64,000 nucleotides of DNA, from positions 4,766,356-4,830,355 of the forward strand of contig NZ_KB235896.1 of NCBI RefSeq assembly GCF_000332135.1, written 5' to 3'. Source of the DNA: Anabaena sp. PCC 7108. Its GTDB lineage: Bacteria > Cyanobacteriota > Cyanobacteriia > Cyanobacteriales > Nostocaceae. The stretch's first letter is position 1. Each line of letters opens with the position of its first letter. Made by a program: the position numbers and the translations under genes. The notes under the pieces were generated by a model, which was not told the origin of the DNA, ran no database searches, and saw only the letters and a list, made by a program, of their open reading frames with translations. Below are positions 1 to 64,000 of this stretch, in pieces.

Positions 1-272
1 CTAAAGGCTACTGACCGGACAGAATTTGTATGACCTTTACAACTTGACCACTTTCCCCCGGTTAGCAAATCCCAAATCTCGACTGTGCCATCTGCTAAAC
101 CCACAGCTATGCGTTGTCGTCCCTGGGGTGATATGGCTACTGCATATACTTCACTCTCAAACTCGGCAAAAGGTTTTTCAGGTTCTGGGGTTCCTGCTTC
201 TATGCCAATTTCGATTTCTGGGATTATTAATTGTTGACTGCTGATTTCTTGTTGACCTTGGGGTGCTTCCAT
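1..272 (-). CDS. WD40 repeat protein, N-terminal fragment (runs off the left edge)
   Basis: Reading the minus strand from the ATG at 272 gives an open frame to the window edge. The start MEAPQGQQEIS is followed by an acidic, proline-containing linker and then a WD40 repeat: VYAVAISPQGRQRIAVGLADG, TVEIWDLLTGG, then KGHTNSVRSVAF beginning the next blade. The GH...V.SVAFSPDG and WD signatures are those of beta-propeller repeats. An in-frame stop lies nine codons upstream of the ATG, which supports this start. WD40 proteins are protein-interaction scaffolds; the specific role cannot be given because most of the gene lies outside the window. The frame is intact as far as it can be read. Confidence 0.75.
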   Translation of the reverse strand, partial: MEAPQGQQEISSQQLIIPEIEIGIEAGTPEPEKPFAEFESEVYAVAISPQGRQRIAVGLADGTVEIWDLLTGGKWSSCKGHTNSVRSVAF

Positions 273-415
273 GCCAGTAGTGATACCAGTTTAGTTGTGT
301 GTGGGTGTTACTGGTTTTACTATGTATGCTATTTGGTTGTAAATACTTTTATACGTTTGTTTACAAGCAATTATCAGCAAATAGGCTGAAAACCCCGGAA
401 TAAAACTCTAAAAAT

Positions 416-463
416 TGTCTGATAGTGTAGCGTGGCGCAAGCCATATCAGGATTTACAGGATT
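416..463 (+). repeat. dispersed repeat, copy 1 (inverted match to 10663-10769)
   Basis: The text gtctgatag...tgtagcgtggcg...gccatatcagga is matched in reverse complement at 10663-10769, where the middle part is expanded to eight 10-bp units. Here the middle is nearly a single unit, so this looks like the unexpanded form of the same element. Confidence 0.6.
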
Positions 464-521
464 TTAGGATTTACAAGATGTTGGTAGCCCTGACGACTGG
501 AAGTCGCGGCTATACAAACAA

Positions 522-539
522 AGTCCGCCTAAGCGGACT
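522..539 (-). terminator. short hairpin, possible terminator of the downstream histidine kinase
   Basis: AGTCCGC (522-528) and GCGGACT (533-539) form a perfect 7-bp stem with a 4-nt loop. Read on the minus strand it is followed by TTGTTTG. It lies about 80 bases beyond the stop of the minus-strand kinase. The T-tract is weak and this hairpin type is also a common cyanobacterial intergenic repeat. Confidence 0.35.
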
Positions 540-621
540 AATGAAAAATTAAGGGTTTGGTCTGTTTAGATGCGGTTTCTAACCGCCGATTTGATCTTCA
601 GTACAATGCGTAAGTCCTGAA

Positions 622-2634
622 TTATTTGGTCTTCACAAACGACTGCTGTTCCTCTGCACTACCCTGAACAATGGGAATAGTGAAGTGGAACTGACTACCT
701 TGGTCTTTACCAGTGGACTCTGCCCAGATTTTGCCACCCCAGCCATTGACAATTTGCCGAGAAATTGCCAAACCCAGACCGGTACCACCAGCAGTCCGTC
801 GCAAAGCTCCCTCTTCTTGATAAAAGCGGTCAAAGACTATTTCTAGGCGATTGGGTTCTATGCCCCGTCCCGTGTCGGATACAGTCACCTCAACCATTTG
901 ATTGCGTTTGCTAGTAGTCGCTTTGATGTGAATCTCTCCTTGGGAAGGCGTAAATTTACAAGCATTGTCTATCAGTTTGGCGATTACCTCCACTAGCCAA
1001 TCACCGTCAGCCCTAATCAAAGGTAAAGTTTTAGGAATTTGCGTTTTAATTTGGGCTATCTTTTCCGTTGATGACCGTGTACGTAAGCGGCTGAGTGCTA
1101 AATCTATACATTCTTGTAAACTGAGGGATTCGGGATGCCATTGCACCCGACCACTTTCTAAATTAGAAAGAGTGAGGAAATCTTGCACTAATTTCCGCAT
1201 TCTCTCGGAGTCAGAAAGGGCTGTACTGAGCATCACCTGCTGCAACTCTAAAGGCATATCCGGCTCACTAGCGAGGCTTTCCAGACAAACTTGAATAGTA
1301 GATAGGGGGGTACGCAGTTCATGACCAGTGATGGCTATCAAGTTGCTACGGGTGCGGTCAAGGGCTTCTAGCTGCTTGTTCAGTTCTTCTAAATTAGCAA
1401 AAGCTTCGGCTTGAATTAATGCTGCGCCGACTTGAGTTGCGATCGCTTTGACCAAATCCAATTCTCCTGGTTGCCACTCATGGGGCGGTAAATCGCAATA
1501 ATGTAACTCGACAATTCCCAACAGTCGTCCTTGAGAGAACACTGGTTCCATCAACCAAGAACGAATGCCCAACTTTTTCACAATCAAGGAAAGTCTGGGA
1601 GAACTGGTCACACGATAGTCAATCAGCGTATCAGAAACACATACCCCCTCACCCTGTTGTGTAAGTTCTTGAAACAGAGGATTGCTCTCTAACTCCCAAG
1701 TTTGTCCCCGCACCGAAACCACACCAGGACTTAAAAATTCATGCTCAATTATGGCTTGGGCTTCGGTAGTTTGAGCGCGGTAAATGAGACAACGACCAGC
1801 TTCGAGATGTTGACCTAATTCTTGTGCAGCCACTTCGAGAACAGAGTGGGGATCAAGCGATCGCCTAATCGCCGTACTAATCGAGTTGATCAAGCGTTCT
1901 TTTCGTGCTTGTAGCGCTATAGAACGGTAGGCTTTGTGCAGTTTGTACTGACTAGCTTGCAGGTAAGTCACCAAGCGCTGTACAAACGGGTCAGTATCGA
2001 TATCACAAGCATATTCGTTCAATGGCTCTGCGCCTGATATCTTGATTGACTCTCCAATCCCGAACCTCTGTCGTGCTTCCTCAATTTTGTCTACCAAATC
2101 AGGTCTGTAAACCAGAATTCTGTCCAATAACAATTCTGCGGCTTTGAGGCTCACTCCCCGCTCTGATGTCCAAATCCCCTCAAATCTTCTCGCTGTATCG
2201 ATATCTAATCCAGGGGTAATTTCTGGTAACTGCTGATTTTTGGTAATAGAACCTAGACTTTCTCGGCACACTAAGCAGGTAGCATAGTTGTCCGCAATGA
2301 CCACCAAATGCCACTCTTGACTTAAACCGTCATCTGGCTCAAAAGCTACTTTTTCATAGTGTTCCGAATTATGGGCGAACTCCGTTTCTGGTGCAGATAA
2401 TACGTATATTTGATTACTTCGTTGAGACAGTCGTTGATAGCGATGAGCTTCTTGGCGGTAAAATCGCTCTCGTTGGAAACTAGCAATAATCAGGGGCTGG
2501 CTCAAGGTAGCAGCCAAAACCTGATCTTCCATTGCATGGGAGAGCGCCGTTAGTGAAGCCTTGAAATATAACTGGGTCCGCAGGTAGGGTAGTGACTGTA
2601 GCAAATCACTCAGCACGGAAGTCGAAATGCTCAT
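622..2634 (-). CDS. DICT-GAF sensor histidine kinase
   Basis: Soluble two-component sensor kinase of 670 residues. Residues 1-130 fit the DICT sensory domain, known from cyanobacterial and other light or redox signalling proteins (family knowledge). Residues about 250-405 are a GAF domain. HisKA follows with the phospho-accepting histidine H438 in ITGHELRTPLS, then HATPase_c with the N box LIDNACKFTP (about 554-563), G1 DTGRGIE (about 588) and G2 GGTGLGLAI (about 616). No membrane segment is seen. No response regulator lies next to it, so it is an orphan kinase. The ligand is unknown. The start MSISTSVLSDLL is the first Met and gives the full DICT domain. Confidence 0.9.
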   Translation of the reverse strand: MSISTSVLSDLLQSLPYLRTQLYFKASLTALSHAMEDQVLAATLSQPLIIASFQRERFYRQEAHRYQRLSQRSNQIYVLSAPETEFAHNSEHYEKVAFEPDDGLSQEWHLVVIADNYATCLVCRESLGSITKNQQLPEITPGLDIDTARRFEGIWTSERGVSLKAAELLLDRILVYRPDLVDKIEEARQRFGIGESIKISGAEPLNEYACDIDTDPFVQRLVTYLQASQYKLHKAYRSIALQARKERLINSISTAIRRSLDPHSVLEVAAQELGQHLEAGRCLIYRAQTTEAQAIIEHEFLSPGVVSVRGQTWELESNPLFQELTQQGEGVCVSDTLIDYRVTSSPRLSLIVKKLGIRSWLMEPVFSQGRLLGIVELHYCDLPPHEWQPGELDLVKAIATQVGAALIQAEAFANLEELNKQLEALDRTRSNLIAITGHELRTPLSTIQVCLESLASEPDMPLELQQVMLSTALSDSERMRKLVQDFLTLSNLESGRVQWHPESLSLQECIDLALSRLRTRSSTEKIAQIKTQIPKTLPLIRADGDWLVEVIAKLIDNACKFTPSQGEIHIKATTSKRNQMVEVTVSDTGRGIEPNRLEIVFDRFYQEEGALRRTAGGTGLGLAISRQIVNGWGGKIWAESTGKDQGSQFHFTIPIVQGSAEEQQSFVKTK

Positions 2635-3229
2635 GAATATCGTTAAACGCCCAATCTAGACAAGATCCACGTCACAAATGCATTGTACAATTTAAAACTG
2701 GTCAATTGTTAGTTGTCAGTTGTCATTAAACACATCTTAACCATTATCCGTAAAAAGAAAATTTATCTCTTTTTTTAACTTCAATACAGCTTTGGTCGCA
2801 ACTAAAGCCAAAATACCATAGCAGGGGCTAATGTATGAGGTTTCCTAAAATTTGCTCACAAGTTTTGCATTTTTACAATTGAGATCCTCATTTTAGATTA
2901 GCTTAAAAAGCTTGTTCTTATTGATTAGTTTGTAAATATAGTAATCTAGTTTTTTACAAGTCTGCTAAAAATATTAAATTTTATTTAAAATTCAAAAAAT
3001 CGTCTTTATATAAGCTATGTAACTATACATAACTATATGTTAATCAGAATTAAGATATAGTTATGAGATACATTTTCTCCCTTGCCAGGTTTTTAAACCC
3101 ATCATCTTTAATGATATAATTTCCCTATCAGTACTCAAGCCTTTTAATATTATTTTCAATATTTAAAGGCTTGAATGTTGATGATCATTTTACAAACATA
3201 TAAAATCGATTAAAAGGAAACTATTAATC
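2635..3229. other. AT-rich intergenic region with a long hairpin
   Basis: About 600 bases between divergent genes with no convincing open frame. It contains the STRR-like text gttagttgtcagttgtcatt (2707-2726) and an inverted repeat at 3136-3173 (caagcctttt...aaaggcttg) whose AT-rich inner part can also pair. The hairpin lies about 55 bases upstream of the DUF427 start and has no T-tract, so it could be a leader or operator structure rather than a terminator. Confidence 0.4.
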
Positions 3230-3724
3230 ATGAGACCAAATCCAATTCCCCCACAACCAGGTCAAGAATCAGTTTGGGACTATCCCCGTCCTGCGATTTT
3301 AGAAGATACCGACAAACACCTGAAAGTGATTTGTAATGATATTGTTTTAGCAGAAACTACCAGAGGAAAAAGAGTCTTAGAAACCAGTCATCCTCCTACT
3401 TATTACTTCCCTCCAGAAGACATCAAACTAGAATATTTAATTGAAACACCAAAGAAAAATTTGTGTGAGTGGAAAGGTGCATATCAATATTATGATATCA
3501 AGATTGGTGATAAACTGCTAAAATATGCTGCTTGGCGATATTTTGCACCAACTCCAAATTTTCTTCCCATGCAAGAATATTATGGTTTTATTGCGGCTTT
3601 AATGGATGCTTGTTATGTCAATGATGAGCTAGTAAAACCCCAATCTGGTGATTTTTATGGCGGTTGGATCACGGCGGATATTGTCGGACCCTTTAAAGGT
3701 GAACCAGGTACTTGGGGATGGTAA
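3230..3724 (+). CDS. DUF427 family protein
   Basis: A 164-residue protein with the DUF427 (NTP_transf_9) pattern: SVWDYPRPA near residue 14, TRGKRVLETS, HPPTYYFPPED, then CEWKG and a conserved AAW. The domain forms a small beta barrel; its biochemical role is not established. The start is supported by the upstream aaaggaaactattaatc. It ends three bases before the next gene, so the two are very likely co-transcribed. Some homologues are longer or duplicated; this one has a single domain. The gene is AT-rich like its partner. Confidence 0.85.
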   Translation: MRPNPIPPQPGQESVWDYPRPAILEDTDKHLKVICNDIVLAETTRGKRVLETSHPPTYYFPPEDIKLEYLIETPKKNLCEWKGAYQYYDIKIGDKLLKYAAWRYFAPTPNFLPMQEYYGFIAALMDACYVNDELVKPQSGDFYGGWITADIVGPFKGEPGTWGW

Positions 3725-3727
3725 ATA

Positions 3728-5083
3728 ATGAAGATTGTAGTTATCAAAATTGATAGTTTGATAATTCAGGAACATCATTTAGAAATTATTTATAGTGCAG
3801 ATAAATTCAAATTTTCAACCAAGATTTTCTATCATGGTGTTTCTTTTTCTGGGTTGATGAAAAAATATTCTCAAGCCTTTATCCAGGGTATAGTTGCTCA
3901 TATTGCCTTATTTGAAGGTATGAAACTATGTTCTCTATTTCCTGAATACTATGATATTTCTGTCATTGCTGAATATTTAGAACATCCGGTTTTAGATTTA
4001 TTTGTGACAATATATCAAGGAGTATTTGGACAACATTGGTATGAAAATAATATTACCAATTATCAACAACCAGAAATTATTTATTCCCAGAAATTAGGAA
4101 TAAGTCAAACTACAAATATTTTAGGAGATAATCAAACGATTCTCGCTGGTTGTGGTGGTGGCAAAGATAGTATTGTCGCTATGAAAATGTTAGAAGAAGC
4201 AGGTATACCCTTTGCTTCTATGCAGTATTCCCATAGTGTTTACGGAAAAGCCGATTTTCAGCATGAGTTAATTTCCCAAGTGTTAGAAAGTGTACAACCA
4301 CTTCAGAAACATCAAATATCCATTTTTGATGATTTTACAGAGTTTCCATTTCTGAAATTATATTTTCCTGAAAATTCCGGTATTACTGCACCAGAAACAC
4401 CAGTTTCTATTTTTGAATCTTTAATTTTAATGTTAGATAAAGGATATAATTATCTTTGTTTAGCACATGAAAAAAGTGCCAATACTGGTAATTTATTCTG
4501 GGATGATATAGATAAAGAAGTTAATCATCAATGGGGTAAAGGTTTAGCAGCAGAACAGATTTTAGACCAATTTATTCAGGAAAATCTGTTAACTAATTTT
4601 AAATATTTCAGCCTTTTACAACCTATTTACGATTTTCGCATTTTCCAAAACTTTAGTAAATACCCGGAATTTATTCCTAAAATTCATTCTTGCAATGTGC
4701 AAAAACCTTGGTGTAAGAAATGTCCTAAATGTGCTTATGTTTGGTTAGGTATGATGGCATTTTCTCAGCAAAGTATTGTTGATAAAGTTTTTAAAAACAA
4801 CCTATTTGATGATGTAGACTTACTTCCTACATTCCGAGAAATGGTAGGTTTGGGTGAACATACACCATTTGAATGTATCGGAGAAATTGAAGAAAGTTGG
4901 TTATTTATGAAAAGATGTTTAGAAAAAGGTTCAACAGGTACAGCGTTAGATATGTTTGCTGAAGAAATTTTAGCAGATACGAGGATTGATTGGCAGAAAA
5001 TAGAAGAGAAATATAATTATGTTTATACAACAGAACACGCTATACCTGATTGGATATTTGAACAGATTAAAGAACAGTTGTAA
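3728..5083 (+). CDS. PP-loop ATP pyrophosphatase-like protein, possible MurL-type epimerase
   Basis: A 451-residue protein. The clear feature is a PP-loop ATP-binding motif, AGCGGGKDSIVA, at about residues 140-151, followed by an alpha/beta region typical of N-type ATP pyrophosphatases that adenylate a carboxyl group. A cysteine cluster, SCNVQKPWCKKCPKC, near residue 323-337 looks like a metal-binding or structural site. Size, PP-loop and cysteine cluster recall the MurL family (UDP-MurNAc-L-Ala-L-Glu epimerase, which consumes ATP to AMP and PPi), but this comes from memory of the family and is not proven. The gene follows DUF427 by 3 bases. No murD2 or other wall gene is adjacent, which weakens the MurL assignment. 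Alternative: another PP-loop amidotransferase or thiolation enzyme. Confidence 0.6.
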   Translation: MKIVVIKIDSLIIQEHHLEIIYSADKFKFSTKIFYHGVSFSGLMKKYSQAFIQGIVAHIALFEGMKLCSLFPEYYDISVIAEYLEHPVLDLFVTIYQGVFGQHWYENNITNYQQPEIIYSQKLGISQTTNILGDNQTILAGCGGGKDSIVAMKMLEEAGIPFASMQYSHSVYGKADFQHELISQVLESVQPLQKHQISIFDDFTEFPFLKLYFPENSGITAPETPVSIFESLILMLDKGYNYLCLAHEKSANTGNLFWDDIDKEVNHQWGKGLAAEQILDQFIQENLLTNFKYFSLLQPIYDFRIFQNFSKYPEFIPKIHSCNVQKPWCKKCPKCAYVWLGMMAFSQQSIVDKVFKNNLFDDVDLLPTFREMVGLGEHTPFECIGEIEESWLFMKRCLEKGSTGTALDMFAEEILADTRIDWQKIEEKYNYVYTTEHAIPDWIFEQIKEQL

Positions 5084-5090
5084 AAACTAA

Positions 5091-5222
5091 CTACCCGAAT
5101 TAAGGACGCAAGAAGATTATAGTATTAATGATACCGTTCAGTTGAGTGAGGAAGATGTGAGAATTTTGATTGAACAAAGCAAAAAATTTATTGAAATTGC
5201 AGAGAAATTTTTACTAATCTAA
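5091..5222 (+). pseudogene. possible short gene remnant
   Basis: An open stretch of 43 codons without an ATG (frame opened by TAA at 5088-5090) reads RTQEDYSIND then TVQLSEEDVRILIEQSKKF. The charged helical pattern looks coding and could be the end of a lost gene, but it is too short to identify. It may also be chance. Confidence 0.2.
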
Positions 5223-5236
5223 AAAATCTGAAAAAA

Positions 5237-6766
5237 TCATAATTGTTGAGATTTTAACCATTCACTGACAACTTTTTCCACTGGTTGAGATTGATTATCT
5301 ACTTGATAATTTATCTTTTGTATGTCAGTTGTAGAAATTTTCCCTCCTAATTGATTAATAGTATCTATGATTTCTGGATATTTTTGCAGTATTTCTTGAT
5401 TAAAAATAGGTACAGCTTGATAGGGAGGAAAGTATTTTTTATCATCTTTTAAAATCACTAATTTTAAAAATGGAATTAAACCATCTGTAGAATTAGCTGC
5501 GATGATATCTACTTTCTTTTCTACCAAAGATTTATACATTAATCCTAATTCCATCTGTTGAGGAGGTTTGGTAAAATTGAAGTTGTATGTTTTTGCTAAC
5601 CCTGGATAACCATCTTCTCTAACAATAAATTCATAACCAAATCCGGCTTGCATTTGTGAAGTATATTTAGCAATATCAGAAAGGGTTTTAACCTGCCATT
5701 TTTTCGCATCTTCACCACGAATAGTTAAAGCATAAGTATTTTCAAACCCTAAAGGTTTCATCACTGCTAATTTTAATTCTTGATCATAGTATTCCTTCAC
5801 TTTTTCATAAACAATTTCAGGATTATTAATCGGTTTTTCTTTTAAAATTGCTGTAAATGCAGTTCCTGTATATTCTACATAACCGGCAATTTTTCCTGCT
5901 TTTACCGCTTCATGAGCAATAAATGTACCTCCTAAATTAAACCGACGATCTACTTTTAATTTAGTATGATTTTCTATTTGTTGTGCTAATAATTCACCTA
6001 AAATTACTTGTTCAGTAAAATTTTTTGAGCCAATAGAAATTGTTGCTGGGGTTTGTTGATAGTTAAATGTAATTAATCCGACTATAATTAAACCGATTAT
6101 TCCTAAAATAATACCTATATTTCGATTAAACTTACCTTTATTTGCTGTTTGTTTAGTCAGGGTTTTTTCTAAAAATCCTAAACCAAAATCTGCACTCAAA
6201 GCAATAAAAGCTGCTGGTACTGCACCTGCTAAAATCAATTCATTATTAACTGTAGAAATCCCACGAAAAATAAATATTCCTAAACCTCCACCACCAATAG
6301 CAGCAGCAATTGTGGCGATTCCTACTGATATAACTGTTGCTACTCTCACGCCTGCCAAAATAACTGGTAAAGCCAGAGGAATTTCGACTTGTAATAATAA
6401 TTGTTGGTCTGTCATTCCCATTCCTACTCCGGCTTCTTTAATAGCAGGATTAATACTATTAATGCCAATGCAAGTATTACGAATTATGGGTAATAAAGCG
6501 TAAAGAGTCAGGGCAAATATAGCGGGAGTTTTGCCAATTCCTCCCAGGAAAGGGACAGAAATTAAAAACCCAAATATGGCTAAACTGGGGATAGTTTGAA
6601 CAGCGTTTGCTAAACCAAGAATAGGAGAAGCTAATTTGGGTTGACGAGTGATAAAAATGCCCACAGGAAGCCCGATAGAAATGGCTATTGTCATAGCTAT
6701 AGCTACTAATATTAAATGTTCTCCACTGCGGAGAATAATTTCAGGTGCGTATTGAAATAAAAACAT
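5237..6766 (-). CDS. glycine betaine/choline-type ABC transporter, permease fused to substrate-binding protein
   Basis: A 509-residue fusion. Residues 1-210 are a ProW/OpuBB-type inner-membrane permease with several hydrophobic segments and the ABC-interaction loop around EAGVGMGMTDQQLLLQVEIP. After a further membrane helix (about 215-235), residues 240-509 are an OpuAC/OpuBC-type binding domain starting ISIGSKNFTEQVILGE, with the family hallmark GYVEYTGTAFTAIL. The fusion places the receptor domain on the outer face of the membrane. It is transcribed 29 bases after the ATPase gene and together they make a complete importer for osmoprotectants (glycine betaine, choline or similar; the exact substrate cannot be told from sequence). 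The start has no obvious Shine-Dalgarno sequence. Length is normal for permease-receptor fusions. Confidence 0.88.
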   Translation of the reverse strand: MFLFQYAPEIILRSGEHLILVAIAMTIAISIGLPVGIFITRQPKLASPILGLANAVQTIPSLAIFGFLISVPFLGGIGKTPAIFALTLYALLPIIRNTCIGINSINPAIKEAGVGMGMTDQQLLLQVEIPLALPVILAGVRVATVISVGIATIAAAIGGGGLGIFIFRGISTVNNELILAGAVPAAFIALSADFGLGFLEKTLTKQTANKGKFNRNIGIILGIIGLIIVGLITFNYQQTPATISIGSKNFTEQVILGELLAQQIENHTKLKVDRRFNLGGTFIAHEAVKAGKIAGYVEYTGTAFTAILKEKPINNPEIVYEKVKEYYDQELKLAVMKPLGFENTYALTIRGEDAKKWQVKTLSDIAKYTSQMQAGFGYEFIVREDGYPGLAKTYNFNFTKPPQQMELGLMYKSLVEKKVDIIAANSTDGLIPFLKLVILKDDKKYFPPYQAVPIFNQEILQKYPEIIDTINQLGGKISTTDIQKINYQVDNQSQPVEKVVSEWLKSQQL

Positions 6767-6795
6767 ATTTTTTTTGATTTTAATTTAAATTGATT

Positions 6796-7563
6796 TTAAT
6801 TATTGTGTTCCCAATTATTTGCAGTATTTAAACAAGCAAGAAAAGCTTGTGCTTCTGGATGTTGAGATTGGATAAATTCTTTTCTAGTTCCTAATACGAC
6901 TAAATTTCCTTCATACATTAAACCAATTCTAGATGCTAAAAAGAAAGCCTCTTGAATATCATGGGTGACAAATATCACTGTTTTTCCTAGTTGTTGTTGT
7001 AAATATCGAAATTGTTGTTGTAATTCTAAACGAGTGATAGGATCAAGTGCGCCAAAAGGTTCATCCATTAATAATATAGGTGGATCTGCGGCTAAAGCCC
7101 TAGCAACTCCCACTCGTTGACGCTGGCCTCCTGATAATTGATGAGGATAACGTTGAGCAAATTTTTCTGGTTCTAACCCAACTAAATTTAACATTTCGTA
7201 GACTCTATTCTGAATTTTCTGTGGTGGCCATTTTTCTAAAGATGGTACAATACCAATATTTTCAGCAATGGTAAAATGAGGAAATAAACCTGTTTCTTGG
7301 ATGACGTAACCTATCCGCCTTCTCAGTTTAATAGCATCCCATTTAGTTGTAGGGTGATCGCTGACTAAAACTTCTCCTTTTGTGGGTAAAAGTAAATGAT
7401 TGATTAATTTTAAAGTTGTAGTTTTACCGCTACCACTACGCCCTAATAAAATTAATGCTTCCCCTTGATAAATGTTTAGATTTAAGTTATGTAATAGGGG
7501 ACGATGATTGATTTCAAAACTGACGTTACGAAATTCTACTGTAATTTTCGATGTTGTAGACAT
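6796..7563 (-). CDS. ABC transporter ATP-binding protein, OpuCA/ProV-like
   Basis: A 255-residue nucleotide-binding subunit. Walker A is GRSGSGKTT (about 41-49), the Q-loop lies around YVIQETGLFPHFT, the signature is LSGGQRQRVGVARAL, Walker B is ILLMDEP, and the switch histidine is in FVTHD. The sequence around FPHFTIAENI is typical of the quaternary amine uptake subfamily. It lacks the C-terminal CBS domains found in many OpuCA/ProV proteins, so the ionic-strength sensing reported for OpuA through CBS is not expected here. It is the first gene of a two-gene minus-strand operon; the permease-receptor fusion follows after 29 bases. Confidence 0.9.
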   Translation of the reverse strand: MSTTSKITVEFRNVSFEINHRPLLHNLNLNIYQGEALILLGRSGSGKTTTLKLINHLLLPTKGEVLVSDHPTTKWDAIKLRRRIGYVIQETGLFPHFTIAENIGIVPSLEKWPPQKIQNRVYEMLNLVGLEPEKFAQRYPHQLSGGQRQRVGVARALAADPPILLMDEPFGALDPITRLELQQQFRYLQQQLGKTVIFVTHDIQEAFFLASRIGLMYEGNLVVLGTRKEFIQSQHPEAQAFLACLNTANNWEHNN

Positions 7564-8085
7564 AATTATCTAGTTAAATAAAATTAAGCTCGAACATGAA
7601 TCAATACTAGTCGGTTAAGCTCAAAAAATAAAATTACGTAGGTTGGTTTCTGGAACGTATCCCTACAGGACACTGCGTGAACGCGTAGCGTAGGCATAAC
7701 CCAATTAGGCATAACCCAATATTGATAAACATTTGTTGGGTTTGGCTGCCACTTAACCCAAACTACAAAAACTACAAAAACTAAATTTTGAATTTTTTAC
7801 CTGCAATCTGCTGCATTCAGCATATAACGCTTTTTGGGGTGGCTATTTTTTATGCACCTCTTTCTACTTTTCTCAGATTTTATGTCTGAGTAAGTATTCT
7901 CTACCTCTAGCACCTCTCAATGTTTAGCAAGGAATAAACTCTTGAAAAACAGGCAATTTTCACCCTTGACTTCTAATTAATAAGGTATACATTTATAGAA
8001 ATTCATGCTTGTAGATTTAATTACTTTTCCTTTTTTAACCGTATCAATTTGAGTAAATTTACACCTATATAGGTAATTTTGGCTA
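7564..8085. other. divergent intergenic region with repeat text
   Basis: Between the divergent transporter and debranching genes. It has the common cyanobacterial repeat gcgtgaacgcgtagcgtagg (7674-7693) and a tandem duplication of ggcataacccaat (about 7692 and 7707). No frame looks coding. The promoters of both flanking genes must lie here, but no confident -10/-35 pair was identified. Confidence 0.45.
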
Positions 8086-10353
8086 ATGACACCGGATACA
8101 TTGATAACTCCAGAAACAATTGTCATAGATGGTAGAACTTTTACTCCCGCAGACCAAAAAGAGATTTCAGAATGGCCTTGTGTTGTCAGTCAAAGACCAC
8201 AACCAACCATCACAGTTAAAGATGATGATTTATTCCTAGTGACAGACACCATAGGGAATATCTCCGGTTGTTACCTTTATGGTAGTACTCCCAGCATGGG
8301 AATGTTTTGCCGTGATACCCGATTTTTGAGTCGTTTGGAGTTACAAATTGAAGGGCGATCGCCTATATTACTGAGTAGCAACGCTGACAAAGGATTTGCC
8401 CTCTCGGTTTTATGTACTAATCCTGATTTAGAGAATCGTTTTAAAGCTGATACTGTGGGTCTTCGTCGGGAAATTGTTCTCAATGGCGCATTATTTGAAG
8501 AAATAGAAGTTGCTAATTACAACACTACCAGCGTTAGTTTTGAACTCAGTCTTAGTTTTGATGCTGATTTTGTGGATTTATTTGAAGTCAGAGGTCATCA
8601 CAGACAAAAACAGGGAAGACTTTTACACCTAAATGAACCAATATCTGATGGTATTGTAGCTTCATTAACTCAAACCCAAGCCCATAAAGAAGAATCTCTC
8701 ACACTTGCATATCAGGGTTTAGACGGTTCGATTATGGAGTCTCTGATTCAATTTCAGCATCTGCAACCAAATCATTTCCACGGTTATACAGCAGTTTGGC
8801 GGCTAGAATTGGCGGCTCATGAAACTCAAAAGCTAGGTTATCGGTTGAATATGTTCACCGACAAGCAACCTAGTTCTACTATCAGTCCTGCGGCTACTTT
8901 AGCACAAGCAAAAGCCGCCGAATTAATGGAAGAGCAAAATTGGTTACACCAAATTACCCGGATTAGCTCAGATAAAAGTATTTTTAATCGCGTGATTTCA
9001 CGGGCTGAACAAGATATATATTTGTTACTTCAGTCTTTTGGCAAGCATAAAACTGTTTCGGCTGGAGTCCCTTGGTTTTCGACTTTGTTCGGACGGGATT
9101 CCATTATTACCGCTTCCCAAACCTTGATGTTAAACTCCCAAATTGCCAAAGAAACGCTGATACTATTGGCAAAATATCAAGGGAAAATCGAAGATGATTG
9201 GCGAGAAGAAGAACCAGGCAAAATTTTACATGAACTACGGTTAGGGGAAATGGCACGATGTCAAGAAATTCCCCATACACCCTACTACGGTACAGTTGAT
9301 GCCACTCCTCTATGGTTAATGTTGTATGCTGAATACTACAGTTGGACTCATGACCAAGAAACCCTGGAAGCACTGTGGCCTAATGCCTTAGCAGCTATGG
9401 ATTGGATTGATAAACAACTGCAAGAAACCGGCTATCTCAGTTATAATCGCAAATCTAAAGGTGGTTTGGTTAACCAAGGTTGGAAAGATTCTGGTGATTG
9501 TATTGTCAATCGGAAAGGGGAATTAGCTACTGGTTCAATTGCTTTGTGTGAAGTGCAAGCCTATGTCTATGCAGCAAAAAACCGCCTCGCAGAAATTGCT
9601 AAAATCCAACAACGCCCAGATTTAGCGGAACTTTGGCAAATAGAAGCGAGAAAACTGCGGGCTAAGTTTAATCAAGATTTTTGGTTAGAAGATGAAGATT
9701 TTTGTGCTTTAGCATTAGATGGAGAGGGTAAACCAGTTGATAGTATTACCTCTAATCCTGGCCATTGTTTGAATTTGGGGATATTTACCGCTGCCAAAGC
9801 CTATAGTGTGGCGGAAAGGTTGCGAGCGGGTGATATGTTTAATGGTTGGGGGATTAGAACTTTAAGTAGTTTGTCACCAGCTTATAATCCTATGGGTTAT
9901 CATACTGGTTCTGTTTGGCCTCATGATAATTCTATGATTGCAATGGGATTGCGATCGCTCGGTTTGATTGATCAAGCTTTGGAATTATTTCAAGGTTTGT
10001 TTAATATGACCAGTTACCAGTCTTATCAACGCCCTCCAGAACTGTTTTGCGGGTATGAAATGAATGGTGATAATGCACCTGTGCAGTATCCTGTGGCTTG
10101 TACTCCCCAAGCTTGGGCTACAGGGAGTATTTTTCAACTACTACAAATGATGGTGAATTTAGTTCCAGACGCGCAAAATAATTGTTTGCGAATTATTGAC
10201 CCTGCTTTACCAGAATCAATTAATCGCTTATCATTTCACAATTTGCGTGTTGGTGGCACAATTTTAGATTTAGAATTTGAACGAGTTGGTACTACTACTG
10301 CTTGTCGAGTTGCTAAAAAACGCGGTAATTTGCGCGTTGTGATTGAAGCATAA
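8086..10353 (+). CDS. amylo-alpha-1,6-glucosidase / glycogen-debranching-type protein
   Basis: A 755-residue cytosolic protein. The N-terminal part (about 45-260) matches the glycogen-debranching N-terminal beta domain (DTIGNISGCYLYGSTPSMG, MFCRDTRFLSRLEL). The C-terminal part is an (alpha/alpha)6 barrel with VPWFSTLFGRDSIITASQTL, YGTVDATPLWLML, the catalytic-side motif GYHTGSVWPHDNSMIAMGL and ELFCGYE. Members of this family are annotated as amylo-alpha-1,6-glucosidases that act on alpha-1,6 linkages, but the substrate of the cyanobacterial members is not firmly known. It stands alone, with no glg genes adjacent, and carries two HIP1 sites. Confidence 0.85.
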   Translation: MTPDTLITPETIVIDGRTFTPADQKEISEWPCVVSQRPQPTITVKDDDLFLVTDTIGNISGCYLYGSTPSMGMFCRDTRFLSRLELQIEGRSPILLSSNADKGFALSVLCTNPDLENRFKADTVGLRREIVLNGALFEEIEVANYNTTSVSFELSLSFDADFVDLFEVRGHHRQKQGRLLHLNEPISDGIVASLTQTQAHKEESLTLAYQGLDGSIMESLIQFQHLQPNHFHGYTAVWRLELAAHETQKLGYRLNMFTDKQPSSTISPAATLAQAKAAELMEEQNWLHQITRISSDKSIFNRVISRAEQDIYLLLQSFGKHKTVSAGVPWFSTLFGRDSIITASQTLMLNSQIAKETLILLAKYQGKIEDDWREEEPGKILHELRLGEMARCQEIPHTPYYGTVDATPLWLMLYAEYYSWTHDQETLEALWPNALAAMDWIDKQLQETGYLSYNRKSKGGLVNQGWKDSGDCIVNRKGELATGSIALCEVQAYVYAAKNRLAEIAKIQQRPDLAELWQIEARKLRAKFNQDFWLEDEDFCALALDGEGKPVDSITSNPGHCLNLGIFTAAKAYSVAERLRAGDMFNGWGIRTLSSLSPAYNPMGYHTGSVWPHDNSMIAMGLRSLGLIDQALELFQGLFNMTSYQSYQRPPELFCGYEMNGDNAPVQYPVACTPQAWATGSIFQLLQMMVNLVPDAQNNCLRIIDPALPESINRLSFHNLRVGGTILDLEFERVGTTTACRVAKKRGNLRVVIEA

Positions 10354-10881
10354 ATCTCGTCTGAATCAGGATTTAAGTAGGTTGGCGTTAAAAATTGTCG
10401 TTGGGATAAGGCAGGGTGCAGGGTGCAGGGGGAAAAGGGTTTTAGCCTTATTTACTTTTCTTTACACAGTTTGGTTTTATTCTGCCCACCTACTTACAAG
10501 ATTTGAGGATTTGCAGGATGGTTAGAAAATACATAATCAATAATTATGTTAATTTTTCATCCTCTTAATCCTTTCATCTTATTAATCCTGTTTCTCACAT
10601 TTAATGATTTACTTACAGGATGAGTAAAAAAATATTGTCAATCTTAATCCTGTTAATCCTTTAATCCTGGACATCCTGATATGGCTACGCCACGCTACGC
10701 CACGCCACGCCACGCTACGCCACGCTACGCCACGCTACGCCACGCTACGCCACGCTACGCTATCAGACAAAATAAATCATCAATCATCTTTTTAATAATT
10801 ATATAAACCCAAAAATAAGGGGTAAAGCACATTGCTAAACCCCTACACTCTTAAACAATCACGAATTATAATAATTACAAA
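10354..10881. other. repeat-rich intergenic region
   Basis: No gene seen. It holds a G-rich short repeat (gcagggtgcagggtgcaggg, 10412-10431), several copies of text like ttaatcctgttaatcctttaatcctg (10550-10670), and the tandem 10-bp array at 10681-10760. The text resembles the 416-500 region in the opposite orientation. Confidence 0.6.
10663..10769 (-). repeat. dispersed repeat, copy 2, with an expanded 10-bp tandem array
   Basis: Eight units of cacgctacgc (one variant cacgccacgc) run from about 10681 to 10760. The flanks atcctgatatggc and tatcagac are the reverse complement of the flanks of the repeat at 416-463. The expansion is therefore inside a dispersed element, which is consistent with replication slippage. 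Confidence 0.75.
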
Positions 10882-11202
10882 TTAGGCTCCTTCTGGACGA
10901 TCAATTTTCTGACCAGGAGAAGATTCATAAAGAGCATCCAATTGTTCCCGTGCATCTTCAACATTAATAGAACGCATGACTAACAGAGGTTCTTTAATCA
11001 TATTACCTGCACTGTCTAACAATTCAGGATGGGGTGCATACTGCTTTCTAGCTGCATAATAACCAAAGCCACCTGGTGATGATTGGTTAGTTGGATAAGT
11101 TCGTTCCCTATCAAAACTGAACATGATCAGATTACGAATTAAATTACCAACAGCTATAAATGCTAGAACTGTGAAAGCTAAAATGTAGAGTAGGTGTAGC
11201 AT
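10882..11202 (-). CDS. DUF2973 family protein
   Basis: A 106-residue protein with one N-terminal hydrophobic helix (MLHLLYILAFTVLAFIAVGN, residues 1-20) followed by a soluble tail. The start sequence and the charged tail with VMRSINVEDAREQLDALY match the cyanobacterial DUF2973 family of unknown function. It is probably a single-pass membrane protein. It lies 232 bases downstream of a DUF2605 gene on the same strand, a pairing that recurs in cyanobacteria (family knowledge), so the two may function together. The aggataa sequence just upstream of the ATG acts as a plausible ribosome binding site. Confidence 0.75.
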   Translation of the reverse strand: MLHLLYILAFTVLAFIAVGNLIRNLIMFSFDRERTYPTNQSSPGGFGYYAARKQYAPHPELLDSAGNMIKEPLLVMRSINVEDAREQLDALYESSPGQKIDRPEGA

Positions 11203-11434
11203 CGAATTATCCTCCAGGGCAACAAGTTTTAAAGCTTTATATCGTAGTGATTAACTTTCGCTCAATCATTTATGATGATGAGGAATGTTAAATTATCTAT
11301 TTGTGATGTGATATTTTGTAATCCTATTAAGATTACGGTAACATGGGCTACATTATTTTTTTATGAAAATAATGTTAAGGTTTCTTTCTTATCATTGCAA
11401 CTTATACACAGTTTCGTTACACAGAAAGTCACAG

Positions 11435-11746
11435 TTATTTTGACTGACGATAGCGCATCCCCACATTCCAACATTCGCTTACCAATTGATGCCAAGGCAT
11501 TACAGTTGCCATATCAATCCCGACTTGTTCATCAGTTGCAGCAAATAACATCTTTGCTGTGCTAAGTTCTGCTTGCGCTTGTTTAACTCGCTGTAACAAG
11601 TCAAATTGCTCTTCATCACTCATAAATTGGATTTTCTCATTTTCCAGTAGTTCAAGCGATTGCTCAAACCAATATTGAAAATCCTCTAACAATGGCTCCA
11701 AGACTGATTTGAGCAATTCAGTACTCGGTGGATTCGAGTCTCCCAT
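11435..11746 (-). CDS. DUF2605 family protein
   Basis: A 103-residue soluble protein, predicted mostly helical: STELLKSVLEPLLEDFQYWF, then a leucine-rich second helix region and MPWHQLVSECWNVGMRYR at the end. It fits the cyanobacterial DUF2605 family, whose function is unknown. It precedes the DUF2973 gene on the same strand and is divergent from thrS. No cofactor or catalytic motif is visible. Confidence 0.7.
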   Translation of the reverse strand: MGDSNPPSTELLKSVLEPLLEDFQYWFEQSLELLENEKIQFMSDEEQFDLLQRVKQAQAELSTAKMLFAATDEQVGIDMATVMPWHQLVSECWNVGMRYRQSK

Positions 11747-12138
11747 ATATGAAAAGCATATTTCCTAATTTCTTTTTAATATTAACGTTATTTACGAATC
11801 TTAACAATTAATTCATAATTTTCCATCAATATGGCCAAGAAGAGAAGAAATCTGTAACTTGAGATACTATACACAATTATATAAATTTGGCAATAGGCTT
11901 GCAAAGCTCTCTGGGAGTAAGCGGACATATGTCTAAAGGAATAAATCAACCACACAGAAAAATCATCTATCTAAAATTTTTCTGCGTTAATCAGCGCACA
12001 GAATTCTGCTCCCAGACTTTTGTAAACAGCCTGTGGTTGGGCTAAATTAGGAGAAACCATAGCCAGTGGACTATCATCTTGTAAAGATATTTTTTGTCAA
12101 CTTTATTTTTAATCACTTCGCCAAAAGTTTAACAGCCG
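11747..12138. other. divergent intergenic region between DUF2605 and thrS
   Basis: Noncoding for the most part. On the minus strand a stop-free stretch of about 40 codons (roughly 11975-12095, text DSPLAMVSPNLAQ) might be the end of a lost gene but is within chance length. The leader of thrS must lie here; no clear promoter or T-box-like structure was recognised. Confidence 0.3.
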
Positions 12139-13959
12139 ATGTCGCCAAATCAAGAAACCCAACCAGCCGAAAAAATCTATTTACCCCGCACCAGTGAATC
12201 AGAAACATTAAAAAAGATTCGCCACACAGCTTCCCATATCATGGCAATGGCAGTACAAAAGCTGTTTCCCAAGGCGCAAGTCACAATTGGCCCCTGGATT
12301 GAAAATGGGTTTTATTATGACTTTGATAGTCCAGAACCCTTCAGCGACAAAGATTTGAAAGCCATTCAAAAAGAAATGGTGAAAATAATTAATCGCAAAT
12401 TGCCATTAATTCGGGAAGAAGTCAGCCGCGAAGAAGCCCAAAGCCGCATTGAAGCGATTAAAGAACCTTATAAACTGGAAATTCTTGGAGATATCAAACA
12501 AGAACCGATCACAATTTACCATTTAGGAGATCAATGGTGGGATTTGTGCGCCGGTCCTCATTTGGAAAATACCAGTGAAATCAACCCCAAAGCTCTAGAA
12601 TTAGAAAGCGTCGCTGGTGCTTATTGGCGTGGAGATGAAACCAAAGCCCAATTACAGCGCATTTACGCCACAGCTTGGGAAACTCCCGAACAACTAGCAG
12701 AGTACAAACGCCGCAAACAAGAAGCTTTACGCCGCGACCATCGTAAACTGGGTAAAGAACTAGGATTATTTATCTTTTCCGATTTAGTCGGTCCTGGTTT
12801 ACCTTTGTGGACTCCGAAAGGAACTTTGTTAAGGACGATTTTAGAAGACTTCCTCAAAAAAGAACAATTAAAACGAGGTTATTTACCTGTAGTTACTCCT
12901 CATATTGCCAGAGTTGATTTATTTAAAACATCTGGACACTGGCAAAAATACAAAGAAGATATGTTTCCTTTAATGGCTGAAGATGAGGAAGCAAAAGCGC
13001 TAGAACAGGGTTTTGCCCTTAAACCAATGAACTGCCCTTTCCATATCCAAATATACAAGAGTGAATTACGCTCTTATCGGGAATTACCGATGCGTTTGGC
13101 GGAATTTGGTACAGTTTACCGTTATGAACAATCGGGAGAATTGGGTGGTTTAACCAGAGTGCGCGGTTTTACTGTTGATGATTCTCATTTATTCGTTACT
13201 CCCGAACAGCTAGACAGTGAATTTCTGAATGTTGTAGATTTGATTTTGTCGGTGTTTGGAAGTCTGCAACTGAAGAATTTTAAAGCCAGACTCAGTTTCC
13301 GAGATCCTGCTAGTGATAAGTATATTGGTTCTGATGAAGCTTGGGATAAAGCCGAAGGTGCGATTCGTCGCGCTGTGGAACAATTGGGAATGGATTATTT
13401 TGAAGGGATTGGGGAAGCGGCTTTCTATGGACCGAAGCTTGATTTTATCTTCAGTGATGCTTTGGAACGGGAATGGCAATTGGGAACTGTGCAGGTAGAT
13501 TATAATTTACCCGAACGGTTTGATTTAGAATACGTGGCTGAAGATGGTTCCCGCAAACGTCCAGTCATGATTCACCGCGCACCGTTTGGTTCTTTGGAAC
13601 GGTTAATTGGGATTTTGATTGAAGAGTACGCAGGTGATTTTCCCTTGTGGTTAGCACCTGTGCAAATCAGGTTATTACCTGTAAGTGATCTTCAGTTAGA
13701 TTTTACCAAAGAGGTAGTAGGGAAGATGGTTGCGTTGGGTATTCGTGCGGAAGTGGATACGAGTGGCGATCGCTTGGGTAAGTTGATTCGCAACGCCGAA
13801 AAGGATAAAATACCTGTAATGGCGGTGGTTGGTGCCAAGGAAGTGGAAACCAACAGCTTGAGTATCCGCACCCGTGCTTCTGGGGAATTGGGTGCGATAA
13901 CGGTAGATGAGGTTGTGGATAAAATGCAGGAAGCGATTACTAACTTTAGCAACTTCTAA
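12139..13959 (+). CDS. thrS: threonyl-tRNA synthetase without TGS domain
   Basis: A 606-residue class II aminoacyl-tRNA synthetase that charges tRNA-Thr. The N-terminal TGS domain is absent: the protein starts directly with the editing domain, whose HxxxH (HTASH, about 30-34) and CAGPH (about 139) residues are present, so editing of mischarged Ser-tRNA should work. The catalytic core has motif 2 around YRYEQSGELGGLTRVRGF, the zinc ligands in MNCPFH and MIHRAPFGS, and motif 3 in FGSLERLIGILIEEY. An anticodon-binding domain follows (about 505-600). Cyanobacteria such as Anabaena can carry two thrS copies, one under Zur control (literature knowledge). Which of the two this corresponds to cannot be decided here. 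Confidence 0.95.
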   Translation: MSPNQETQPAEKIYLPRTSESETLKKIRHTASHIMAMAVQKLFPKAQVTIGPWIENGFYYDFDSPEPFSDKDLKAIQKEMVKIINRKLPLIREEVSREEAQSRIEAIKEPYKLEILGDIKQEPITIYHLGDQWWDLCAGPHLENTSEINPKALELESVAGAYWRGDETKAQLQRIYATAWETPEQLAEYKRRKQEALRRDHRKLGKELGLFIFSDLVGPGLPLWTPKGTLLRTILEDFLKKEQLKRGYLPVVTPHIARVDLFKTSGHWQKYKEDMFPLMAEDEEAKALEQGFALKPMNCPFHIQIYKSELRSYRELPMRLAEFGTVYRYEQSGELGGLTRVRGFTVDDSHLFVTPEQLDSEFLNVVDLILSVFGSLQLKNFKARLSFRDPASDKYIGSDEAWDKAEGAIRRAVEQLGMDYFEGIGEAAFYGPKLDFIFSDALEREWQLGTVQVDYNLPERFDLEYVAEDGSRKRPVMIHRAPFGSLERLIGILIEEYAGDFPLWLAPVQIRLLPVSDLQLDFTKEVVGKMVALGIRAEVDTSGDRLGKLIRNAEKDKIPVMAVVGAKEVETNSLSIRTRASGELGAITVDEVVDKMQEAITNFSNF

Positions 13960-13967
13960 AAAAAGTA

Positions 13968-13987
13968 GGCTGGGGTAATTCCCAGCC
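13968..13987. terminator. GC-rich hairpin after thrS
   Basis: GGCTGGG (13968-13974) and CCCAGCC (13981-13987) form a 7-bp stem with a 6-nt loop just beyond the thrS stop. It lacks a downstream T-tract on the plus strand but has an A-run on its left side, so it may act in either direction or simply protect the mRNA end. Confidence 0.45.
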
Positions 13988-14139
13988 CCAAAATAAACTC
14001 ACTCAAAATCAAATTATGAGTACCACAAAAGATAAAATATAATCTCTTTTACAGCCACTGCCAGATGATTGTTCAATTGCAAAACACCCAATAAATACGC
14101 CATAATAAAAGTATCTATAGACTCAAATAGTAATTAATT

Positions 14140-14355
14140 ATGAAAAAAATAGAACTGGAACTAGATCAAGAAACTTATGACAAAATACAACAACTAACCC
14201 AAACTCATCATTGTCAACTCTCAGACCTAATTAAAGCAATGATTGAGCAACTGACTCAACCAGAAATTCTCAACGATTCATTTATTGGCAAATGGTCGAA
14301 TGATGCAGAGTTAGTAGATCAACTAATTGAAGATATGTTACAACATAGAATCTAA
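14140..14355 (+). CDS. ribbon-helix-helix-like antitoxin of a VapBC-type pair
   Basis: A 71-residue protein starting MKKIELELDQETYDKIQQL, a beta strand followed by a helix as in CopG/RHH DNA-binding domains, then a second helix (LSDLIKAMIEQL) and an acidic C-terminal tail suited to bind a toxin. It is followed after 17 bases by a PIN-domain toxin gene. By analogy with VapBC systems it should neutralise the toxin and repress its own promoter. Assignment to the antitoxin role rests mainly on this gene order. Confidence 0.7.
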   Translation: MKKIELELDQETYDKIQQLTQTHHCQLSDLIKAMIEQLTQPEILNDSFIGKWSNDAELVDQLIEDMLQHRI

Positions 14356-14372
14356 GAAATGCTACTTCGACA

Positions 14373-14795
14373 GTGAAAAATAAAACTTTAATTGATACAG
14401 ATATTTTTTCGGAAATTCGTAAAGGTAAAAATCCCCAAGTCATAGCTAAAGCTATTGCCTATAAAACCGTCTTTAAACATTATACTATCTCTGTAATTAC
14501 AGTTACTGAAATCATAAAAGGATGGAGAAAATTAAACCGGAATGACCGAATTCAGGAGTTTTTAATAGATTTACCGCAAATGGAAATCTTACCTTTAGAA
14601 CAAAAAAGTGCTGAATTATCTGGACTGATTCATGCTGATTTAGAAAAAACTGGACAACCGATAGGATTAGCAGATGTATTAATTGCCTCAATTGCCATAG
14701 AAAATAATTTAATTTTAGTTACAGGAAATTCTAAACATTATCAAAAAATTCAATCATTAGGTTATCCTTTACAATTAGACAATTGGAGAGATTAA
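14373..14795 (+). CDS. PIN-domain ribonuclease toxin, VapC-like
   Basis: A 140-residue PIN-domain protein with a GTG start. Acidic active-site residues are visible: the first aspartates in LIDTDIFSEI (residues 6-15), a glutamate in VTEIIKG, an aspartate in GLADVLIASIA and the final region LILVTGNSKHY. VapC toxins cleave tRNA or rRNA and stop translation. The gene is intact and of normal length. It is preceded by the RHH antitoxin gene and followed by the decayed DUF29 gene, typical of an accessory spot. Confidence 0.8.
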   Translation: MKNKTLIDTDIFSEIRKGKNPQVIAKAIAYKTVFKHYTISVITVTEIIKGWRKLNRNDRIQEFLIDLPQMEILPLEQKSAELSGLIHADLEKTGQPIGLADVLIASIAIENNLILVTGNSKHYQKIQSLGYPLQLDNWRD

Positions 14796-14808
14796 TACGA
14801 ATTTATAC

Positions 14809-15123
14809 TCAGCAAAATTCCAAACAAAATTTTTCACTCAAAAGCACATCAACATTCAGGCTAAACTTCCACAAATCAGGAAACTCAATTTGAGGATAAT
14901 CTTCCCTAACTTCCATCAGTGCCTCTTCCCAAGCTTGATCTAAAACTTCTGAAAAATATCGCTTCAGACTAGGAGATTGTTTGAGAATAATTCTTAACTA
15001 GCGACGTTGTTCTCGAATCGTCACTTCCCAGCCACGATGATCATACTCACTATTTGTCATGGATTTAATGGTGCGTCTGATAGTCCATTTTAGAGCATCA
15101 GGCAGATAAAGGCGTTTGTTAAT
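14809..15123 (-). pseudogene. DUF29 family protein, decayed
   Basis: The minus strand reads INKRLYLPDALKWTIRRTIK, then WEVTIREQRR, an in-frame TAG (14998-15000), then LRIILKQSPSLKRYFSEVLD and QAWEEALMEVRED to a TGA at 14809-14811. The QR..L..IL..SPSLK pattern and the tail match the C-terminal half of DUF29 proteins, frequent in cyanobacteria. The N-terminal part is missing and the frame is broken by the stop, so this is a relic. Confidence 0.7.
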
Positions 15124-15258
15124 CTACTCAATCCTAAGCATAAGATTTATTTAGGTATATATTCTTTTATGCCAACCTGGGGTAAAAACTTATGAAGAAA
15201 TTGTTACAAAGTTTAGTACAATGACATCATTCACCAATAAGTATTTTTTCCTATTGAC

Positions 15259-16926
15259 ATGATAGCGGCTCAATTTCCTTGGCTTACCGCGATTGTCCTA
15301 TTTCCACTTTTGGCATCCTTTCTCATCCCTGTATTGCCTGATAAAGACGGCAAACTTGTCCGATGGTATGCACTGGGCGTAGGTATCGCCGATTTTGGTT
15401 TAATGTGTTACGCCTTTTGGAAGCATTACGATGCCAGTAGTGCCAGTTTTCAACTTGTAGAAAGTTATGTCTGGATGCCTCAGTTAGGTTTGAACTGGGC
15501 AGTTTCTGTTGATGGTCTTTCCGTCCCGCTGGTACTTTTAGCTGGATTTGTTACCACCCTGGCGATTTTTTCGGCTTGGCAAGTTGACCGCAGACCAAAG
15601 CTTTTCTATTTTCTCATGCTTGTGTTGTATTCTGCACAGGTTGGGGTGTTTGTCGCCCAAGACTTGCTGTTATTTTTCATCATGTGGGAAGTCGAACTGA
15701 TTCCCGTATATTTACTAGTCTGCATTTGGGGTGGACAACGGCGACGCTACGCAGCTACAAAATTTTTAATTTATACTGCCGCCGCTTCTATATTTATTTT
15801 AGTCGCAGCCTTAGCAATGGGGCTATATGGTGGGGGAAATGTCACCTTTGATATTGCAGAACTTGCACAGAAAGAATATCCCCTGACTCTCCAACTGCTA
15901 CTGTATGCTGGGCTATTAATTGCCTTTGGTGTCAAACTTGCTATTTTTCCCTTCCATACTTGGCTACCGGATGCCCACGGTGAAGCATCTTCTCCCGTAT
16001 CGATGATTTTGGCAGGTGTTTTATTAAAAATGGGTGGATACGGACTGATTCGCCTCAATCTTGAACTTCTTGCTGATGCACATATTTACTTTGCACCAGT
16101 TCTTGCCATTCTCGGTGTTGTGAATATTATCTATGGTGCATTAAACTCTTTTGCCCAAACGAATATGAAACGGCGTTTGGCTAATTCGTCAATTTCCCAC
16201 ATGGGGTTTGTACTTCTCGGAATTGCGTCTTTTACAGATTTGGGTATTAACGGCGCAATGTTGCAAATGATATCTCATGGTTTGATTGCTTCGGTGTTAT
16301 TCTTCTTGGCAGGTGTAACTTACGATCGCTCTCGGACGATGGTAATGGCAGATATGGGTGGTATTGGTCAAGCGATGCCGAAGGTATTTGCCCTCTTTAC
16401 AATGGGTGCAATGGCATCTTTGGCTTTACCGGGAATGAGTGGCTTTGTCGGTGAACTTTCGGTTTTTGTGGGGATGACAACTAGCGATGTTTACACTTCC
16501 ACCTTCTGTACCGTTACCGTTTTCCTAGCCGCAGTGGGAGTTATCCTCACACCAATCTATCTGCTTTCCATGCTGAGACAGGTATTTTATGGTTCTGGTG
16601 CAGACCTAATCTGTGATATTAACAATGCAAGTTTTGAGAATCAGGAAGATGAAGGAACGGCTTGTTTTGGTACAGATTGTCTCCTACCTACGGAAACTGT
16701 ATATACTGATGCCAGACCTCGTGAAGTGTTTATTGCCGCCTCTTTTCTAGTGCTGATTATTGGGATTGGTTTCTATCCGAAAGTGGCTATGCAAATGTAC
16801 GATGCGAAGACTGTAGCCATTAATGCTCATGTTCGCCAGTCTTATAGTATTGTTGCCCAAAGCAATCCCCGCATCTATGCCAATAGTTTGTTGGTTCCAA
16901 AATTATCAGAGGCTGAGGAAATTTAA
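15259..16926 (+). CDS. ndhD: NAD(P)H-quinone oxidoreductase chain 4 (NdhD), copy A
   Basis: A 555-residue, highly hydrophobic membrane subunit of the NDH-1 complex, an antiporter-like proton-pumping subunit of thylakoid respiration and cyclic electron flow. The family core is clear: [12 protein letters not shown] with the conserved glutamate, then [20 protein letters not shown], the HMGF loop, and GMSGFVGEL. Compared with the second copy at 19023-20627, it has an extra cysteine-containing insertion of about 20 residues after LRQVFYGSG (about residue 450: [19 protein letters not shown]). Both copies look like NdhD1/D2-type (respiratory) rather than the CO2-uptake NdhD3/D4 type, but this needs a tree. 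It is a single gene upstream of thrB. Confidence 0.92.
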
Positions 16927-16950
16927 ATAAAGGGTTAAGGCGATCGCTTT

Positions 16951-16998
16951 CTCACATTTACCACGAACAAGCGATCGCTCCCTCAAATGTGAGTTTTA
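16951..16998 (+). terminator. hairpin between ndhD and thrB containing a HIP1 site
   Basis: CTCACATTT (16951-16959) pairs with AAATGTGAG (16985-16993), followed by TTTTAG. The loop carries GCGATCGC (about 16971) and another HIP1 copy lies just before the stem. The structure could end ndhD transcription, but the T-tract is short. Confidence 0.45.
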
Positions 16999-17055
16999 GC
17001 AACAACTGAACCCTTAACATGAGATGCTAGTGGATCGATTAGTGAGTATTGACAG

Positions 17056-17970
17056 ATGTCTTTGGTTTCTACTGTTACGGTTAAAGTCCCTGCGACAACG
17101 GCAAATTTGGGGCCAGGTTTTGACTGCATCGGTGCAGCCTTAAAACTGTATAACGAATTTAAGTTTACTTGTCTGGATAGCGGTGGTTTAATTATTCAAG
17201 TCTCTGGTGCAGAAGCGGAAAAGGTGCAAACTGATGAGAGTAATCTTCTGTATCAGGCTTTTGTAAAGTTATATAGTTATATAGATCAAACGCCGCCAGC
17301 GGTGAAAATAGAAATTAAATTAGGTGTACCACTGGCGCGGGGTTTAGGTAGTTCTGCGACTGCAATTGTCGGGGGGTTGGTGGCTGCAAATCAGTTAGCT
17401 GGTTCACATTTATCTGAGTTGCAGGTGATGGAATTAGCGATCGCTATGGAGGGACATCCTGATAATGTAGTCCCAGCTTTATTAGGGGGATGTCGTCTGG
17501 CTGCTACTAGCAAAACAGGTTGGGAAATTTGTGATATTACCTGGCATCGGCATATAGTAACAGTACTAGCAATTCCTGATTTTGAGTTGTCAACCTCAGA
17601 AGCACGGCGAGTTTTACCAACAGAGGTAAGTCGTGGAGATGCGATTTTCAATACTGCCCATTTTGGTTTATTGTTGCGGGGTTTGGCAACTAATCGGGAA
17701 GAATGGTTAAAAGCAGCTTTACAAGATAAGTTACATCAGCCTTATCGTCAAGCTTTAATTCCTGGTTACGATGATGTGGCTGTTGCAGCTATGGCTGCTG
17801 GTGCTTATGGCATGGTAATTAGTGGCGCGGGTCCCACACTTTTAGCCTTAACCGATGCCACACATACATATGAAGTATTGACAGCGATGTCCAATGCTTG
17901 GAAACAAGCCGGAATTAAATGTACTGTGCGATCGCTCGCCCTCGATACTCAAGGGGCAACTATATTGTAA
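17056..17970 (+). CDS. thrB: homoserine kinase
   Basis: A 304-residue GHMP-family kinase that phosphorylates L-homoserine in threonine synthesis. The N-terminal KVPATTANLGPGFDCIGAAL and the ATP-binding motif VPLARGLGSSATAIVGG (about 92-108) are diagnostic, and the C-terminal VISGAGPTLLAL is the third GHMP motif. Length is normal. It sits between the two ndhD copies, with no other threonine gene nearby. Its 3' end is followed at once by a large repeat array. Confidence 0.95.
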   Translation: MSLVSTVTVKVPATTANLGPGFDCIGAALKLYNEFKFTCLDSGGLIIQVSGAEAEKVQTDESNLLYQAFVKLYSYIDQTPPAVKIEIKLGVPLARGLGSSATAIVGGLVAANQLAGSHLSELQVMELAIAMEGHPDNVVPALLGGCRLAATSKTGWEICDITWHRHIVTVLAIPDFELSTSEARRVLPTEVSRGDAIFNTAHFGLLLRGLATNREEWLKAALQDKLHQPYRQALIPGYDDVAVAAMAAGAYGMVISGAGPTLLALTDATHTYEVLTAMSNAWKQAGIKCTVRSLALDTQGATIL

Positions 17971-17974
17971 CTGG

Positions 17975-18090
17975 AGGCAGGGAGATGGTGAGATGGTGAG
18001 ATGGGGAGACGCGGAGATGGGGAGACACGGTGACGCGGTGACGCGGAGATGGGGAGACGCGGAGATGGGGAGACACGGTGACGCGGAGAA
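17975..18090. repeat. degenerate G-rich tandem repeat (gagatggggagacgcgg type)
   Basis: Repeated words gagatggg, gagacgcg and gacacggtgacgcgg run from just past the thrB stop to about 18090. The same family occurs at 32430-32511, 54690-54818 and 63540-63745. Open frames across it are low-complexity and not genes. Confidence 0.85.
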
Positions 18091-18105
18091 AATGAAGAAT
18101 AACTT

Positions 18106-18222
18106 AATTACCAATTACCAATCACCAATCACCAATCACCAATCACCAATCACCAATCACCAATCACCAATTACCAATTACCAATTACCAATTACCAATT
18201 ACCAATTACCAATTACCAACAT
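18106..18222. repeat. heptanucleotide tandem array (ACCAATC / ACCAATT)
   Basis: About 16 consecutive copies of a 7-bp unit, first mainly accaatc, then accaatt. This is the STRR type known from heterocystous cyanobacteria. An inverted array of the same word, ggtgattggtgat, lies at 32345-32412. Confidence 0.9.
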
Positions 18223-18228
18223 ATATAT

Positions 18229-18762
18229 ATGGAACAAATGCAGGTACATATAAAGGAACTTAACTCGCAAATTCAGGCACTCCAGCAAGAACGCGATGCA
18301 CTGACTAATAATAGTTTAGAGTCTGGCGAAAATGATTCACCCCAGGCAATAGTTGAGGCTTACCGTCGCCAAGCTAGAGAAAATGTACAATTGTCGGCTG
18401 AAATCAAAGGTATTGATGATGCGATCGCAGCACTCACCAAAAGTATCACATTTTTAGAAAGAGAGATCCAGCAGAAACAAGGCTATATAAACAAGCGTTC
18501 AGCCCTATCTATCCGCATTTCTCAACAACAAGAACAGCTAGAAGAAGCCAAAAAAGTTGCTCAAGTTCACGCCCAGCGTGTGAATGAACTCGCACAGGAA
18601 CTAGCCACAGAAATCAAATTCCTCAAAGCTTGTGCTGATGAACTTAGTCCCATGTATTGGCAAGTTTACTACAAACCCTTTATTACCGGATTCAAAACCA
18701 TCTCCGTTCCCTACGTCCGTTCTGATGGGGAAGTATGGACAATTGTCAACCGTATTGTGTAA
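18229..18762 (+). CDS. coiled-coil protein of unknown function
   Basis: A 177-residue protein I do not recognise. Residues 1-30 and about 60-140 show heptad-like, Gln/Glu/Lys-rich helices (for example LNSQIQALQQERDALTNN and ISQQQEQLEEAKKVAQ), so it should form a coiled coil. The end is a compact segment, ADELSPMYWQVYYKPFITGF, then TISVPYVRSDGEVWTIVN, which looks conserved rather than random. The start ATG lies immediately after the repeat array; a second ATG three codons on is possible. A terminator follows at 18826. Confidence 0.6.
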   Translation: MEQMQVHIKELNSQIQALQQERDALTNNSLESGENDSPQAIVEAYRRQARENVQLSAEIKGIDDAIAALTKSITFLEREIQQKQGYINKRSALSIRISQQQEQLEEAKKVAQVHAQRVNELAQELATEIKFLKACADELSPMYWQVYYKPFITGFKTISVPYVRSDGEVWTIVNRIV

Positions 18763-18825
18763 AGATTAGATATCAATTTTGTAGAAATGTAAACTCGATA
18801 TTAAAAATCAGGATTATAACTGAAG

Positions 18826-18851
18826 ACGGCAACCAATGTTGCCGTTTTTTT
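18826..18851 (+). terminator. rho-independent terminator
   Basis: ACGGCAAC and GTTGCCGT form an 8-bp GC-rich stem with a CAAT loop, followed by seven T residues. It ends the coiled-coil gene. Confidence 0.85.
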
Positions 18852-19022
18852 GTTGACGTTACAAAACTTTGCTTTTAGAATAGACACGAAGGCATTTTAG
18901 TAAGTATTTATTACTAATGATGCTCAAAATACTAAATATTAAGGCCAAAGTCGTTTACAAAAGTAACGATTCCTTAATATAATGTAATCAAAAGCGAAAC
19001 CAAAAATATATTGTCAGAAGTG

Positions 19023-20627
19023 ATGAATGCGATAGAACTTCCTTGGTTGTCAGCCATAATTTTTCTGCCTTTAGTAGCCACCCTAGCCATTCCCTTCATT
19101 CCCGATAAAGACGGCAAAACCGTTCGCTGGTATGGCTTAGGAGTAGCATTTGCAGACTTTGCATTAATGATTTTTGCCTTCTGGCAGAGCTACGACTTCC
19201 AAAGTTCAGCCCTGCAACTCACAGAAAACTATGCTTGGATACCCCAGATTGGTTTTAACTGGGCTGTCGGGGTTGATGGTTTATCAATGCCCCTGATACT
19301 TTTAACAGGCTTAATCAACACTCTGGCAATATTCGCGGCTTGGAAAGTAGACAACAAGCCGCGTTTATTTTATGCCTTAATGTTGGTGATGTACAGCGCC
19401 CAATTAGGCGTGTTCCTCGCCCAAGACTTGCTCATGTTCTTCCTAATGTGGGAAATCGAGTTAGTACCCGTTTACTTACTAATTTCCATCTGGGGAGGAA
19501 AAAACCGCCGCTACGCAGCTACCAAATTCATTATTTATACAGCCGCAGCATCTATATTTATTCTCGTAGCTGGTTTTGCAATGGCATTCTCTGGTGATAA
19601 CGTCACCTTCAACATGACAGCATTGGGAATGAAAGAATATCCCCAAGCCTTAGAACTAGCACTATATGCAGGTTTTTTAATTGCTTACGGTGTAAAACTA
19701 CCAATTTTCCCTTTTCACACATGGTTGCCTGATGCTCACGGTGAAGCATCTGCTCCTGGTTCGATGATTTTAGCAGGTGTGTTGTTGAAGATGGGTGGTT
19801 ATGCACTTATCCGCTTCAACGTGGAAATGTTAACAGATGCCCACGTTGTTTTTGCTCCAGTTTTAGCAGTCTTAGGTGTAGTTAACATAGTTTACGGTGC
19901 TTGTTGCGCCTTTGCTCAAACCAACCTCAAACGCCGCTTGGCTTACTCTTCAATTGCCCACATGGGGTTTGTGTTAATTGGGATTGCTTCTTACACAGAA
20001 ATCGGTATCAGCGGTGCTGTGTTACAGATGGTTTCTCACGGTTTAATTGCAGCTAGTTTATTCTTCTTATCCGGTGTAACTTACGAACGTACCCACACCT
20101 TAATAATGGATAAAATGGGCGGCATGGCTAAAGTAATGCCCAAAACCTTTGCATTATTTACTATCGGTTCAATGGCTTCTTTAGCTTTACCCGGTATGAG
20201 TGGTTTCGTCGGTGAGTTAATGGTATTCCTGGGTATTGGCACCAGTGATGTTTACAGTTCTAGCTTCAAAATTGTAGTCATCTTTCTGTCAGCAGTTGGC
20301 GTAATTCTAACTCCCATTTATCTACTTTCAATGTTGCGTCAAGTGTTCTACGGTGAGCAAAGCGAAGAGTTACATTTAGATGCTGTTATCTCTGATGTTA
20401 AACCCCGCGAATTGTTCATCACTGCTTGTTTATTGCTGCCTATCATCGGCATTGGTTTCTATCCTAAGATGGTGACACAAACCTATGATGTGAAAACAGT
20501 AGAAGTTGCGGCTCATGCTCGTCAAGTGTTGCCAGTGATTGCTCGTCAACAACCTACTAATTTGTACTCGCAAATCTTCACAACACCAACATTAGCAAGT
20601 TCTGAAATTGTTAATATAGCTGAGTAA
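19023..20627 (+). CDS. ndhD: NAD(P)H-quinone oxidoreductase chain 4 (NdhD), copy B
   Basis: A second NdhD of about 534 residues. The frame can also start at TTG 19011 or GTG 19020, but the ATG at 19023 gives [18 protein letters not shown], the expected N-terminus. Core motifs are as in copy [41 protein letters not shown] and [12 protein letters not shown]. It lacks the cysteine-containing insertion of copy A. Proton-pumping subunit of the NDH-1 complex in the thylakoid membrane. It has its own upstream region and a strong terminator at 20678, so it is a monocistronic unit. The two copies are clearly paralogous but well diverged at DNA level. Confidence 0.92.
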
Positions 20628-20677
20628 TTATAAAGCCCAAAAAGGGTTCTGAGTAAATCTTAAATATGAGGGGAATT

Positions 20678-20710
20678 AGGGGTGGTTGTATAACTACCCC
20701 TTTAATTTTT
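20678..20710 (+). terminator. rho-independent terminator of ndhD copy B
   Basis: AGGGGT (20678-20683) pairs with ACCCCT (20696-20701), extended by GTT/AAC inside, followed by a T-rich run tttaatttttt. Confidence 0.8.
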
Positions 20711-20767
20711 TCAGGTTCAATTATAGCGATAGATGAGGAGGAAACACTATCAGAAAATTTGTTAGAT

Positions 20768-20933
20768 TTAGAACTTACGCATTAACAAAGTTAATCAAAT
20801 ATGAATTGTGGATTTTATCTCTTCTATGGTGCGTCAGACCCGATAATTTGCCCACAATTAACAAAATTTTGCCATCTGACGCACCCTACTAATATGCTGG
20901 AAATAACTAATTTGTATAGTGCGTAAGTTCTAA
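20768..20933. mobile_element. MITE-like element, 166 bp
   Basis: Ends are inverted: TTAGAACTTACGCA at the left (20768-20781) and TGCGTAAGTTCTAA at the right (20920-20933). Inside is a second inverted pair, GGTGCGTCAGA (20828-20838) and TCTGACGCACC (20875-20885). No transposase frame is present. The inner pair recurs at 58070-58134. It resembles a non-autonomous element mobilised in trans. Confidence 0.75.
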
Positions 20934-20950
20934 GATCATCTTATTTATGA

Positions 20951-21319
20951 TTAAGACTCGCTCATATAAGTCTTGATACCATGAAGTAATAAACCTAATC
21001 CCCAGCCTAATATGGGATAAATCGCCCAAAAATATGAAGGGCTTGTGAACAGATTTAATAGAATCAAAAACCCATTTATCACAATAAAAGACATTAGGTG
21101 TGATTTGAATTCTCTACGTTTTTGAGAATTAGATATTTGTTGTTTTTTCATTTCTACTTGCTGTATTAACCATTCTTTTTCAGCAGCTTGCAGTGATTCG
21201 GAGGAAACTCCTAGTTCTAATGCAATCTCGATAATTTGCTCCTGTGTAAATTCTCCCTCCTGCTTACGAACAAAAGCTTTTTGGAGAATCTGTTGCATTT
21301 CTTCTGAACTGTAAGTCAT
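20951..21319 (-). CDS. 2TM-domain protein
   Basis: A 122-residue protein. Residues 1-50 are a soluble helical region (SSEEMQQILQKAFVRKQ, then EFTQEQIIEIALELGVSSE), and the C-terminal part has two hydrophobic helices around SFIVINGFLILLNLF and YFWAIYPILGWGLGLLLHG separated by a short loop. The layout is the 2TM domain seen in small bacterial membrane proteins and in some histidine kinases; no kinase part is present here. Function unknown. It sits between the MITE and the large helicase operon. Confidence 0.7.
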   Translation of the reverse strand: MTYSSEEMQQILQKAFVRKQEGEFTQEQIIEIALELGVSSESLQAAEKEWLIQQVEMKKQQISNSQKRREFKSHLMSFIVINGFLILLNLFTSPSYFWAIYPILGWGLGLLLHGIKTYMSES

Positions 21320-21681
21320 ATAAATACCTAGAAGGGTAACAATAGTCAGGTAGATGTCCCTTGCTAAGAATTTTAATTAGTCTCTTGAATTTAAAGAAGT
21401 TAGTTTTGCAGCTTTAGCTACATAACCAGTTAAAAAATATTTATCTGTTGTTACGAACTGCTTAGAAATATATTTTATATCGGAAAAAATAATTCATGAA
21501 GTAATTGACATCACAAATATAGATTTATTCGGTTTGAATTAATGCTTTGCTTAATATTTTGAAGCTTGTTTAAGCAACAAGCATAGTTCTTCCTTATCAA
21601 GATTAATTTTATCAGATTTTTGGATGCCAGTCAATAGCTTTAACTCATAAAATGCGAAAATATTTTCTTTGCTAACTGAGG
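21320..21681. other. AT-rich region downstream of the helicase operon
   Basis: No coding frame supported. A 7-bp stem GCTTGTT/AACAAGC at 21564-21582 has no T-tract on either strand. The end of the minus-strand helicase transcript presumably lies here, but no convincing terminator was found. Confidence 0.35.
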
Positions 21682-24600
21682 TTATTGAGAAAGAATCAAA
21701 TTTAGTACATTTAACTCATGAGAATTTAAAAGATACTTTTCTGTAAAAACTTTATTTCTAATTTCTTCTAAGCTATAACTCCTAAACACTACAAATGGAA
21801 ATTCTTTGTAATTAGATCCTATTGGTAAAACGTTACCGACAGGGTATAATGAACGAATATATATAGATAAAATATCTTTAAAACGTTGATCTTGTGGTTC
21901 TTCTGGTTGATTTTCAAAATATTCTTTCATCACTTCACCACTAATAAATGCAAATAATGGTAAAGCATAATATTGATCTGTATTGTGACTTTTCTGGACA
22001 AAGTTCTGTGTTTTTAGAGGTGCATTTCTGAGTCTTTCAACTAATTCTATTGCATCTTTAACTGCATAAGTCAGACTTTCTGGGTAAGTTTTACTTCTAC
22101 TAATTTTTTTTAGATTTTCCCATAAAACTACATTTGCATATTTTTCAATATCCAATAATCTCATTTGATAAGATTCTTCGATATTTTGACTGGGTACGAT
22201 TAATAAACCACCGCTAATATAACCTAACTCTAGGGGTTTAAAATCAAGTAATTTATCAAAGGTTTTTGCAGCTTCTAAAAATTTGCTATTGAAATCTTCT
22301 CTGAGAGATAAGTAACTTTCTTCTGTAGTTTTTTGTACCACAAAATCACCATCTCTCAAGAGTGCTTCTAGACTAGAATAGGCTTCTTTTAATAATTTAT
22401 GACTTTTGTTTATATTATATTCTTTTTTCAGTTGATTAATCAGATTTGCAATTTGACTAGAAAATGTTTCCCCAGCAGCTAAAACTGATTTTCCCCCAAT
22501 GGGAATCAGAATATATTTTTTTCTACCAATTACACCATAACCCTGGATTCTTGTCATGATTGATGCTTTGAGAATTAAAAGGAGATTTAATAAACTCAAA
22601 ACGCTTTCCTGTAGAGACAGTTGAGGATTATCTTGATAATAAAGGGAACGTTCTGCTAAATAAAAAGTGAGATATTTATCTTGATTATCGATAATATCAT
22701 TTCCCCTACCTCTGTAAATTACCTGAATAATTTCCATCAAGTTTTTTTCAATTTCAAACTTAGGTATTTCTACTAAGATATGTTTGGCTTTGGGGAAAGA
22801 TAAACCGCGACTTCCTGAAGCTGTCATGAAAACAACTTTGACATTTTCTTGATATTGTTGAATTTCTTGTTTTTCATGTTCAGATATATTCGCGTGTATT
22901 TCTAAATAATTGATATTTTTGGTAAAGTTGTCTTTTCCTAACTCTTCTTGAATTTTCTCAATTATTTCTGTTAATAGGCGTTTATTTTGGATGTAGACTA
23001 TAAATTGTTCAACGTCTGATTTGTGTAAAAGATTTTGAATATCTTTGAAAATTTCTGATTGCAATTTTTTCTCTAAATTAGAGTTATCTCGTAATTTAGC
23101 TTTATTGGTAAATCTACAAGATTCAATAATAATTTGATAGCTGATAGTTAAACTTTTAGCTGGGTATGTGTTAGTATTAATAATGATGCTGGGTAAATTG
23201 TTAAATATAAAAGATTCCACCGATAGAGGTTGAATATTTGACTCGGCTTTGCGAAAGAAGACTTTATTAGGTTCAGGGGTAGGGTCTTCTAAATGTTGAA
23301 GAATGACATTTTTATCAACTATAGAAGCATCAGCGACAATAATTTTAGTGTTGAAACTATTTTCCGGGGATGCTAATTTATATTCTTTAACTATTTTGTG
23401 AATTCCATCTAAAAATTCTACTCCTCCTTCATCTCCAGTAATTTCATCTATCATGATAAATAGATGTTTGATGCGACGAGAAATATTTTGCATTTTTTCT
23501 GGGAAAACTTTACCTTCACTTTCCTTATATGCGTCACGGAAGATTTTGGTGAGATGTTTCAAAGTATCCCCATAATCTGTTTTTTTCAATGACTGAGTAG
23601 AAGCGGTAGCAATAATCTGGTTATATTGTTCACAACTGATGAGATTATATATAGCTTCACAAATACTATTTAAAACTCCTTTGGTTTTTTGTCCAATATC
23701 TTGAAAGGTATCATCAGTAATATGTTCAAGTCTGTCTTTACGTCTAGCTTTTCTTTCCACATTTTCACTGTTGAGAAAATGAACATTTCCCAACCAAAAA
23801 TCATTCTGATGTTGATTAGACGTATATGCGACTGAATATTGACCACCGTTATCTTGAATTAAGTTACTGTGAGTATTGATAGCAAAAATTCTGTCGTCAA
23901 TCAATTTTTTATTTTGCTTATCTTTAAATTTTTCGATGATATCGAGGTTGACTTGTTTGCGCGGACTGACATAGAATAAAAGAAAACCTTCATCCTTATA
24001 TTCTCTGAGAAAATCGACGATAGCGGTAGTTTTCCCGATTCCAGGATTTCCGGTTAAGAAAATGTAGGTATTTTCAGAAAGTAGAGATTTTTGAATTAGT
24101 TGATTATGTGCTTGTCGGAAGTTGGGATTTCCGGTTAGATTTAAAGAAGAAATTAACTCTAGAGGAACTGTTGCGACGGAGTTATAAAATTCCGTGATTT
24201 TTTCTGTGTAAGGTTGTAAAGTATTGATGGTATCTGGAGTAATTTCTAAAAGTGAATTGACAAATTCGGGAATTTGTTCAAAAGTTATGGAAGCATTACG
24301 TTTGATTTGATTTAAAACTCGATGACGTGCGTCGGTAATTTCTTCTTTGTAATCATGAAGTTTATAAATTTGATAGCAAGTTTTGAAAATGTCGAGATTT
24401 TCTGCTTGAATAGAGATAGTATTGAAAGAGCGATCACTATATCCCACCGCATTACATACCAACTGTGAGATATCTGGAATCATCGCAGTTTTCTCCAGGA
24501 ACTGACAGAAGCTATAAATATAACCACCAGCTTGAATTAATTTCGCACTTTCCTTATCTTTAGATTTGAAAGCTGTAAAATATTCCTTTAAACCTGGGGA

Positions 24601-25287
24601 AAAATCTAAACCTAAAGATTCGGTATCAATTCGCAAACTAGAAAACACACTTTTAGAACGAATATAGTTAACATCTCGTATTAACAAGCGTCGAATAATT
24701 TCCACATAATCAATATTTTCGATGTCTTTATCAGTGTGGATCGAAAATACTGACAAATCAAGACATAAAACTCGATAGTTGCGTCGATATTTTAGCAAAA
24801 TCAAAGTATCTGCGTTAAGGAAATCACCTTTAGCTTGATATGTATCAATATCCTGAGAAGTTGGTTTTAAATTTTTAATCTGGGAAAGAACATTCTTAAA
24901 CCATTGTTTATCATTAACTTCATAAGTACTAATACTATTATCTCCATTAAACCGACATTGATAATATAAAATCTCTAGATGTCGAAATTTTGGTTTTTCA
25001 TCACATCCAATAGACTTGAGATATTCCTGGAAGAAGTTTAAACCACATAAAAAACCTTTTTGGACAAAAAATTGACACCAAGTACTAGCTATTTCTCTTT
25101 CTAACTTGCTGACCACTTTCCTCTCTATCGTCTTTCTAATTTCCGAAAATTTGAGATTTTTAAGTTCATCATAGTATAAGTTTCCAAACCGATTTTTGAT
25201 TTGGTTTTTGTGAATATAAGATAAGATTCCAATATTAAATCCGACTTCAAATAATCTTCCTAAATCATCTGCTATTTTTGCTGTCAT
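21682..25287 (-). CDS. large SF2 helicase-like ATPase of unknown system
   Basis: A 1,201-residue protein. Visible motifs: Walker A LTGNPGIGKTT (about 411-421), a Ia-like YVSPRKQVNLD (439-449), Walker B FIMIDEITGDEGG (610-622), a motif III-like KIIVADASIVD (648-658), motif IV-like QFIVYIQNKR, motif V TASGSRGLSFPKAKH (822-836) and motif VI QVIYRGRG (855-862). This order is that of superfamily 2 helicases, with a large insertion of about 160 residues between Ia and II. Residues 1-400 are unlike known helicase accessory domains; 150-180 (QAKGDFLNAD...YRVLCLDLS) could be a degenerate nuclease core. About 300 residues follow the helicase core. The start ATG has aggaaa at a good distance. It follows the 1,009-residue gene by 108 bases and is probably in its operon. 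AT-rich, without HIP1. The biological role is not known to me. Confidence 0.7.
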   Translation of the reverse strand: MTAKIADDLGRLFEVGFNIGILSYIHKNQIKNRFGNLYYDELKNLKFSEIRKTIERKVVSKLEREIASTWCQFFVQKGFLCGLNFFQEYLKSIGCDEKPKFRHLEILYYQCRFNGDNSISTYEVNDKQWFKNVLSQIKNLKPTSQDIDTYQAKGDFLNADTLILLKYRRNYRVLCLDLSVFSIHTDKDIENIDYVEIIRRLLIRDVNYIRSKSVFSSLRIDTESLGLDFSPGLKEYFTAFKSKDKESAKLIQAGGYIYSFCQFLEKTAMIPDISQLVCNAVGYSDRSFNTISIQAENLDIFKTCYQIYKLHDYKEEITDARHRVLNQIKRNASITFEQIPEFVNSLLEITPDTINTLQPYTEKITEFYNSVATVPLELISSLNLTGNPNFRQAHNQLIQKSLLSENTYIFLTGNPGIGKTTAIVDFLREYKDEGFLLFYVSPRKQVNLDIIEKFKDKQNKKLIDDRIFAINTHSNLIQDNGGQYSVAYTSNQHQNDFWLGNVHFLNSENVERKARRKDRLEHITDDTFQDIGQKTKGVLNSICEAIYNLISCEQYNQIIATASTQSLKKTDYGDTLKHLTKIFRDAYKESEGKVFPEKMQNISRRIKHLFIMIDEITGDEGGVEFLDGIHKIVKEYKLASPENSFNTKIIVADASIVDKNVILQHLEDPTPEPNKVFFRKAESNIQPLSVESFIFNNLPSIIINTNTYPAKSLTISYQIIIESCRFTNKAKLRDNSNLEKKLQSEIFKDIQNLLHKSDVEQFIVYIQNKRLLTEIIEKIQEELGKDNFTKNINYLEIHANISEHEKQEIQQYQENVKVVFMTASGSRGLSFPKAKHILVEIPKFEIEKNLMEIIQVIYRGRGNDIIDNQDKYLTFYLAERSLYYQDNPQLSLQESVLSLLNLLLILKASIMTRIQGYGVIGRKKYILIPIGGKSVLAAGETFSSQIANLINQLKKEYNINKSHKLLKEAYSSLEALLRDGDFVVQKTTEESYLSLREDFNSKFLEAAKTFDKLLDFKPLELGYISGGLLIVPSQNIEESYQMRLLDIEKYANVVLWENLKKISRSKTYPESLTYAVKDAIELVERLRNAPLKTQNFVQKSHNTDQYYALPLFAFISGEVMKEYFENQPEEPQDQRFKDILSIYIRSLYPVGNVLPIGSNYKEFPFVVFRSYSLEEIRNKVFTEKYLLNSHELNVLNLILSQ

Positions 25288-25395
25288 ATTTATTTCCTGT
25301 TTGTAATCAGCTTGAGGACTAAAGTCCTGACTACGAACTATTCAAATACGGTTAAGTTAGAGCTACAATTATCCTTAAGTTAACAGTATTGTGAA

Positions 25396-28300
25396 CTATT
25401 CTGGTTTTGCGAGTATTTCTTTGATGTAGGTTAAAAATGCTAAAGAGTTAAAATCAGCTTTGACTCGACTATGTTTAAATAGTGCGAGTTGACTAACTGA
25501 TTCATCTCCAATTAAATTTTGATATGGATCTAATTTTAGTTGAATGTCTTTGGATTTTTCATAACGTGAAAAATGAAATAAAGTTAAACATTGGAGAATT
25601 TCATTTTTTAAGTCGCTTTCCTGAGAAAGTAATCCTTCTCTGATATCTTGATCATCTAAAATACCATCATAAATATTTAATAATGTTGCGTAAGACATGA
25701 CTCCGTTATAATTATTCTCTTTAGAAAGTGCGATTCCATTAAATAAGTTAAAAAAGACTACTGATTGTTTATTAGGATCTTCTGCTAATTCAGTAAGTTC
25801 AATGGTATCTTGAATATATAATGATGTTGATTTGATGTTATCCGGTATTTTGACTGCGTAGTATTTATCAAAGAACATAGGATAAATTTTGATGTCATGT
25901 CTTTCTTTTTTTAACGCGGTAATTACGTTTTTTGACATAAAAAATAATTCTTCATCTTTTGCGATTTGGGTAATATGTAAGGTGCTGCTGTAGGGAACTT
26001 TAGCTATATAAATAAAGTGTCTATATCCTTGTTTATATAATTTGTCTACATTATCAACTACTACTGTGGGATATTCAAACATATTCTCATGATCATCATA
26101 GTTTTCTGAGAATGTTTTGAAAAGCTGAAATCTCACACTTTGCGGTTCTATCTGTAAAGTAACAATTTCTCCCATTAGGTTAGATTTTTTTACTTTTTTT
26201 CCCCATTTACTATCACTTTCTCGACTAGAAATTACTATAATTGCTAGTTTGTCAAGTTCTTTAAATTCAAAATTATCAGTTTTTAGTAATTTAAATTTTT
26301 TGGGTACAACTGAGTATAGAGAACTGAGAACATTAGGAATTTTAAATTTAGCTTTTTCCGCAAAATTAGTAATCACTATTCCCTGTTCATTACTGCGATA
26401 TCCGTCATTAAATAAGTGAGATAATACAGCAGTCAAAGAAACTATAAATTTTTCTATTGGTGCGTGATCAGTTTTTTCTTTGAGATGTAGTCTCAAAATG
26501 GGAATAAATAATTTTGTCTGTTTTGCAAATAAGACGTACAAACAAATATAAGCTAGTAAGCTATATACGATTTTGTAAGTAAATTCTTGATGTGTTTCTA
26601 GTTTTTGAGTCTCTAACCGATAGGGAAAAATTATCAGATTACGATGTTGTAAGTTTTTGCTATAAAATTCACTGCATTTTTTATCTTCCATGGGTAAAAA
26701 CACTACAGGTAAGACCCTAATACCCTTAGGAATATCATATTCCATGTCGAAGGTTTCTTTATCTTCAGTTTCTAAAAAATGAATTTCGCTGATTTTCAAG
26801 TTTGCTTTCAGACTGACAAGGTAGTTTGTCTCTGCGTTTGCGGTTCCTAGGTTAATATATTTCAAACAGTCTTTAAAGTTGTCTCGCAAAACTGGTTTAA
26901 ATACTGTGTCTCTATCGTTAATAGTATTAATGTCATTTTCTAAAATACTATTTTTAACAGAAATATGTAGAGGGTATTCTCTAGTAAAAAATGGAGTTTC
27001 TCTTTTAATAAGATTCGTTAAAACTTTTTTGAGTGTATCGATTTTATCCTGAACATTATATAATTTAAAACCCTTTAATAGGTTTCTAAATAATTGTTTT
27101 TTGGCTTGATCATCATTACTTTTTAATGTTAACAATACAGTTGCAAGTTTGGTAAGAGGATCATAATCTAACTCATGCTTAGGATTATAATTTTCCGATT
27201 TTGGATCTTGACGAGATGCAAATAGGAAATAATACAAAAATGCCAGTTTGAGAACTTTATTCACAAATGTGAATTTTCTTGATTCATCTGCAATTTCTGT
27301 TTGATGTTCTTTGCTATCTGGGTTTAACAGATTGAGATTATAATCAAATACACTTTTACCTCCATCATTTTGCACTTTTCCATCAAATTTTAACTTTAAA
27401 CCAAATATAAATTCTATTTTTTCTCGATTTTGATCTTCTGTTTCTCCTAAATAACCTTCAATGATGGGAATAATAGGTAACATATCATAAGCTTCACTTC
27501 GAGAAAACATGGTTTGATAATTAACTGATATTCCTGCATAATTAACTAGATATTCACCATCTGGCTGATTAGTATCATTAATATAATCATCTAGTACTTT
27601 TAATCTTCTGATTAAATCTTCTAAATATATTTTACCTTTAAAGTTATCAGCACTCGCATTTTCATTAATGTTGTCTAAGAGAAATTCTAAATATTTAATC
27701 TTTACTAGTTTTTTAAGTTTACCTAATGTTTCTTGATTAACTAGATTTTGTAATCGGTAAATATCCGAGTTAGGATTTTCTTTTAAACCATCTAAAACAT
27801 ATTCTAAATCTTCTCTATCGCTGGAATCAGTAAATCTTGCATCAATAAAGTTATTAATACCTATTAATAATGAAGAAGAAAAATCACGAGGCTTTTCCAC
27901 AGAAATTTTGACTTTATGCGCTTTCAGTAGTTGTCTTTGTTTGCTTTCACTTTTTTTTACTGTTAAGCGCTGTTTTTGCAGGTTTTGATATTTAGGAAAA
28001 TTATAACTAAAATCTAGTTTAGATGGTTGCTTGGAAATTGATAATGACTCTAAATCTATAGTTAGCTGTTTAATAAATTGAAATCTATCTATTGATATAT
28101 TTGAGGGATTTTGAGAAATAGCTGCTGTTAAACATTGCTGAGTACAATCAGCAATCTCTGTAATTTGTTCCCGAAATTTATGATAAGAACCAGAACTAAA
28201 ATTCAGGGTAGCAGTACGTACTGATCTTTCATTTCCTAAAGGATTATATGGTTGGAGGTTAATAACTTCATTAACTACTTGATCAATATTAATTAGTACG

Positions 28301-28419
28301 CGTTGATTGTCTTTGGAGATATTAAATATTTGTTTTTGCTTTAAGACTTGTAATATTTTCGTTAGTAAATCAGTATAATCCACATTGGCTAAGTCTGGAT
28401 TTATTGCTATTGTGTTCAT
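25396..28419 (-). CDS. large protein of unknown function, partner of the helicase-like ATPase
   Basis: About 1,007 residues. I do not recognise a family. ATG codons lie at 28425 and 28419; aagga ends only 0 bases before the first but at normal spacing before the second, so MNTIAINPDLANV is preferred. The first 200 residues are polar and helical; 380-480 are helical (KLAFLYYFLFASR); 610-650 has a hydrophobic patch (SLLAYICLYVLFAKQ) that may be buried or membrane-facing. Residues about 725-860 alternate beta strands and helices (LDKLAIIVISSRESD, GYRHFIYIAKVPYS, then IKIYPMFFDKYYAVKI), an arrangement vaguely like an RNase H/PIWI fold without catalytic acids. It is the promoter-proximal gene of the pair. 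A replication, defence or plasmid-derived role is conceivable but unproven. Confidence 0.6.
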   Translation of the reverse strand: MNTIAINPDLANVDYTDLLTKILQVLKQKQIFNISKDNQRVLINIDQVVNEVINLQPYNPLGNERSVRTATLNFSSGSYHKFREQITEIADCTQQCLTAAISQNPSNISIDRFQFIKQLTIDLESLSISKQPSKLDFSYNFPKYQNLQKQRLTVKKSESKQRQLLKAHKVKISVEKPRDFSSSLLIGINNFIDARFTDSSDREDLEYVLDGLKENPNSDIYRLQNLVNQETLGKLKKLVKIKYLEFLLDNINENASADNFKGKIYLEDLIRRLKVLDDYINDTNQPDGEYLVNYAGISVNYQTMFSRSEAYDMLPIIPIIEGYLGETEDQNREKIEFIFGLKLKFDGKVQNDGGKSVFDYNLNLLNPDSKEHQTEIADESRKFTFVNKVLKLAFLYYFLFASRQDPKSENYNPKHELDYDPLTKLATVLLTLKSNDDQAKKQLFRNLLKGFKLYNVQDKIDTLKKVLTNLIKRETPFFTREYPLHISVKNSILENDINTINDRDTVFKPVLRDNFKDCLKYINLGTANAETNYLVSLKANLKISEIHFLETEDKETFDMEYDIPKGIRVLPVVFLPMEDKKCSEFYSKNLQHRNLIIFPYRLETQKLETHQEFTYKIVYSLLAYICLYVLFAKQTKLFIPILRLHLKEKTDHAPIEKFIVSLTAVLSHLFNDGYRSNEQGIVITNFAEKAKFKIPNVLSSLYSVVPKKFKLLKTDNFEFKELDKLAIIVISSRESDSKWGKKVKKSNLMGEIVTLQIEPQSVRFQLFKTFSENYDDHENMFEYPTVVVDNVDKLYKQGYRHFIYIAKVPYSSTLHITQIAKDEELFFMSKNVITALKKERHDIKIYPMFFDKYYAVKIPDNIKSTSLYIQDTIELTELAEDPNKQSVVFFNLFNGIALSKENNYNGVMSYATLLNIYDGILDDQDIREGLLSQESDLKNEILQCLTLFHFSRYEKSKDIQLKLDPYQNLIGDESVSQLALFKHSRVKADFNSLAFLTYIKEILAKPE

Positions 28420-28459
28420 CTGCATCCTTAATTGTTGTTTTTAAAATTACAATTACTAG

Positions 28460-28491
28460 ATAATAATGCTTTGCATCTTGACAAGTCAAGA
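28460..28491 (-). promoter_or_regulatory. candidate promoter with overlapping palindrome upstream of the large operon
   Basis: On the minus strand TTGACT (28489-28484) is followed after 18 bases by TATTAT (28465-28460), a good sigma-70-type pair. The -35 lies inside the palindrome TCTTGAC-AA-GTCAAGA (28476-28491, 7-bp arms). A bound repressor would block the promoter, so an auto- or trans-regulator is likely. Confidence 0.6.
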
Positions 28492-28509
28492 CTTAATATT
28501 TGTTAAATA

Positions 28510-28530
28510 ATTAGACTGTAACAGTCTAAT
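28510..28530. promoter_or_regulatory. perfect 21-bp palindrome upstream of the large operon
   Basis: ATTAGACTGT (28510-28519) and ACAGTCTAAT (28521-28530) are exact reverse complements around one central base. It lies about 20 bases upstream of the -35 element on the operon side and over 320 bases from the divergent channel gene. It looks like an operator or activator site. Confidence 0.6.
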
Positions 28531-28853
28531 CTGGCGCAGATATGCTGGCTGATTCTGATTTAAACAAAAAATATAAATAAACTCTGAATAAATCCCTCTT
28601 TTAGACGTTTCGCAGTAGACGCAGATTTTTGTATCGTGTCGTTGTTGCTCATAACTTGATACTCAGCAACAATGTTCATTTTGATAAAATTCAGCAAAAA
28701 CACTTGATATAAATCCCAATATATGAGCTTATGGGTAAGTAGATGGGTCAACACTAGTGGAACTTACGTAAGTTGACAATTGTGGTTTGCAGTCAAACCC
28801 CGTAAGCATTTCCAATGTTTTGACCGCACATTTAACCTTAATATCGAAAAACC
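28531..28853. other. intergenic region upstream of the channel-like gene
   Basis: No supported gene. It contains the perfect palindrome AACTTACGTAAGTT at 28761-28774, which looks like two MITE ends (compare GAACTTACG in the TIR at 20768) abutting each other, possibly an excision scar. The start context of the gene at 28854 is gaaaaaccATG. Confidence 0.4.
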
Positions 28854-30497
28854 ATGAACACAACTTGGCAAGGAATAACCCAGTTGACAGGAGTTGGTTT
28901 GTCGAACAGGGTGCAATATTTTTTAGCACAATCGTCAAGCTTGCAAACTGAAACATCCGAAGTAGGCAAAGGTGTGGCTGAAGTACAAGGAGTAGTTGAG
29001 CAACTCATTCAGTTTACCCCCCGGTTATTAGGATCTGCGGCGATTTTATTAATAGGTTGGCTAATTGCCGCGATTATAGCTAAAGCCACCAAAAAAATTC
29101 TCGATCACACAAAAATAGATAACCGCATTGCCTCTGGTATCACTGGTGGTCAGGATGTTCCCGAAATAGAGAAATTAATCTCCAGCTTAGTATTTTGGAG
29201 CATCATTCTCTTAACAGTTGTAGCTGTTTTACAGAATCTGGGTTTGGAAGTGGCCTCTCGACCACTGAATAGTTTTCTAGACCAAGTCATTGGCTTTTTG
29301 CCTAAGGTGGTTGGTGCTGGCATAATTTTAGCTGCGGCTTGGTTTTTAGCCACTATCGTCAAACTCTTTACAGTAAGAGCATTACAGACTTTTAGGCTAG
29401 ATCAGATTTTACAGCAAGAAACCCAAGATACTACAGATGTCACGAATCAATTATCTCTGACTGAGACTATTGGTAGTGCTTTGTATTGGTTCATTTTCTT
29501 ACTGTTTCTTGTGCCAGTCCTGGACACTTTAGGGCTACAGCAAGCATTACAACCAGTACAAGCTTTAACTACAGAGATTCTTTCCATTCTGCCCAATATT
29601 TTGGCAGCAATGCTCATTGGTGCTGTGGGTTGGTTTTTTGCGAATGTAGTCCGTCGGATTGTTACTAATCTGCTACATACAACAGGTTTTGACAATTTGG
29701 GAAGTCGGGTAGGACTGTCTTCAGCTACAGGAGTGCAATCTTTATCAACAATTATTGGGACGATTGTTTACATTCTGATTTTAATTCCTGTTGCGATCGC
29801 TAGTTTGAATGCTCTCAAAATTGAGGCCATTTCTGCACCAGCCATCCTCATGCTGCAACAAGTTCTCAATACTTTACCCAGCATTTTCACAGCAGCAGGA
29901 ATTTTAATTGTTGCCTATTTCTTAGGTAGATTTGCCTCGGATTTAGTCACAAGCATCCTTACCAGTTTAGGTTTTAACAACATTTTCACTGTCCTGGGTT
30001 TACCATCACTCAATCGGTCAGCAGCAACTTTAGAAGAACCCATTACACCAACTCGCACCCCCTCGGAATTAGCCGGGATTATTGCTTTGGTGGGAATCAT
30101 GCTGTTTGCAACTGTTGCCGCCGTGAATATTTTGAATATTCCTGCCCTGACTGTGTTGGTGACAGGTATTGTCATTATTTTGGGAAGGATTTTAGCGGGA
30201 TTGATAGTATTTGCTGTAGGTCTGTTTTTGGCAAATCTAGCCTTTACTATTATCAGCAGTTCTGGTAATTCCCAAAGCCTGTTTTTAGCACAAGTCGCCC
30301 GTATATCTATCATTGCCTTAGTCTCAGCAATGGCACTGCAACAGATTGGTATTGCTCCTGATATCGTCAATTTAGCATTTGGTCTATTATTTGGAGCGAT
30401 CGCTGTCGCCATTGCTTTAGCCTTTGGTTTGGGTGGCCGTGACGTTGCCCAAGAACAAATGAGAGAATGGTTAACTTCTTTTAAAAATAAAGAATGA
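28854..30497 (+). CDS. mechanosensitive-channel-like TM-helix repeat protein
   Basis: A 547-residue inner-membrane protein made of repeated units of the conserved TM-helix type (PF05552): a long hydrophobic helix followed by a basic amphipathic stretch, for example LLGSAAILLIGWLIAAIIAKATK, then FLPKVVGAGIILAAAWFLATI, LPNILAAMLIGAVGWFFANVVRR and LPSIFTAAGILIVAYFLGRF. The end (ALAFGLGGRDVAQEQM) is the channel-like glycine-rich signature. Such proteins are annotated as small-conductance mechanosensitive channel-like (CmpX type) and are linked to osmotic balance. The MscS beta domain is absent. The gene lies divergent from the large operon and ends in a shared bidirectional terminator. Confidence 0.8.
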   Translation: MNTTWQGITQLTGVGLSNRVQYFLAQSSSLQTETSEVGKGVAEVQGVVEQLIQFTPRLLGSAAILLIGWLIAAIIAKATKKILDHTKIDNRIASGITGGQDVPEIEKLISSLVFWSIILLTVVAVLQNLGLEVASRPLNSFLDQVIGFLPKVVGAGIILAAAWFLATIVKLFTVRALQTFRLDQILQQETQDTTDVTNQLSLTETIGSALYWFIFLLFLVPVLDTLGLQQALQPVQALTTEILSILPNILAAMLIGAVGWFFANVVRRIVTNLLHTTGFDNLGSRVGLSSATGVQSLSTIIGTIVYILILIPVAIASLNALKIEAISAPAILMLQQVLNTLPSIFTAAGILIVAYFLGRFASDLVTSILTSLGFNNIFTVLGLPSLNRSAATLEEPITPTRTPSELAGIIALVGIMLFATVAAVNILNIPALTVLVTGIVIILGRILAGLIVFAVGLFLANLAFTIISSSGNSQSLFLAQVARISIIALVSAMALQQIGIAPDIVNLAFGLLFGAIAVAIALAFGLGGRDVAQEQMREWLTSFKNKE

Positions 30498-30557
30498 GAA
30501 CATTAGGATTAAGTAGCTAAAGTCATACGTCTGGACGATAAAATCAAGATAAAAATT

Positions 30558-30587
30558 CCCGACTCCGTTCAGAAGTCGGGGATCTTT
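30558..30587. terminator. bidirectional terminator between the channel gene and purQ
   Basis: CCCGACT (30558-30564) and AGTCGGG (30574-30580) form a strong stem with a 9-nt loop. It has gatctttt on the right for the plus strand and an A-rich left flank that becomes attttta on the minus strand. The genes converge here. Confidence 0.8.
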
Positions 30588-31261
30588 TACACCAAAGCTG
30601 CAACTTTCCCCAGCAAACCCTGAAACAAGCGCAAACCATCGCTATTACCTAACTCTGCATCTGCGGCTCGTTCTGGGTGGGGCATCATACCTAAAACATT
30701 ACCTTGACGATTACAAATCCCGGCAATGTTGTTTAATGAACCATTGGGATTTTCTTGGTGATAACGAAACAGAACTTGTCCGTTATCTTCAATTTCTGCT
30801 AAAGTCTTTTCATCAGCATAAAATCGCCCTTCTCCGTGAGCAATCGGTAAAGTAATAATTTCATTCTCTGCATAACCTTGACTCCAAGGTAAATTATTAC
30901 GCTCAACTTTCAAAGGAGAGCGATCGCAGATAAAATGTAAATCTTGATTTCTAGCCAATACTCCAGGTAATAAACCAGCTTCAGTTAATACCTGAAAACC
31001 ATTACAAATACCCAAGACAAATTTACCCTTTTGTGAGTGTTCAATCACTTGTTGCATCACAGGAGAAAAACGAGCGATCGCACCACAACGTAAATAATCA
31101 CCGTAACTAAAGCCACCGGGGACAATCACCACATCTATATCACTAATATCAGTCTCTTGATGCCATACCATGCGCGTTGCTTGTCCTAGCAAGTCTCTAG
31201 TAACATATGCAACATCACGATCACAGTTAGACCCTGGAAAAACTAAAACACCGAATTTCAT
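30587..31261 (-). CDS. purQ: phosphoribosylformylglycinamidine synthase subunit PurQ
   Basis: A 224-residue class I glutamine amidotransferase that delivers ammonia to PurL in purine synthesis. It starts MKFGVLVFPGSNCDRDV, with the catalytic cysteine in GICNGFQVLTEAGLLPG (about 86-102) and the His-Glu pair in MMPHPERAAD near the end. Length is normal. It lies 111 bases downstream of purS on the same strand; a repeat stretch fills the gap. purL is not in the window. Confidence 0.96.
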   Translation of the reverse strand: MKFGVLVFPGSNCDRDVAYVTRDLLGQATRMVWHQETDISDIDVVIVPGGFSYGDYLRCGAIARFSPVMQQVIEHSQKGKFVLGICNGFQVLTEAGLLPGVLARNQDLHFICDRSPLKVERNNLPWSQGYAENEIITLPIAHGEGRFYADEKTLAEIEDNGQVLFRYHQENPNGSLNNIAGICNRQGNVLGMMPHPERAADAELGNSDGLRLFQGLLGKVAALV

Positions 31262-31372
31262 TGTTTATAAGGGAATAGGGAATAGGGAACGGGGAACAGG
31301 AAATTAGGAAATAGATAATAGGTAAAAATCACCCATTACCTATTACCAATCACCCATTACCCATTACCAACT
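31262..31372. repeat. short tandem repeats between purS and purQ
   Basis: Text such as gggaatagggaatagggaac and cacccattacctattacc are heptamer-type repeats as found elsewhere in the window. Confidence 0.7.
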
Positions 31373-31651
31373 TTAGAAAACGCCAGTTTGAGATTCGACT
31401 TCAATCAAATCAAAGCGATAGTTTTCTATCACCGGATTTGCTAACATTTGCTCACACATCTGATTTAAGTCTTGACGTGCTTTCGGCTCATCAGGTGCGA
31501 TAGTGGTTAACTCAATGTACTTACCAATTCTCACCTGTTCCACACTGTCGTATCCTAGTTGCTTGAGGCCAGATTGTACAGCCACACCAGCAGGATCTAA
31601 GACTGAAGGCCGAAGCGTCACGAAAATTTTAGCTAAATATTTTCTTTGCAC
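31373..31651 (-). CDS. purS: phosphoribosylformylglycinamidine synthase subunit PurS
   Basis: A 92-residue protein: KIFVTLRPSVLDPAGVAVQS, VRIGKYIELT, then MCEQMLANPVIENYRFDL, the hallmark of PurS, the small subunit that bridges PurQ and PurL. It is first in the purS-purQ minus-strand pair. The length is close to the family norm of about 80-90. Confidence 0.94.
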   Translation of the reverse strand: MQRKYLAKIFVTLRPSVLDPAGVAVQSGLKQLGYDSVEQVRIGKYIELTTIAPDEPKARQDLNQMCEQMLANPVIENYRFDLIEVESQTGVF

Positions 31652-31957
31652 AGGTCTTTTTGCTGAATGCTGCGATCGCTATACTATAACTTTACTGCTT
31701 CAACTGGGTGAAAATATAATAATTACACACCAGTTATAGTAGGTGACTCTTAACAAGTGACTCTTAACAATCTGAAAAGTCTTTTGGTGTCTAGGTTTTA
31801 TCATCAGTTGGTGTCCTCACCGCCCTGTCTGTTGCTATAAAGTTAATTTATCAGTTAGCCGCTCAAAAACTGACATCACAGATGCTAATTTAAAGTAGTC
31901 ATCCCTGATACAAAATTTTTATAATTCCCCATCCAAAATCTAAAATCTAAAATTGCT
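31652..31957. other. intergenic region upstream of zur with dispersed repeat
   Basis: Contains the 68-bp dispersed repeat copy at 31775-31842, a tandem gtgactcttaacaa duplication at about 31742-31770, and the frequent text atccaaaatctaaaatctaaa just before the Fur-family start. No coding frame seen. Confidence 0.5.
31775..31842 (+). repeat. 68-bp dispersed repeat, copy 1
   Basis: Matches 52831-52898 over 68 bases with 8 differences and no gap, by hand alignment. It begins aaaagtcttttggtgt and ends gttgctataaag. No inverted ends or frame. Confidence 0.8.
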
Positions 31958-32356
31958 ATGAGAGCCATACGCACCCGCAGTCAAGAGCGAATTTTAACCC
32001 TTCTCAAAAACATTAAACAAGGCATTTCTGCCCAAGACCTTTACGTAGAACTACGTAGCCGTAGTCAGAGTATGGGTTTAGCAACAGTTTATCGCTCATT
32101 GGAAGCCCTCAAGCTAGAAGGACAGGTACAGGTGCGAACATTGGCTAATGGAGAAGCCCTCTACAGCCTCACTCAGCAAGACAAACATCATCTAACTTGC
32201 CTACAATGCGGCCTTTCCATACCCATTCATCAATGTCCTGTCCATGAACTAGAAACAGAATTAAAATCCAGCCATAAATTCAAAGTTTTTTATCACACCT
32301 TAGAATTTTTTGGCTTGTGTAACCAATGTCAAGTCAATCAAGAAATTAGTGATTAG
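31958..32356 (+). CDS. zur: Fur-family transcriptional regulator, Zur/FurB type
   Basis: A 132-residue regulator. The winged helix spans about 1-75 with the recognition helix region MGLATVYRSLEALKLEGQVQ. The dimerisation domain has HHLTCLQCGLSIPI and, near the end, LCNQCQ, giving two CxxC pairs for structural zinc, and the regulatory-site HH pair. The sequence is close to the zinc regulator Zur (FurB) of Anabaena as I remember it, rather than FurA (iron) or PerR. Zur represses zinc uptake and zinc-free paralogues; no target gene lies beside it, though thrS at 12 kb could be in the same biological network only if it is the zinc-responsive copy. Confidence 0.75.
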   Translation: MRAIRTRSQERILTLLKNIKQGISAQDLYVELRSRSQSMGLATVYRSLEALKLEGQVQVRTLANGEALYSLTQQDKHHLTCLQCGLSIPIHQCPVHELETELKSSHKFKVFYHTLEFFGLCNQCQVNQEISD

Positions 32357-32511
32357 TGATTGGTGATGGGTGATTGGTGATTGGTGATGGGTGATTGGTG
32401 ATTGGTGATTAAGTTATTCTTAATTTTCTCAGCATCCCCGCGTCTCCGTGTCCCCGTGTCTCCGTGTCTCTTCATCCCCGCGTCTCCGCGTCCCCGTGTC
32501 CCCACAATCCA
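32345..32511. repeat. repeat block after zur: heptamer array and C-rich array
   Basis: Copies of gtgattggtgattg and variants (32345-32412), then cgcgtctccgtgtccccgtg type text (32435-32511). The second part is the reverse complement of the G-rich arrays at 17975 and 63540. Confidence 0.85.
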
Positions 32512-32516
32512 CAATA

Positions 32517-33482
32517 TTACTGAGGGTTGGAGCCAGTAGAAACATCTGAAACAACAGAACGTATCCCCTCTAAAGCAGCGGGAATAGTGCGAGGATCTAT
32601 AAAAATCACCTTACTACTATCGCTTTTACCAATAGTTGCCCCCATATCCAGATAACCCAAAGCAAACAGAACTTCCACAGCCTTCTTAGCATCAGGATTA
32701 GTTTTAATTTTTTGGGCAATAATTTCTGCTGATTCAGCAATAGCCTGCGCCCTCAAGACCTGCTGTTGGCGTTCTGCTTGGGCTTTTAAAACAATCGCTT
32801 TTTGTTCAGCTTCAGCTTGCAAAATAACTGATTTTTGTCGAGCTTCAGCATCCAAAATTTGGGCATCAGCCTTACCCCTAGCACTATTAACAGCAGATTC
32901 TCTATCTCCTTCCGAAGTTAAAATAGATGCTCGCTTGCGTCGTTCAGCCGACATTTGTAACTCCATCGACTCCCGCACTGCTTGAGAAGGGATAATATCT
33001 CTTAACTCAACCCTAGTTACCTTCACACCCCAAGGGTCAGTAGAAACGTCCAACTCCTGTAATAATAGTTCATTAATTTGAGAACGGGCGGTAAAAGTTT
33101 GATCTAACTCCAATTGTCCCATTTCCGAGCGAATTTGAGTTAACACCAAATTCACCATCGCCGACTGGAGATTTTCCACCTTATAGCGGGCTTTTTCCAT
33201 ATCTACGATTCGCCAGTAAACCACAGCATCCACCTCAATCCCCACATTGTCGCGGGTAATGCACTTTTGGGGAGGAATATCTAAGACTTTTTCGCGGATA
33301 GTTTCTTCGTAGACCACTTTATCGAGAAAAGGCAGCACAAAATTTAGCCCTGGTTGCATTTTTTTGTTATAACTACCTAATCTTTCCACCAAAGCTTCAT
33401 TTCCCTGATTGACGACACGCACAGATCCAGCAACAGCAGAACCACCAAGCGCCAAAAAAATCAGCAAAAAAAACTGTTCCAT
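32517..33482 (-). CDS. SPFH/Band 7 (stomatin-like, QmcA-type) membrane protein
   Basis: A 321-residue protein with an N-terminal hydrophobic anchor ([16 protein letters not shown], residues 3-18), a Band 7 domain (about 20-195, containing [16 protein letters not shown] and [12 protein letters not shown]), and an alanine/glutamate-rich coiled coil (about 195-260, [19 protein letters not shown]). Such proteins form oligomers in membranes and typically pair with NfeD proteins. The upstream NfeD gene ends 52 bases before this start, and the start is preceded by aggagaattatt. Confidence 0.92.
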
Positions 33483-33534
33483 AATAATTCTCCTAATTTC
33501 CGAGTCTAGATTTTACAAAAACAATCACCAAAGA

Positions 33535-33969
33535 CTAAGAATGCAACACATTTTCTGGCATCACAATTAAAGTAGTGCCTTCTCTTCTCACCACATAAAC
33601 ACTTTGATGAGGTGGTACGCTAAGTTTGTCATCATCACACCTAGCCCGCCAAGAATTACCTTCGTATAGTACCCTTCCTATTTGTCCCACAGGAATTTCT
33701 GTTAAAGTTTCTGCTATAACTGCATCCTGAATTTTTGACTTGCGCCGTCGTGATTGCAAAAATCGTCGGGAAAGAAACACTAGCATTGTGGAAAGCAGCA
33801 GCCAAACCGTAACTTGCAGCCATACACTTCCCAAACCTAGTTGAGACAGTAATGCTACCGCAAAAGCGCTAATTCCCATCATGAAAGCCACAAAAGCCGA
33901 TGGTAAAAAAAGCTCCATCAAACACAGAACCGATCCTGCCAACAGCCAAATTAAAGTAAAAATGGGCAT
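33535..33969 (-). CDS. NfeD-family membrane protein
   Basis: A 144-residue protein with two to three N-terminal hydrophobic helices (IFTLIWLLAGSVLCLMELFL, then VAFMMGISAFAVALL, then VWLQVTVWLLLSTMLVFL) and a C-terminal OB-fold-like NfeD domain (GQIGRVLYEGNSWRARCDDD ... VYVVRREGTTLIVMP). It is the short NfeD1b type, without a protease domain. It is transcribed just upstream of the stomatin-like gene, and the pair is a common conserved unit thought to work in membrane microdomains. Confidence 0.9.
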   Translation of the reverse strand: MPIFTLIWLLAGSVLCLMELFLPSAFVAFMMGISAFAVALLSQLGLGSVWLQVTVWLLLSTMLVFLSRRFLQSRRRKSKIQDAVIAETLTEIPVGQIGRVLYEGNSWRARCDDDKLSVPPHQSVYVVRREGTTLIVMPENVLHS

Positions 33970-34204
33970 AGCGCCACCCTAGACATTACATTCAGCTAAA
34001 TATATTTCTGTGATTACATACAGTCGCACCCTGACCAATTACGGAAAACAAAATTTGGTATTTTTAACAGGCAATTTTTGATTAAATTGATTAATAAGGT
34101 GTAGCCAGGGGTACACAAACCGAGTTTATTCTAATCTTCCATTCATTGACAGCTAAACTTAATCGAAATTCACAAGTAAATTTATTTTTTTAATTTAAAG
34201 TTTC

Positions 34205-36160
34205 ATGATTTCTACTCAACAGATCATTCATTGCCCCAATCCAGACTGTAATCAACCGATTAATTCTATCGGAGATACGTTTTGTATTAGTTGCCAAACT
34301 CCCTTAGTTTACCGCTATCTTTGGGCGACTGGCACAGTAGCAGCAGAAATCTTACCACAGACATTGGTAGCAAATAGATATGAAGTGATTACACAGCAGA
34401 TTTGGCTAGATACTCAACCAGCCCTACCACCAGAAATACCGTCAGAATTGCCAAAAACAGTTATTCCTTACCTTAAATTATATCAACAGCAGTTACACAT
34501 CCCCCAACCATACGGATTTGTTAGTTCCTTAGATGCTGGTGACATCCTGTTGCTAGAAAATGCACCCATAGACAAGCAAGGAAATCTTTACCCAACTATG
34601 ACCGCAGCTTGGGAAGAAGCAAAAGCAGTTAGACAAGTTTACTGGCTATGGCAAATTCTTCAACTTTGGACACCATTATCAGAATTGGGAGTAGCCCAAA
34701 GTTTGTTAATACCAGATAACTTGCGTGTCGAAGGTTGGTGTGTAAAGTTGTTAGAACTTCACCCCACAACAGAAACTCTGAGTTTACAGGATTTGGGTCA
34801 GTCTTGGCAGCCTTGGGTAGAAGTAGCAAAAACAGAAATTGCTCAAAGTTTAGGAAATATAGTCCAGCAAATGTGCCGACAAGAGGCAGAATTCACAGCC
34901 ATAGCCACCCAAATCAATCAATTATTACTAATTTCCGCATCTGAGATGCCCTTAATGCTCACAGTCGCAGGGGTGACAGATTCAGGGCTAGTTATGAGTC
35001 ACAACGAGGATGCTTGTTACCCCAGTAACGCTGAAGACTTAAATAACTATTTATACCCACATTTGTCAATTGTTTGTGATGGCATTGGTGGACATGAAGG
35101 CGGCGAAGTTGCCAGTAAATTAGCAGTGCAGTCCCTCAAGTTGCAAATTCGCGCCTTGCTAAAAGATGTCTCCGAACAAACAGAATTTGTCCCCCCAGAC
35201 TTGTTGCAGCAGCAACTGGCCGCCAGCTTGCGGGTAGTGAATAACATGATTTGGTCACGCAATGACGAGCAAAACCGCCAAGGTAGAGAACGCATGGCAA
35301 CGACTTTAGTTATGTCCATACAACTACCACAAAAATTAGTCACTACCGCTGGCTGGGAGTCAGAAAACGCCCATGAACTTTACTTAGCTACGATAGGTGA
35401 TAGTCGTGCTTACTGGATAACTCCCAACTATTGCCAATTACTGACAACAGATGATGATATGGCGACAAGGGAAGTATGTTTCGGGCAGAGTTTGTATCGT
35501 CAAGCAATTCAAGCACCTAATGCCAATGCCCTCACCCAAGCATTAGGTACAAAAGAAGCCGAATTTCTCAACTTTTCCATCCAGCGCTTGATCTTGGAAG
35601 AAGACGGGATTTTATTGCTGTGTTCAGATGGTTTAAGTGATCATGACTGGGTAGAAAAATCTTGGCAAGATTACGCAATTCCACTGTTAACAGGTAAACT
35701 ATCAGTAGCAGATGCTGCCCAGAAATGGGTGAAGCTGGCAAATGAAAAAAATGGTCAAGATAATACATCTGTTGTTGTCACTCTTTGCCGAATCTCTCAA
35801 GCCTTTTTAGTGCCGATTAAACCTGCACCCTTGGTAATAGAACCTATTGAACCTATTGAACCAGCAATAACAGCACCAGAAGTGGAATCTTCAGAACTAG
35901 AAGCCCCCACAGTAGAACCATTAGCAGACAGTTCTCAAACCTTGCTGGATTTAGATTTGACAGAGGAACCTGTCGAAACTCCCGTTAAACGACCAAATCA
36001 GGGTAAGCTGGTGGTAATGCTGGTTGGGTTTTTAGCTTTGTTGCTAGGAAGTGCAAGTCTAGGTTTATTTGCTTGGTGGCAACTAAATCCCCAATCCTTT
36101 GGGCAAGCTTGTCGTCAACTTCCCCAAAAAGTACAGCAATTATGTCCAGAACCCAAATAA
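34205..36160 (+). CDS. PP2C-type serine/threonine phosphatase with zinc ribbon and C-terminal membrane helix
   Basis: A 651-residue protein. Residues 12-36 have four cysteines as in a zinc ribbon (CPNPDCNQ...FCISCQ). Residues about 55-215 resemble a degenerate kinase-like fold (YEVITQQIW, LLIPDNLRVE) and lack catalytic residues. The PP2C domain spans about 255-530: VAGVTDSGLVMSHNEDACYP, SIVCDGIGGHEGGEVAS, ATIGDSRAYWI, LCSDGLSDHDWVEKSW and KNGQDNTSVVVTL supply the metal-binding aspartates. An acidic, Pro/Glu-rich linker follows (540-605), then one hydrophobic helix (about 612-635). It probably dephosphorylates Hanks-type kinase targets. No kinase gene is adjacent. Related Nostoc phosphatases exist but I do not assign a gene name. 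Confidence 0.9.
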   Translation: MISTQQIIHCPNPDCNQPINSIGDTFCISCQTPLVYRYLWATGTVAAEILPQTLVANRYEVITQQIWLDTQPALPPEIPSELPKTVIPYLKLYQQQLHIPQPYGFVSSLDAGDILLLENAPIDKQGNLYPTMTAAWEEAKAVRQVYWLWQILQLWTPLSELGVAQSLLIPDNLRVEGWCVKLLELHPTTETLSLQDLGQSWQPWVEVAKTEIAQSLGNIVQQMCRQEAEFTAIATQINQLLLISASEMPLMLTVAGVTDSGLVMSHNEDACYPSNAEDLNNYLYPHLSIVCDGIGGHEGGEVASKLAVQSLKLQIRALLKDVSEQTEFVPPDLLQQQLAASLRVVNNMIWSRNDEQNRQGRERMATTLVMSIQLPQKLVTTAGWESENAHELYLATIGDSRAYWITPNYCQLLTTDDDMATREVCFGQSLYRQAIQAPNANALTQALGTKEAEFLNFSIQRLILEEDGILLLCSDGLSDHDWVEKSWQDYAIPLLTGKLSVADAAQKWVKLANEKNGQDNTSVVVTLCRISQAFLVPIKPAPLVIEPIEPIEPAITAPEVESSELEAPTVEPLADSSQTLLDLDLTEEPVETPVKRPNQGKLVVMLVGFLALLLGSASLGLFAWWQLNPQSFGQACRQLPQKVQQLCPEPK

Positions 36161-36346
36161 GGACGTATTTGACCAACGTCCACATATGGTAAAATTGTCA
36201 AAGCGTGAAAAATCAGTAATAGAGTCCGCTCGATGCTGAAAATGACCATCTAACTCTTGATAGGACTATCTTGAGGAACAGTTCATTAAAGCAATTTCAG
36301 TAACGGATGGTTGTGGAACAGCAAAAGTTAAATGTAAATTAATGTT

Positions 36347-36568
36347 ATGAAAGTTGGCGATCGCATTCGTGTTAAAGAGTCGGTAGTAGTTTATCATCAT
36401 CCTGAGCATCGCGGCCAGGCTTTTGACCTCAAAGGTACAGAAGGCGAAATTAACGCTATCGTTACTCAATGGAAAGATAGACCTGTGAGCGCTAACTTTC
36501 CCCTGTTAGTCCAGTTTAGTAAAAAATTTAAAGCTCATTTACGCGAAAATGAAATAGAAATCATCTAA
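36347..36568 (+). CDS. ftrV: ferredoxin-thioredoxin reductase variable subunit
   Basis: A 73-residue SH3-like barrel: MKVGDRIRVKESVVVYHHPE, then FDLKGTEGEINAIVTQWK, then FPLLVQFSKKFKAHLRENEI. This matches the variable chain of ferredoxin-thioredoxin reductase, which stabilises the catalytic iron-sulfur chain that passes electrons from ferredoxin to thioredoxin in the light. The catalytic subunit gene is not in the window. It converges with the minus-strand 73-residue gene. Confidence 0.92.
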   Translation: MKVGDRIRVKESVVVYHHPEHRGQAFDLKGTEGEINAIVTQWKDRPVSANFPLLVQFSKKFKAHLRENEIEII

Positions 36569-36576
36569 ATCATTCA

Positions 36577-36798
36577 TTAGCGGCGACGAAACCACTGCAT
36601 AATATTTAGTTCGCCGCGCATTTTTTCTAAGTCTCTGCGATTTTGGGCTGCGGTTGTATAATACCAATCACAATAACGTTTAAGTTCAGAACGGGTCTGA
36701 ACTTCGTGATAAAACTCTACAGATGTTTGATGAACTGCAAACATTTCCTGAGTTTCCGTGTGAGGTGATGGGACAATATGTGGTAGTTCTTTACTCAT
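36577..36798 (-). CDS. small conserved-looking cyanobacterial protein, unknown
   Basis: A 73-residue protein with a central charged helix (TSVEFYHEVQTRSELKRYCD, then WYYTTAAQNRRDLEKMRGEL). The composition and the end-to-end spacing with ftrV (9 bases, convergent) suggest a real gene, but I recognise no family. The C-terminal MQWFRRR is basic. No metal or membrane motif is seen. Confidence 0.55.
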   Translation of the reverse strand: MSKELPHIVPSPHTETQEMFAVHQTSVEFYHEVQTRSELKRYCDWYYTTAAQNRRDLEKMRGELNIMQWFRRR

Positions 36799-36846
36799 AG
36801 GTAATTGGTAATAACTATTCAGTTATTTAAGTTTGACACCAATCTT

Positions 36847-37638
36847 TCATAACCAACCTCGTAAGCTATAAACAAAATATCCAATATATTCTTTTAAAGC
36901 ACTGGTAAACTGGTTCAAGCTATCAGTATCAGGTAATAAATTCAGTATAGCGGCTTTGGGAGTGCTGACTAATTCTTGCAATTCACCTCGACTAACTAAA
37001 AAGTCAGTTGGTGCAGGGATAACATCAATACCTTGACGCTGAAATATTTTGAGCGATCGCGGCATATGCATGGCAGAAGTTATTAATAATACCTGTTTAA
37101 TACCACGATATTCGAGAATTTTCTTGACATTTACAGCATTTTGATAAGTGTTTAAAGAATCTGGTTCTTGAATAATTACTTGTGAAGGAATACCAATAGA
37201 TGTGAGAATAGTAGCCATATCTGCTGATTCTGGAGAACCACTACCACGCCAATCGATGCGGCCGCCACTTAAAATTATCATAGGTGCTTTTTTTTGCAGA
37301 TAGAGTTGAGCAGCATAAATAACGCGATCGCCCGATTCACTTAAATCCACAGTTGGACGAGGCCAAATACCTGATTTTGTCGCACCACCTAAAACCACAA
37401 TCGCCTCAGATGCTGGTACTTCCGCAGCAGGGATATTTTGCCATTCTAGCGATCGCACCAGATTTTTAGCCACCCAAGCATTACTACAAACCAATAATAA
37501 AATTAAAGATAGACTAATAGCCATTGCCGCAACTCGTGGACGTTTCCACAACGTTACCAAAGCCACTATTAAACTAAGACTAGCTAATCCCAGAGGATAA
37601 AAAAACAGAGGCAGTAATTTAGAAAGATATAGAAACAT
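36847..37638 (-). CDS. YdcF/ElyC family (DUF218) membrane protein
   Basis: A 263-residue protein with two N-terminal hydrophobic helices (LLPLFFYPLGLASLSLIVAL; AMAISLSLILLLVCSNAWV) and a DUF218 domain: AIVVLGGATKSG, MIILSGGRIDW, a conserved acidic region EPDSLNTYQNAV, and LITSAMHMPRSLKIFQRQ. Members (ElyC, SanA, YdcF) are linked to envelope maintenance, with unknown chemistry. The gene stands alone. The start ATG at 37638 is followed by a typical membrane leader. Confidence 0.85.
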   Translation of the reverse strand: MFLYLSKLLPLFFYPLGLASLSLIVALVTLWKRPRVAAMAISLSLILLLVCSNAWVAKNLVRSLEWQNIPAAEVPASEAIVVLGGATKSGIWPRPTVDLSESGDRVIYAAQLYLQKKAPMIILSGGRIDWRGSGSPESADMATILTSIGIPSQVIIQEPDSLNTYQNAVNVKKILEYRGIKQVLLITSAMHMPRSLKIFQRQGIDVIPAPTDFLVSRGELQELVSTPKAAILNLLPDTDSLNQFTSALKEYIGYFVYSLRGWL

Positions 37639-37857
37639 AAACCTAGTCCAAGTTGAGAACTGTAGTTTTTTAAAAGGGAACAGGGAACAGGGAAGAGTAT
37701 AGAATTTGAGAATAAAACCCGATTAAAAAAACTATGGGTTTCAAAATAGACGCGGTTTAATTAGGTAAGCAACAGGGAAAAAATCAAGTCAGAAGTCCAA
37801 ATTAAATACAACTAAAAATCACAGATGCTGACTCCTGACTCCTGCATTCGATCACCG

Positions 37858-38361
37858 CTACCATAGTCTAAAATTGGAACTTCCAGAAGCGCGACGATAA
37901 CGGCGGACAGGTTTTCTCTTTTGTTGTTTAGTACTCCTCTCATTGGGTATGTCTTCTTGTTCGTCGTCGTCGTCTTCTACCGGCTCAATTCTAGCTTCTT
38001 CTTTACTTCTCCACCAAGCAATAATCCAGCCTCCACCGACAGCAGAAAATCCCCCAAATAAGATACTTATCGGTGCAGAATAACCCAAAAATACAAAGAA
38101 GAACATGAAAAATAACCAATATTTCAGTGCAGCATCAATGCCATCATTAGAGGCTACATTCGGTATAGGGGGGTTATTTTCGTTGACTGTAGTGAACCAT
38201 CCTAAAGTACAACCACCCATAATCCCTATAAAGAGACTCAGAATCAGAGAAGCTCCTGTGAAACTGGCAATTATGGTTAAAATGAACCCAAAGACTAATT
38301 GAGAAAAGAAGTTTGGCGAAGAAGAAAAAAGATCGCCTAAAAGATTATTTTTAGGAGCCAT
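37858..38361 (-). CDS. membrane protein of unknown function
   Basis: A 167-residue protein from the ATG at 38361. The frame extends upstream to an ATG at 38442, but those 27 codons are a translation of a common intergenic repeat (aaaatctaaaatccaaaatc), so the later start MAPKNNLLGDLFSSSPNFFS is preferred. Four hydrophobic segments are visible (LVFGFILTIIASFTGASLIL; LFIGIMGGCTLGWF; YWLFFMFFFVFLGYSAPISI; LFGGFSAVGGGWIIAWW), followed by a charged tail with an acidic run (EPVEDDDDEQED) and an arginine-rich end. I recognise no family. Confidence 0.6.
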   Translation of the reverse strand: MAPKNNLLGDLFSSSPNFFSQLVFGFILTIIASFTGASLILSLFIGIMGGCTLGWFTTVNENNPPIPNVASNDGIDAALKYWLFFMFFFVFLGYSAPISILFGGFSAVGGGWIIAWWRSKEEARIEPVEDDDDEQEDIPNERSTKQQKRKPVRRYRRASGSSNFRLW

Positions 38362-38445
38362 ATACCAATTGTGGATTTTGGATTTTAGATTTTGAATTGG
38401 GAAAATCCTTAAATAAAGTAACTTATCCCAATTTAGTTGCAAAAA

Positions 38446-39990
38446 CTATTCAGAAATTAATGCTTGTAATTGTGTCTCTAATGGTTGAGTAGTATCCAAA
38501 ATTTGGAGATATGCTTGCTCTGTGTCTGTAAAAGGTTCAGCTTGGTTAAGTTGAGAAACCAACAAATCAGCAGTAGCATCAGCAATATCACCAGCACGAT
38601 TAACAAGACGCTCTTGTAACACTTCTAAAGGTGCTGTACATTGGATAATTTTGAGAGGTAATTGATGTTGTTGTGCTTGAGATATGGCATCTTGGCGTAA
38701 ATGCTGACGGTCATATTTAGCATCTAAAATCACCCTCCAACCTTGATTAGCTAGGATAATTCCTAGTGTCAACAACTTACCATAAGTCTTCTGTGTCATC
38801 TCAGGTGTATATATCTGATCACCACCACGTTCTAATAGAGGAATTCCCGCTAAATGCTTACGCACAGCATCTGAGCGCAAATGAACTGCCCCCAATTTCC
38901 GTGCCAAATATCTAGCTGTGGTACTTTTACCAGAACCTGACAAACCAGACATCAAAATCAGTTGTCCTTGTTTAGGTTTAGTATATTCCCAAGCTTGGTG
39001 ATAATATGCAGATGCTGTTTTTGCAGCTTCATCCTTCACAGTCGCAGGTACAGTTGGATCATCTAACAAAAACGAAGTCACCTTAGCCCTGACATAAGCT
39101 TGACGACTCAAATACAAAGGTAACACCTGCAAACCTTCCCAATCTCCAGTTTGCTCTACATAAGCATTTAAGAAAGCATTTCCTAAATCTTGACGGCCTC
39201 GCGCTTCAATATCCATCACCGTAAACGCCACATCATACATAACATCAACAAAGCGGAACGGCTCATTAAACTCAATGCAGTCAAATAATAGTATTTTGTC
39301 ATTCCACAGAGCAATATTTCTGAGGTGTAAATCTCCGTGACATTCACGAATGTAGTTATTGGCAATTCTGCTGGTAAATAATTCTGGATATTGAGCAAAA
39401 AACTTATCTGTATATTCTTTTGTTTGCTCAAACTGTTCTTGTGTTTGAGGTTTACCAATATATTTTTCAGTTTGCCCGTAATTTTCATCAATCGCTAACC
39501 GCACTTTTGGCACTTCTCCAAAGCTGCGAATATAATCATTACTCTCAGCTTGGGCATGGTATGCAGCTACCACTCGTCCCAAATTTTCTAAGTTACTCTC
39601 ATTTAACTTACCCTCAGCAAAAAGTTCACTAAATAGAGACTCTTGAGGAAACTGACGCATTTTTAGTGTATAGTCTACAGTTTCTCCTATTCCATCTAAA
39701 TGATATTGTTCTCCTACTAAAGTTACAGGTAAAACTTCTAAGTACAATTCACCTGCTCCCCGCTGATTTAAACGGAACTCTTCCTGACAAAAATGTTGGC
39801 GTTTTTCTAAAGTAGAGAAGTCTAAAAAGCCAAAATTTACAGGTTTTTTGAGTTTATAAACATAATCTCCAGTTAGCAATACGTAAGAAACATGAGTTTG
39901 AATGAGTTGAATTGGTTCTGTTACTGCATGAGGATAAAATCCGGGCTGTAACATTTGTTCAATGAGGGGAGAAAGATTTGTTTCTGTCAT
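38446..39990 (-). CDS. aminoglycoside phosphotransferase-like / P-loop kinase fusion
   Basis: A 514-residue two-domain protein. The first half resembles an APH-type phosphotransferase: RECHGDLHLRNIAL (about 220) holds the catalytic HGDxHxxN, and LLFDCIEFNEPFRFVDVMYD holds the metal-binding aspartate. The second half is a zeta-toxin- or gluconate-kinase-like P-loop kinase: MSGLSGSGKSTTARYLARKLG (about 344) with LRSDAVRKHLAGI after it. Such fusions are widespread, and their substrates are not settled. The start ATG is preceded by an AT-rich stretch with no clear ribosome binding site. The terminator of rplY lies just upstream. Confidence 0.85.
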   Translation of the reverse strand: MTETNLSPLIEQMLQPGFYPHAVTEPIQLIQTHVSYVLLTGDYVYKLKKPVNFGFLDFSTLEKRQHFCQEEFRLNQRGAGELYLEVLPVTLVGEQYHLDGIGETVDYTLKMRQFPQESLFSELFAEGKLNESNLENLGRVVAAYHAQAESNDYIRSFGEVPKVRLAIDENYGQTEKYIGKPQTQEQFEQTKEYTDKFFAQYPELFTSRIANNYIRECHGDLHLRNIALWNDKILLFDCIEFNEPFRFVDVMYDVAFTVMDIEARGRQDLGNAFLNAYVEQTGDWEGLQVLPLYLSRQAYVRAKVTSFLLDDPTVPATVKDEAAKTASAYYHQAWEYTKPKQGQLILMSGLSGSGKSTTARYLARKLGAVHLRSDAVRKHLAGIPLLERGGDQIYTPEMTQKTYGKLLTLGIILANQGWRVILDAKYDRQHLRQDAISQAQQHQLPLKIIQCTAPLEVLQERLVNRAGDIADATADLLVSQLNQAEPFTDTEQAYLQILDTTQPLETQLQALISE

Positions 39991-40052
39991 GGGTAATTGA
40001 TAATTAGTAATGGGGCAAATTCCGAAATATTACCTGCTATGGGTAATTTAGC

Positions 40053-40080
40053 AACAAAAAAACCAGGGTTAACCCTGGTT
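40053..40080 (-). terminator. rho-independent terminator of rplY
   Basis: On the minus strand AACCAGGG, TTAA and CCCTGGTT form a perfect 8-bp stem, followed by TTTTTTGTTGC. It lies just beyond the rplY stop. Confidence 0.9.
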
Positions 40081-40104
40081 CTATCAGTAATTATTACCTG
40101 AATT

Positions 40105-40404
40105 TTAGTCCTTATTACCAGCAAAAAAACTGAGGTGGTAGGTTGTACCCTTTGCTGGGTGAATTTGAACTTCACGAAGCACGGTTTTACCACTCCACTC
40201 AAGTTCAGGAATATCAAGTTGAATTTCTGTTTTGTTAGGAATAGCTTGCTTGAGAAGGCGTTCAACGACTTTAGCATTAACTACTAGAGAAATTGATTCA
40301 GTACCTTTGTGACCGTATAAATTTGCAGGTATTAAACCTGAACGGCGCAAAGCGTTTGGTTTGCTACCTTCTGGACGTTTTTGAGATTCGACTGTAATTG
40401 CCAT
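40105..40404 (-). CDS. rplY: 50S ribosomal protein bL25
   Basis: A 99-residue protein: [20 protein letters not shown], then [14 protein letters not shown] and [13 protein letters not shown], the short single-domain form of bL25 that binds 5S rRNA (no C-terminal CTC domain). It lies 50 bases downstream of purA on the same strand and is ended by its own terminator. Confidence 0.95.
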
Positions 40405-40454
40405 AGTAGTTTTGAGTTGTGAGTTAGCAGTTGACTAATGACCGAGAACTGGTG

Positions 40455-41807
<1,353 letters not shown>

Positions 41808-41933
41808 TTAAAGGGTAAAGTTTCCACAAATTACAATTAATAACAGATTTATTGCTTCTTGTCAAGAAATTTGTAACTGAATAATCGATAATAATTACAA
41901 ATTATCAAAAATTATCAAAATGACGCGCAAAAA

Positions 41934-44357
41934 ATGCCTCTAAATTTATCCCGAACTCTTAACCGTCTTGGTGTTGACTACCAAAATCCTCGCTGGTGGT
42001 CTGATGTATTAATTATTGGCATTAGTTACCACATAGTTTCTTGGTTAGTGCTAAAAAAAATGCCTATTTCTCAATACGGTACTCCCGTTTGGCCGGGTAC
42101 AGGATTTGCGATTGGATTTTTGCTATTGTGGGGGCGATCGCGTTGGTTCGGTATATTTTTAGGAGCAACATCTGGCAATTATATTGTTATGGAACCTCTG
42201 GTTCTGGCTGTCGTGGGCGGTCTTGGGACTACTTTTGGCTCGCTGATCTCAGTAACGCTTATTCTCAGATTAACAGGTACAAATTATTTTTTAAACCAAG
42301 TTAATCATGTTGTCATTTTCTCTTTTTGTAGTTTGTTTACGGGAACTGTTTTACAATGCCTAGTAGGTGTAATGACAGTTTGTTTAGGTGGTTATGAACT
42401 CTGGAGTAAGTATTTAGAAGTTTTCTGGGGTCGGTGGATTGGTGATTCGATAGGAATTTTAGTATTTGCTCCACTAATCTTAACTTGGTCTAGAAAAATT
42501 AAGGATTTTCAAGTTAAATATTGGCTAGATAGAGAACTATTAATTACGATTTTCAGTTTAATTATTCTCAGCTACTTTACTTTTATTAAATCCCAACCTA
42601 TCGAATATTTACTTTTACCACCTTTGCTTTGGTCGGCTTTTCGCTTGGGTGGGAAAATAACTACATTGTTAACCACAATTGTGGCTATGGTAGCTGCCAT
42701 TGCCACTAGTTATAAAATGGGTATTTTTTATGAAGTATCCTTAAAAAGTAATTCTATTTTATTATTACAGTTATTTATCGGTGTAATTGCTGTAACTGTG
42801 ATGACTATGTTAGCTATTGTTGAGGAAAATCACCAGGCTAAACTCAATTTAGAAATAGCTAATACAGAATTAGAACAACGGGTTTTTGACCGCACCAGAG
42901 ATTTACAAGAAAGTGAAGTTAAGGCTAAGGAATTAGCAAGTAAAGCTGAAGCTGCCAACCAAGCTAAGAGTGCATTTATTGCCAATATGAGTCATGAATT
43001 ACGCTCTCCGTTAAATGCAGTTATTGGATTTTCGCAACTGATGTTACGGGCTAATAATCTCCCCCCAGACCAGTATGAAAATGCTGGCATTATTTATCGT
43101 AGTGGTGATTATTTACTAACTCTAATTAATCATATTCTTGATTTATCGAAAATAGAAGCTGGTAAAACAACTCTCAATCTCAACGACTTTGACCTCTATC
43201 GCTTGCTGGATGATTTAGAAGATATGTTACATTTGCGGGCTAATGATGCCGGCTTAGAACTGATATTCAAGCGTAGTTCAACTGTCCCCCGTTTTATCTG
43301 CACCGATGAAGTAAAACTACGTCAGGTTTTAATTAATTTACTGAGTAATGCCCTCAAATTTACCCCTACTGGAGGATCAATTGTTCTGAATGTGGAAAAA
43401 GGCAATGAAGAAACAGAGGATGTTTTTCACCTCAACTTCTGTCTTCGTGATACTGGTGTGGGTATTGCACCTGCGGAACTGCCAAAATTATTTGATGCTT
43501 TTATTCAAGCCCAAGCTGGAAGAGAAATGCAGGAAGGAACTGGTTTAGGTTTAGCAATTAGTCGGAAATTTGTGCTGTTGATGGAAGGGGATATTAACGT
43601 TGAAAGTGAATTAGGAAAAGGAACAACTTTCCAATTCTATATTCAGACAAAATTGGGTCAAGAAACAAACAGCAATAGTACAGAAGGGCGGCAGCGTGTG
43701 TTATCACTTGCTCCTGGTCAGCCTACTTACAAAATTCTCACAGTGGATGATAAACCTATTAATAGACAGCTTTTATTTAAACTTCTCAGTCCTTTGGGAT
43801 TTGAGATCAAAGAAGCTTGTAATGGACAAGAAGCAATAACTATTTGGGATGAATGGGAACCCCATTTGATTTGGATGGATATGCGGATGCCTGTCATGGA
43901 TGGTTATGAAGCGACAAAATATATCAAATCCACAACCAAAGGCAATGCTACAGCGGTGATAGCTTTAACTGCTAGTGTTTTAGAAGAAGAAAAAGCCATA
44001 GTTCTTTCTGCTGGTTGTGATGACTTTCTACGGAAACCTTTTGCCGAACACACAATTTTTGATGCACTCGCTAAACATCTTGGTGTCAAGTATATATTTG
44101 CTGAAAATCATTCTGAAAAGTCAGAACCTATAGAAGAAAAATCTTTAACATCTGATAGTCTAAGTTTTATGGATCAAGAATGGATTAATCAATTTTATGA
44201 AGCAGCTTTAGAAGCCAATACAAATTTGGTTATGGAATTAGTGAAAGAAATTCCCAAAACAGAAAGTTTTTTAATTCTATCTTTAACAAAACTTGCCCGA
44301 CAATTTGAATTTGAGAAATTAGTTTATTTAGCTGAACCTTTGATAAATAATGAATAG
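41934..44357 (+). CDS. hybrid sensor histidine kinase, MASE1 type
   Basis: An 807-residue protein. Residues 1-300 are a MASE1 membrane sensor with several helices (PVWPGTGFAIGFLLLWGRSR is its signature). After a short coiled coil comes HisKA with H at about 353 in NMSHELRSPLNAVIGFSQL, HATPase_c with LSNALKFTPTGG and GTGLGLAIS, a REC domain with the phospho-acceptor aspartate at about 648 (LIWMDMRMPVMDGYEATK), and a C-terminal helical tail (about 740-807) typical of cyanobacterial hybrid kinases. Its stop overlaps the start of the next gene by eight bases, so translation is coupled. The 3' third is nearly identical at DNA level to the next gene. Confidence 0.92.
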   Translation: MPLNLSRTLNRLGVDYQNPRWWSDVLIIGISYHIVSWLVLKKMPISQYGTPVWPGTGFAIGFLLLWGRSRWFGIFLGATSGNYIVMEPLVLAVVGGLGTTFGSLISVTLILRLTGTNYFLNQVNHVVIFSFCSLFTGTVLQCLVGVMTVCLGGYELWSKYLEVFWGRWIGDSIGILVFAPLILTWSRKIKDFQVKYWLDRELLITIFSLIILSYFTFIKSQPIEYLLLPPLLWSAFRLGGKITTLLTTIVAMVAAIATSYKMGIFYEVSLKSNSILLLQLFIGVIAVTVMTMLAIVEENHQAKLNLEIANTELEQRVFDRTRDLQESEVKAKELASKAEAANQAKSAFIANMSHELRSPLNAVIGFSQLMLRANNLPPDQYENAGIIYRSGDYLLTLINHILDLSKIEAGKTTLNLNDFDLYRLLDDLEDMLHLRANDAGLELIFKRSSTVPRFICTDEVKLRQVLINLLSNALKFTPTGGSIVLNVEKGNEETEDVFHLNFCLRDTGVGIAPAELPKLFDAFIQAQAGREMQEGTGLGLAISRKFVLLMEGDINVESELGKGTTFQFYIQTKLGQETNSNSTEGRQRVLSLAPGQPTYKILTVDDKPINRQLLFKLLSPLGFEIKEACNGQEAITIWDEWEPHLIWMDMRMPVMDGYEATKYIKSTTKGNATAVIALTASVLEEEKAIVLSAGCDDFLRKPFAEHTIFDALAKHLGVKYIFAENHSEKSEPIEEKSLTSDSLSFMDQEWINQFYEAALEANTNLVMELVKEIPKTESFLILSLTKLARQFEFEKLVYLAEPLINNE

Positions 44358-47070
44358 CAAAAACGCCAAAAAATCAAGACAAATCCCCCTGAGATTAGTG
44401 TTAATTATCCCCTTTGTCTTGCAAATTGTCGGTGCGGTAGGGCTAGTGGGCTATTTGTCTTACCAAACCGGACAGCAGGCGATTGCAAAACTGGCCGAGG
44501 AATTGATGACGGAGACGAGTAATCGCATTGAGCAATATCTTGATAGTTATATGGGAAAAGCTCAGGAAATCAACCGCATGAATGTGGAGGCTTTTGAGTC
44601 GGGAATCTTGGACTTGAATGATTTTAAGGCTTTGGGTAAATATTTCTATCGTCAGGTGCGAGCGTTTAATTTTGCTTATGATAACTTTGGTAGTAAAGAG
44701 GGAGGATTTATTGGTAGTGGTTATGAAGAAGATTACAGTTGGGGAATTGTAGAAATTCTTCCACATAGCAATAAAAGATATGGCTATTCAGTAGATGATC
44801 AAGGTAATCGGGTCAATTTACGCTACACAATAGAAGATCCAGAGGTAATTAATTCTGCTTGGTACTTAGATGCAGTAAAAGCAGGTAAACCCATTTGGAG
44901 TTCTATTTACAATCAGGGAGATGCAGCTACTTTCTTCAGCATTTCAGCCAGCACTCCAGTTTATGACAAACAGAAAAATTTTCTGGGTGTATTTGGTATT
45001 GATCTTGAACTTAATAAAATTAGCCAATTTCTGAAAACACTGAATAAAAAAAACTCAGGTGACATCTTCATTATAGAGCGATCAGGATTACTTGTTGCTA
45101 GTACATCGAATGAATCTCCCGCACCTATTGTCAATCGCAAAGCCACAAGACTGAAAGCCTTGAATAGTCGTGAAATAGTCATTCGTGATTTGACTGGGGA
45201 GTTAATAAAACTATTTGGTAGTTTAAAAGCAATTAATAAACCACAATCACTCCGCCCTAATCTTGATCAAAATCCTTTTGTTCGCGTCATCCCCTATCGA
45301 GATAAATATGGTTTGGATTGGGTAGTAGTGATGGTCATTCCAGAAACTCAATTCCTGGGAGAAATTCAAGCTAATACCAAGACAACTATTTTACTGTGTC
45401 TCTTAACTTTAATTCTCGCTACAGGATTAGGAATTATTACCTCAAATTTGATTGCTAAACCGATTAAGCTATTAAGTCAAGCTAGTAGAGCGATCGCTAT
45501 TGGTGAACTTAGTCAGATCGTAGACATCAAAGGAGTTTCTGAACTAGAAAATTTGGCTGATTCATTTAATAGTATGGCTCTTCAGTTACAAACATCTTTT
45601 GAAACTTTAGAACATCGTGTAAAAGAACGCACAGCAGAATTAGTAATTGCTAAAGAAAAAGCAGAAGTAGCAAATCAGGCTAAAAGTATATTTATTGCCA
45701 ATATGAGCCATGAATTACGCTCACCTCTTAATGCTATTCTCGGCTTTTCCCAATTAATATTACGTTCTCACAATTTACCTTCTGAGCAATATGAAAATAT
45801 AGGTATCATTTATCGTAGTGGTGAGTATTTACTAACATTAATTAATAATGTTTTGGATTTATCTAAAATAGAAGCAGGTAAAACTACCCTGAATCCGACG
45901 GATTTTGACCTTTATCGATTGCTAGATGATTTAGAAGATATGTTCCATTTACGAGCCAGTAATCAAGGCTTAAATTTAATATTTCAACGAAGTGAAAATG
46001 TCCCTCGTTATATTTGCACTGATGAAGTAAAACTCCGACAAGTGTTAATTAATCTAATTGGTAATTCTATCAAATTTACTCAGTCAGGAGGAATTATTTT
46101 AACTGTAAATAATAACAGTGAAGAAATCATAGATATTTTGACTCTTGATTTTCAAGTTCGTGATACAGGAATGGGTATTGCCGCAGCAGAAATATCTAAA
46201 TTATTTGAGGCTTTTTCCCAAGCGCAAGCTGGAAAAGAAATGCAGGAAGGAACGGGTTTAGGTTTAGCAATTAGTAAAAAGTTTGTACAGTTGATGGGGG
46301 GAGATATTGCTGTTGAAAGTGAATTAGGAAAAGGAACAACATTTAAATTTTTTATTCAAGCTAAATTAGGTCAACAAAGTAATAGCAGTGCTTTAGAAGA
46401 ACATCCACAAGTGTTAGGACTTGTACCAGGACAACTTACCTATAAAATCTTAACAGTAGATGATAAACCTATTAATCGTCAGTTGTTGTTTCGGCTTTTA
46501 GAACCATTAGGTTTTGAGATGAAAGAAGCTAGTAACGGACAAGAGGCCATAACTATTTGGGATGAATGGGAACCCCATTTGATTTGGATGGATATGAGAA
46601 TGCCTGTTATGGATGGTTACGAAGCCACTAAGCATATTAAATCCACCACCAAAGGCAATGCTACCGCTGTAATTGCCGTCACAGCCAGCGTTTTAGAAGA
46701 AGAGAAAGCGATAGTGCTTTCTGCCGGTTGTGATGATTTTCTACGGAAACCTTTTGCCGAACACACAATTTTTGATGTACTCGCTAAACATCTTGGTGTC
46801 AAGTATATATTTGCTGAAAATCATTCTGAAAAGTCAGAACCTATAGAAGAAAAATCTTTAACATCTGATAGTCTAACTTGTATGGATCAAGAATGGATTA
46901 ATCAATTTTATGAAGCAGCTTTAGAAGCCAATACAAATTTGGTTATGGAATTAGTGAAAGAAATTCCCCAAACAGAAAGTTTTTTAATTCTATCTTTAAC
47001 AAAACTTGCCCGACAATTTGAATTTGAGAAATTAGTTGATTTAGTTGAACCTTTAACAAATAATAATTAG
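44350..47070 (+). CDS. hybrid sensor histidine kinase, Cache-HAMP type
   Basis: A 906-residue protein. An N-terminal membrane helix (LVLIIPFVLQIVGAVGLVG), a periplasmic double-Cache-type sensor (about 45-330; AWYLDAVKAGKPIWSSIYNQ is typical), a second membrane helix (TTILLCLLTLILATGLGIIT), HAMP (about 365-420), HisKA with H at about 452 in NMSHELRSPLNAILGFSQ, HATPase_c (GNSIKFTQSGG, GTGLGLAIS), REC with aspartate at about 746, and the same helical tail as the preceding kinase. It overlaps the preceding gene by eight bases and is followed after 17 bases by a solute-binding lipoprotein gene, which may deliver a ligand to this sensor or its neighbours. Confidence 0.92.
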   Translation: MNSKNAKKSRQIPLRLVLIIPFVLQIVGAVGLVGYLSYQTGQQAIAKLAEELMTETSNRIEQYLDSYMGKAQEINRMNVEAFESGILDLNDFKALGKYFYRQVRAFNFAYDNFGSKEGGFIGSGYEEDYSWGIVEILPHSNKRYGYSVDDQGNRVNLRYTIEDPEVINSAWYLDAVKAGKPIWSSIYNQGDAATFFSISASTPVYDKQKNFLGVFGIDLELNKISQFLKTLNKKNSGDIFIIERSGLLVASTSNESPAPIVNRKATRLKALNSREIVIRDLTGELIKLFGSLKAINKPQSLRPNLDQNPFVRVIPYRDKYGLDWVVVMVIPETQFLGEIQANTKTTILLCLLTLILATGLGIITSNLIAKPIKLLSQASRAIAIGELSQIVDIKGVSELENLADSFNSMALQLQTSFETLEHRVKERTAELVIAKEKAEVANQAKSIFIANMSHELRSPLNAILGFSQLILRSHNLPSEQYENIGIIYRSGEYLLTLINNVLDLSKIEAGKTTLNPTDFDLYRLLDDLEDMFHLRASNQGLNLIFQRSENVPRYICTDEVKLRQVLINLIGNSIKFTQSGGIILTVNNNSEEIIDILTLDFQVRDTGMGIAAAEISKLFEAFSQAQAGKEMQEGTGLGLAISKKFVQLMGGDIAVESELGKGTTFKFFIQAKLGQQSNSSALEEHPQVLGLVPGQLTYKILTVDDKPINRQLLFRLLEPLGFEMKEASNGQEAITIWDEWEPHLIWMDMRMPVMDGYEATKHIKSTTKGNATAVIAVTASVLEEEKAIVLSAGCDDFLRKPFAEHTIFDVLAKHLGVKYIFAENHSEKSEPIEEKSLTSDSLTCMDQEWINQFYEAALEANTNLVMELVKEIPQTESFLILSLTKLARQFEFEKLVDLVEPLTNNN

Positions 47071-47087
47071 GAAATATTAAAAATTCC

Positions 47088-48068
47088 ATGATTAAAATAA
47101 TTAGATATATAAGTATTTTTTTCCTTAGTTGCTGCTTGCTAGTTGCTTGTCATACTTCAACACCAACCCAATTAAAACGCCCTCCCTTGAAAGTGCAATT
47201 TACATCTTTTATTGGAGAGTATCCAGGCATCATTGCTCAAGAAAAAGGATTCTTCAAAGCCCAAGGGGTAGATGTGGAACTAATTAATAAACGATACACC
47301 CAATTGGAAAGAGCAAATTTCAGTGCGGGTAAGTATGATGGGATTACAGTCTCCTTGGGAAGTTTTATCATCTTGAGTGCCACAAATCCTGATATCCAAA
47401 GCGTGATGGTTATAGATGAATCAACAGGAGCAGATGTAGTAGTTGCCCAACCACAAATTAAAACTGTCGCTGACTTGAAAGGGAAAAAGCTAGGTACAAA
47501 TCTAGGTGGTTTTAGCGAACTTTTCGTGACTGAGATGTTGAAAAGTTTCAACTTCACCAGCGATGATGTGAAATTGGTTAAATTAGATGCTTTAGAAATT
47601 CCTCAAGGCCTGAAAAATAATGTTATTCAAGCCGGACACACTTGGCAACCCCATCTTTCTGAAGCTATTAAATTAGGGGGACACATCATATTTACCAGCA
47701 AACAAACCCCCGGCTTGATTTTAGATCTGATTGTCTTTCGCAATGATATAATCCGCGATCGCCCTGAAGACGTTCGGGCATTTGTACGAGGATGGCTGCA
47801 AGGTGCGGCCTACTGGAAAGCCAATGTTCAGGAAGGAAACGAGATCATCAGCAAAGCCTTAAAAATTCCTCGCAATACGCTCTCTCTGGAGGGAGTAAAC
47901 CTAACTGATTTAGGTGAAAATCAAAAATTATTTCAATCTAGCAACCCTAATTCTATTTACAAAACTGCCCAGATATATGCAGACTTTTTTATTCGCTCTG
48001 GAAATGTGACGCGCATTCCTGAGCTAAAAAGTTTGTTCAATTCTTCGTTTTTGAACTCTCACTCCTAA
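47088..48068 (+). CDS. SsuA/NMT1-like solute-binding lipoprotein
   Basis: A 326-residue periplasmic binding protein. The signal ends with lipobox LLVAC (Cys21). The mature part has the NMT1/THI5-like fold: FTSFIGEYPGIIAQEKGFFK, VDVELINKRYTQLERANFSA, TVADLKGKKLGTNLGGFSEL and a long C-terminal helical part. Relatives bind taurine, alkylsulfonates, nitrate or pyrimidine precursors; the ligand is not predictable. No permease or ATPase gene is nearby. It lies between a Cache kinase and a Cache diguanylate cyclase, so it is more likely to be part of a sensing system than of transport. Confidence 0.88.
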   Translation: MIKIIRYISIFFLSCCLLVACHTSTPTQLKRPPLKVQFTSFIGEYPGIIAQEKGFFKAQGVDVELINKRYTQLERANFSAGKYDGITVSLGSFIILSATNPDIQSVMVIDESTGADVVVAQPQIKTVADLKGKKLGTNLGGFSELFVTEMLKSFNFTSDDVKLVKLDALEIPQGLKNNVIQAGHTWQPHLSEAIKLGGHIIFTSKQTPGLILDLIVFRNDIIRDRPEDVRAFVRGWLQGAAYWKANVQEGNEIISKALKIPRNTLSLEGVNLTDLGENQKLFQSSNPNSIYKTAQIYADFFIRSGNVTRIPELKSLFNSSFLNSHS

Positions 48069-48077
48069 TTTAAGACT

Positions 48078-49829
48078 ATGGGCATCCGTACAAAGTTGAT
48101 CGCGTCGTTTTTCGTTGTTGCTTTGATTCCATTGCTGCTACTGACATTTATCAACAAACAGACAACTGAAAAAGCACTAACTGACAACGCTAAACAAGCC
48201 CTATCTGCGGCGGCTAAAGAAACAGCTAACAGAATAGATGCCTTTATTGATGGAAATCTCAATGCCGTGCGCGTAGAGGCGATTTTACCAGGTTTGGCAC
48301 GCTACCTTAGCCTCACTCCAAAACAGCGAGATGATAGCCCCGAAATGCAATTGGCGATAGAAACATTAATTCGTCTCAGTCGCAAAGATATGCTCAATGT
48401 TCTCTCCTATGCTTTGCTTGACTTAAAGGGTAAAAATGTATTGGATACGAAAACATCGAATATTAGTAAAGATGAATCAGTAGAAAATTATTTTAAAGAA
48501 CCTCTGAAAACTGGGTTCTCCTTTGTTTCTAGCATGAAGCTATCGCCGACAATTCCTGACCTGATTACCGTATTTTTTAGCAGTCCAGTTCGCAATGCCA
48601 AGGGAGATATATTGGGTGTACTGCGTGTTTCATACAATGCTACTGTTGTGCAGCAATTAGTAACTCGACGAACTGAACAGGCTGGGGCAAAATCTTTTGC
48701 TATTCTTTTAGATGAAAATAATATTTATCTGGCACATAGCACTGCACCAAAACTAATTTTTAAATCAATTGTGCCTCTGCCTACCGATGTTGTAACTCAA
48801 CTGCAATGGGAAGGACGTTTGCCCAATTTTCCTGTTAAAGAATTGGCAACTAATGAATCAAAACTTAAGCAAGCATTGGATCATAAGCAGCCCTATGTAA
48901 TTTCATCTTTAGAAGCAGCAGGTAATCAAGTTGATCTGATTGCGATCGCTTATTTGCAATATAAACCTTGGTCTGTTTTGTTCGCCCAGCCCCTGGCTGT
49001 TGCCTTAGCACCCGTAGAAAAGCAAATTCGTGACGCAATGTTTCTATTTTCATTGATCGCCTCAGTAGTGACAATCATCGCTTTTGTCATTGGGCAACTG
49101 GTAACAAAGCAAATAATTTACCTTAATAATATAGTTTCCCATTTTACCGCAGGTAACTTAGATATCCGCGTCAAAATCAACTCAAAAGACGAAATAGGTC
49201 AACTGGCAAAATCGTTTAATAATATGGCATTGCAGTTACAGACCTCTTTTGAAACTTTGGAACATCGAGTCCAAGAACGCACCGAAGAGCTAGTTATTGC
49301 CAATCGTAAATTGGAGTTGTTGGCAAATATGGATGGGTTAACTCAGATTGCTAATCGCCGCTGTTTTGATCACTATCTAGCTTTAGAACATACACGGCAT
49401 CAACGGGAACAAAATCCCCTGGCACTGATCATGATTGATATTGATTACTTTAAGGTTTATAACGATAGTTATGGACATCAAGGTGGCGATGAATGTTTGA
49501 TTAAAGTAGCACAGGAAATTGCCAAAGTTACTCAACGCCCGACTGATTTAGTTGCCCGCTACGGTGGTGAAGAGTTTGCTGTAATTTTGAGTAATACTGA
49601 TATCAAAGGGGCGCTTAAGGTTGCCAAGACGATTCAAACTGCGATCGCTTCTTTGCAGATTCCCCATCAGAATTCTCAAGTGAGTAATTACATCACCCTG
49701 AGTATGGGGGTTGCCAGTCTGGTTCCTACCTTAGAACAAAATTTAGAAACTCTGATTTCCTATGCTGATCAAGCCTTGTATGCAGCTAAAGAGCAGGGAC
49801 GCAATCGAGCGATCGCTCATCGCTACTAA
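48078..49829 (+). CDS. Cache-HAMP diguanylate cyclase (GGDEF)
   Basis: A 583-residue protein. A first helix (LIASFFVVALIPLLLLTFIN), a periplasmic Cache-type region (about 35-310), a second helix (FLFSLIASVVTIIAFVIGQL), HAMP (about 345-400), then a GGDEF domain. The active loop is RYGGEEFAVIL (about 493-503), which is catalytically competent, and the inhibitory I-site RxxD is present as RPTD five residues before it. Product: cyclic di-GMP. The HAMP-to-linker text (FNNMALQLQTSFETLEHRVQ) is nearly the same as in the Cache-HAMP kinase, pointing to shared origin. The stop codon falls within sequence homologous to the hybrid kinases, so the last codons are a fusion product (see the pseudogene that follows). 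Confidence 0.92.
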   Translation: MGIRTKLIASFFVVALIPLLLLTFINKQTTEKALTDNAKQALSAAAKETANRIDAFIDGNLNAVRVEAILPGLARYLSLTPKQRDDSPEMQLAIETLIRLSRKDMLNVLSYALLDLKGKNVLDTKTSNISKDESVENYFKEPLKTGFSFVSSMKLSPTIPDLITVFFSSPVRNAKGDILGVLRVSYNATVVQQLVTRRTEQAGAKSFAILLDENNIYLAHSTAPKLIFKSIVPLPTDVVTQLQWEGRLPNFPVKELATNESKLKQALDHKQPYVISSLEAAGNQVDLIAIAYLQYKPWSVLFAQPLAVALAPVEKQIRDAMFLFSLIASVVTIIAFVIGQLVTKQIIYLNNIVSHFTAGNLDIRVKINSKDEIGQLAKSFNNMALQLQTSFETLEHRVQERTEELVIANRKLELLANMDGLTQIANRRCFDHYLALEHTRHQREQNPLALIMIDIDYFKVYNDSYGHQGGDECLIKVAQEIAKVTQRPTDLVARYGGEEFAVILSNTDIKGALKVAKTIQTAIASLQIPHQNSQVSNYITLSMGVASLVPTLEQNLETLISYADQALYAAKEQGRNRAIAHRY

Positions 49830-50272
49830 GTACATTAAATCCACCACCAAAGGCAATGCTACCGCTGTAATTGCCGTTACAGCCAGCATTTTAGAAAAAG
49901 AGAAAGCGATCGTTCTTTCTACTGGTTGTGATCACTTCCGATACAAACCCTTTGCTGAACACACAATTTTTGATGCACTAGCTAAACATCTTGGTGTAAG
50001 CTATATCTTTGCTGAAACGCGATCGCTTATATTAGATAATTCAGCAGAAAACGCTTTTACATCCCAAAATTTGACTTGTATGTCTAGCGAATGGATTACT
50101 CAGTTATATGAAGCTGCTATTGAGGCTAATACCAACCTCGTCTTGCAACTAGATAGGAGAAATTCCCGAAACAGAACATCGCCTAGCACAAGCTTTGGCG
50201 AAAATTGCGCGTCAATTTGAATTTGAGCAGCTTGTTGACTTAGCCGAACCCATAATAAGCAATGAATCTTGA
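49824..50272 (+). pseudogene. C-terminal remnant of a third hybrid histidine kinase
   Basis: From about 49824 the DNA reads, in another frame than the cyclase, TKYIKSTTKGNATAVIAVTA, then PFAEHTIFDALAKHLGVSYI and SSEWITQLYEAAIEANTNLV, the end of a REC domain and tail as in the two kinases upstream. Around 50150 the frame shifts, after which IPETEHRLAQALAKIARQFE continues to a TGA at 50270-50272. The kinase core and the phospho-acceptor aspartate are missing. An ATG-started frame (49762-50220) covers only part of it and should not be annotated as a gene. Confidence 0.9.
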
Positions 50273-51665
50273 TTATCAACCGGAAAACAAAGGTAACATT
50301 CTCCTAGTAGATGACATTCCAGAGAACTTACAATTACTCAGCGATTTACTGGTTAAACTCGGCTACACTGTTCGCAGCGTCACCAGTGGGCGAATGGCTC
50401 TAAAAACAGTGAAGGTGAAGCGACCAGATGTCATCCTCTTAGATATCAAAATGCCAGAAATGGATGGATATCAAGTCTGTCAAGCTCTCAAAGCTGATGA
50501 GAATTTACATAATATTCCCGTTATTTTTATTAGTGCTTTAGATGATGTATTCGATAAAGTAACAGCCTTTAAGTCAGGTGGTATAGACTACATTACAAAA
50601 CCTTTTCAAATCGAAGAAGTAGTAGCGCGTCTAGAAAATCAATTAACCATTCAACGTCAACAACGCCTTTTAGAACAAGAAGTTGCTAACCGCAGAGAAA
50701 CAGAAGAGGTACTTTATCAGTCCAGAGCTTTCCTATCAAGCGTTTTGAACAGTTCCCTTGATGGTATTGCCGCTATGCAAGCTATCCGTGACCCTGCAAC
50801 GGGCGATATTGAGGATTTTCGTTGCTTAGTCGTCAACCCGGTTATCGCTAGAGCATTTGGTCGTAGTCGTGAGGAAATGATCGGTAAGTTGGTGCTAAAA
50901 AAATTTGTGAACCGTCTTGACCCAGAACTCTTTGAGCGTTTTGTTGATGTTGTCGAGATGGGTGAACCTCTAGAACAAGATTTTTACTACCCATCAGGAA
51001 ATTCTTATTGGTTCCACTTTGTGGCGGTAAAGTTAGCTGATGGTTTTGCTATTACTATCCGTGATATCACTGCCCGGAAACAAACTGAACTGGCTTTGCA
51101 AGATGCTAATCATCAACTTGAATTACTGGCAAATTTAGATGCTTTAACTCAAGTGGCTAATCGTCGTTGTTTTAATAATCGTCTCAAACAGGAATGGCAG
51201 CAACTAGCCCAAGAACAGCAGCCACTTTCCTTAATTCTACTCGATATTGATGTCTTCAAACGCTATAACGATTGCTACGGTCATTTAGCTGGTGATGATT
51301 GTCTCTTCAAAATCTCCCAAGTCTTGTATCAATTTATTCGTCATCAAGATATCAATCGTCCTCCTGATTTGGTGGCGCGTTACGGTGGAGAAGAATTTAC
51401 CGTACTGCTCCCACATACGGATTTAGAAGGAGCGATTAAGGTAGCAGCCAGAATTCAACAAGCAATTCATGATCTGGCGATTCCTCATGAACAATCTAAT
51501 GTCAAAGATATCGTCACAGTTAGTCTGGGAATTGCCTCTGTTGTACCAAAGTTGGAAGTTAAACCAGATACAATCATTGCTTATGCTGATCAAGCTTTAT
51601 ACGAGGCTAAACAACAAGGGCGCGATCGCTATTGTACATACGCTTATCCCTCTGTGCAGCGATAA
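50262..51665 (+). CDS. response regulator with PAS-like and GGDEF domains
   Basis: A 467-residue PleD-like protein. REC spans about 10-125 with the acceptor aspartate near residue 66 ([17 protein letters not shown]). A PAS-like region follows (about 150-275; [39 protein letters not shown]), then GGDEF with active loop [12 protein letters not shown] (about 371) and I-site RPPD just before it. It should make cyclic di-GMP when phosphorylated. Its start overlaps the end of the kinase remnant in the same way that the second kinase overlaps the first, so it was probably the output partner of the lost third kinase. Confidence 0.93.
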
Positions 51666-51756
51666 TGACCAATACTAATAATCCTTCTTCAGAGATAGAT
51701 TTTTTTTATTAGCGTTTTTGTTAAGATTAATAAAATTTTTCCAAAAAAAGACCACT

Positions 51757-52809
51757 ATGGCTTTATACGCAGAATTGCATCGGCATCTAGGTGGTTCAGT
51801 TGTACCTCGTGTATTATGGCGATATTTCCAGCGCCATTCCACTGAGTTAATTTCTCGCTTTACTGAATATTCAGAATTTGAAGATTTTTATACCCGTCCC
51901 CGTAACACTTTAGATGAATATCTGGAATTACACACCTTAGTTGAAAGTGTGCAAACGGTAGCAACTTTACCTTACTTTATCTACCGCTTGCTGCGGGGTG
52001 CTTATATATTTGAAAATTTGGCTTATCTGGAATTGCGTTACACTCCCTATTTGCGGACTCCTGAACATCTAAATCAAGCCGAAAGAATTGATAAGATGGC
52101 GGAAATTGTGAATATTGTCGGGAAATCTAGCCATTTGCCCGAATATCCCATTGTCACCAGCCAAATTCTCTGTATGCACTCACGATTACCTTATGAAGTC
52201 AATAAGGCAATTGTTGATTTAGCAGCGCAAAATCCAAATTATGTCTGTGCGGTAGATATTGCGGGGGGCGATAGTTACTATGCTGAACGTATGGAAGAAT
52301 GGATTAGTTTATATAATTATGCCCAAACTGTAGGCGTAAAAACCACAGGACATCTTTATGAAACTACCGCAGGTTGCTATCCAGAACTTTTACCCTATTT
52401 AATGAGAATTGGTCACGGTATCCAAATTCCCCTACTTTACCCAGAATTACTTAAAGATGTAGCTAAACGGGGACAGTGTTTGGAAGTTTGTCCCACAACT
52501 TACTTAAAAACAGGAACTTTACAGGATATCCGTCAACTCAAATTAGTTTTTGACCGTTGTTTTGAAGCTGGTGTAGATATTGCCATATGTACAGATAACG
52601 CTGGTTTGCACAATGTCCGCTTACCCTTTGAGTATGAAAATCTCTTGACTTACGACATTATCAATTTTGCCCAGTTAAAAGCTTGTCAAGATGCAGCTTT
52701 CCGTCATGCGTTTGCTTGGCCTTATACTCAACGTCCTGCATCTTTATTAAATGGTTTGTTGAAGCCGGAACCAGATCAGGTTTTGGCAATGCAGGACTAT
52801 AGCAGGTGA
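51757..52809 (+). CDS. adenosine deaminase-like metal-dependent hydrolase
   Basis: About 350 residues from the ATG at 51757 (a TTG at 51718 would add 13 unlikely residues). The metal-binding HxH appears as ELHRHLGGS (about 5-13). HLYETTA supplies the histidine and glutamate equivalent to the catalytic pair, and IGHGIQIP the next histidine. The usual second aspartate motif reads CTDNAG instead of STDDP, so one acidic residue differs. It may act on adenosine or a related purine; the substrate is uncertain. It follows the signalling cluster but is separated by about 90 bases. Downstream lie a heptamer repeat, a dispersed repeat and a strong terminator. Confidence 0.8.
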   Translation: MALYAELHRHLGGSVVPRVLWRYFQRHSTELISRFTEYSEFEDFYTRPRNTLDEYLELHTLVESVQTVATLPYFIYRLLRGAYIFENLAYLELRYTPYLRTPEHLNQAERIDKMAEIVNIVGKSSHLPEYPIVTSQILCMHSRLPYEVNKAIVDLAAQNPNYVCAVDIAGGDSYYAERMEEWISLYNYAQTVGVKTTGHLYETTAGCYPELLPYLMRIGHGIQIPLLYPELLKDVAKRGQCLEVCPTTYLKTGTLQDIRQLKLVFDRCFEAGVDIAICTDNAGLHNVRLPFEYENLLTYDIINFAQLKACQDAAFRHAFAWPYTQRPASLLNGLLKPEPDQVLAMQDYSR

Positions 52810-52830
52810 CAGGTGACAGGTGACAGAGCT

Positions 52831-52898
52831 AAAAGTCTTTTGGTGTGTAAGTTTTATCATTAGTTGATGTCCTAACCGCCTTGTCCGTTGCTATGAAG
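52831..52898 (+). repeat. 68-bp dispersed repeat, copy 2
   Basis: Pairs with 31775-31842, 60 of 68 positions identical by hand count, no indels. The conserved words aaaagtcttttggtgt, gttttatcat and gtccgttgctat are spread along its whole length. Confidence 0.8.
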
Positions 52899-52921
52899 AA
52901 AGAATATTACAGATGTTGACT

Positions 52922-52952
52922 ATCCCCTACTTGAATGCGGGGGATTTTTTTT
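52922..52952 (+). terminator. rho-independent terminator
   Basis: ATCCCC (52922-52927) and GGGGAT (52940-52945) with a 12-nt loop, followed by eight T. It lies about 110 bases beyond the deaminase stop and just after the dispersed repeat. Confidence 0.75.
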
Positions 52953-53388
52953 GAGCATATTAACGGTTTTTGCCTGTTTTACCCGTTACAAGTGACATTG
53001 TAGTCAATGTTATTATTTATATATGCCAATCCTGATTAATTCGTAAAAATAAAATTGTCTATTTCTGGCCTCAAAAGCAGGAAGTTAGCATTAAGAAAGA
53101 CATAATTGATGAGTTAAACGAATATATCAAGATAACGACTAGATTAAAATAAGTTTTTTGGACATTACAGCTATCTTTTTGTCTAAAAAAACCTATATTT
53201 TCGGCAATTTTCAAGTCATTAGTGAGATCATTTATAATAAAGATAGGTAATATATTGGTGTGAAAGGTTTCCGTTAAAAAGATCACTTTAGAGAATACAT
53301 CTTTTGACATTAGGGCTAAATGCGAATTTTCTCTCTTTATGCCTGGGGTTGCCTTTTCTAAAGACAGCTAAATATAAGGAGAATTATC

Positions 53389-54123
53389 ATGTTATTAGAT
53401 AATAATTCCCTAAGGTCAAAGAATAAACTGCTTGCTGCTTTGCCTAAATCTGATTTTGAGCATCTTGCTCCACATTTAGAACTTGTATCGCTCTCATCTG
53501 GGCAAAATATTTTCGAGGCAGAAGAACCAATCAAATACATCTATTTTCCTGAAACAGCAGTCATTTCCCTACTTTGTATTATGGACAACGGCTCATCAGT
53601 AGAAGTTGGTTTAGTGAGTAAAGAAGGTATGGCTGGTATACCCGTTATTTTGGGAGATGACATCACAAATATAACTGCAAATGCCCAAGTTCCGGGCAAT
53701 GCGTTGCGAATTGATGCAGATCAAGTTAAAACCGAATTTGATCGGGGAGGAGCGATTCAAAACTTGCTACTGCGCTATGTAAAAACTGTCTACATTGAAA
53801 TTGCACAAAGCGCTGCTTGTAACCGACTACATACGTTAGAAGAGCGACTTTCTCGGTGGTTATTGACAGTGGCTGACCGTCTACATTCAGATGAATTTCC
53901 TCTAACTCAAGAATTTATCTCTCATATGTTGGGTGTACGTCGGTCTGGTGTTACAGTTGCAGCGAATACCCTCAGTAAAGCAGGCATGATTAATTACCAT
54001 CGCGGTAATATTAAGATTATCAATCGAGAAGCTTTAGAGGAGAGTTCCTGTGAGTGTTATAAAGTCATCAAGAATGAATATGCACGGTTAATAGGCAATT
54101 TACCTCAACATAATTGCGATTGA
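53389..54123 (+). CDS. Crp/Fnr-family transcriptional regulator
   Basis: A 244-residue regulator. The cyclic-nucleotide-binding-like domain covers about 15-130 (LELVSLSSGQNIFEAEEPIK, PETAVISLLCIMDNGSSVEV). The C-terminal winged helix has EFISHMLGVRRSGVTVAANT as helix-turn-helix. The typical cAMP-phosphate Arg-Ser pair is not obvious, so the ligand is unclear. The end holds a CEC pair. An aaggaga sequence at ideal spacing precedes the ATG. A single-domain response regulator follows 132 bases later. Confidence 0.88.
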   Translation: MLLDNNSLRSKNKLLAALPKSDFEHLAPHLELVSLSSGQNIFEAEEPIKYIYFPETAVISLLCIMDNGSSVEVGLVSKEGMAGIPVILGDDITNITANAQVPGNALRIDADQVKTEFDRGGAIQNLLLRYVKTVYIEIAQSAACNRLHTLEERLSRWLLTVADRLHSDEFPLTQEFISHMLGVRRSGVTVAANTLSKAGMINYHRGNIKIINREALEESSCECYKVIKNEYARLIGNLPQHNCD

Positions 54124-54255
54124 ATCTTTTGGGCTTCTATGTACGAAACCGGACAGACAGCCAACATTTGCTTTGCATAATATAAAGGAGCATATAGTTT
54201 TTGATTCCTTTATTTTTACAAATCAAACTGTTAAAAATAAAAGCAGGTAAGATTC

Positions 54256-54678
54256 ATGTATAGCCAATCTATCCATCTTGATAACTTACGATTACTGATT
54301 GTCGATGATGATAGTGATACCAGACAAATACTGACTTTATTATTTGAATTGGAAGGTACAGAGATTATGTCTGCTGCTTCTGCACATGAGGCTATAGAAG
54401 TAATATCTAATTTTAAACCTGACATCTTAATCACCGACATCTCTCTACCGGATGAAGATGGGTATTCGTTGCTACCAAAAGTTAGAAATTTGCAAGCATT
54501 GAAAGGAAGATGGATTCCGGCTATTGCTATGACGGGATGGGCTTCAGCGGCAGATCAAGAATATTCATTAAAAGCAGGTTTTCAGAAACACCTCTGCAAG
54601 CCTATTAATTTAGATGAGTTACTTTCTGCTGTTGCGAGTGTGGTTAACTTTAACCAGTGTGTTCTGGCAAAGTGCTGA
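54256..54678 (+). CDS. single-domain response regulator
   Basis: A 140-residue receiver protein. The acidic triad is in LLIVDDDSDTR (D17-D19), the phospho-acceptor is D61 in ILITDISLPDEDGYSLLP, the conserved threonine is in IAMTGWAS and the lysine in LCKPINLDEL. No output domain. It can shuttle phosphate or act by protein binding. It follows the Crp-family gene on the same strand; a functional link is inferred only from position. Confidence 0.9.
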   Translation: MYSQSIHLDNLRLLIVDDDSDTRQILTLLFELEGTEIMSAASAHEAIEVISNFKPDILITDISLPDEDGYSLLPKVRNLQALKGRWIPAIAMTGWASAADQEYSLKAGFQKHLCKPINLDELLSAVASVVNFNQCVLAKC

Positions 54679-54689
54679 GTCTTGTAAAA

Positions 54690-54818
54690 AGGGACACGGA
54701 GAAAGAGGGACACGGGGATAATCTCACCGCGTCACCGCGTCTCCCCCTCTCCGCGTCTTTTTCTTCCGCGTCACCGCGTCACCCACTCTCCGCGTCCTCT
54801 TCGGTCACCGCGTCTGTC
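54690..54818. repeat. G-rich / C-rich repeat block (facing arrays)
   Basis: gggacacggagaaagaggga and then C-rich text such as caccgcgtcaccgcgtctcc. The left part is partly complementary to the right part, so a long imperfect hairpin is possible between the two convergent genes. Confidence 0.75.
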
Positions 54819-54848
54819 CATTTGTATCCACCTTAAAGTGAAAAGGTA

Positions 54849-55178
54849 TTACACCCCTTCTGTAGCGCCACCAACTGTTTTCCAAGCAGTTAGCCCACCT
54901 TGAATTTCAGAAACATCAGTGAAGCCAGCACGGCGCAAGATTTGGGCTGCATGGGTTGCATGGGCATCATGTTCCCCATAAATATAGATAGGGCGTTTTT
55001 TGTGCAGAGCAGATTTAGCACGGGATTCCAAGTCATCGAAGGGAATTGAAATCGCCCCAGTGATATGGCCGTGATTGTAAGTGTAGCGATCGCGCACATC
55101 AATAATTGTAAAAGCAGGTTGACCCCATTCGAGCCGGGATTTCAGATCCTGAACATCAGCGACTAAACTACCGTTCAT
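54849..55178 (-). CDS. rhodanese-like domain protein lacking the catalytic cysteine
   Basis: A 109-residue rhodanese domain: TIIDVRDRYTYNHGHITGAI, FDDLESRAKSALHK, and AAQILRRAGFTDVSEIQGGL. The active-site loop, normally CxxGxRS, reads YIYGEHDAHATHAA, with no cysteine, so sulfur transfer is not expected. Such inactive rhodaneses can act as binding or sensor modules. The length is that of a single-domain rhodanese, and the start MNGSLVADVQDLKS precedes the first strand directly. Confidence 0.85.
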   Translation of the reverse strand: MNGSLVADVQDLKSRLEWGQPAFTIIDVRDRYTYNHGHITGAISIPFDDLESRAKSALHKKRPIYIYGEHDAHATHAAQILRRAGFTDVSEIQGGLTAWKTVGGATEGV

Positions 55179-55386
55179 AAGTTTTTTCCGCTTATCACCT
55201 CATCTGCAATTTATCAAAGATCCTCTTATAATCAGGTTTTCTTTACAATTAATCAAAAATTCTATTGAGATATTAAATAGATATTAAATAAAACTACATA
55301 TCTGTCAGAAGCCAGTAGTCGGAATATTGTAGGCTAATGTTCTGCACGTTCGCTCAATTTTTAATTTTTAATTTTTCATTCCGGCT

Positions 55387-57045
55387 ATGGCATCTACTAT
55401 TCAAGCTTTACCAACAGAAGTTGTATATTTAATTACGGCTGGAGAGGTAATTGACTCTTTATCTGCTGTCGTGCGGGAATTAGTAGAAAATTCCCTAGAT
55501 GCTGGTGCAACGCGCATTGTCGTTTCTCTATGGCCGCAACATTGGCGAGTCCGCGTAGCTGATAATGGTTGTGGAATGAATCTTGATGACTTGCAACAAG
55601 CCGCAGCAGCCCATAGCACCAGTAAAATTCGTTCTAGTGCGGATTTATGGAAAATTACCAGTTTAGGGTTTCGTGGTGAGGCGTTACACAGCTTAACAAC
55701 CTTGGCAGATTTAGAAATTTTCAGTCGTCCCGTGGGTGGAAATGAGGGATACCGGGTTGTTTATGACGAAAGTGGAGAAGTAGTCAAACTAGAAATAGCC
55801 CCAATAGCCCCTGGAACAGTCGTCACGGTCTCTAATTTGTTCGCTAACTACCCCGCCCGTCGTCAAGGTTTACCCACCCCTGCACAGCAAATGAAGGCAG
55901 TACAAGGGATAATTCAACAAATTGCCCTTTGTCATCCTCAAGTCACTTACCAAGTTTGGCAAAATGACCGAGAATTATTCACTATCTGTCCGGCTGCGAC
56001 TGTAGAACAATTAATCCCGCAAATTTTGCCCCAAGTGCGAGCGAGTGATTTGCATTTTTGTCATTTAGAATTACCAAACCTAGAAAAATCAGCCATAAAT
56101 TTAGTCATAGGTTTACCAGATAGGTGTCATCGTCATCGTCCTGATTGGGTAAAAGTAGCAATCAATGGCAGGATGATTAAATCACCGGAATTAGAGCAAA
56201 CGATTTTATCAGCATTTCACAAAACATTACCGCGCGATCGCTATCCCATTTGTTTTTTACATCTTGCCATTTCTCCTGACCAAATCAATTGGAATCGCAA
56301 CCCTGCCAAAACTGAAATTTATCTCAACGAAATAACTTTTTGGCAAGAACAAATTACCCAAGCTATTAACAAGGCACTGCGGATTTCTGAAGTTAATATT
56401 AAAGAATCTGTTCAAACAACCAGAGTCAGTAAATTACTCAAAGTTGCAGAAACCAAAGGTGGTTATAATTTTCAACCTCAAAATCCAAATCAAAATCAAG
56501 CTCAGAACTATTTAAAAGCTGTTGCCCAAGTAAGTAATACTTATATTGTTGCCGAACATTCAGGAGGAATGTGGTTAGTAGAACAGCACATTGCCCATGA
56601 GCGAGTTTTGTATGAACAACTTTGTGATCATTGGCAACTTGTAGCTGTAGAAACACCAATTATTCTTTATCAATTATCACCAGCGCAAGTTTCCCAACTC
56701 CAACATATCAATTTAGATATTGAACCATTTGGTGAAAAACTTTGGGCAGTTCGCAACATTCCCGCAATGTTACAACAACGTGAAGACTGTGCCGAAGCAC
56801 TTTTAGAACTGAGTTGGGGAGGAGATTTACAAACAGCCCAAGTTGCTGTAGCTTGTCGCAGTGCAGTTCGTAATGGTACACCAATGAATTTACCAGAAAT
56901 GCAGAAATTATTAGATGATTGGCAACGCACACGCAACCCCCGCACTTGTCCTCATGGTAGACCGATTTATTTATCTTTGGAAGAATCTTCTTTAGCTCGG
57001 TTTTTCCGTCGTAATTGGGTAATTGGCAAAAGTCATGGAATTTGA
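55387..57045 (+). CDS. mutL: DNA mismatch repair protein MutL
   Basis: A 552-residue GHKL ATPase and mismatch repair mediator. The ATPase motifs are VRELVENSLDAGATRI, VADNGCGM, and HSTSKIRSSADLWKITSLGF with GFRGEALHSL (about 35-105). The second half is the dimerisation domain. The endonuclease motif, usually DQHAxxExxxxE, reads EQHIAHERVLYE, and the end has CPHGRP. The aspartate-to-glutamate and alanine-to-isoleucine changes may affect the nicking activity. Stand-alone; the start MASTIQALPTEVVYLITAGE is the family start. Confidence 0.93.
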   Translation: MASTIQALPTEVVYLITAGEVIDSLSAVVRELVENSLDAGATRIVVSLWPQHWRVRVADNGCGMNLDDLQQAAAAHSTSKIRSSADLWKITSLGFRGEALHSLTTLADLEIFSRPVGGNEGYRVVYDESGEVVKLEIAPIAPGTVVTVSNLFANYPARRQGLPTPAQQMKAVQGIIQQIALCHPQVTYQVWQNDRELFTICPAATVEQLIPQILPQVRASDLHFCHLELPNLEKSAINLVIGLPDRCHRHRPDWVKVAINGRMIKSPELEQTILSAFHKTLPRDRYPICFLHLAISPDQINWNRNPAKTEIYLNEITFWQEQITQAINKALRISEVNIKESVQTTRVSKLLKVAETKGGYNFQPQNPNQNQAQNYLKAVAQVSNTYIVAEHSGGMWLVEQHIAHERVLYEQLCDHWQLVAVETPIILYQLSPAQVSQLQHINLDIEPFGEKLWAVRNIPAMLQQREDCAEALLELSWGGDLQTAQVAVACRSAVRNGTPMNLPEMQKLLDDWQRTRNPRTCPHGRPIYLSLEESSLARFFRRNWVIGKSHGI

Positions 57046-57674
57046 TATTAACTTCAGAGGTAACAGGGAACGGGCAACAGAGAACAGGGGAAAGAGAGAA
57101 TATTTTGCTATAATATTCAAAAATATGGCTCATTTATCATACATGGTAAGCTTTATGAGATTTTTTTGTTCAGATTTTGCAGATCATGTACTTAAAGATC
57201 CCTTTTTTTTAAGTATTCAAATGAACAAATAAATAATACTTATTGAGATTACGAAATATGTCTTTTTAAGAGATTTTTGTGAATAAAATAACTTTCGCAA
57301 TACCAATATTACCTAGACAGGCAAAAAAGCTTTAATAAGTATAAACGCTAAAACCATTACTACACAACATTTCCAAGATTTTCAATCAGATTTTTCCACT
57401 TATTTGTAATTAACTAGCTTATTGACAAATATGCTCAAACAAGTTTTATCTAAACTCGACATTTGCGTTAGCTATGTCAGGAAATTATGATTTCATTGTC
57501 AATAACTCGGAACAGATTGATCATCTCTCAATTACTACCCAATTCAATTTTGATAATTCGGAGGTAATTAAAAAAAATGGACTCTACTATACAAACAAGG
57601 AAGCAATTAGTTGAACAATCACAAATTTGTTTTCAACTAACTTAATGCTCCAGGTGTATCTAGGAGAAAAAGTG
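57046..57674. other. intergenic region after mutL
   Basis: Contains short repeats (gggaacgggcaacagagaac, 57065-57084) and mostly AT-rich sequence. A 46-codon frame at 57474-57614 (MSGNYDFIVNNSEQIDHLSI) has no clear ribosome binding site and is not called as a gene. The leader of the peptide gene at 57675 lies at the right end. Confidence 0.4.
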
Positions 57675-57926
57675 ATGTTATACTCTGAAAAAATCAAGAA
57701 TGAAGAATTATTGACTGAACTTAGTGTTGAAGCATCTGCTAACATTAAAGGTGGTCAAGGCGGTGAAGGCGGTCAAGAAAGCCAAGGCGGTGAAGGTGGT
57801 CAAAGTAAGTTTAATGAAAGCAAATATCTCCAAGCTTTGGGTGTTGCTTATCTCAGCCCCCCAGGAACTAATGAAATAACCGATGAGGAAGCTTTGTTAG
57901 CTCAATATCAAGGCTGGAAACAGTAG
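57675..57926 (+). CDS. small double-glycine leader peptide, possible RiPP/bacteriocin precursor
   Basis: An 83-residue peptide from the ATG at 57675, preceded by aggagaaaaagtg as ribosome binding site. Residues 1-27 look like a double-glycine leader: EELLTELSVEASANIKGG, with the GG at 26-27. The following 56 residues begin with Gly/Gln/Glu-rich repeats (QGGEGGQ twice) and then SKFNESKYLQALGVAYLSPP and a C-terminal EALLAQYQGWKQ. No cysteine is present, so no lanthionine or disulfide is possible. No transporter-peptidase or modifying enzyme gene lies in the window. A frame starting at 57627 would add 16 unlikely residues. The function is not known; export of a processed peptide is an inference. 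Confidence 0.6.
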   Translation: MLYSEKIKNEELLTELSVEASANIKGGQGGEGGQESQGGEGGQSKFNESKYLQALGVAYLSPPGTNEITDEEALLAQYQGWKQ

Positions 57927-58250
57927 CTTGAGTGATGCTTTGTTAATCATCAGAAAGTTTGGCTGATTGCATGAATATTCAACTCCTAATAATGAATTTA
58001 GATTTTCATCTAATTCATTTCACATAAGTACCATCATATAGGAATAATATTTGATTTATGAAAAGATACGTAGGGTGCGTCAGACTCCATAAATTCTATT
58101 AATAAACAGATTTGTAATATCTGACGCACCCTACAATACCTAATTTTTTTCAAAAATCAAATATGACTTCCATAGTAAAGCTGATTTCTGATTGCAGGAA
58201 TCAGCTTTATTCTCCTAAAATAGTGCAACTGGGGATGATAGCTTTTGATA
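57927..58250. other. intergenic region with palindrome
   Basis: Holds the palindrome at 58070-58134. A plus-strand frame at 58163-58459 overlaps the hexosaminidase and is not supported. Confidence 0.45.
58070..58134. repeat. palindromic repeat, core shared with the MITE at 20768-20933
   Basis: GTAGGGTGCGTCAGA (58070-58084) and TCTGACGCACCCTAC (58120-58134) are perfect 15-bp inverted copies with a 35-base spacer. The same words occur inside the MITE at 20828 and 20875. Confidence 0.85.
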
Positions 58251-59336
58251 CTAAAAAGTACAAGCTATTGCTAATTCCGCATTTTTCACCAAAGTTTCTT
58301 TATCAAGTTGATAAACTGGATATTGAGGAGTTACGTCCAATAAATTCGCAATTCTTTCTCTTGCAGCTTCTACAACTGCTATATCTAAACTACCATTATT
58401 CAAACTTGCAGAAAAATCTTCAGCTATTTTATATGTCCGTTCCAAAGATGAAGAATTGATATTTCGAGAAACTATAAATAAATCACAACCAGCATGAAAA
58501 GCTCGCGCCAGAGTTCCCGATTGCATAAACATCTCAGAAACTGCTTTCATATCTAAATCATCAGAAACTATCACACCTTGAAAACCTAATTCTGCTCTCA
58601 AAATATCATTTAAGATAATTTTAGATAAAGTGGCTGGAACCTGAGGATCGATTTGAGGAAACAAAATATGCGCTGTCATAATTAATGGAACCTGTTCCTT
58701 AATCAAGGTTTGAAAAGGTATCAATTCCCGATTTCGCAAATCTTCTAAACTTAAATTTAATATTGGTAACTCAACATGAGAATCTGTGCTAGTGTCTCCA
58801 TGTCCGGGAAAATGTTTAGCAGAACCTAAAATACCTTCTTCTCGCAATCCTTGGTAATATTCCCGCGCACCTTGACTAGCAGTTTCGGGGGTAGTCCCAA
58901 AAGCACGAGTTCCAATAATCGGGTTTTGGGGATTAGAGAAAATATCAGCTACAGGAGACCAAGAAAGATTAATACTGAGTGATTTTAATTCTAATGCTGT
59001 GGCTTTGGCGACTTCATACGCGTGTCTTTGTAGTAAATAAGCGTGAGGAAAACGAGTAATAGGTAAAGGTGTCCGCACAACACGACCACCTTCATGGTCT
59101 AATGTAGTGAACATGAAATCACGTTCAGCATATTGGTGAATTTGGTCAATTAGCTGCTTGAAGCTTTCTAACCAAACCGGATAAGGTACACCGTCAAGAA
59201 AATTTTTGGCGAAAAATATGACCCCAACTGGTTTTAACTCGTTTAGCGCCCGTTTATCATCATCGCTGAGGGTTGTACCATAAATACCGAGAATCAGGTG
59301 ATTACCAAAGCTTTGGAGATGCTGAGATGTGTGCAT
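58251..59336 (-). CDS. nagZ: beta-N-acetylhexosaminidase, GH3 (NagZ-like)
   Basis: A 361-residue GH3 enzyme. The NagZ loop with the His-Asp general acid pair is KHFPGHGDTSTDSHVELP, and the nucleophile aspartate is in VIVSDDLDMKAV. VIFFAKNFLDG and DHEGGRVVRTPLPITRFPHA are typical of the family. It removes N-acetylglucosamine from muropeptides in cell-wall recycling; no signal peptide is visible, so it acts in the cytoplasm. Single gene, divergent from crtP. Length matches the one-domain NagZ type. Confidence 0.9.
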   Translation of the reverse strand: MHTSQHLQSFGNHLILGIYGTTLSDDDKRALNELKPVGVIFFAKNFLDGVPYPVWLESFKQLIDQIHQYAERDFMFTTLDHEGGRVVRTPLPITRFPHAYLLQRHAYEVAKATALELKSLSINLSWSPVADIFSNPQNPIIGTRAFGTTPETASQGAREYYQGLREEGILGSAKHFPGHGDTSTDSHVELPILNLSLEDLRNRELIPFQTLIKEQVPLIMTAHILFPQIDPQVPATLSKIILNDILRAELGFQGVIVSDDLDMKAVSEMFMQSGTLARAFHAGCDLFIVSRNINSSSLERTYKIAEDFSASLNNGSLDIAVVEAARERIANLLDVTPQYPVYQLDKETLVKNAELAIACTF

Positions 59337-59492
59337 AATTGGCCGACCAAAAGAAAATTCAATTCTTTTTACTTTATCTTTTGGCCTCTAATTCCTCAGC
59401 CTTTTCAGGAAGTGATACCAAATGTAACGGATTGCAACATATAATGAGAATCGAGAAAACAGTTAAGAAATATTGAAAAGCAGTAGGTTTAA

Positions 59493-61854
<2,362 letters not shown>

Positions 61855-61961
61855 GGTCATTTGTCAGTGGTCATTAGTGATTAGTAACTGACCACTGCAC
61901 AAATGACAAAATAACTATTGACTAGCTTAAAAATATCTGATAACATAATTACCTATGACAG

Positions 61962-62053
61962 GGAGAGGTGGCTGAGTGGTCGAAAGCGGCAGATTGCTAA
62001 TCTGTTGATGGAATCGTAAGGTCCATCCGAGGGTTCGAATCCCTCCTTCTCCG
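61962..62053 (+). tRNA. tRNA-Ser (anticodon GCU)
   Basis: The acceptor stem GGAGAGG (61962-61968) pairs with CTTCTCC (62046-62052) and the discriminator is G (62053). The anticodon loop reads ATTGCTAAT within CAGATT/AATCTG, giving GCU. A long variable arm (about 14 bases) fits tRNA-Ser. T-arm GGTTCGAATCC is normal. The CCA end is not encoded. Confidence 0.96.
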
Positions 62054-62212
62054 TTTTTAGCTAAGTAAAAATTAATAATTCTCTAGCACTAATACTTCAG
62101 AAGAGGGATGCTATTATTTAGACTTTGGAGTCTGGATAGAATTGATCTGGATTTTTAACCTAGTTTTATCCTACTTTCAGGCTCCTGAACATCCCAGGAT
62201 TGAGAGTTATCC

Positions 62213-63535
62213 ATGTCCAGAATTAGTGTTTCCCTAGTTTTAACTATAGCTACCGTAGCCAGTGGATTATTGATGGCTGCTTGTGATAATACCACCACAA
62301 CTAACCCAACACCTCCAGGAACTACTGCTACCCCAGCAGCTAACTCAACTAGTACAACCGATAATGCTAAAGGGTTAAAAATTGGTAGTTTGTTACCAAC
62401 AACTGGTGACTTAGCCTCTATTGGTCAGCAAATGGCTGGTTCCGTTCCCTTGCTTGTAGATACAGTCAACGCTTGCGGTGGTGTAAACGGAGAAAAAGTC
62501 ACCTTAGTAGAAGTAGACGACCAAACCGACCCCAGAGCCGGTGCAGCTGGTATGACCAAATTAGCAACTGTAGATAAAGTCGCTGGTGTAGTTGGTTCCT
62601 TTGCCAGTAGCGTTTCTACAGCGGCTGTTTCCGTAGCTGTACCCAATAAAGTTATGCTCGTTTCCCCTGGTAGCACCAGTCCCATTTTCACTGACAAAGC
62701 CCAAAAAGGTGACTTTAAAGGCTTTTGGGCGCGGACTGCTCCCCCTGATACCTACCAAGCACTAGCTTTAGCCCAACTGGCTAAGAAAAAAGGATTTAAA
62801 AGAGTTTCCACCGTTGTCATTAATAACGACTACGGGGTAGGTTTTGAAAAAGCATTTGTAAAAACCTTTGAAGAATTAGGTGGAACAGTAGTTAATAAAG
62901 ATAAACCAGTCCGCTACGACCCCAAAGCCCAAACATTTGATACTGAAGCAGGTGCTACTTTTGCTGGTAAACCCGACGCAGTACTGGCTGTGATGTACGC
63001 TGAAACGGGAAGTTTATTCCTCAAAGCAGCTTATCAGCAAGGTGTAGCAAAAGGAGTACAAATTATGCTCACAGATGGAGTGAAATCAGATACTTTTCCT
63101 GAGCAAGTTGGTAAAAGTGCTGACGGAAAATATCTGTTATCAGGAGCTATTGGTACAGTTCCTGGTTCTGATGGTAAAGCATTAGCAGCTTTTAAAAAGC
63201 TGTGGCAAGAGAAAAAAGGCGGTGTACCAGGAGAATACGCACCTCAAGCTTGGGATGCTGCTGCTTTGTTAACATTGGCAGCACAAGCTGCTAAAGAAAA
63301 TACAGGCGTTGGTATTGCGGGAAAAATCCGTGAAGTAGCTAATGGAACGGGTACAGAAGTAACTGATGTCTGTGAGGGATTGAAGTTACTAAAAGAGGGT
63401 AAAAAGATTAACTACCAAGGAGCCAGTGGCAATGTAGATGTTGATGCTAATGGCGATGTTCTTGGTGTTTATGATGTTTGGACTGTCGGAGACGACGGCA
63501 AAATCAAAGTGATTGATAAAGTTAGTCCCAAGTAG
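62213..63535 (+). CDS. branched-chain/neutral amino acid ABC transporter binding lipoprotein
   Basis: A 440-residue receptor. The signal peptide ends with lipobox LLMAAC (Cys24), followed by a Thr/Pro/Asn-rich linker (about 25-55). The mature domain is the type I periplasmic fold (LivJ/NatB-like): KIGSLLPTTGDLASIGQQMA, VTLVEVDDQTDPRAGAAG, VVGSFASSVSTAAVSVAVPN, and PDAVLAVMYAETGSLFLKAA. Cyanobacterial relatives include NatB of the N-I neutral amino acid permease; this may be the same or a paralogue. No transporter genes are adjacent in the window. Confidence 0.88.
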   Translation: MSRISVSLVLTIATVASGLLMAACDNTTTTNPTPPGTTATPAANSTSTTDNAKGLKIGSLLPTTGDLASIGQQMAGSVPLLVDTVNACGGVNGEKVTLVEVDDQTDPRAGAAGMTKLATVDKVAGVVGSFASSVSTAAVSVAVPNKVMLVSPGSTSPIFTDKAQKGDFKGFWARTAPPDTYQALALAQLAKKKGFKRVSTVVINNDYGVGFEKAFVKTFEELGGTVVNKDKPVRYDPKAQTFDTEAGATFAGKPDAVLAVMYAETGSLFLKAAYQQGVAKGVQIMLTDGVKSDTFPEQVGKSADGKYLLSGAIGTVPGSDGKALAAFKKLWQEKKGGVPGEYAPQAWDAAALLTLAAQAAKENTGVGIAGKIREVANGTGTEVTDVCEGLKLLKEGKKINYQGASGNVDVDANGDVLGVYDVWTVGDDGKIKVIDKVSPK

Positions 63536-63537
63536 TT

Positions 63538-63750
63538 GGGGAGGCAGGGGAGACGCGGTGACGCGGAGATGGGGAGATGGGGAGACGCGGTGAGAAAGAG
63601 ATGGGGAGACGCGGTGAGAAAGAGAGATTGCCTTCTGAGAGTCAACTCCTTCCCCCTATCCCCGTGTCTTCTTTTTCCATATCTCCCCGCGTCCCCGTGT
63701 CCCCGTGTCTCCGTGTCCCCGCGTCCCCGTGTCCCTGTTCCCCGTTCCCT
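63538..63750. repeat. facing G-rich and C-rich arrays, potential giant hairpin
   Basis: Left part 63540-63612 (gagacgcggtgacgcggaga, gatggggagatggggagacg); right part 63655-63745 (ccccgcgtccccgtgtcccc and variants). They are approximately reverse complements. The open frames predicted across it are low-complexity and rejected. Confidence 0.85.
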
Positions 63751-63755
63751 TTTAA

Positions 63756-64000
63756 TTAAAATCCGCTAAAGTTGTAACCGACTCCTAACAAAAGACCGAC
63801 ATCAGTTTGATTAAAAAATCCTGCATTGATAGAGGCTGTGGCAGTAAAGCGACTATTTAGAGGTACATCAATACCACCAGTTACTAATACAGCCGTTTCT
63901 GAATTATCACCAGTTTGAATGGCTGCACCGACTCCTACATAAGGAGCAATTGCTAGGGATTCAGAAAATGGATCTCCACCTGCGGACTGGAAGGAGAAGT
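63756..64000 (-). CDS. outer-membrane beta-barrel protein, C-terminal fragment (runs off the right edge)
   Basis: The minus strand from the window edge to TAA at 63756-63758 reads SLAIAPYVGVGAAIQTGDNS, LVTGGIDVPLNSRFTATASI, then NAGFFNQTDVGLLLGVGYNF and ends SGF. Alternating hydrophobic/polar strands with a terminal phenylalanine are the signature of outer-membrane barrels of the OmpA-like or OprD-like size. The start is outside the window. Family not determined. Confidence 0.65.
   Translation of the reverse strand, partial: FSFQSAGGDPFSESLAIAPYVGVGAAIQTGDNSETAVLVTGGIDVPLNSRFTATASINAGFFNQTDVGLLLGVGYNFSGF

Follow-up and report, generated by a model that had tools for sequence, protein, structure and literature searches.

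A divergent Argonaute-fold protein paired with an SF2 motor in Anabaena sp. PCC 7108: a proposed DNA defence module

What do two large adjoining genes of Anabaena sp. PCC 7108, in which sequence libraries recognise little beyond helicase motifs, do for their host? In the window (the whole stretch of 64,000 nucleotides analysed here) both lie on the minus strand with intact reading frames, separated by 108 bases: gene 1 (25396..28425; 3.0 kb, 1009 aa) encodes a predicted divergent Argonaute-fold protein, and gene 2 (21682..25287; 3.6 kb, 1201 aa) an SF2 motor with a nuclease-like N-terminal part. The original prediction had delimited the unit to 21682-28530, a range that is correct and includes the promoter, and its gene sizes, spacing and AT-rich composition hold as well (30.0% GC in the pair against 39.4% in the rest of the window, a contrast repeated in five relatives). 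The promoter and palindromes that it attributed to the unit stand in part. The sequence TTGACT-18-TATTAT (28489..28460) gives 10 of 12 matches, and a dyad, TCTTGAC/GTCAAGA, lies over its -35 box (promoter of the unit, 28460..28491, minus strand). The bare scan for such promoters is at chance level (2 found against 2.2 expected), but the -35 dyad (TTGACTTGTCAA and variants), followed by an AT-rich -10-like box, was seen by eye 5' of gene 1 in nine of the ten relatives listed, L072 being the exception. A second palindrome, ATTAGACTGT / ACAGTCTAAT (28510-28530), does not recur in these ten relatives, and no Rfam family reaches its gathering score in 20600-29000.

That nothing but helicase motifs can be annotated, as first proposed, agrees with the library searches but misses the fold of gene 1 and the N-terminal part of gene 2. 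Searches of Pfam, PADLOC, NCBIfam and PHROGs, the Piwi (PF02171) and pAgo models among them, gave no convincing hit for gene 1, and its profile retrieved a single chance-like match from PDB sequences (Rpb4, E 0.073). Structures of both proteins were predicted, as had been suggested. With the AlphaFold2 model of gene 1 (pLDDT 85.1) as query, Foldseek places Argonautes at every one of ranks 1-46 among PDB entries (best E 9.8e-5), and 305-417 residues are aligned among the fold-match rows listed. Many alignments start around residue 152, where the N-terminal parts of long Argonautes are matched, and the MID-PIWI fold by which the Argonaute/PIWI superfamily is recognised is present in the predicted structure, at residues ~549-1003. 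The TM-scores by query are low (0.16-0.26 over ranks 1-46) and sequence support is absent, as would be expected of a false structural match; we nevertheless consider such an error highly improbable. The computation shows gene 1, as modelled, to be a very divergent Argonaute-like protein that sequence searches miss. Each fold search comprised the best 50 rows, and the absence of DdmE and DdmD among them is not counted as evidence. Similarly, the gene 1 profile matched none of 29 pAgos and 5 PIWI-RE proteins, and since the control comparison of pAgo with PIWI-RE failed too, this approach does not separate the families.

In a manual alignment, residues 732, 808 and 993 take three positions of the DEDX tetrad (the fourth has no placement), and none of these residues is acidic in 18 aligned members. 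Gene 1 is thus probably catalytically inactive, a reading by manual alignment only, because D738 and E753 are invariant in the 40 members of alignment A1 and residue 991 is D or E in most cyanobacterial members; in L093, acidic residues adjoin position 732. A putative pocket for the guide 5'-end was likewise placed in the MID domain (26299..26385, minus strand; Q681-G682 ... K709). Relative to the Y-K-Q-K type MID motif, QG is present in all 18 diverged members listed and K709 in at least 90% of the 40 members of A1, while Y-x3-K is not evident. Broken and contig-cut copies as well as near duplicates, judged by eye, were left out of this alignment and of A2 (35 members).

The computational evidence identifies gene 2 as an SF2 motor. 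The predicted motif order was recovered in full, with GNPGIGKTT (413-421), DEITGD (614-619), GSRGLSFP (825-832) and QVIYRGRG (855-862) in a motor core of residues ~390-880 (22648..24120, minus strand). Pfam detects Helicase_C (2.6e-8), and the HMM libraries together recognise the helicase part only, plus a weak PADLOC mad8 match around the P-loop (9.4e-6); the C-terminal 332 residues have no Pfam match, though a nuclease at that end is conceivable. The AlphaFold2 model (all but the last residue; pLDDT 80.6) matches SF2 helicases in Foldseek/VIA, with rows covering residues 332-1077. RecB-like nucleases of the PD-(D/E)XK type combine D ... (D/E)-x-K with QxxxY, and motifs of this kind occur at residues ~100-256 of gene 2 (24520..24990, minus strand): G154, D160, D177-x-S179, K245, K249 and Q252-x3-Y256. 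G154, D160, K245, K249, Q252 and Y256 are invariant in 32 aligned members from both phyla, and residue 177 is D or E in 16 of 16 listed. Serine 179 takes the usual place of the lysine, and the invariant K245 and K249 lie near the QxxxY helix. We took the order of strands and helices in the model as support for this assignment, which Pfam does not recognise (sub-threshold TnsA_C and RE_SacI only). Judging by these motifs, the N-terminal part is nuclease-like and may cleave DNA. Among known enzymes, the Type ISP restriction enzyme LlaBIII (4xqk_B, Foldseek E 1.7e-6) shares the SF2 motor and has its nuclease N-terminal, before the motor. LlaBIII also includes a methyltransferase and a target recognition part of its own, neither of which is seen in the pair.

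How stable is the association of both genes? A search for their co-occurrence across genomes, also proposed at the outset, drew 45 loci from databases and 20 from genomes, partly overlapping. Both genes are found in 58 of these 65 loci and lie at most 600 bases apart in 54; two show gene 1 but no gene 2 over the length available (L060, 3.5 kb; L081, 8 kb), and gene 2 is upstream of gene 1 in L040 only. The two genes co-evolve, with a distance correlation of r = 0.95 over 33 loci that none of 1000 permutations equalled, and each gene is under purifying selection (dN/dS 0.14, versus L070). Comparison of profiles shows the first genes of the different phyla to be homologues (E 1.8e-18, 927 columns); the Acetobacter first gene alone gives no match to the gene 1 profile (E 0.26). 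Gene 1 was found in 22 of 388 genomes of the class and 64 of 217 of the family, counts that take in decayed copies and the copy in the window itself. The pair resides on six conjugative cyanobacterial and four proteobacterial plasmids, Trichormus variabilis ATCC 29413, a much used laboratory strain, has one copy on plasmid C, and tandem and decayed copies exist. No relative of gene 1 was detected in viral contigs (pattern scan) or phage records (tblastn), nor one of gene 2 in phage records. Conserved as a pair, patchy and sometimes carried by plasmids, the two genes are therefore defence-like, as the original prediction supposed for a motor with a large partner. The outcomes it had named as contrary were not observed: profile searches do not place both proteins in a housekeeping complex, and their homologues are not always found apart.

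The genomic position of the pair bears on an alternative scenario, a chromosomal housekeeping or stress function in which the Argonaute fold is reused, as in Med13 for transcription control. The gene purQ (30587..31261, minus strand), outside the unit, anchors the slot in many Nostocales and is on the fetched stretch in 29 of the 65 loci; this fixed place, the recurrent own promoter and the rank of Med13 (7kpv_D) as second-best VIA row of gene 1 would all fit such a role. However, 153 of the 217 family genomes have no match, conjugative plasmids carry the pair, tandem and decayed copies occur, and the pair has been exchanged where its position is fixed (gene 1 is 57-59% identical, most flank proteins 94-98%). 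A housekeeping complex was rejected, and the wider scenario is very unlikely. The gene order also decides against the earlier idea of an insertion between the 2TM and channel genes. In the same-genus genomes G388 and G390 purQ adjoins gene 1, in the order purQ - gene 1 - gene 2 - 2TM - ndhD and with no channel-gene match, and so it is more likely the channel gene (28854-30497), with purQ on one side and the pair on the other, that arrived later.

In another genome of the genus, G389, the purQ slot holds a canonical pAgo with a Cas4-like nuclease. Such long pAgos (PADLOC class II) resemble the pair in joining an Argonaute to a PD-(D/E)XK partner in the same slot, but differ in their recognisable Piwi sequence, separate small nuclease and lack of a large motor. 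In Synechococcus, PMC10653904 reports that SeAgo and a Cas4-like nuclease each limit RSF1010 plasmids. Single slot proteins match models of ZorA, ZorB, ZorC, a Cas4-like nuclease and PD-Lambda-2. Nevertheless, a PADLOC count of the purQ slot in 40 pair-less genomes shows no excess, with 39 families against 50 in controls (E<=1e-10). This slot sample comprised the three ORFs of >=90 aa that come next on the downstream side of purQ (120 of 159 listed proteins) in 40 of the 153 genomes without a gene 1 match. The control comprised 117 of 154 listed proteins; its 40 regions, on large contigs only, came from 29 of the sampled genomes, 11 of which supplied two regions each. Around 32 loci that were not chosen blind (no purQ seen where tested, L090-L096 lying outside that test), 124 proteins, comprising 123 neighbours and a type IIG-like enzyme of L086 added by hand, match 108 PADLOC families, a count that is suggestive only, one protein being able to match many models. 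The neighbours include annotated DncV-like cyclase and E2 genes ~10 kb from the pair in L096, McrB/McrC-like ORFs in L092 and the type IIG-like enzyme in L086 (both by manual reading), and a DUF4011 gene in L090. We infer that the Hhe match belongs to L090 and the IIG models to L086, since the tables omit which member matched. Additionally, a WYL gene adjoins one copy of the pair in L091; a WYL gene is discussed as a possible ddmDE regulator in PMC12409362.

To which known system might the pair belong? A diverged PIWI-RE system, that is, RNA-guided restriction with helicase and nuclease, would account for the size and patchiness of gene 1, since PMC3702460 describes PIWI proteins of ~900-1000 aa with a patchy distribution and helicase and nuclease functions nearby. 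The three genes of that system run REase - DinG - PIWI-RE, whereas the pair has two with the Argonaute gene first, and the DinG helicase and separate REase gene are further differences. Operons with the three-gene size pattern of PIWI-RE are present in L179, L181, L183 and L184. A DinG-type identity of gene 2 was rejected, as its motor part has no invariant cysteine, needed for the DinG iron-sulphur region. Furthermore, pPIWI_RE is absent from the 25 of 31 Pfam families listed for the 40 members (E<=1), the last rows being single members at E ~0.2. A PIWI-RE origin is thus quite improbable.

The closest functional parallels are DdmDE, the plasmid defence of Vibrio cholerae, and the antiplasmid system ApsAB of E. 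coli. DdmDE likewise consists of two genes, for an Argonaute without catalysis and an SF2 helicase with a PD-(D/E)XK domain, and is reported in PMC12409362 to work by the former recruiting the helicase-nuclease, as we propose here. In ApsAB, according to PMC11096173, the Argonaute-like partner is invisible to sequence search and the SF2 motor carries a nuclease. The pair could therefore be a distant branch of these systems, with gene 1 corresponding to ApsB/DdmE and gene 2 to ApsA/DdmD with a relocated nuclease, given the same division of labour; PMC11096173 also describes conserved QG and K in the MID motif of ApsB, as in gene 1, and ApsAB-like systems in some cyanobacteria and betaproteobacteria. 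Yet it places apsA upstream of apsB, where here the Argonaute gene leads, and lists the ApsA motifs GFGKS, DELH, SAT and QAVGRVER in place of the GIGKT, DEITGD and QVIYRGRG of gene 2. ApsA and DdmD carry their nuclease at the C-terminal end (PMC11096173, PMC12409362), in contrast to the N-terminal motifs of gene 2 (residues 154-256), and profiles of the gene 1 and gene 2 families, run against PDB sequences, retrieved no chain under the name of DdmD or DdmE. Kinship with ApsAB/DdmDE is on balance unlikely; the mode of action may be similar, in another layout and with no sequence kinship found.

We put forward, with slightly more confidence than doubt, that the pair is a defence module against invading DNA, composed of an inactive Argonaute and a motor-nuclease. 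The MID-PIWI half of gene 1 would hold a short nucleic-acid guide and pair it with foreign DNA, presumably of plasmids and possibly of phages. Gene 1 would then recruit gene 2, whose motor would load onto the opened DNA and travel along it, cutting with the N-terminal PD-(D/E)XK-like part. More tentatively, and somewhat short of an even chance, it might represent a separate, undescribed class of Argonaute-guided DNA defence in Cyanobacteria and Proteobacteria, a deep PIWI branch distinct from pAgo, PIWI-RE, DdmE and ApsB, with a motor bearing an N-terminal nuclease and a relocated lysine, and with a slot in Nostocaceae common to canonical Argonautes, where the systems replace each other.

These observations suggest that sequence libraries understate the diversity of prokaryotic Argonautes, and that the combination of an Argonaute with a motor-nuclease recurs and allows other gene and domain orders. 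The pair is accessible to experiment through its copy in T. variabilis. Because it has a slot in common with a canonical pAgo, whether one Argonaute system replaces another can be tested directly, and the pair might help to explain the poor plasmid uptake of some Nostocales.

Both minus-strand genes are intact where the original prediction had placed them, gene 1 at 28425..25396 (1009 residues, a divergent Argonaute-fold protein) and gene 2 at 25287..21682 (1201 residues, an SF2 motor with a nuclease-like N-terminal part). The 108-base spacing and the AT-richness of the pair also held, with a GC content of 30.0% versus 39.4% in the remainder of the window; five relatives display the same contrast (0.30-0.32 in the pair, 0.38-0.41 in the surroundings). 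The promoter proposed for gene 1 fared less evenly: a -35 dyad and a -10-like box recur by eye, with variations, in nine of ten relatives compared, but a bare promoter scan stayed at chance level. Upstream of this promoter lies a perfect 10-base inverted repeat (28510-28530), absent from the 10 relatives compared.

The predicted two-gene unit was borne out by co-occurrence. Among 65 loci (45 and 20 from two sets with partly shared genomes), 58 contain both genes, which lie at most 600 bases apart in 54. Gene 1 stands alone in the other seven; the contig ends at or shortly past gene 1 in five, and in L060 and L081 gene 2 was not found within the stretch seen (3.5 and 8 kb, respectively). Gene 2 is upstream of gene 1 in L040, and several genes separate the two in L039, L057 and L086. 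These comprise an Eco57I/type IIG-like enzyme (named by reading) and small ORFs in L086:3173-8843, and a kinase, a sensor and other genes in L039:13275-18689 and L057:13272-21804. In four loci from Microcoleus-type genomes (L047, L048, L051, L055) a second gene 1, about 44% identical to that of the window, directly follows the first pair, and in L051 another gene 2 begins there as well. Protein distances of gene 1 and gene 2 correlate at 0.95 (33 loci; none of 1000 permutations as high), and those of gene 1 and purQ, the anchor gene beside the pair in many Nostocales, at 0.52 (23 loci). Against locus L070, dN/dS is 0.14 for each gene; three other comparisons gave 0.17-0.23.

To place the catalytic tetrad, we took the canonical pAgo of G389, a genome of the same genus as the window, and aligned the gene 1 family with it by eye. 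Three of the four positions fall on residues 732 (in the strand VISSR or VVSSR), 808 (in IYIAK, replaced by LLSHH in three of the four members from Proteobacteria) and 993 (in FNSLAF), and none of 18 diverged members has an acidic residue at any of them. On this alignment gene 1 reads as an Argonaute in which catalysis has probably been lost. Counting against such a loss, L093 has acidic neighbours beside position 732, position 991 is D or E in most cyanobacterial members, and D738 and E753 are invariant across the 40 members aligned. In the MID part, Q681-G682 is present in 18 of 18 diverged members and K709 in 90% or more of the larger set of 40; the protein may still bind a guide.

In gene 2, Pfam identifies Helicase_C (2.6e-8). 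Its structure model (pLDDT 80.6) matches SF2 helicases, Brr2, Prp2, WRN, MrfA and LlaBIII among others, and the VIA rows of such matches cover residues 332-1077. The N-terminal region carries the motifs G154-x-F156-x2-A159-D160, D177-x-S179, K245, K249 and Q252-x3-Y256, of which G154, D160, K245, K249, Q252 and Y256 are invariant over 32 members, including five distant ones (L096 and four proteobacterial). Set beside the RecB-like PD-(D/E)XK nuclease motif with its usual lysine, these motifs and the predicted strands and helices resemble such nucleases, with serine replacing that lysine, for which an invariant lysine may substitute. Pfam returned no nuclease match above noise in this region.

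In Nostocales the pair often lies 3' of purS-purQ on the same strand, and purQ is on the stretch of 29 of the 65 loci. Two congeners of the window strain, G388 and G390, share the order purQ - gene 1 - gene 2 - 2TM - ndhD. Their SPFH, Fur-like, purQ, 2TM and ndhD proteins are 94-98% identical to those of the window (purS 89%), whereas gene 1 reaches only 57% and gene 2 only 66%; G205, from another genus, has 87%, 86% and 92% for gene 1, gene 2 and purQ. Given such low identity amid conserved flanks, together with the closer copy in another genus, the pair has probably been swapped at a fixed address. Between purQ and the pair, the window has a channel gene (28854-30497, mscS-like by reading) without a match in G388, G389 or G390; an 84% identical copy lies elsewhere on the chromosome of a further congener, G391. 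In G389 the purQ-2TM slot (L155:10791-16362) holds a class II pAgo by PADLOC (E 0) and a Cas4-like nuclease (2.9e-141), and G116 has a Piwi match 5.4 kb after purQ, beyond a 273-aa ORF that is probably the Cas4-like match in the PADLOC count below. The opposite strand of the G389 slot carries a pair of ORFs read as ImmA-like, one of them including an HTH part, and the ORFs that follow purQ in G391 (L156:10280-13552) read as ParE/RelE-like and a NACHT-like NTPase. PADLOC families in the slot of 40 other genomes showed no excess over controls, and a defence hotspot is therefore not established.

A search for relatives of gene 1 gave 22 of 388 sampled genomes at class level and 64 of 217 at family level; these counts include the genome of the window itself and copies that are decayed or partial. 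In one 3.8 Mb genome (L089, G143) both genes are heavily decayed, with a partial purQ match nearby; of the pair, Stanieria has no more than the 3' half of gene 2. Both genes are found on six cyanobacterial plasmids, all six typed conjugative, and distant pairs on four proteobacterial ones, two from Acinetobacter and one each from Cupriavidus and Acetobacter. Behind the pair on plasmid C of Trichormus variabilis (L094:15680-27212) come two large hypothetical genes, a DEAD/DEAH helicase and a cytosine methyltransferase, which may form a further defence system. Profile comparison shows the proteobacterial first genes, taken as a group, to be homologues of gene 1 (E 1.8e-18, 927 columns). In a six-sequence search the Cupriavidus and both Acinetobacter genes match gene 1 singly; that of Acetobacter does not (E 0.26), although it matches that of Cupriavidus (3e-42). 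Neither gene had a relative in phage records, and a pattern scan of viral contigs found none of gene 1.

According to the respective papers, DdmDE (PMC12409362) and ApsAB (PMC11096173, with cyanobacterial relatives reported) each couple a helicase that carries a PD-(D/E)XK domain at its C-terminus with an Argonaute or a protein resembling one, and PIWI-RE comprises three genes, a DinG helicase among them (PMC3702460). A pAgo survey states that inactive pAgos are often co-encoded with nucleases and that helicases can occur in pAgo operons (PMC6299218), and in Synechococcus both SeAgo and a Cas4-like nuclease are reported to limit RSF1010 plasmids (PMC10653904). By anatomy the pair is like DdmDE, but the tests made show a different layout and no kinship in sequence, so we do not file it there. 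The titles and abstract openings searched do not describe the pair; subscription papers, preprints or supplementary tables could list it, and it may be among the cyanobacterial relatives reported for ApsAB. There is good support for tight pairing between an Argonaute-fold protein and a motor bearing a nuclease-like part, with a distribution like that of a defence system. Most likely, a guide held by the Argonaute-fold protein would direct the destruction of invading DNA.
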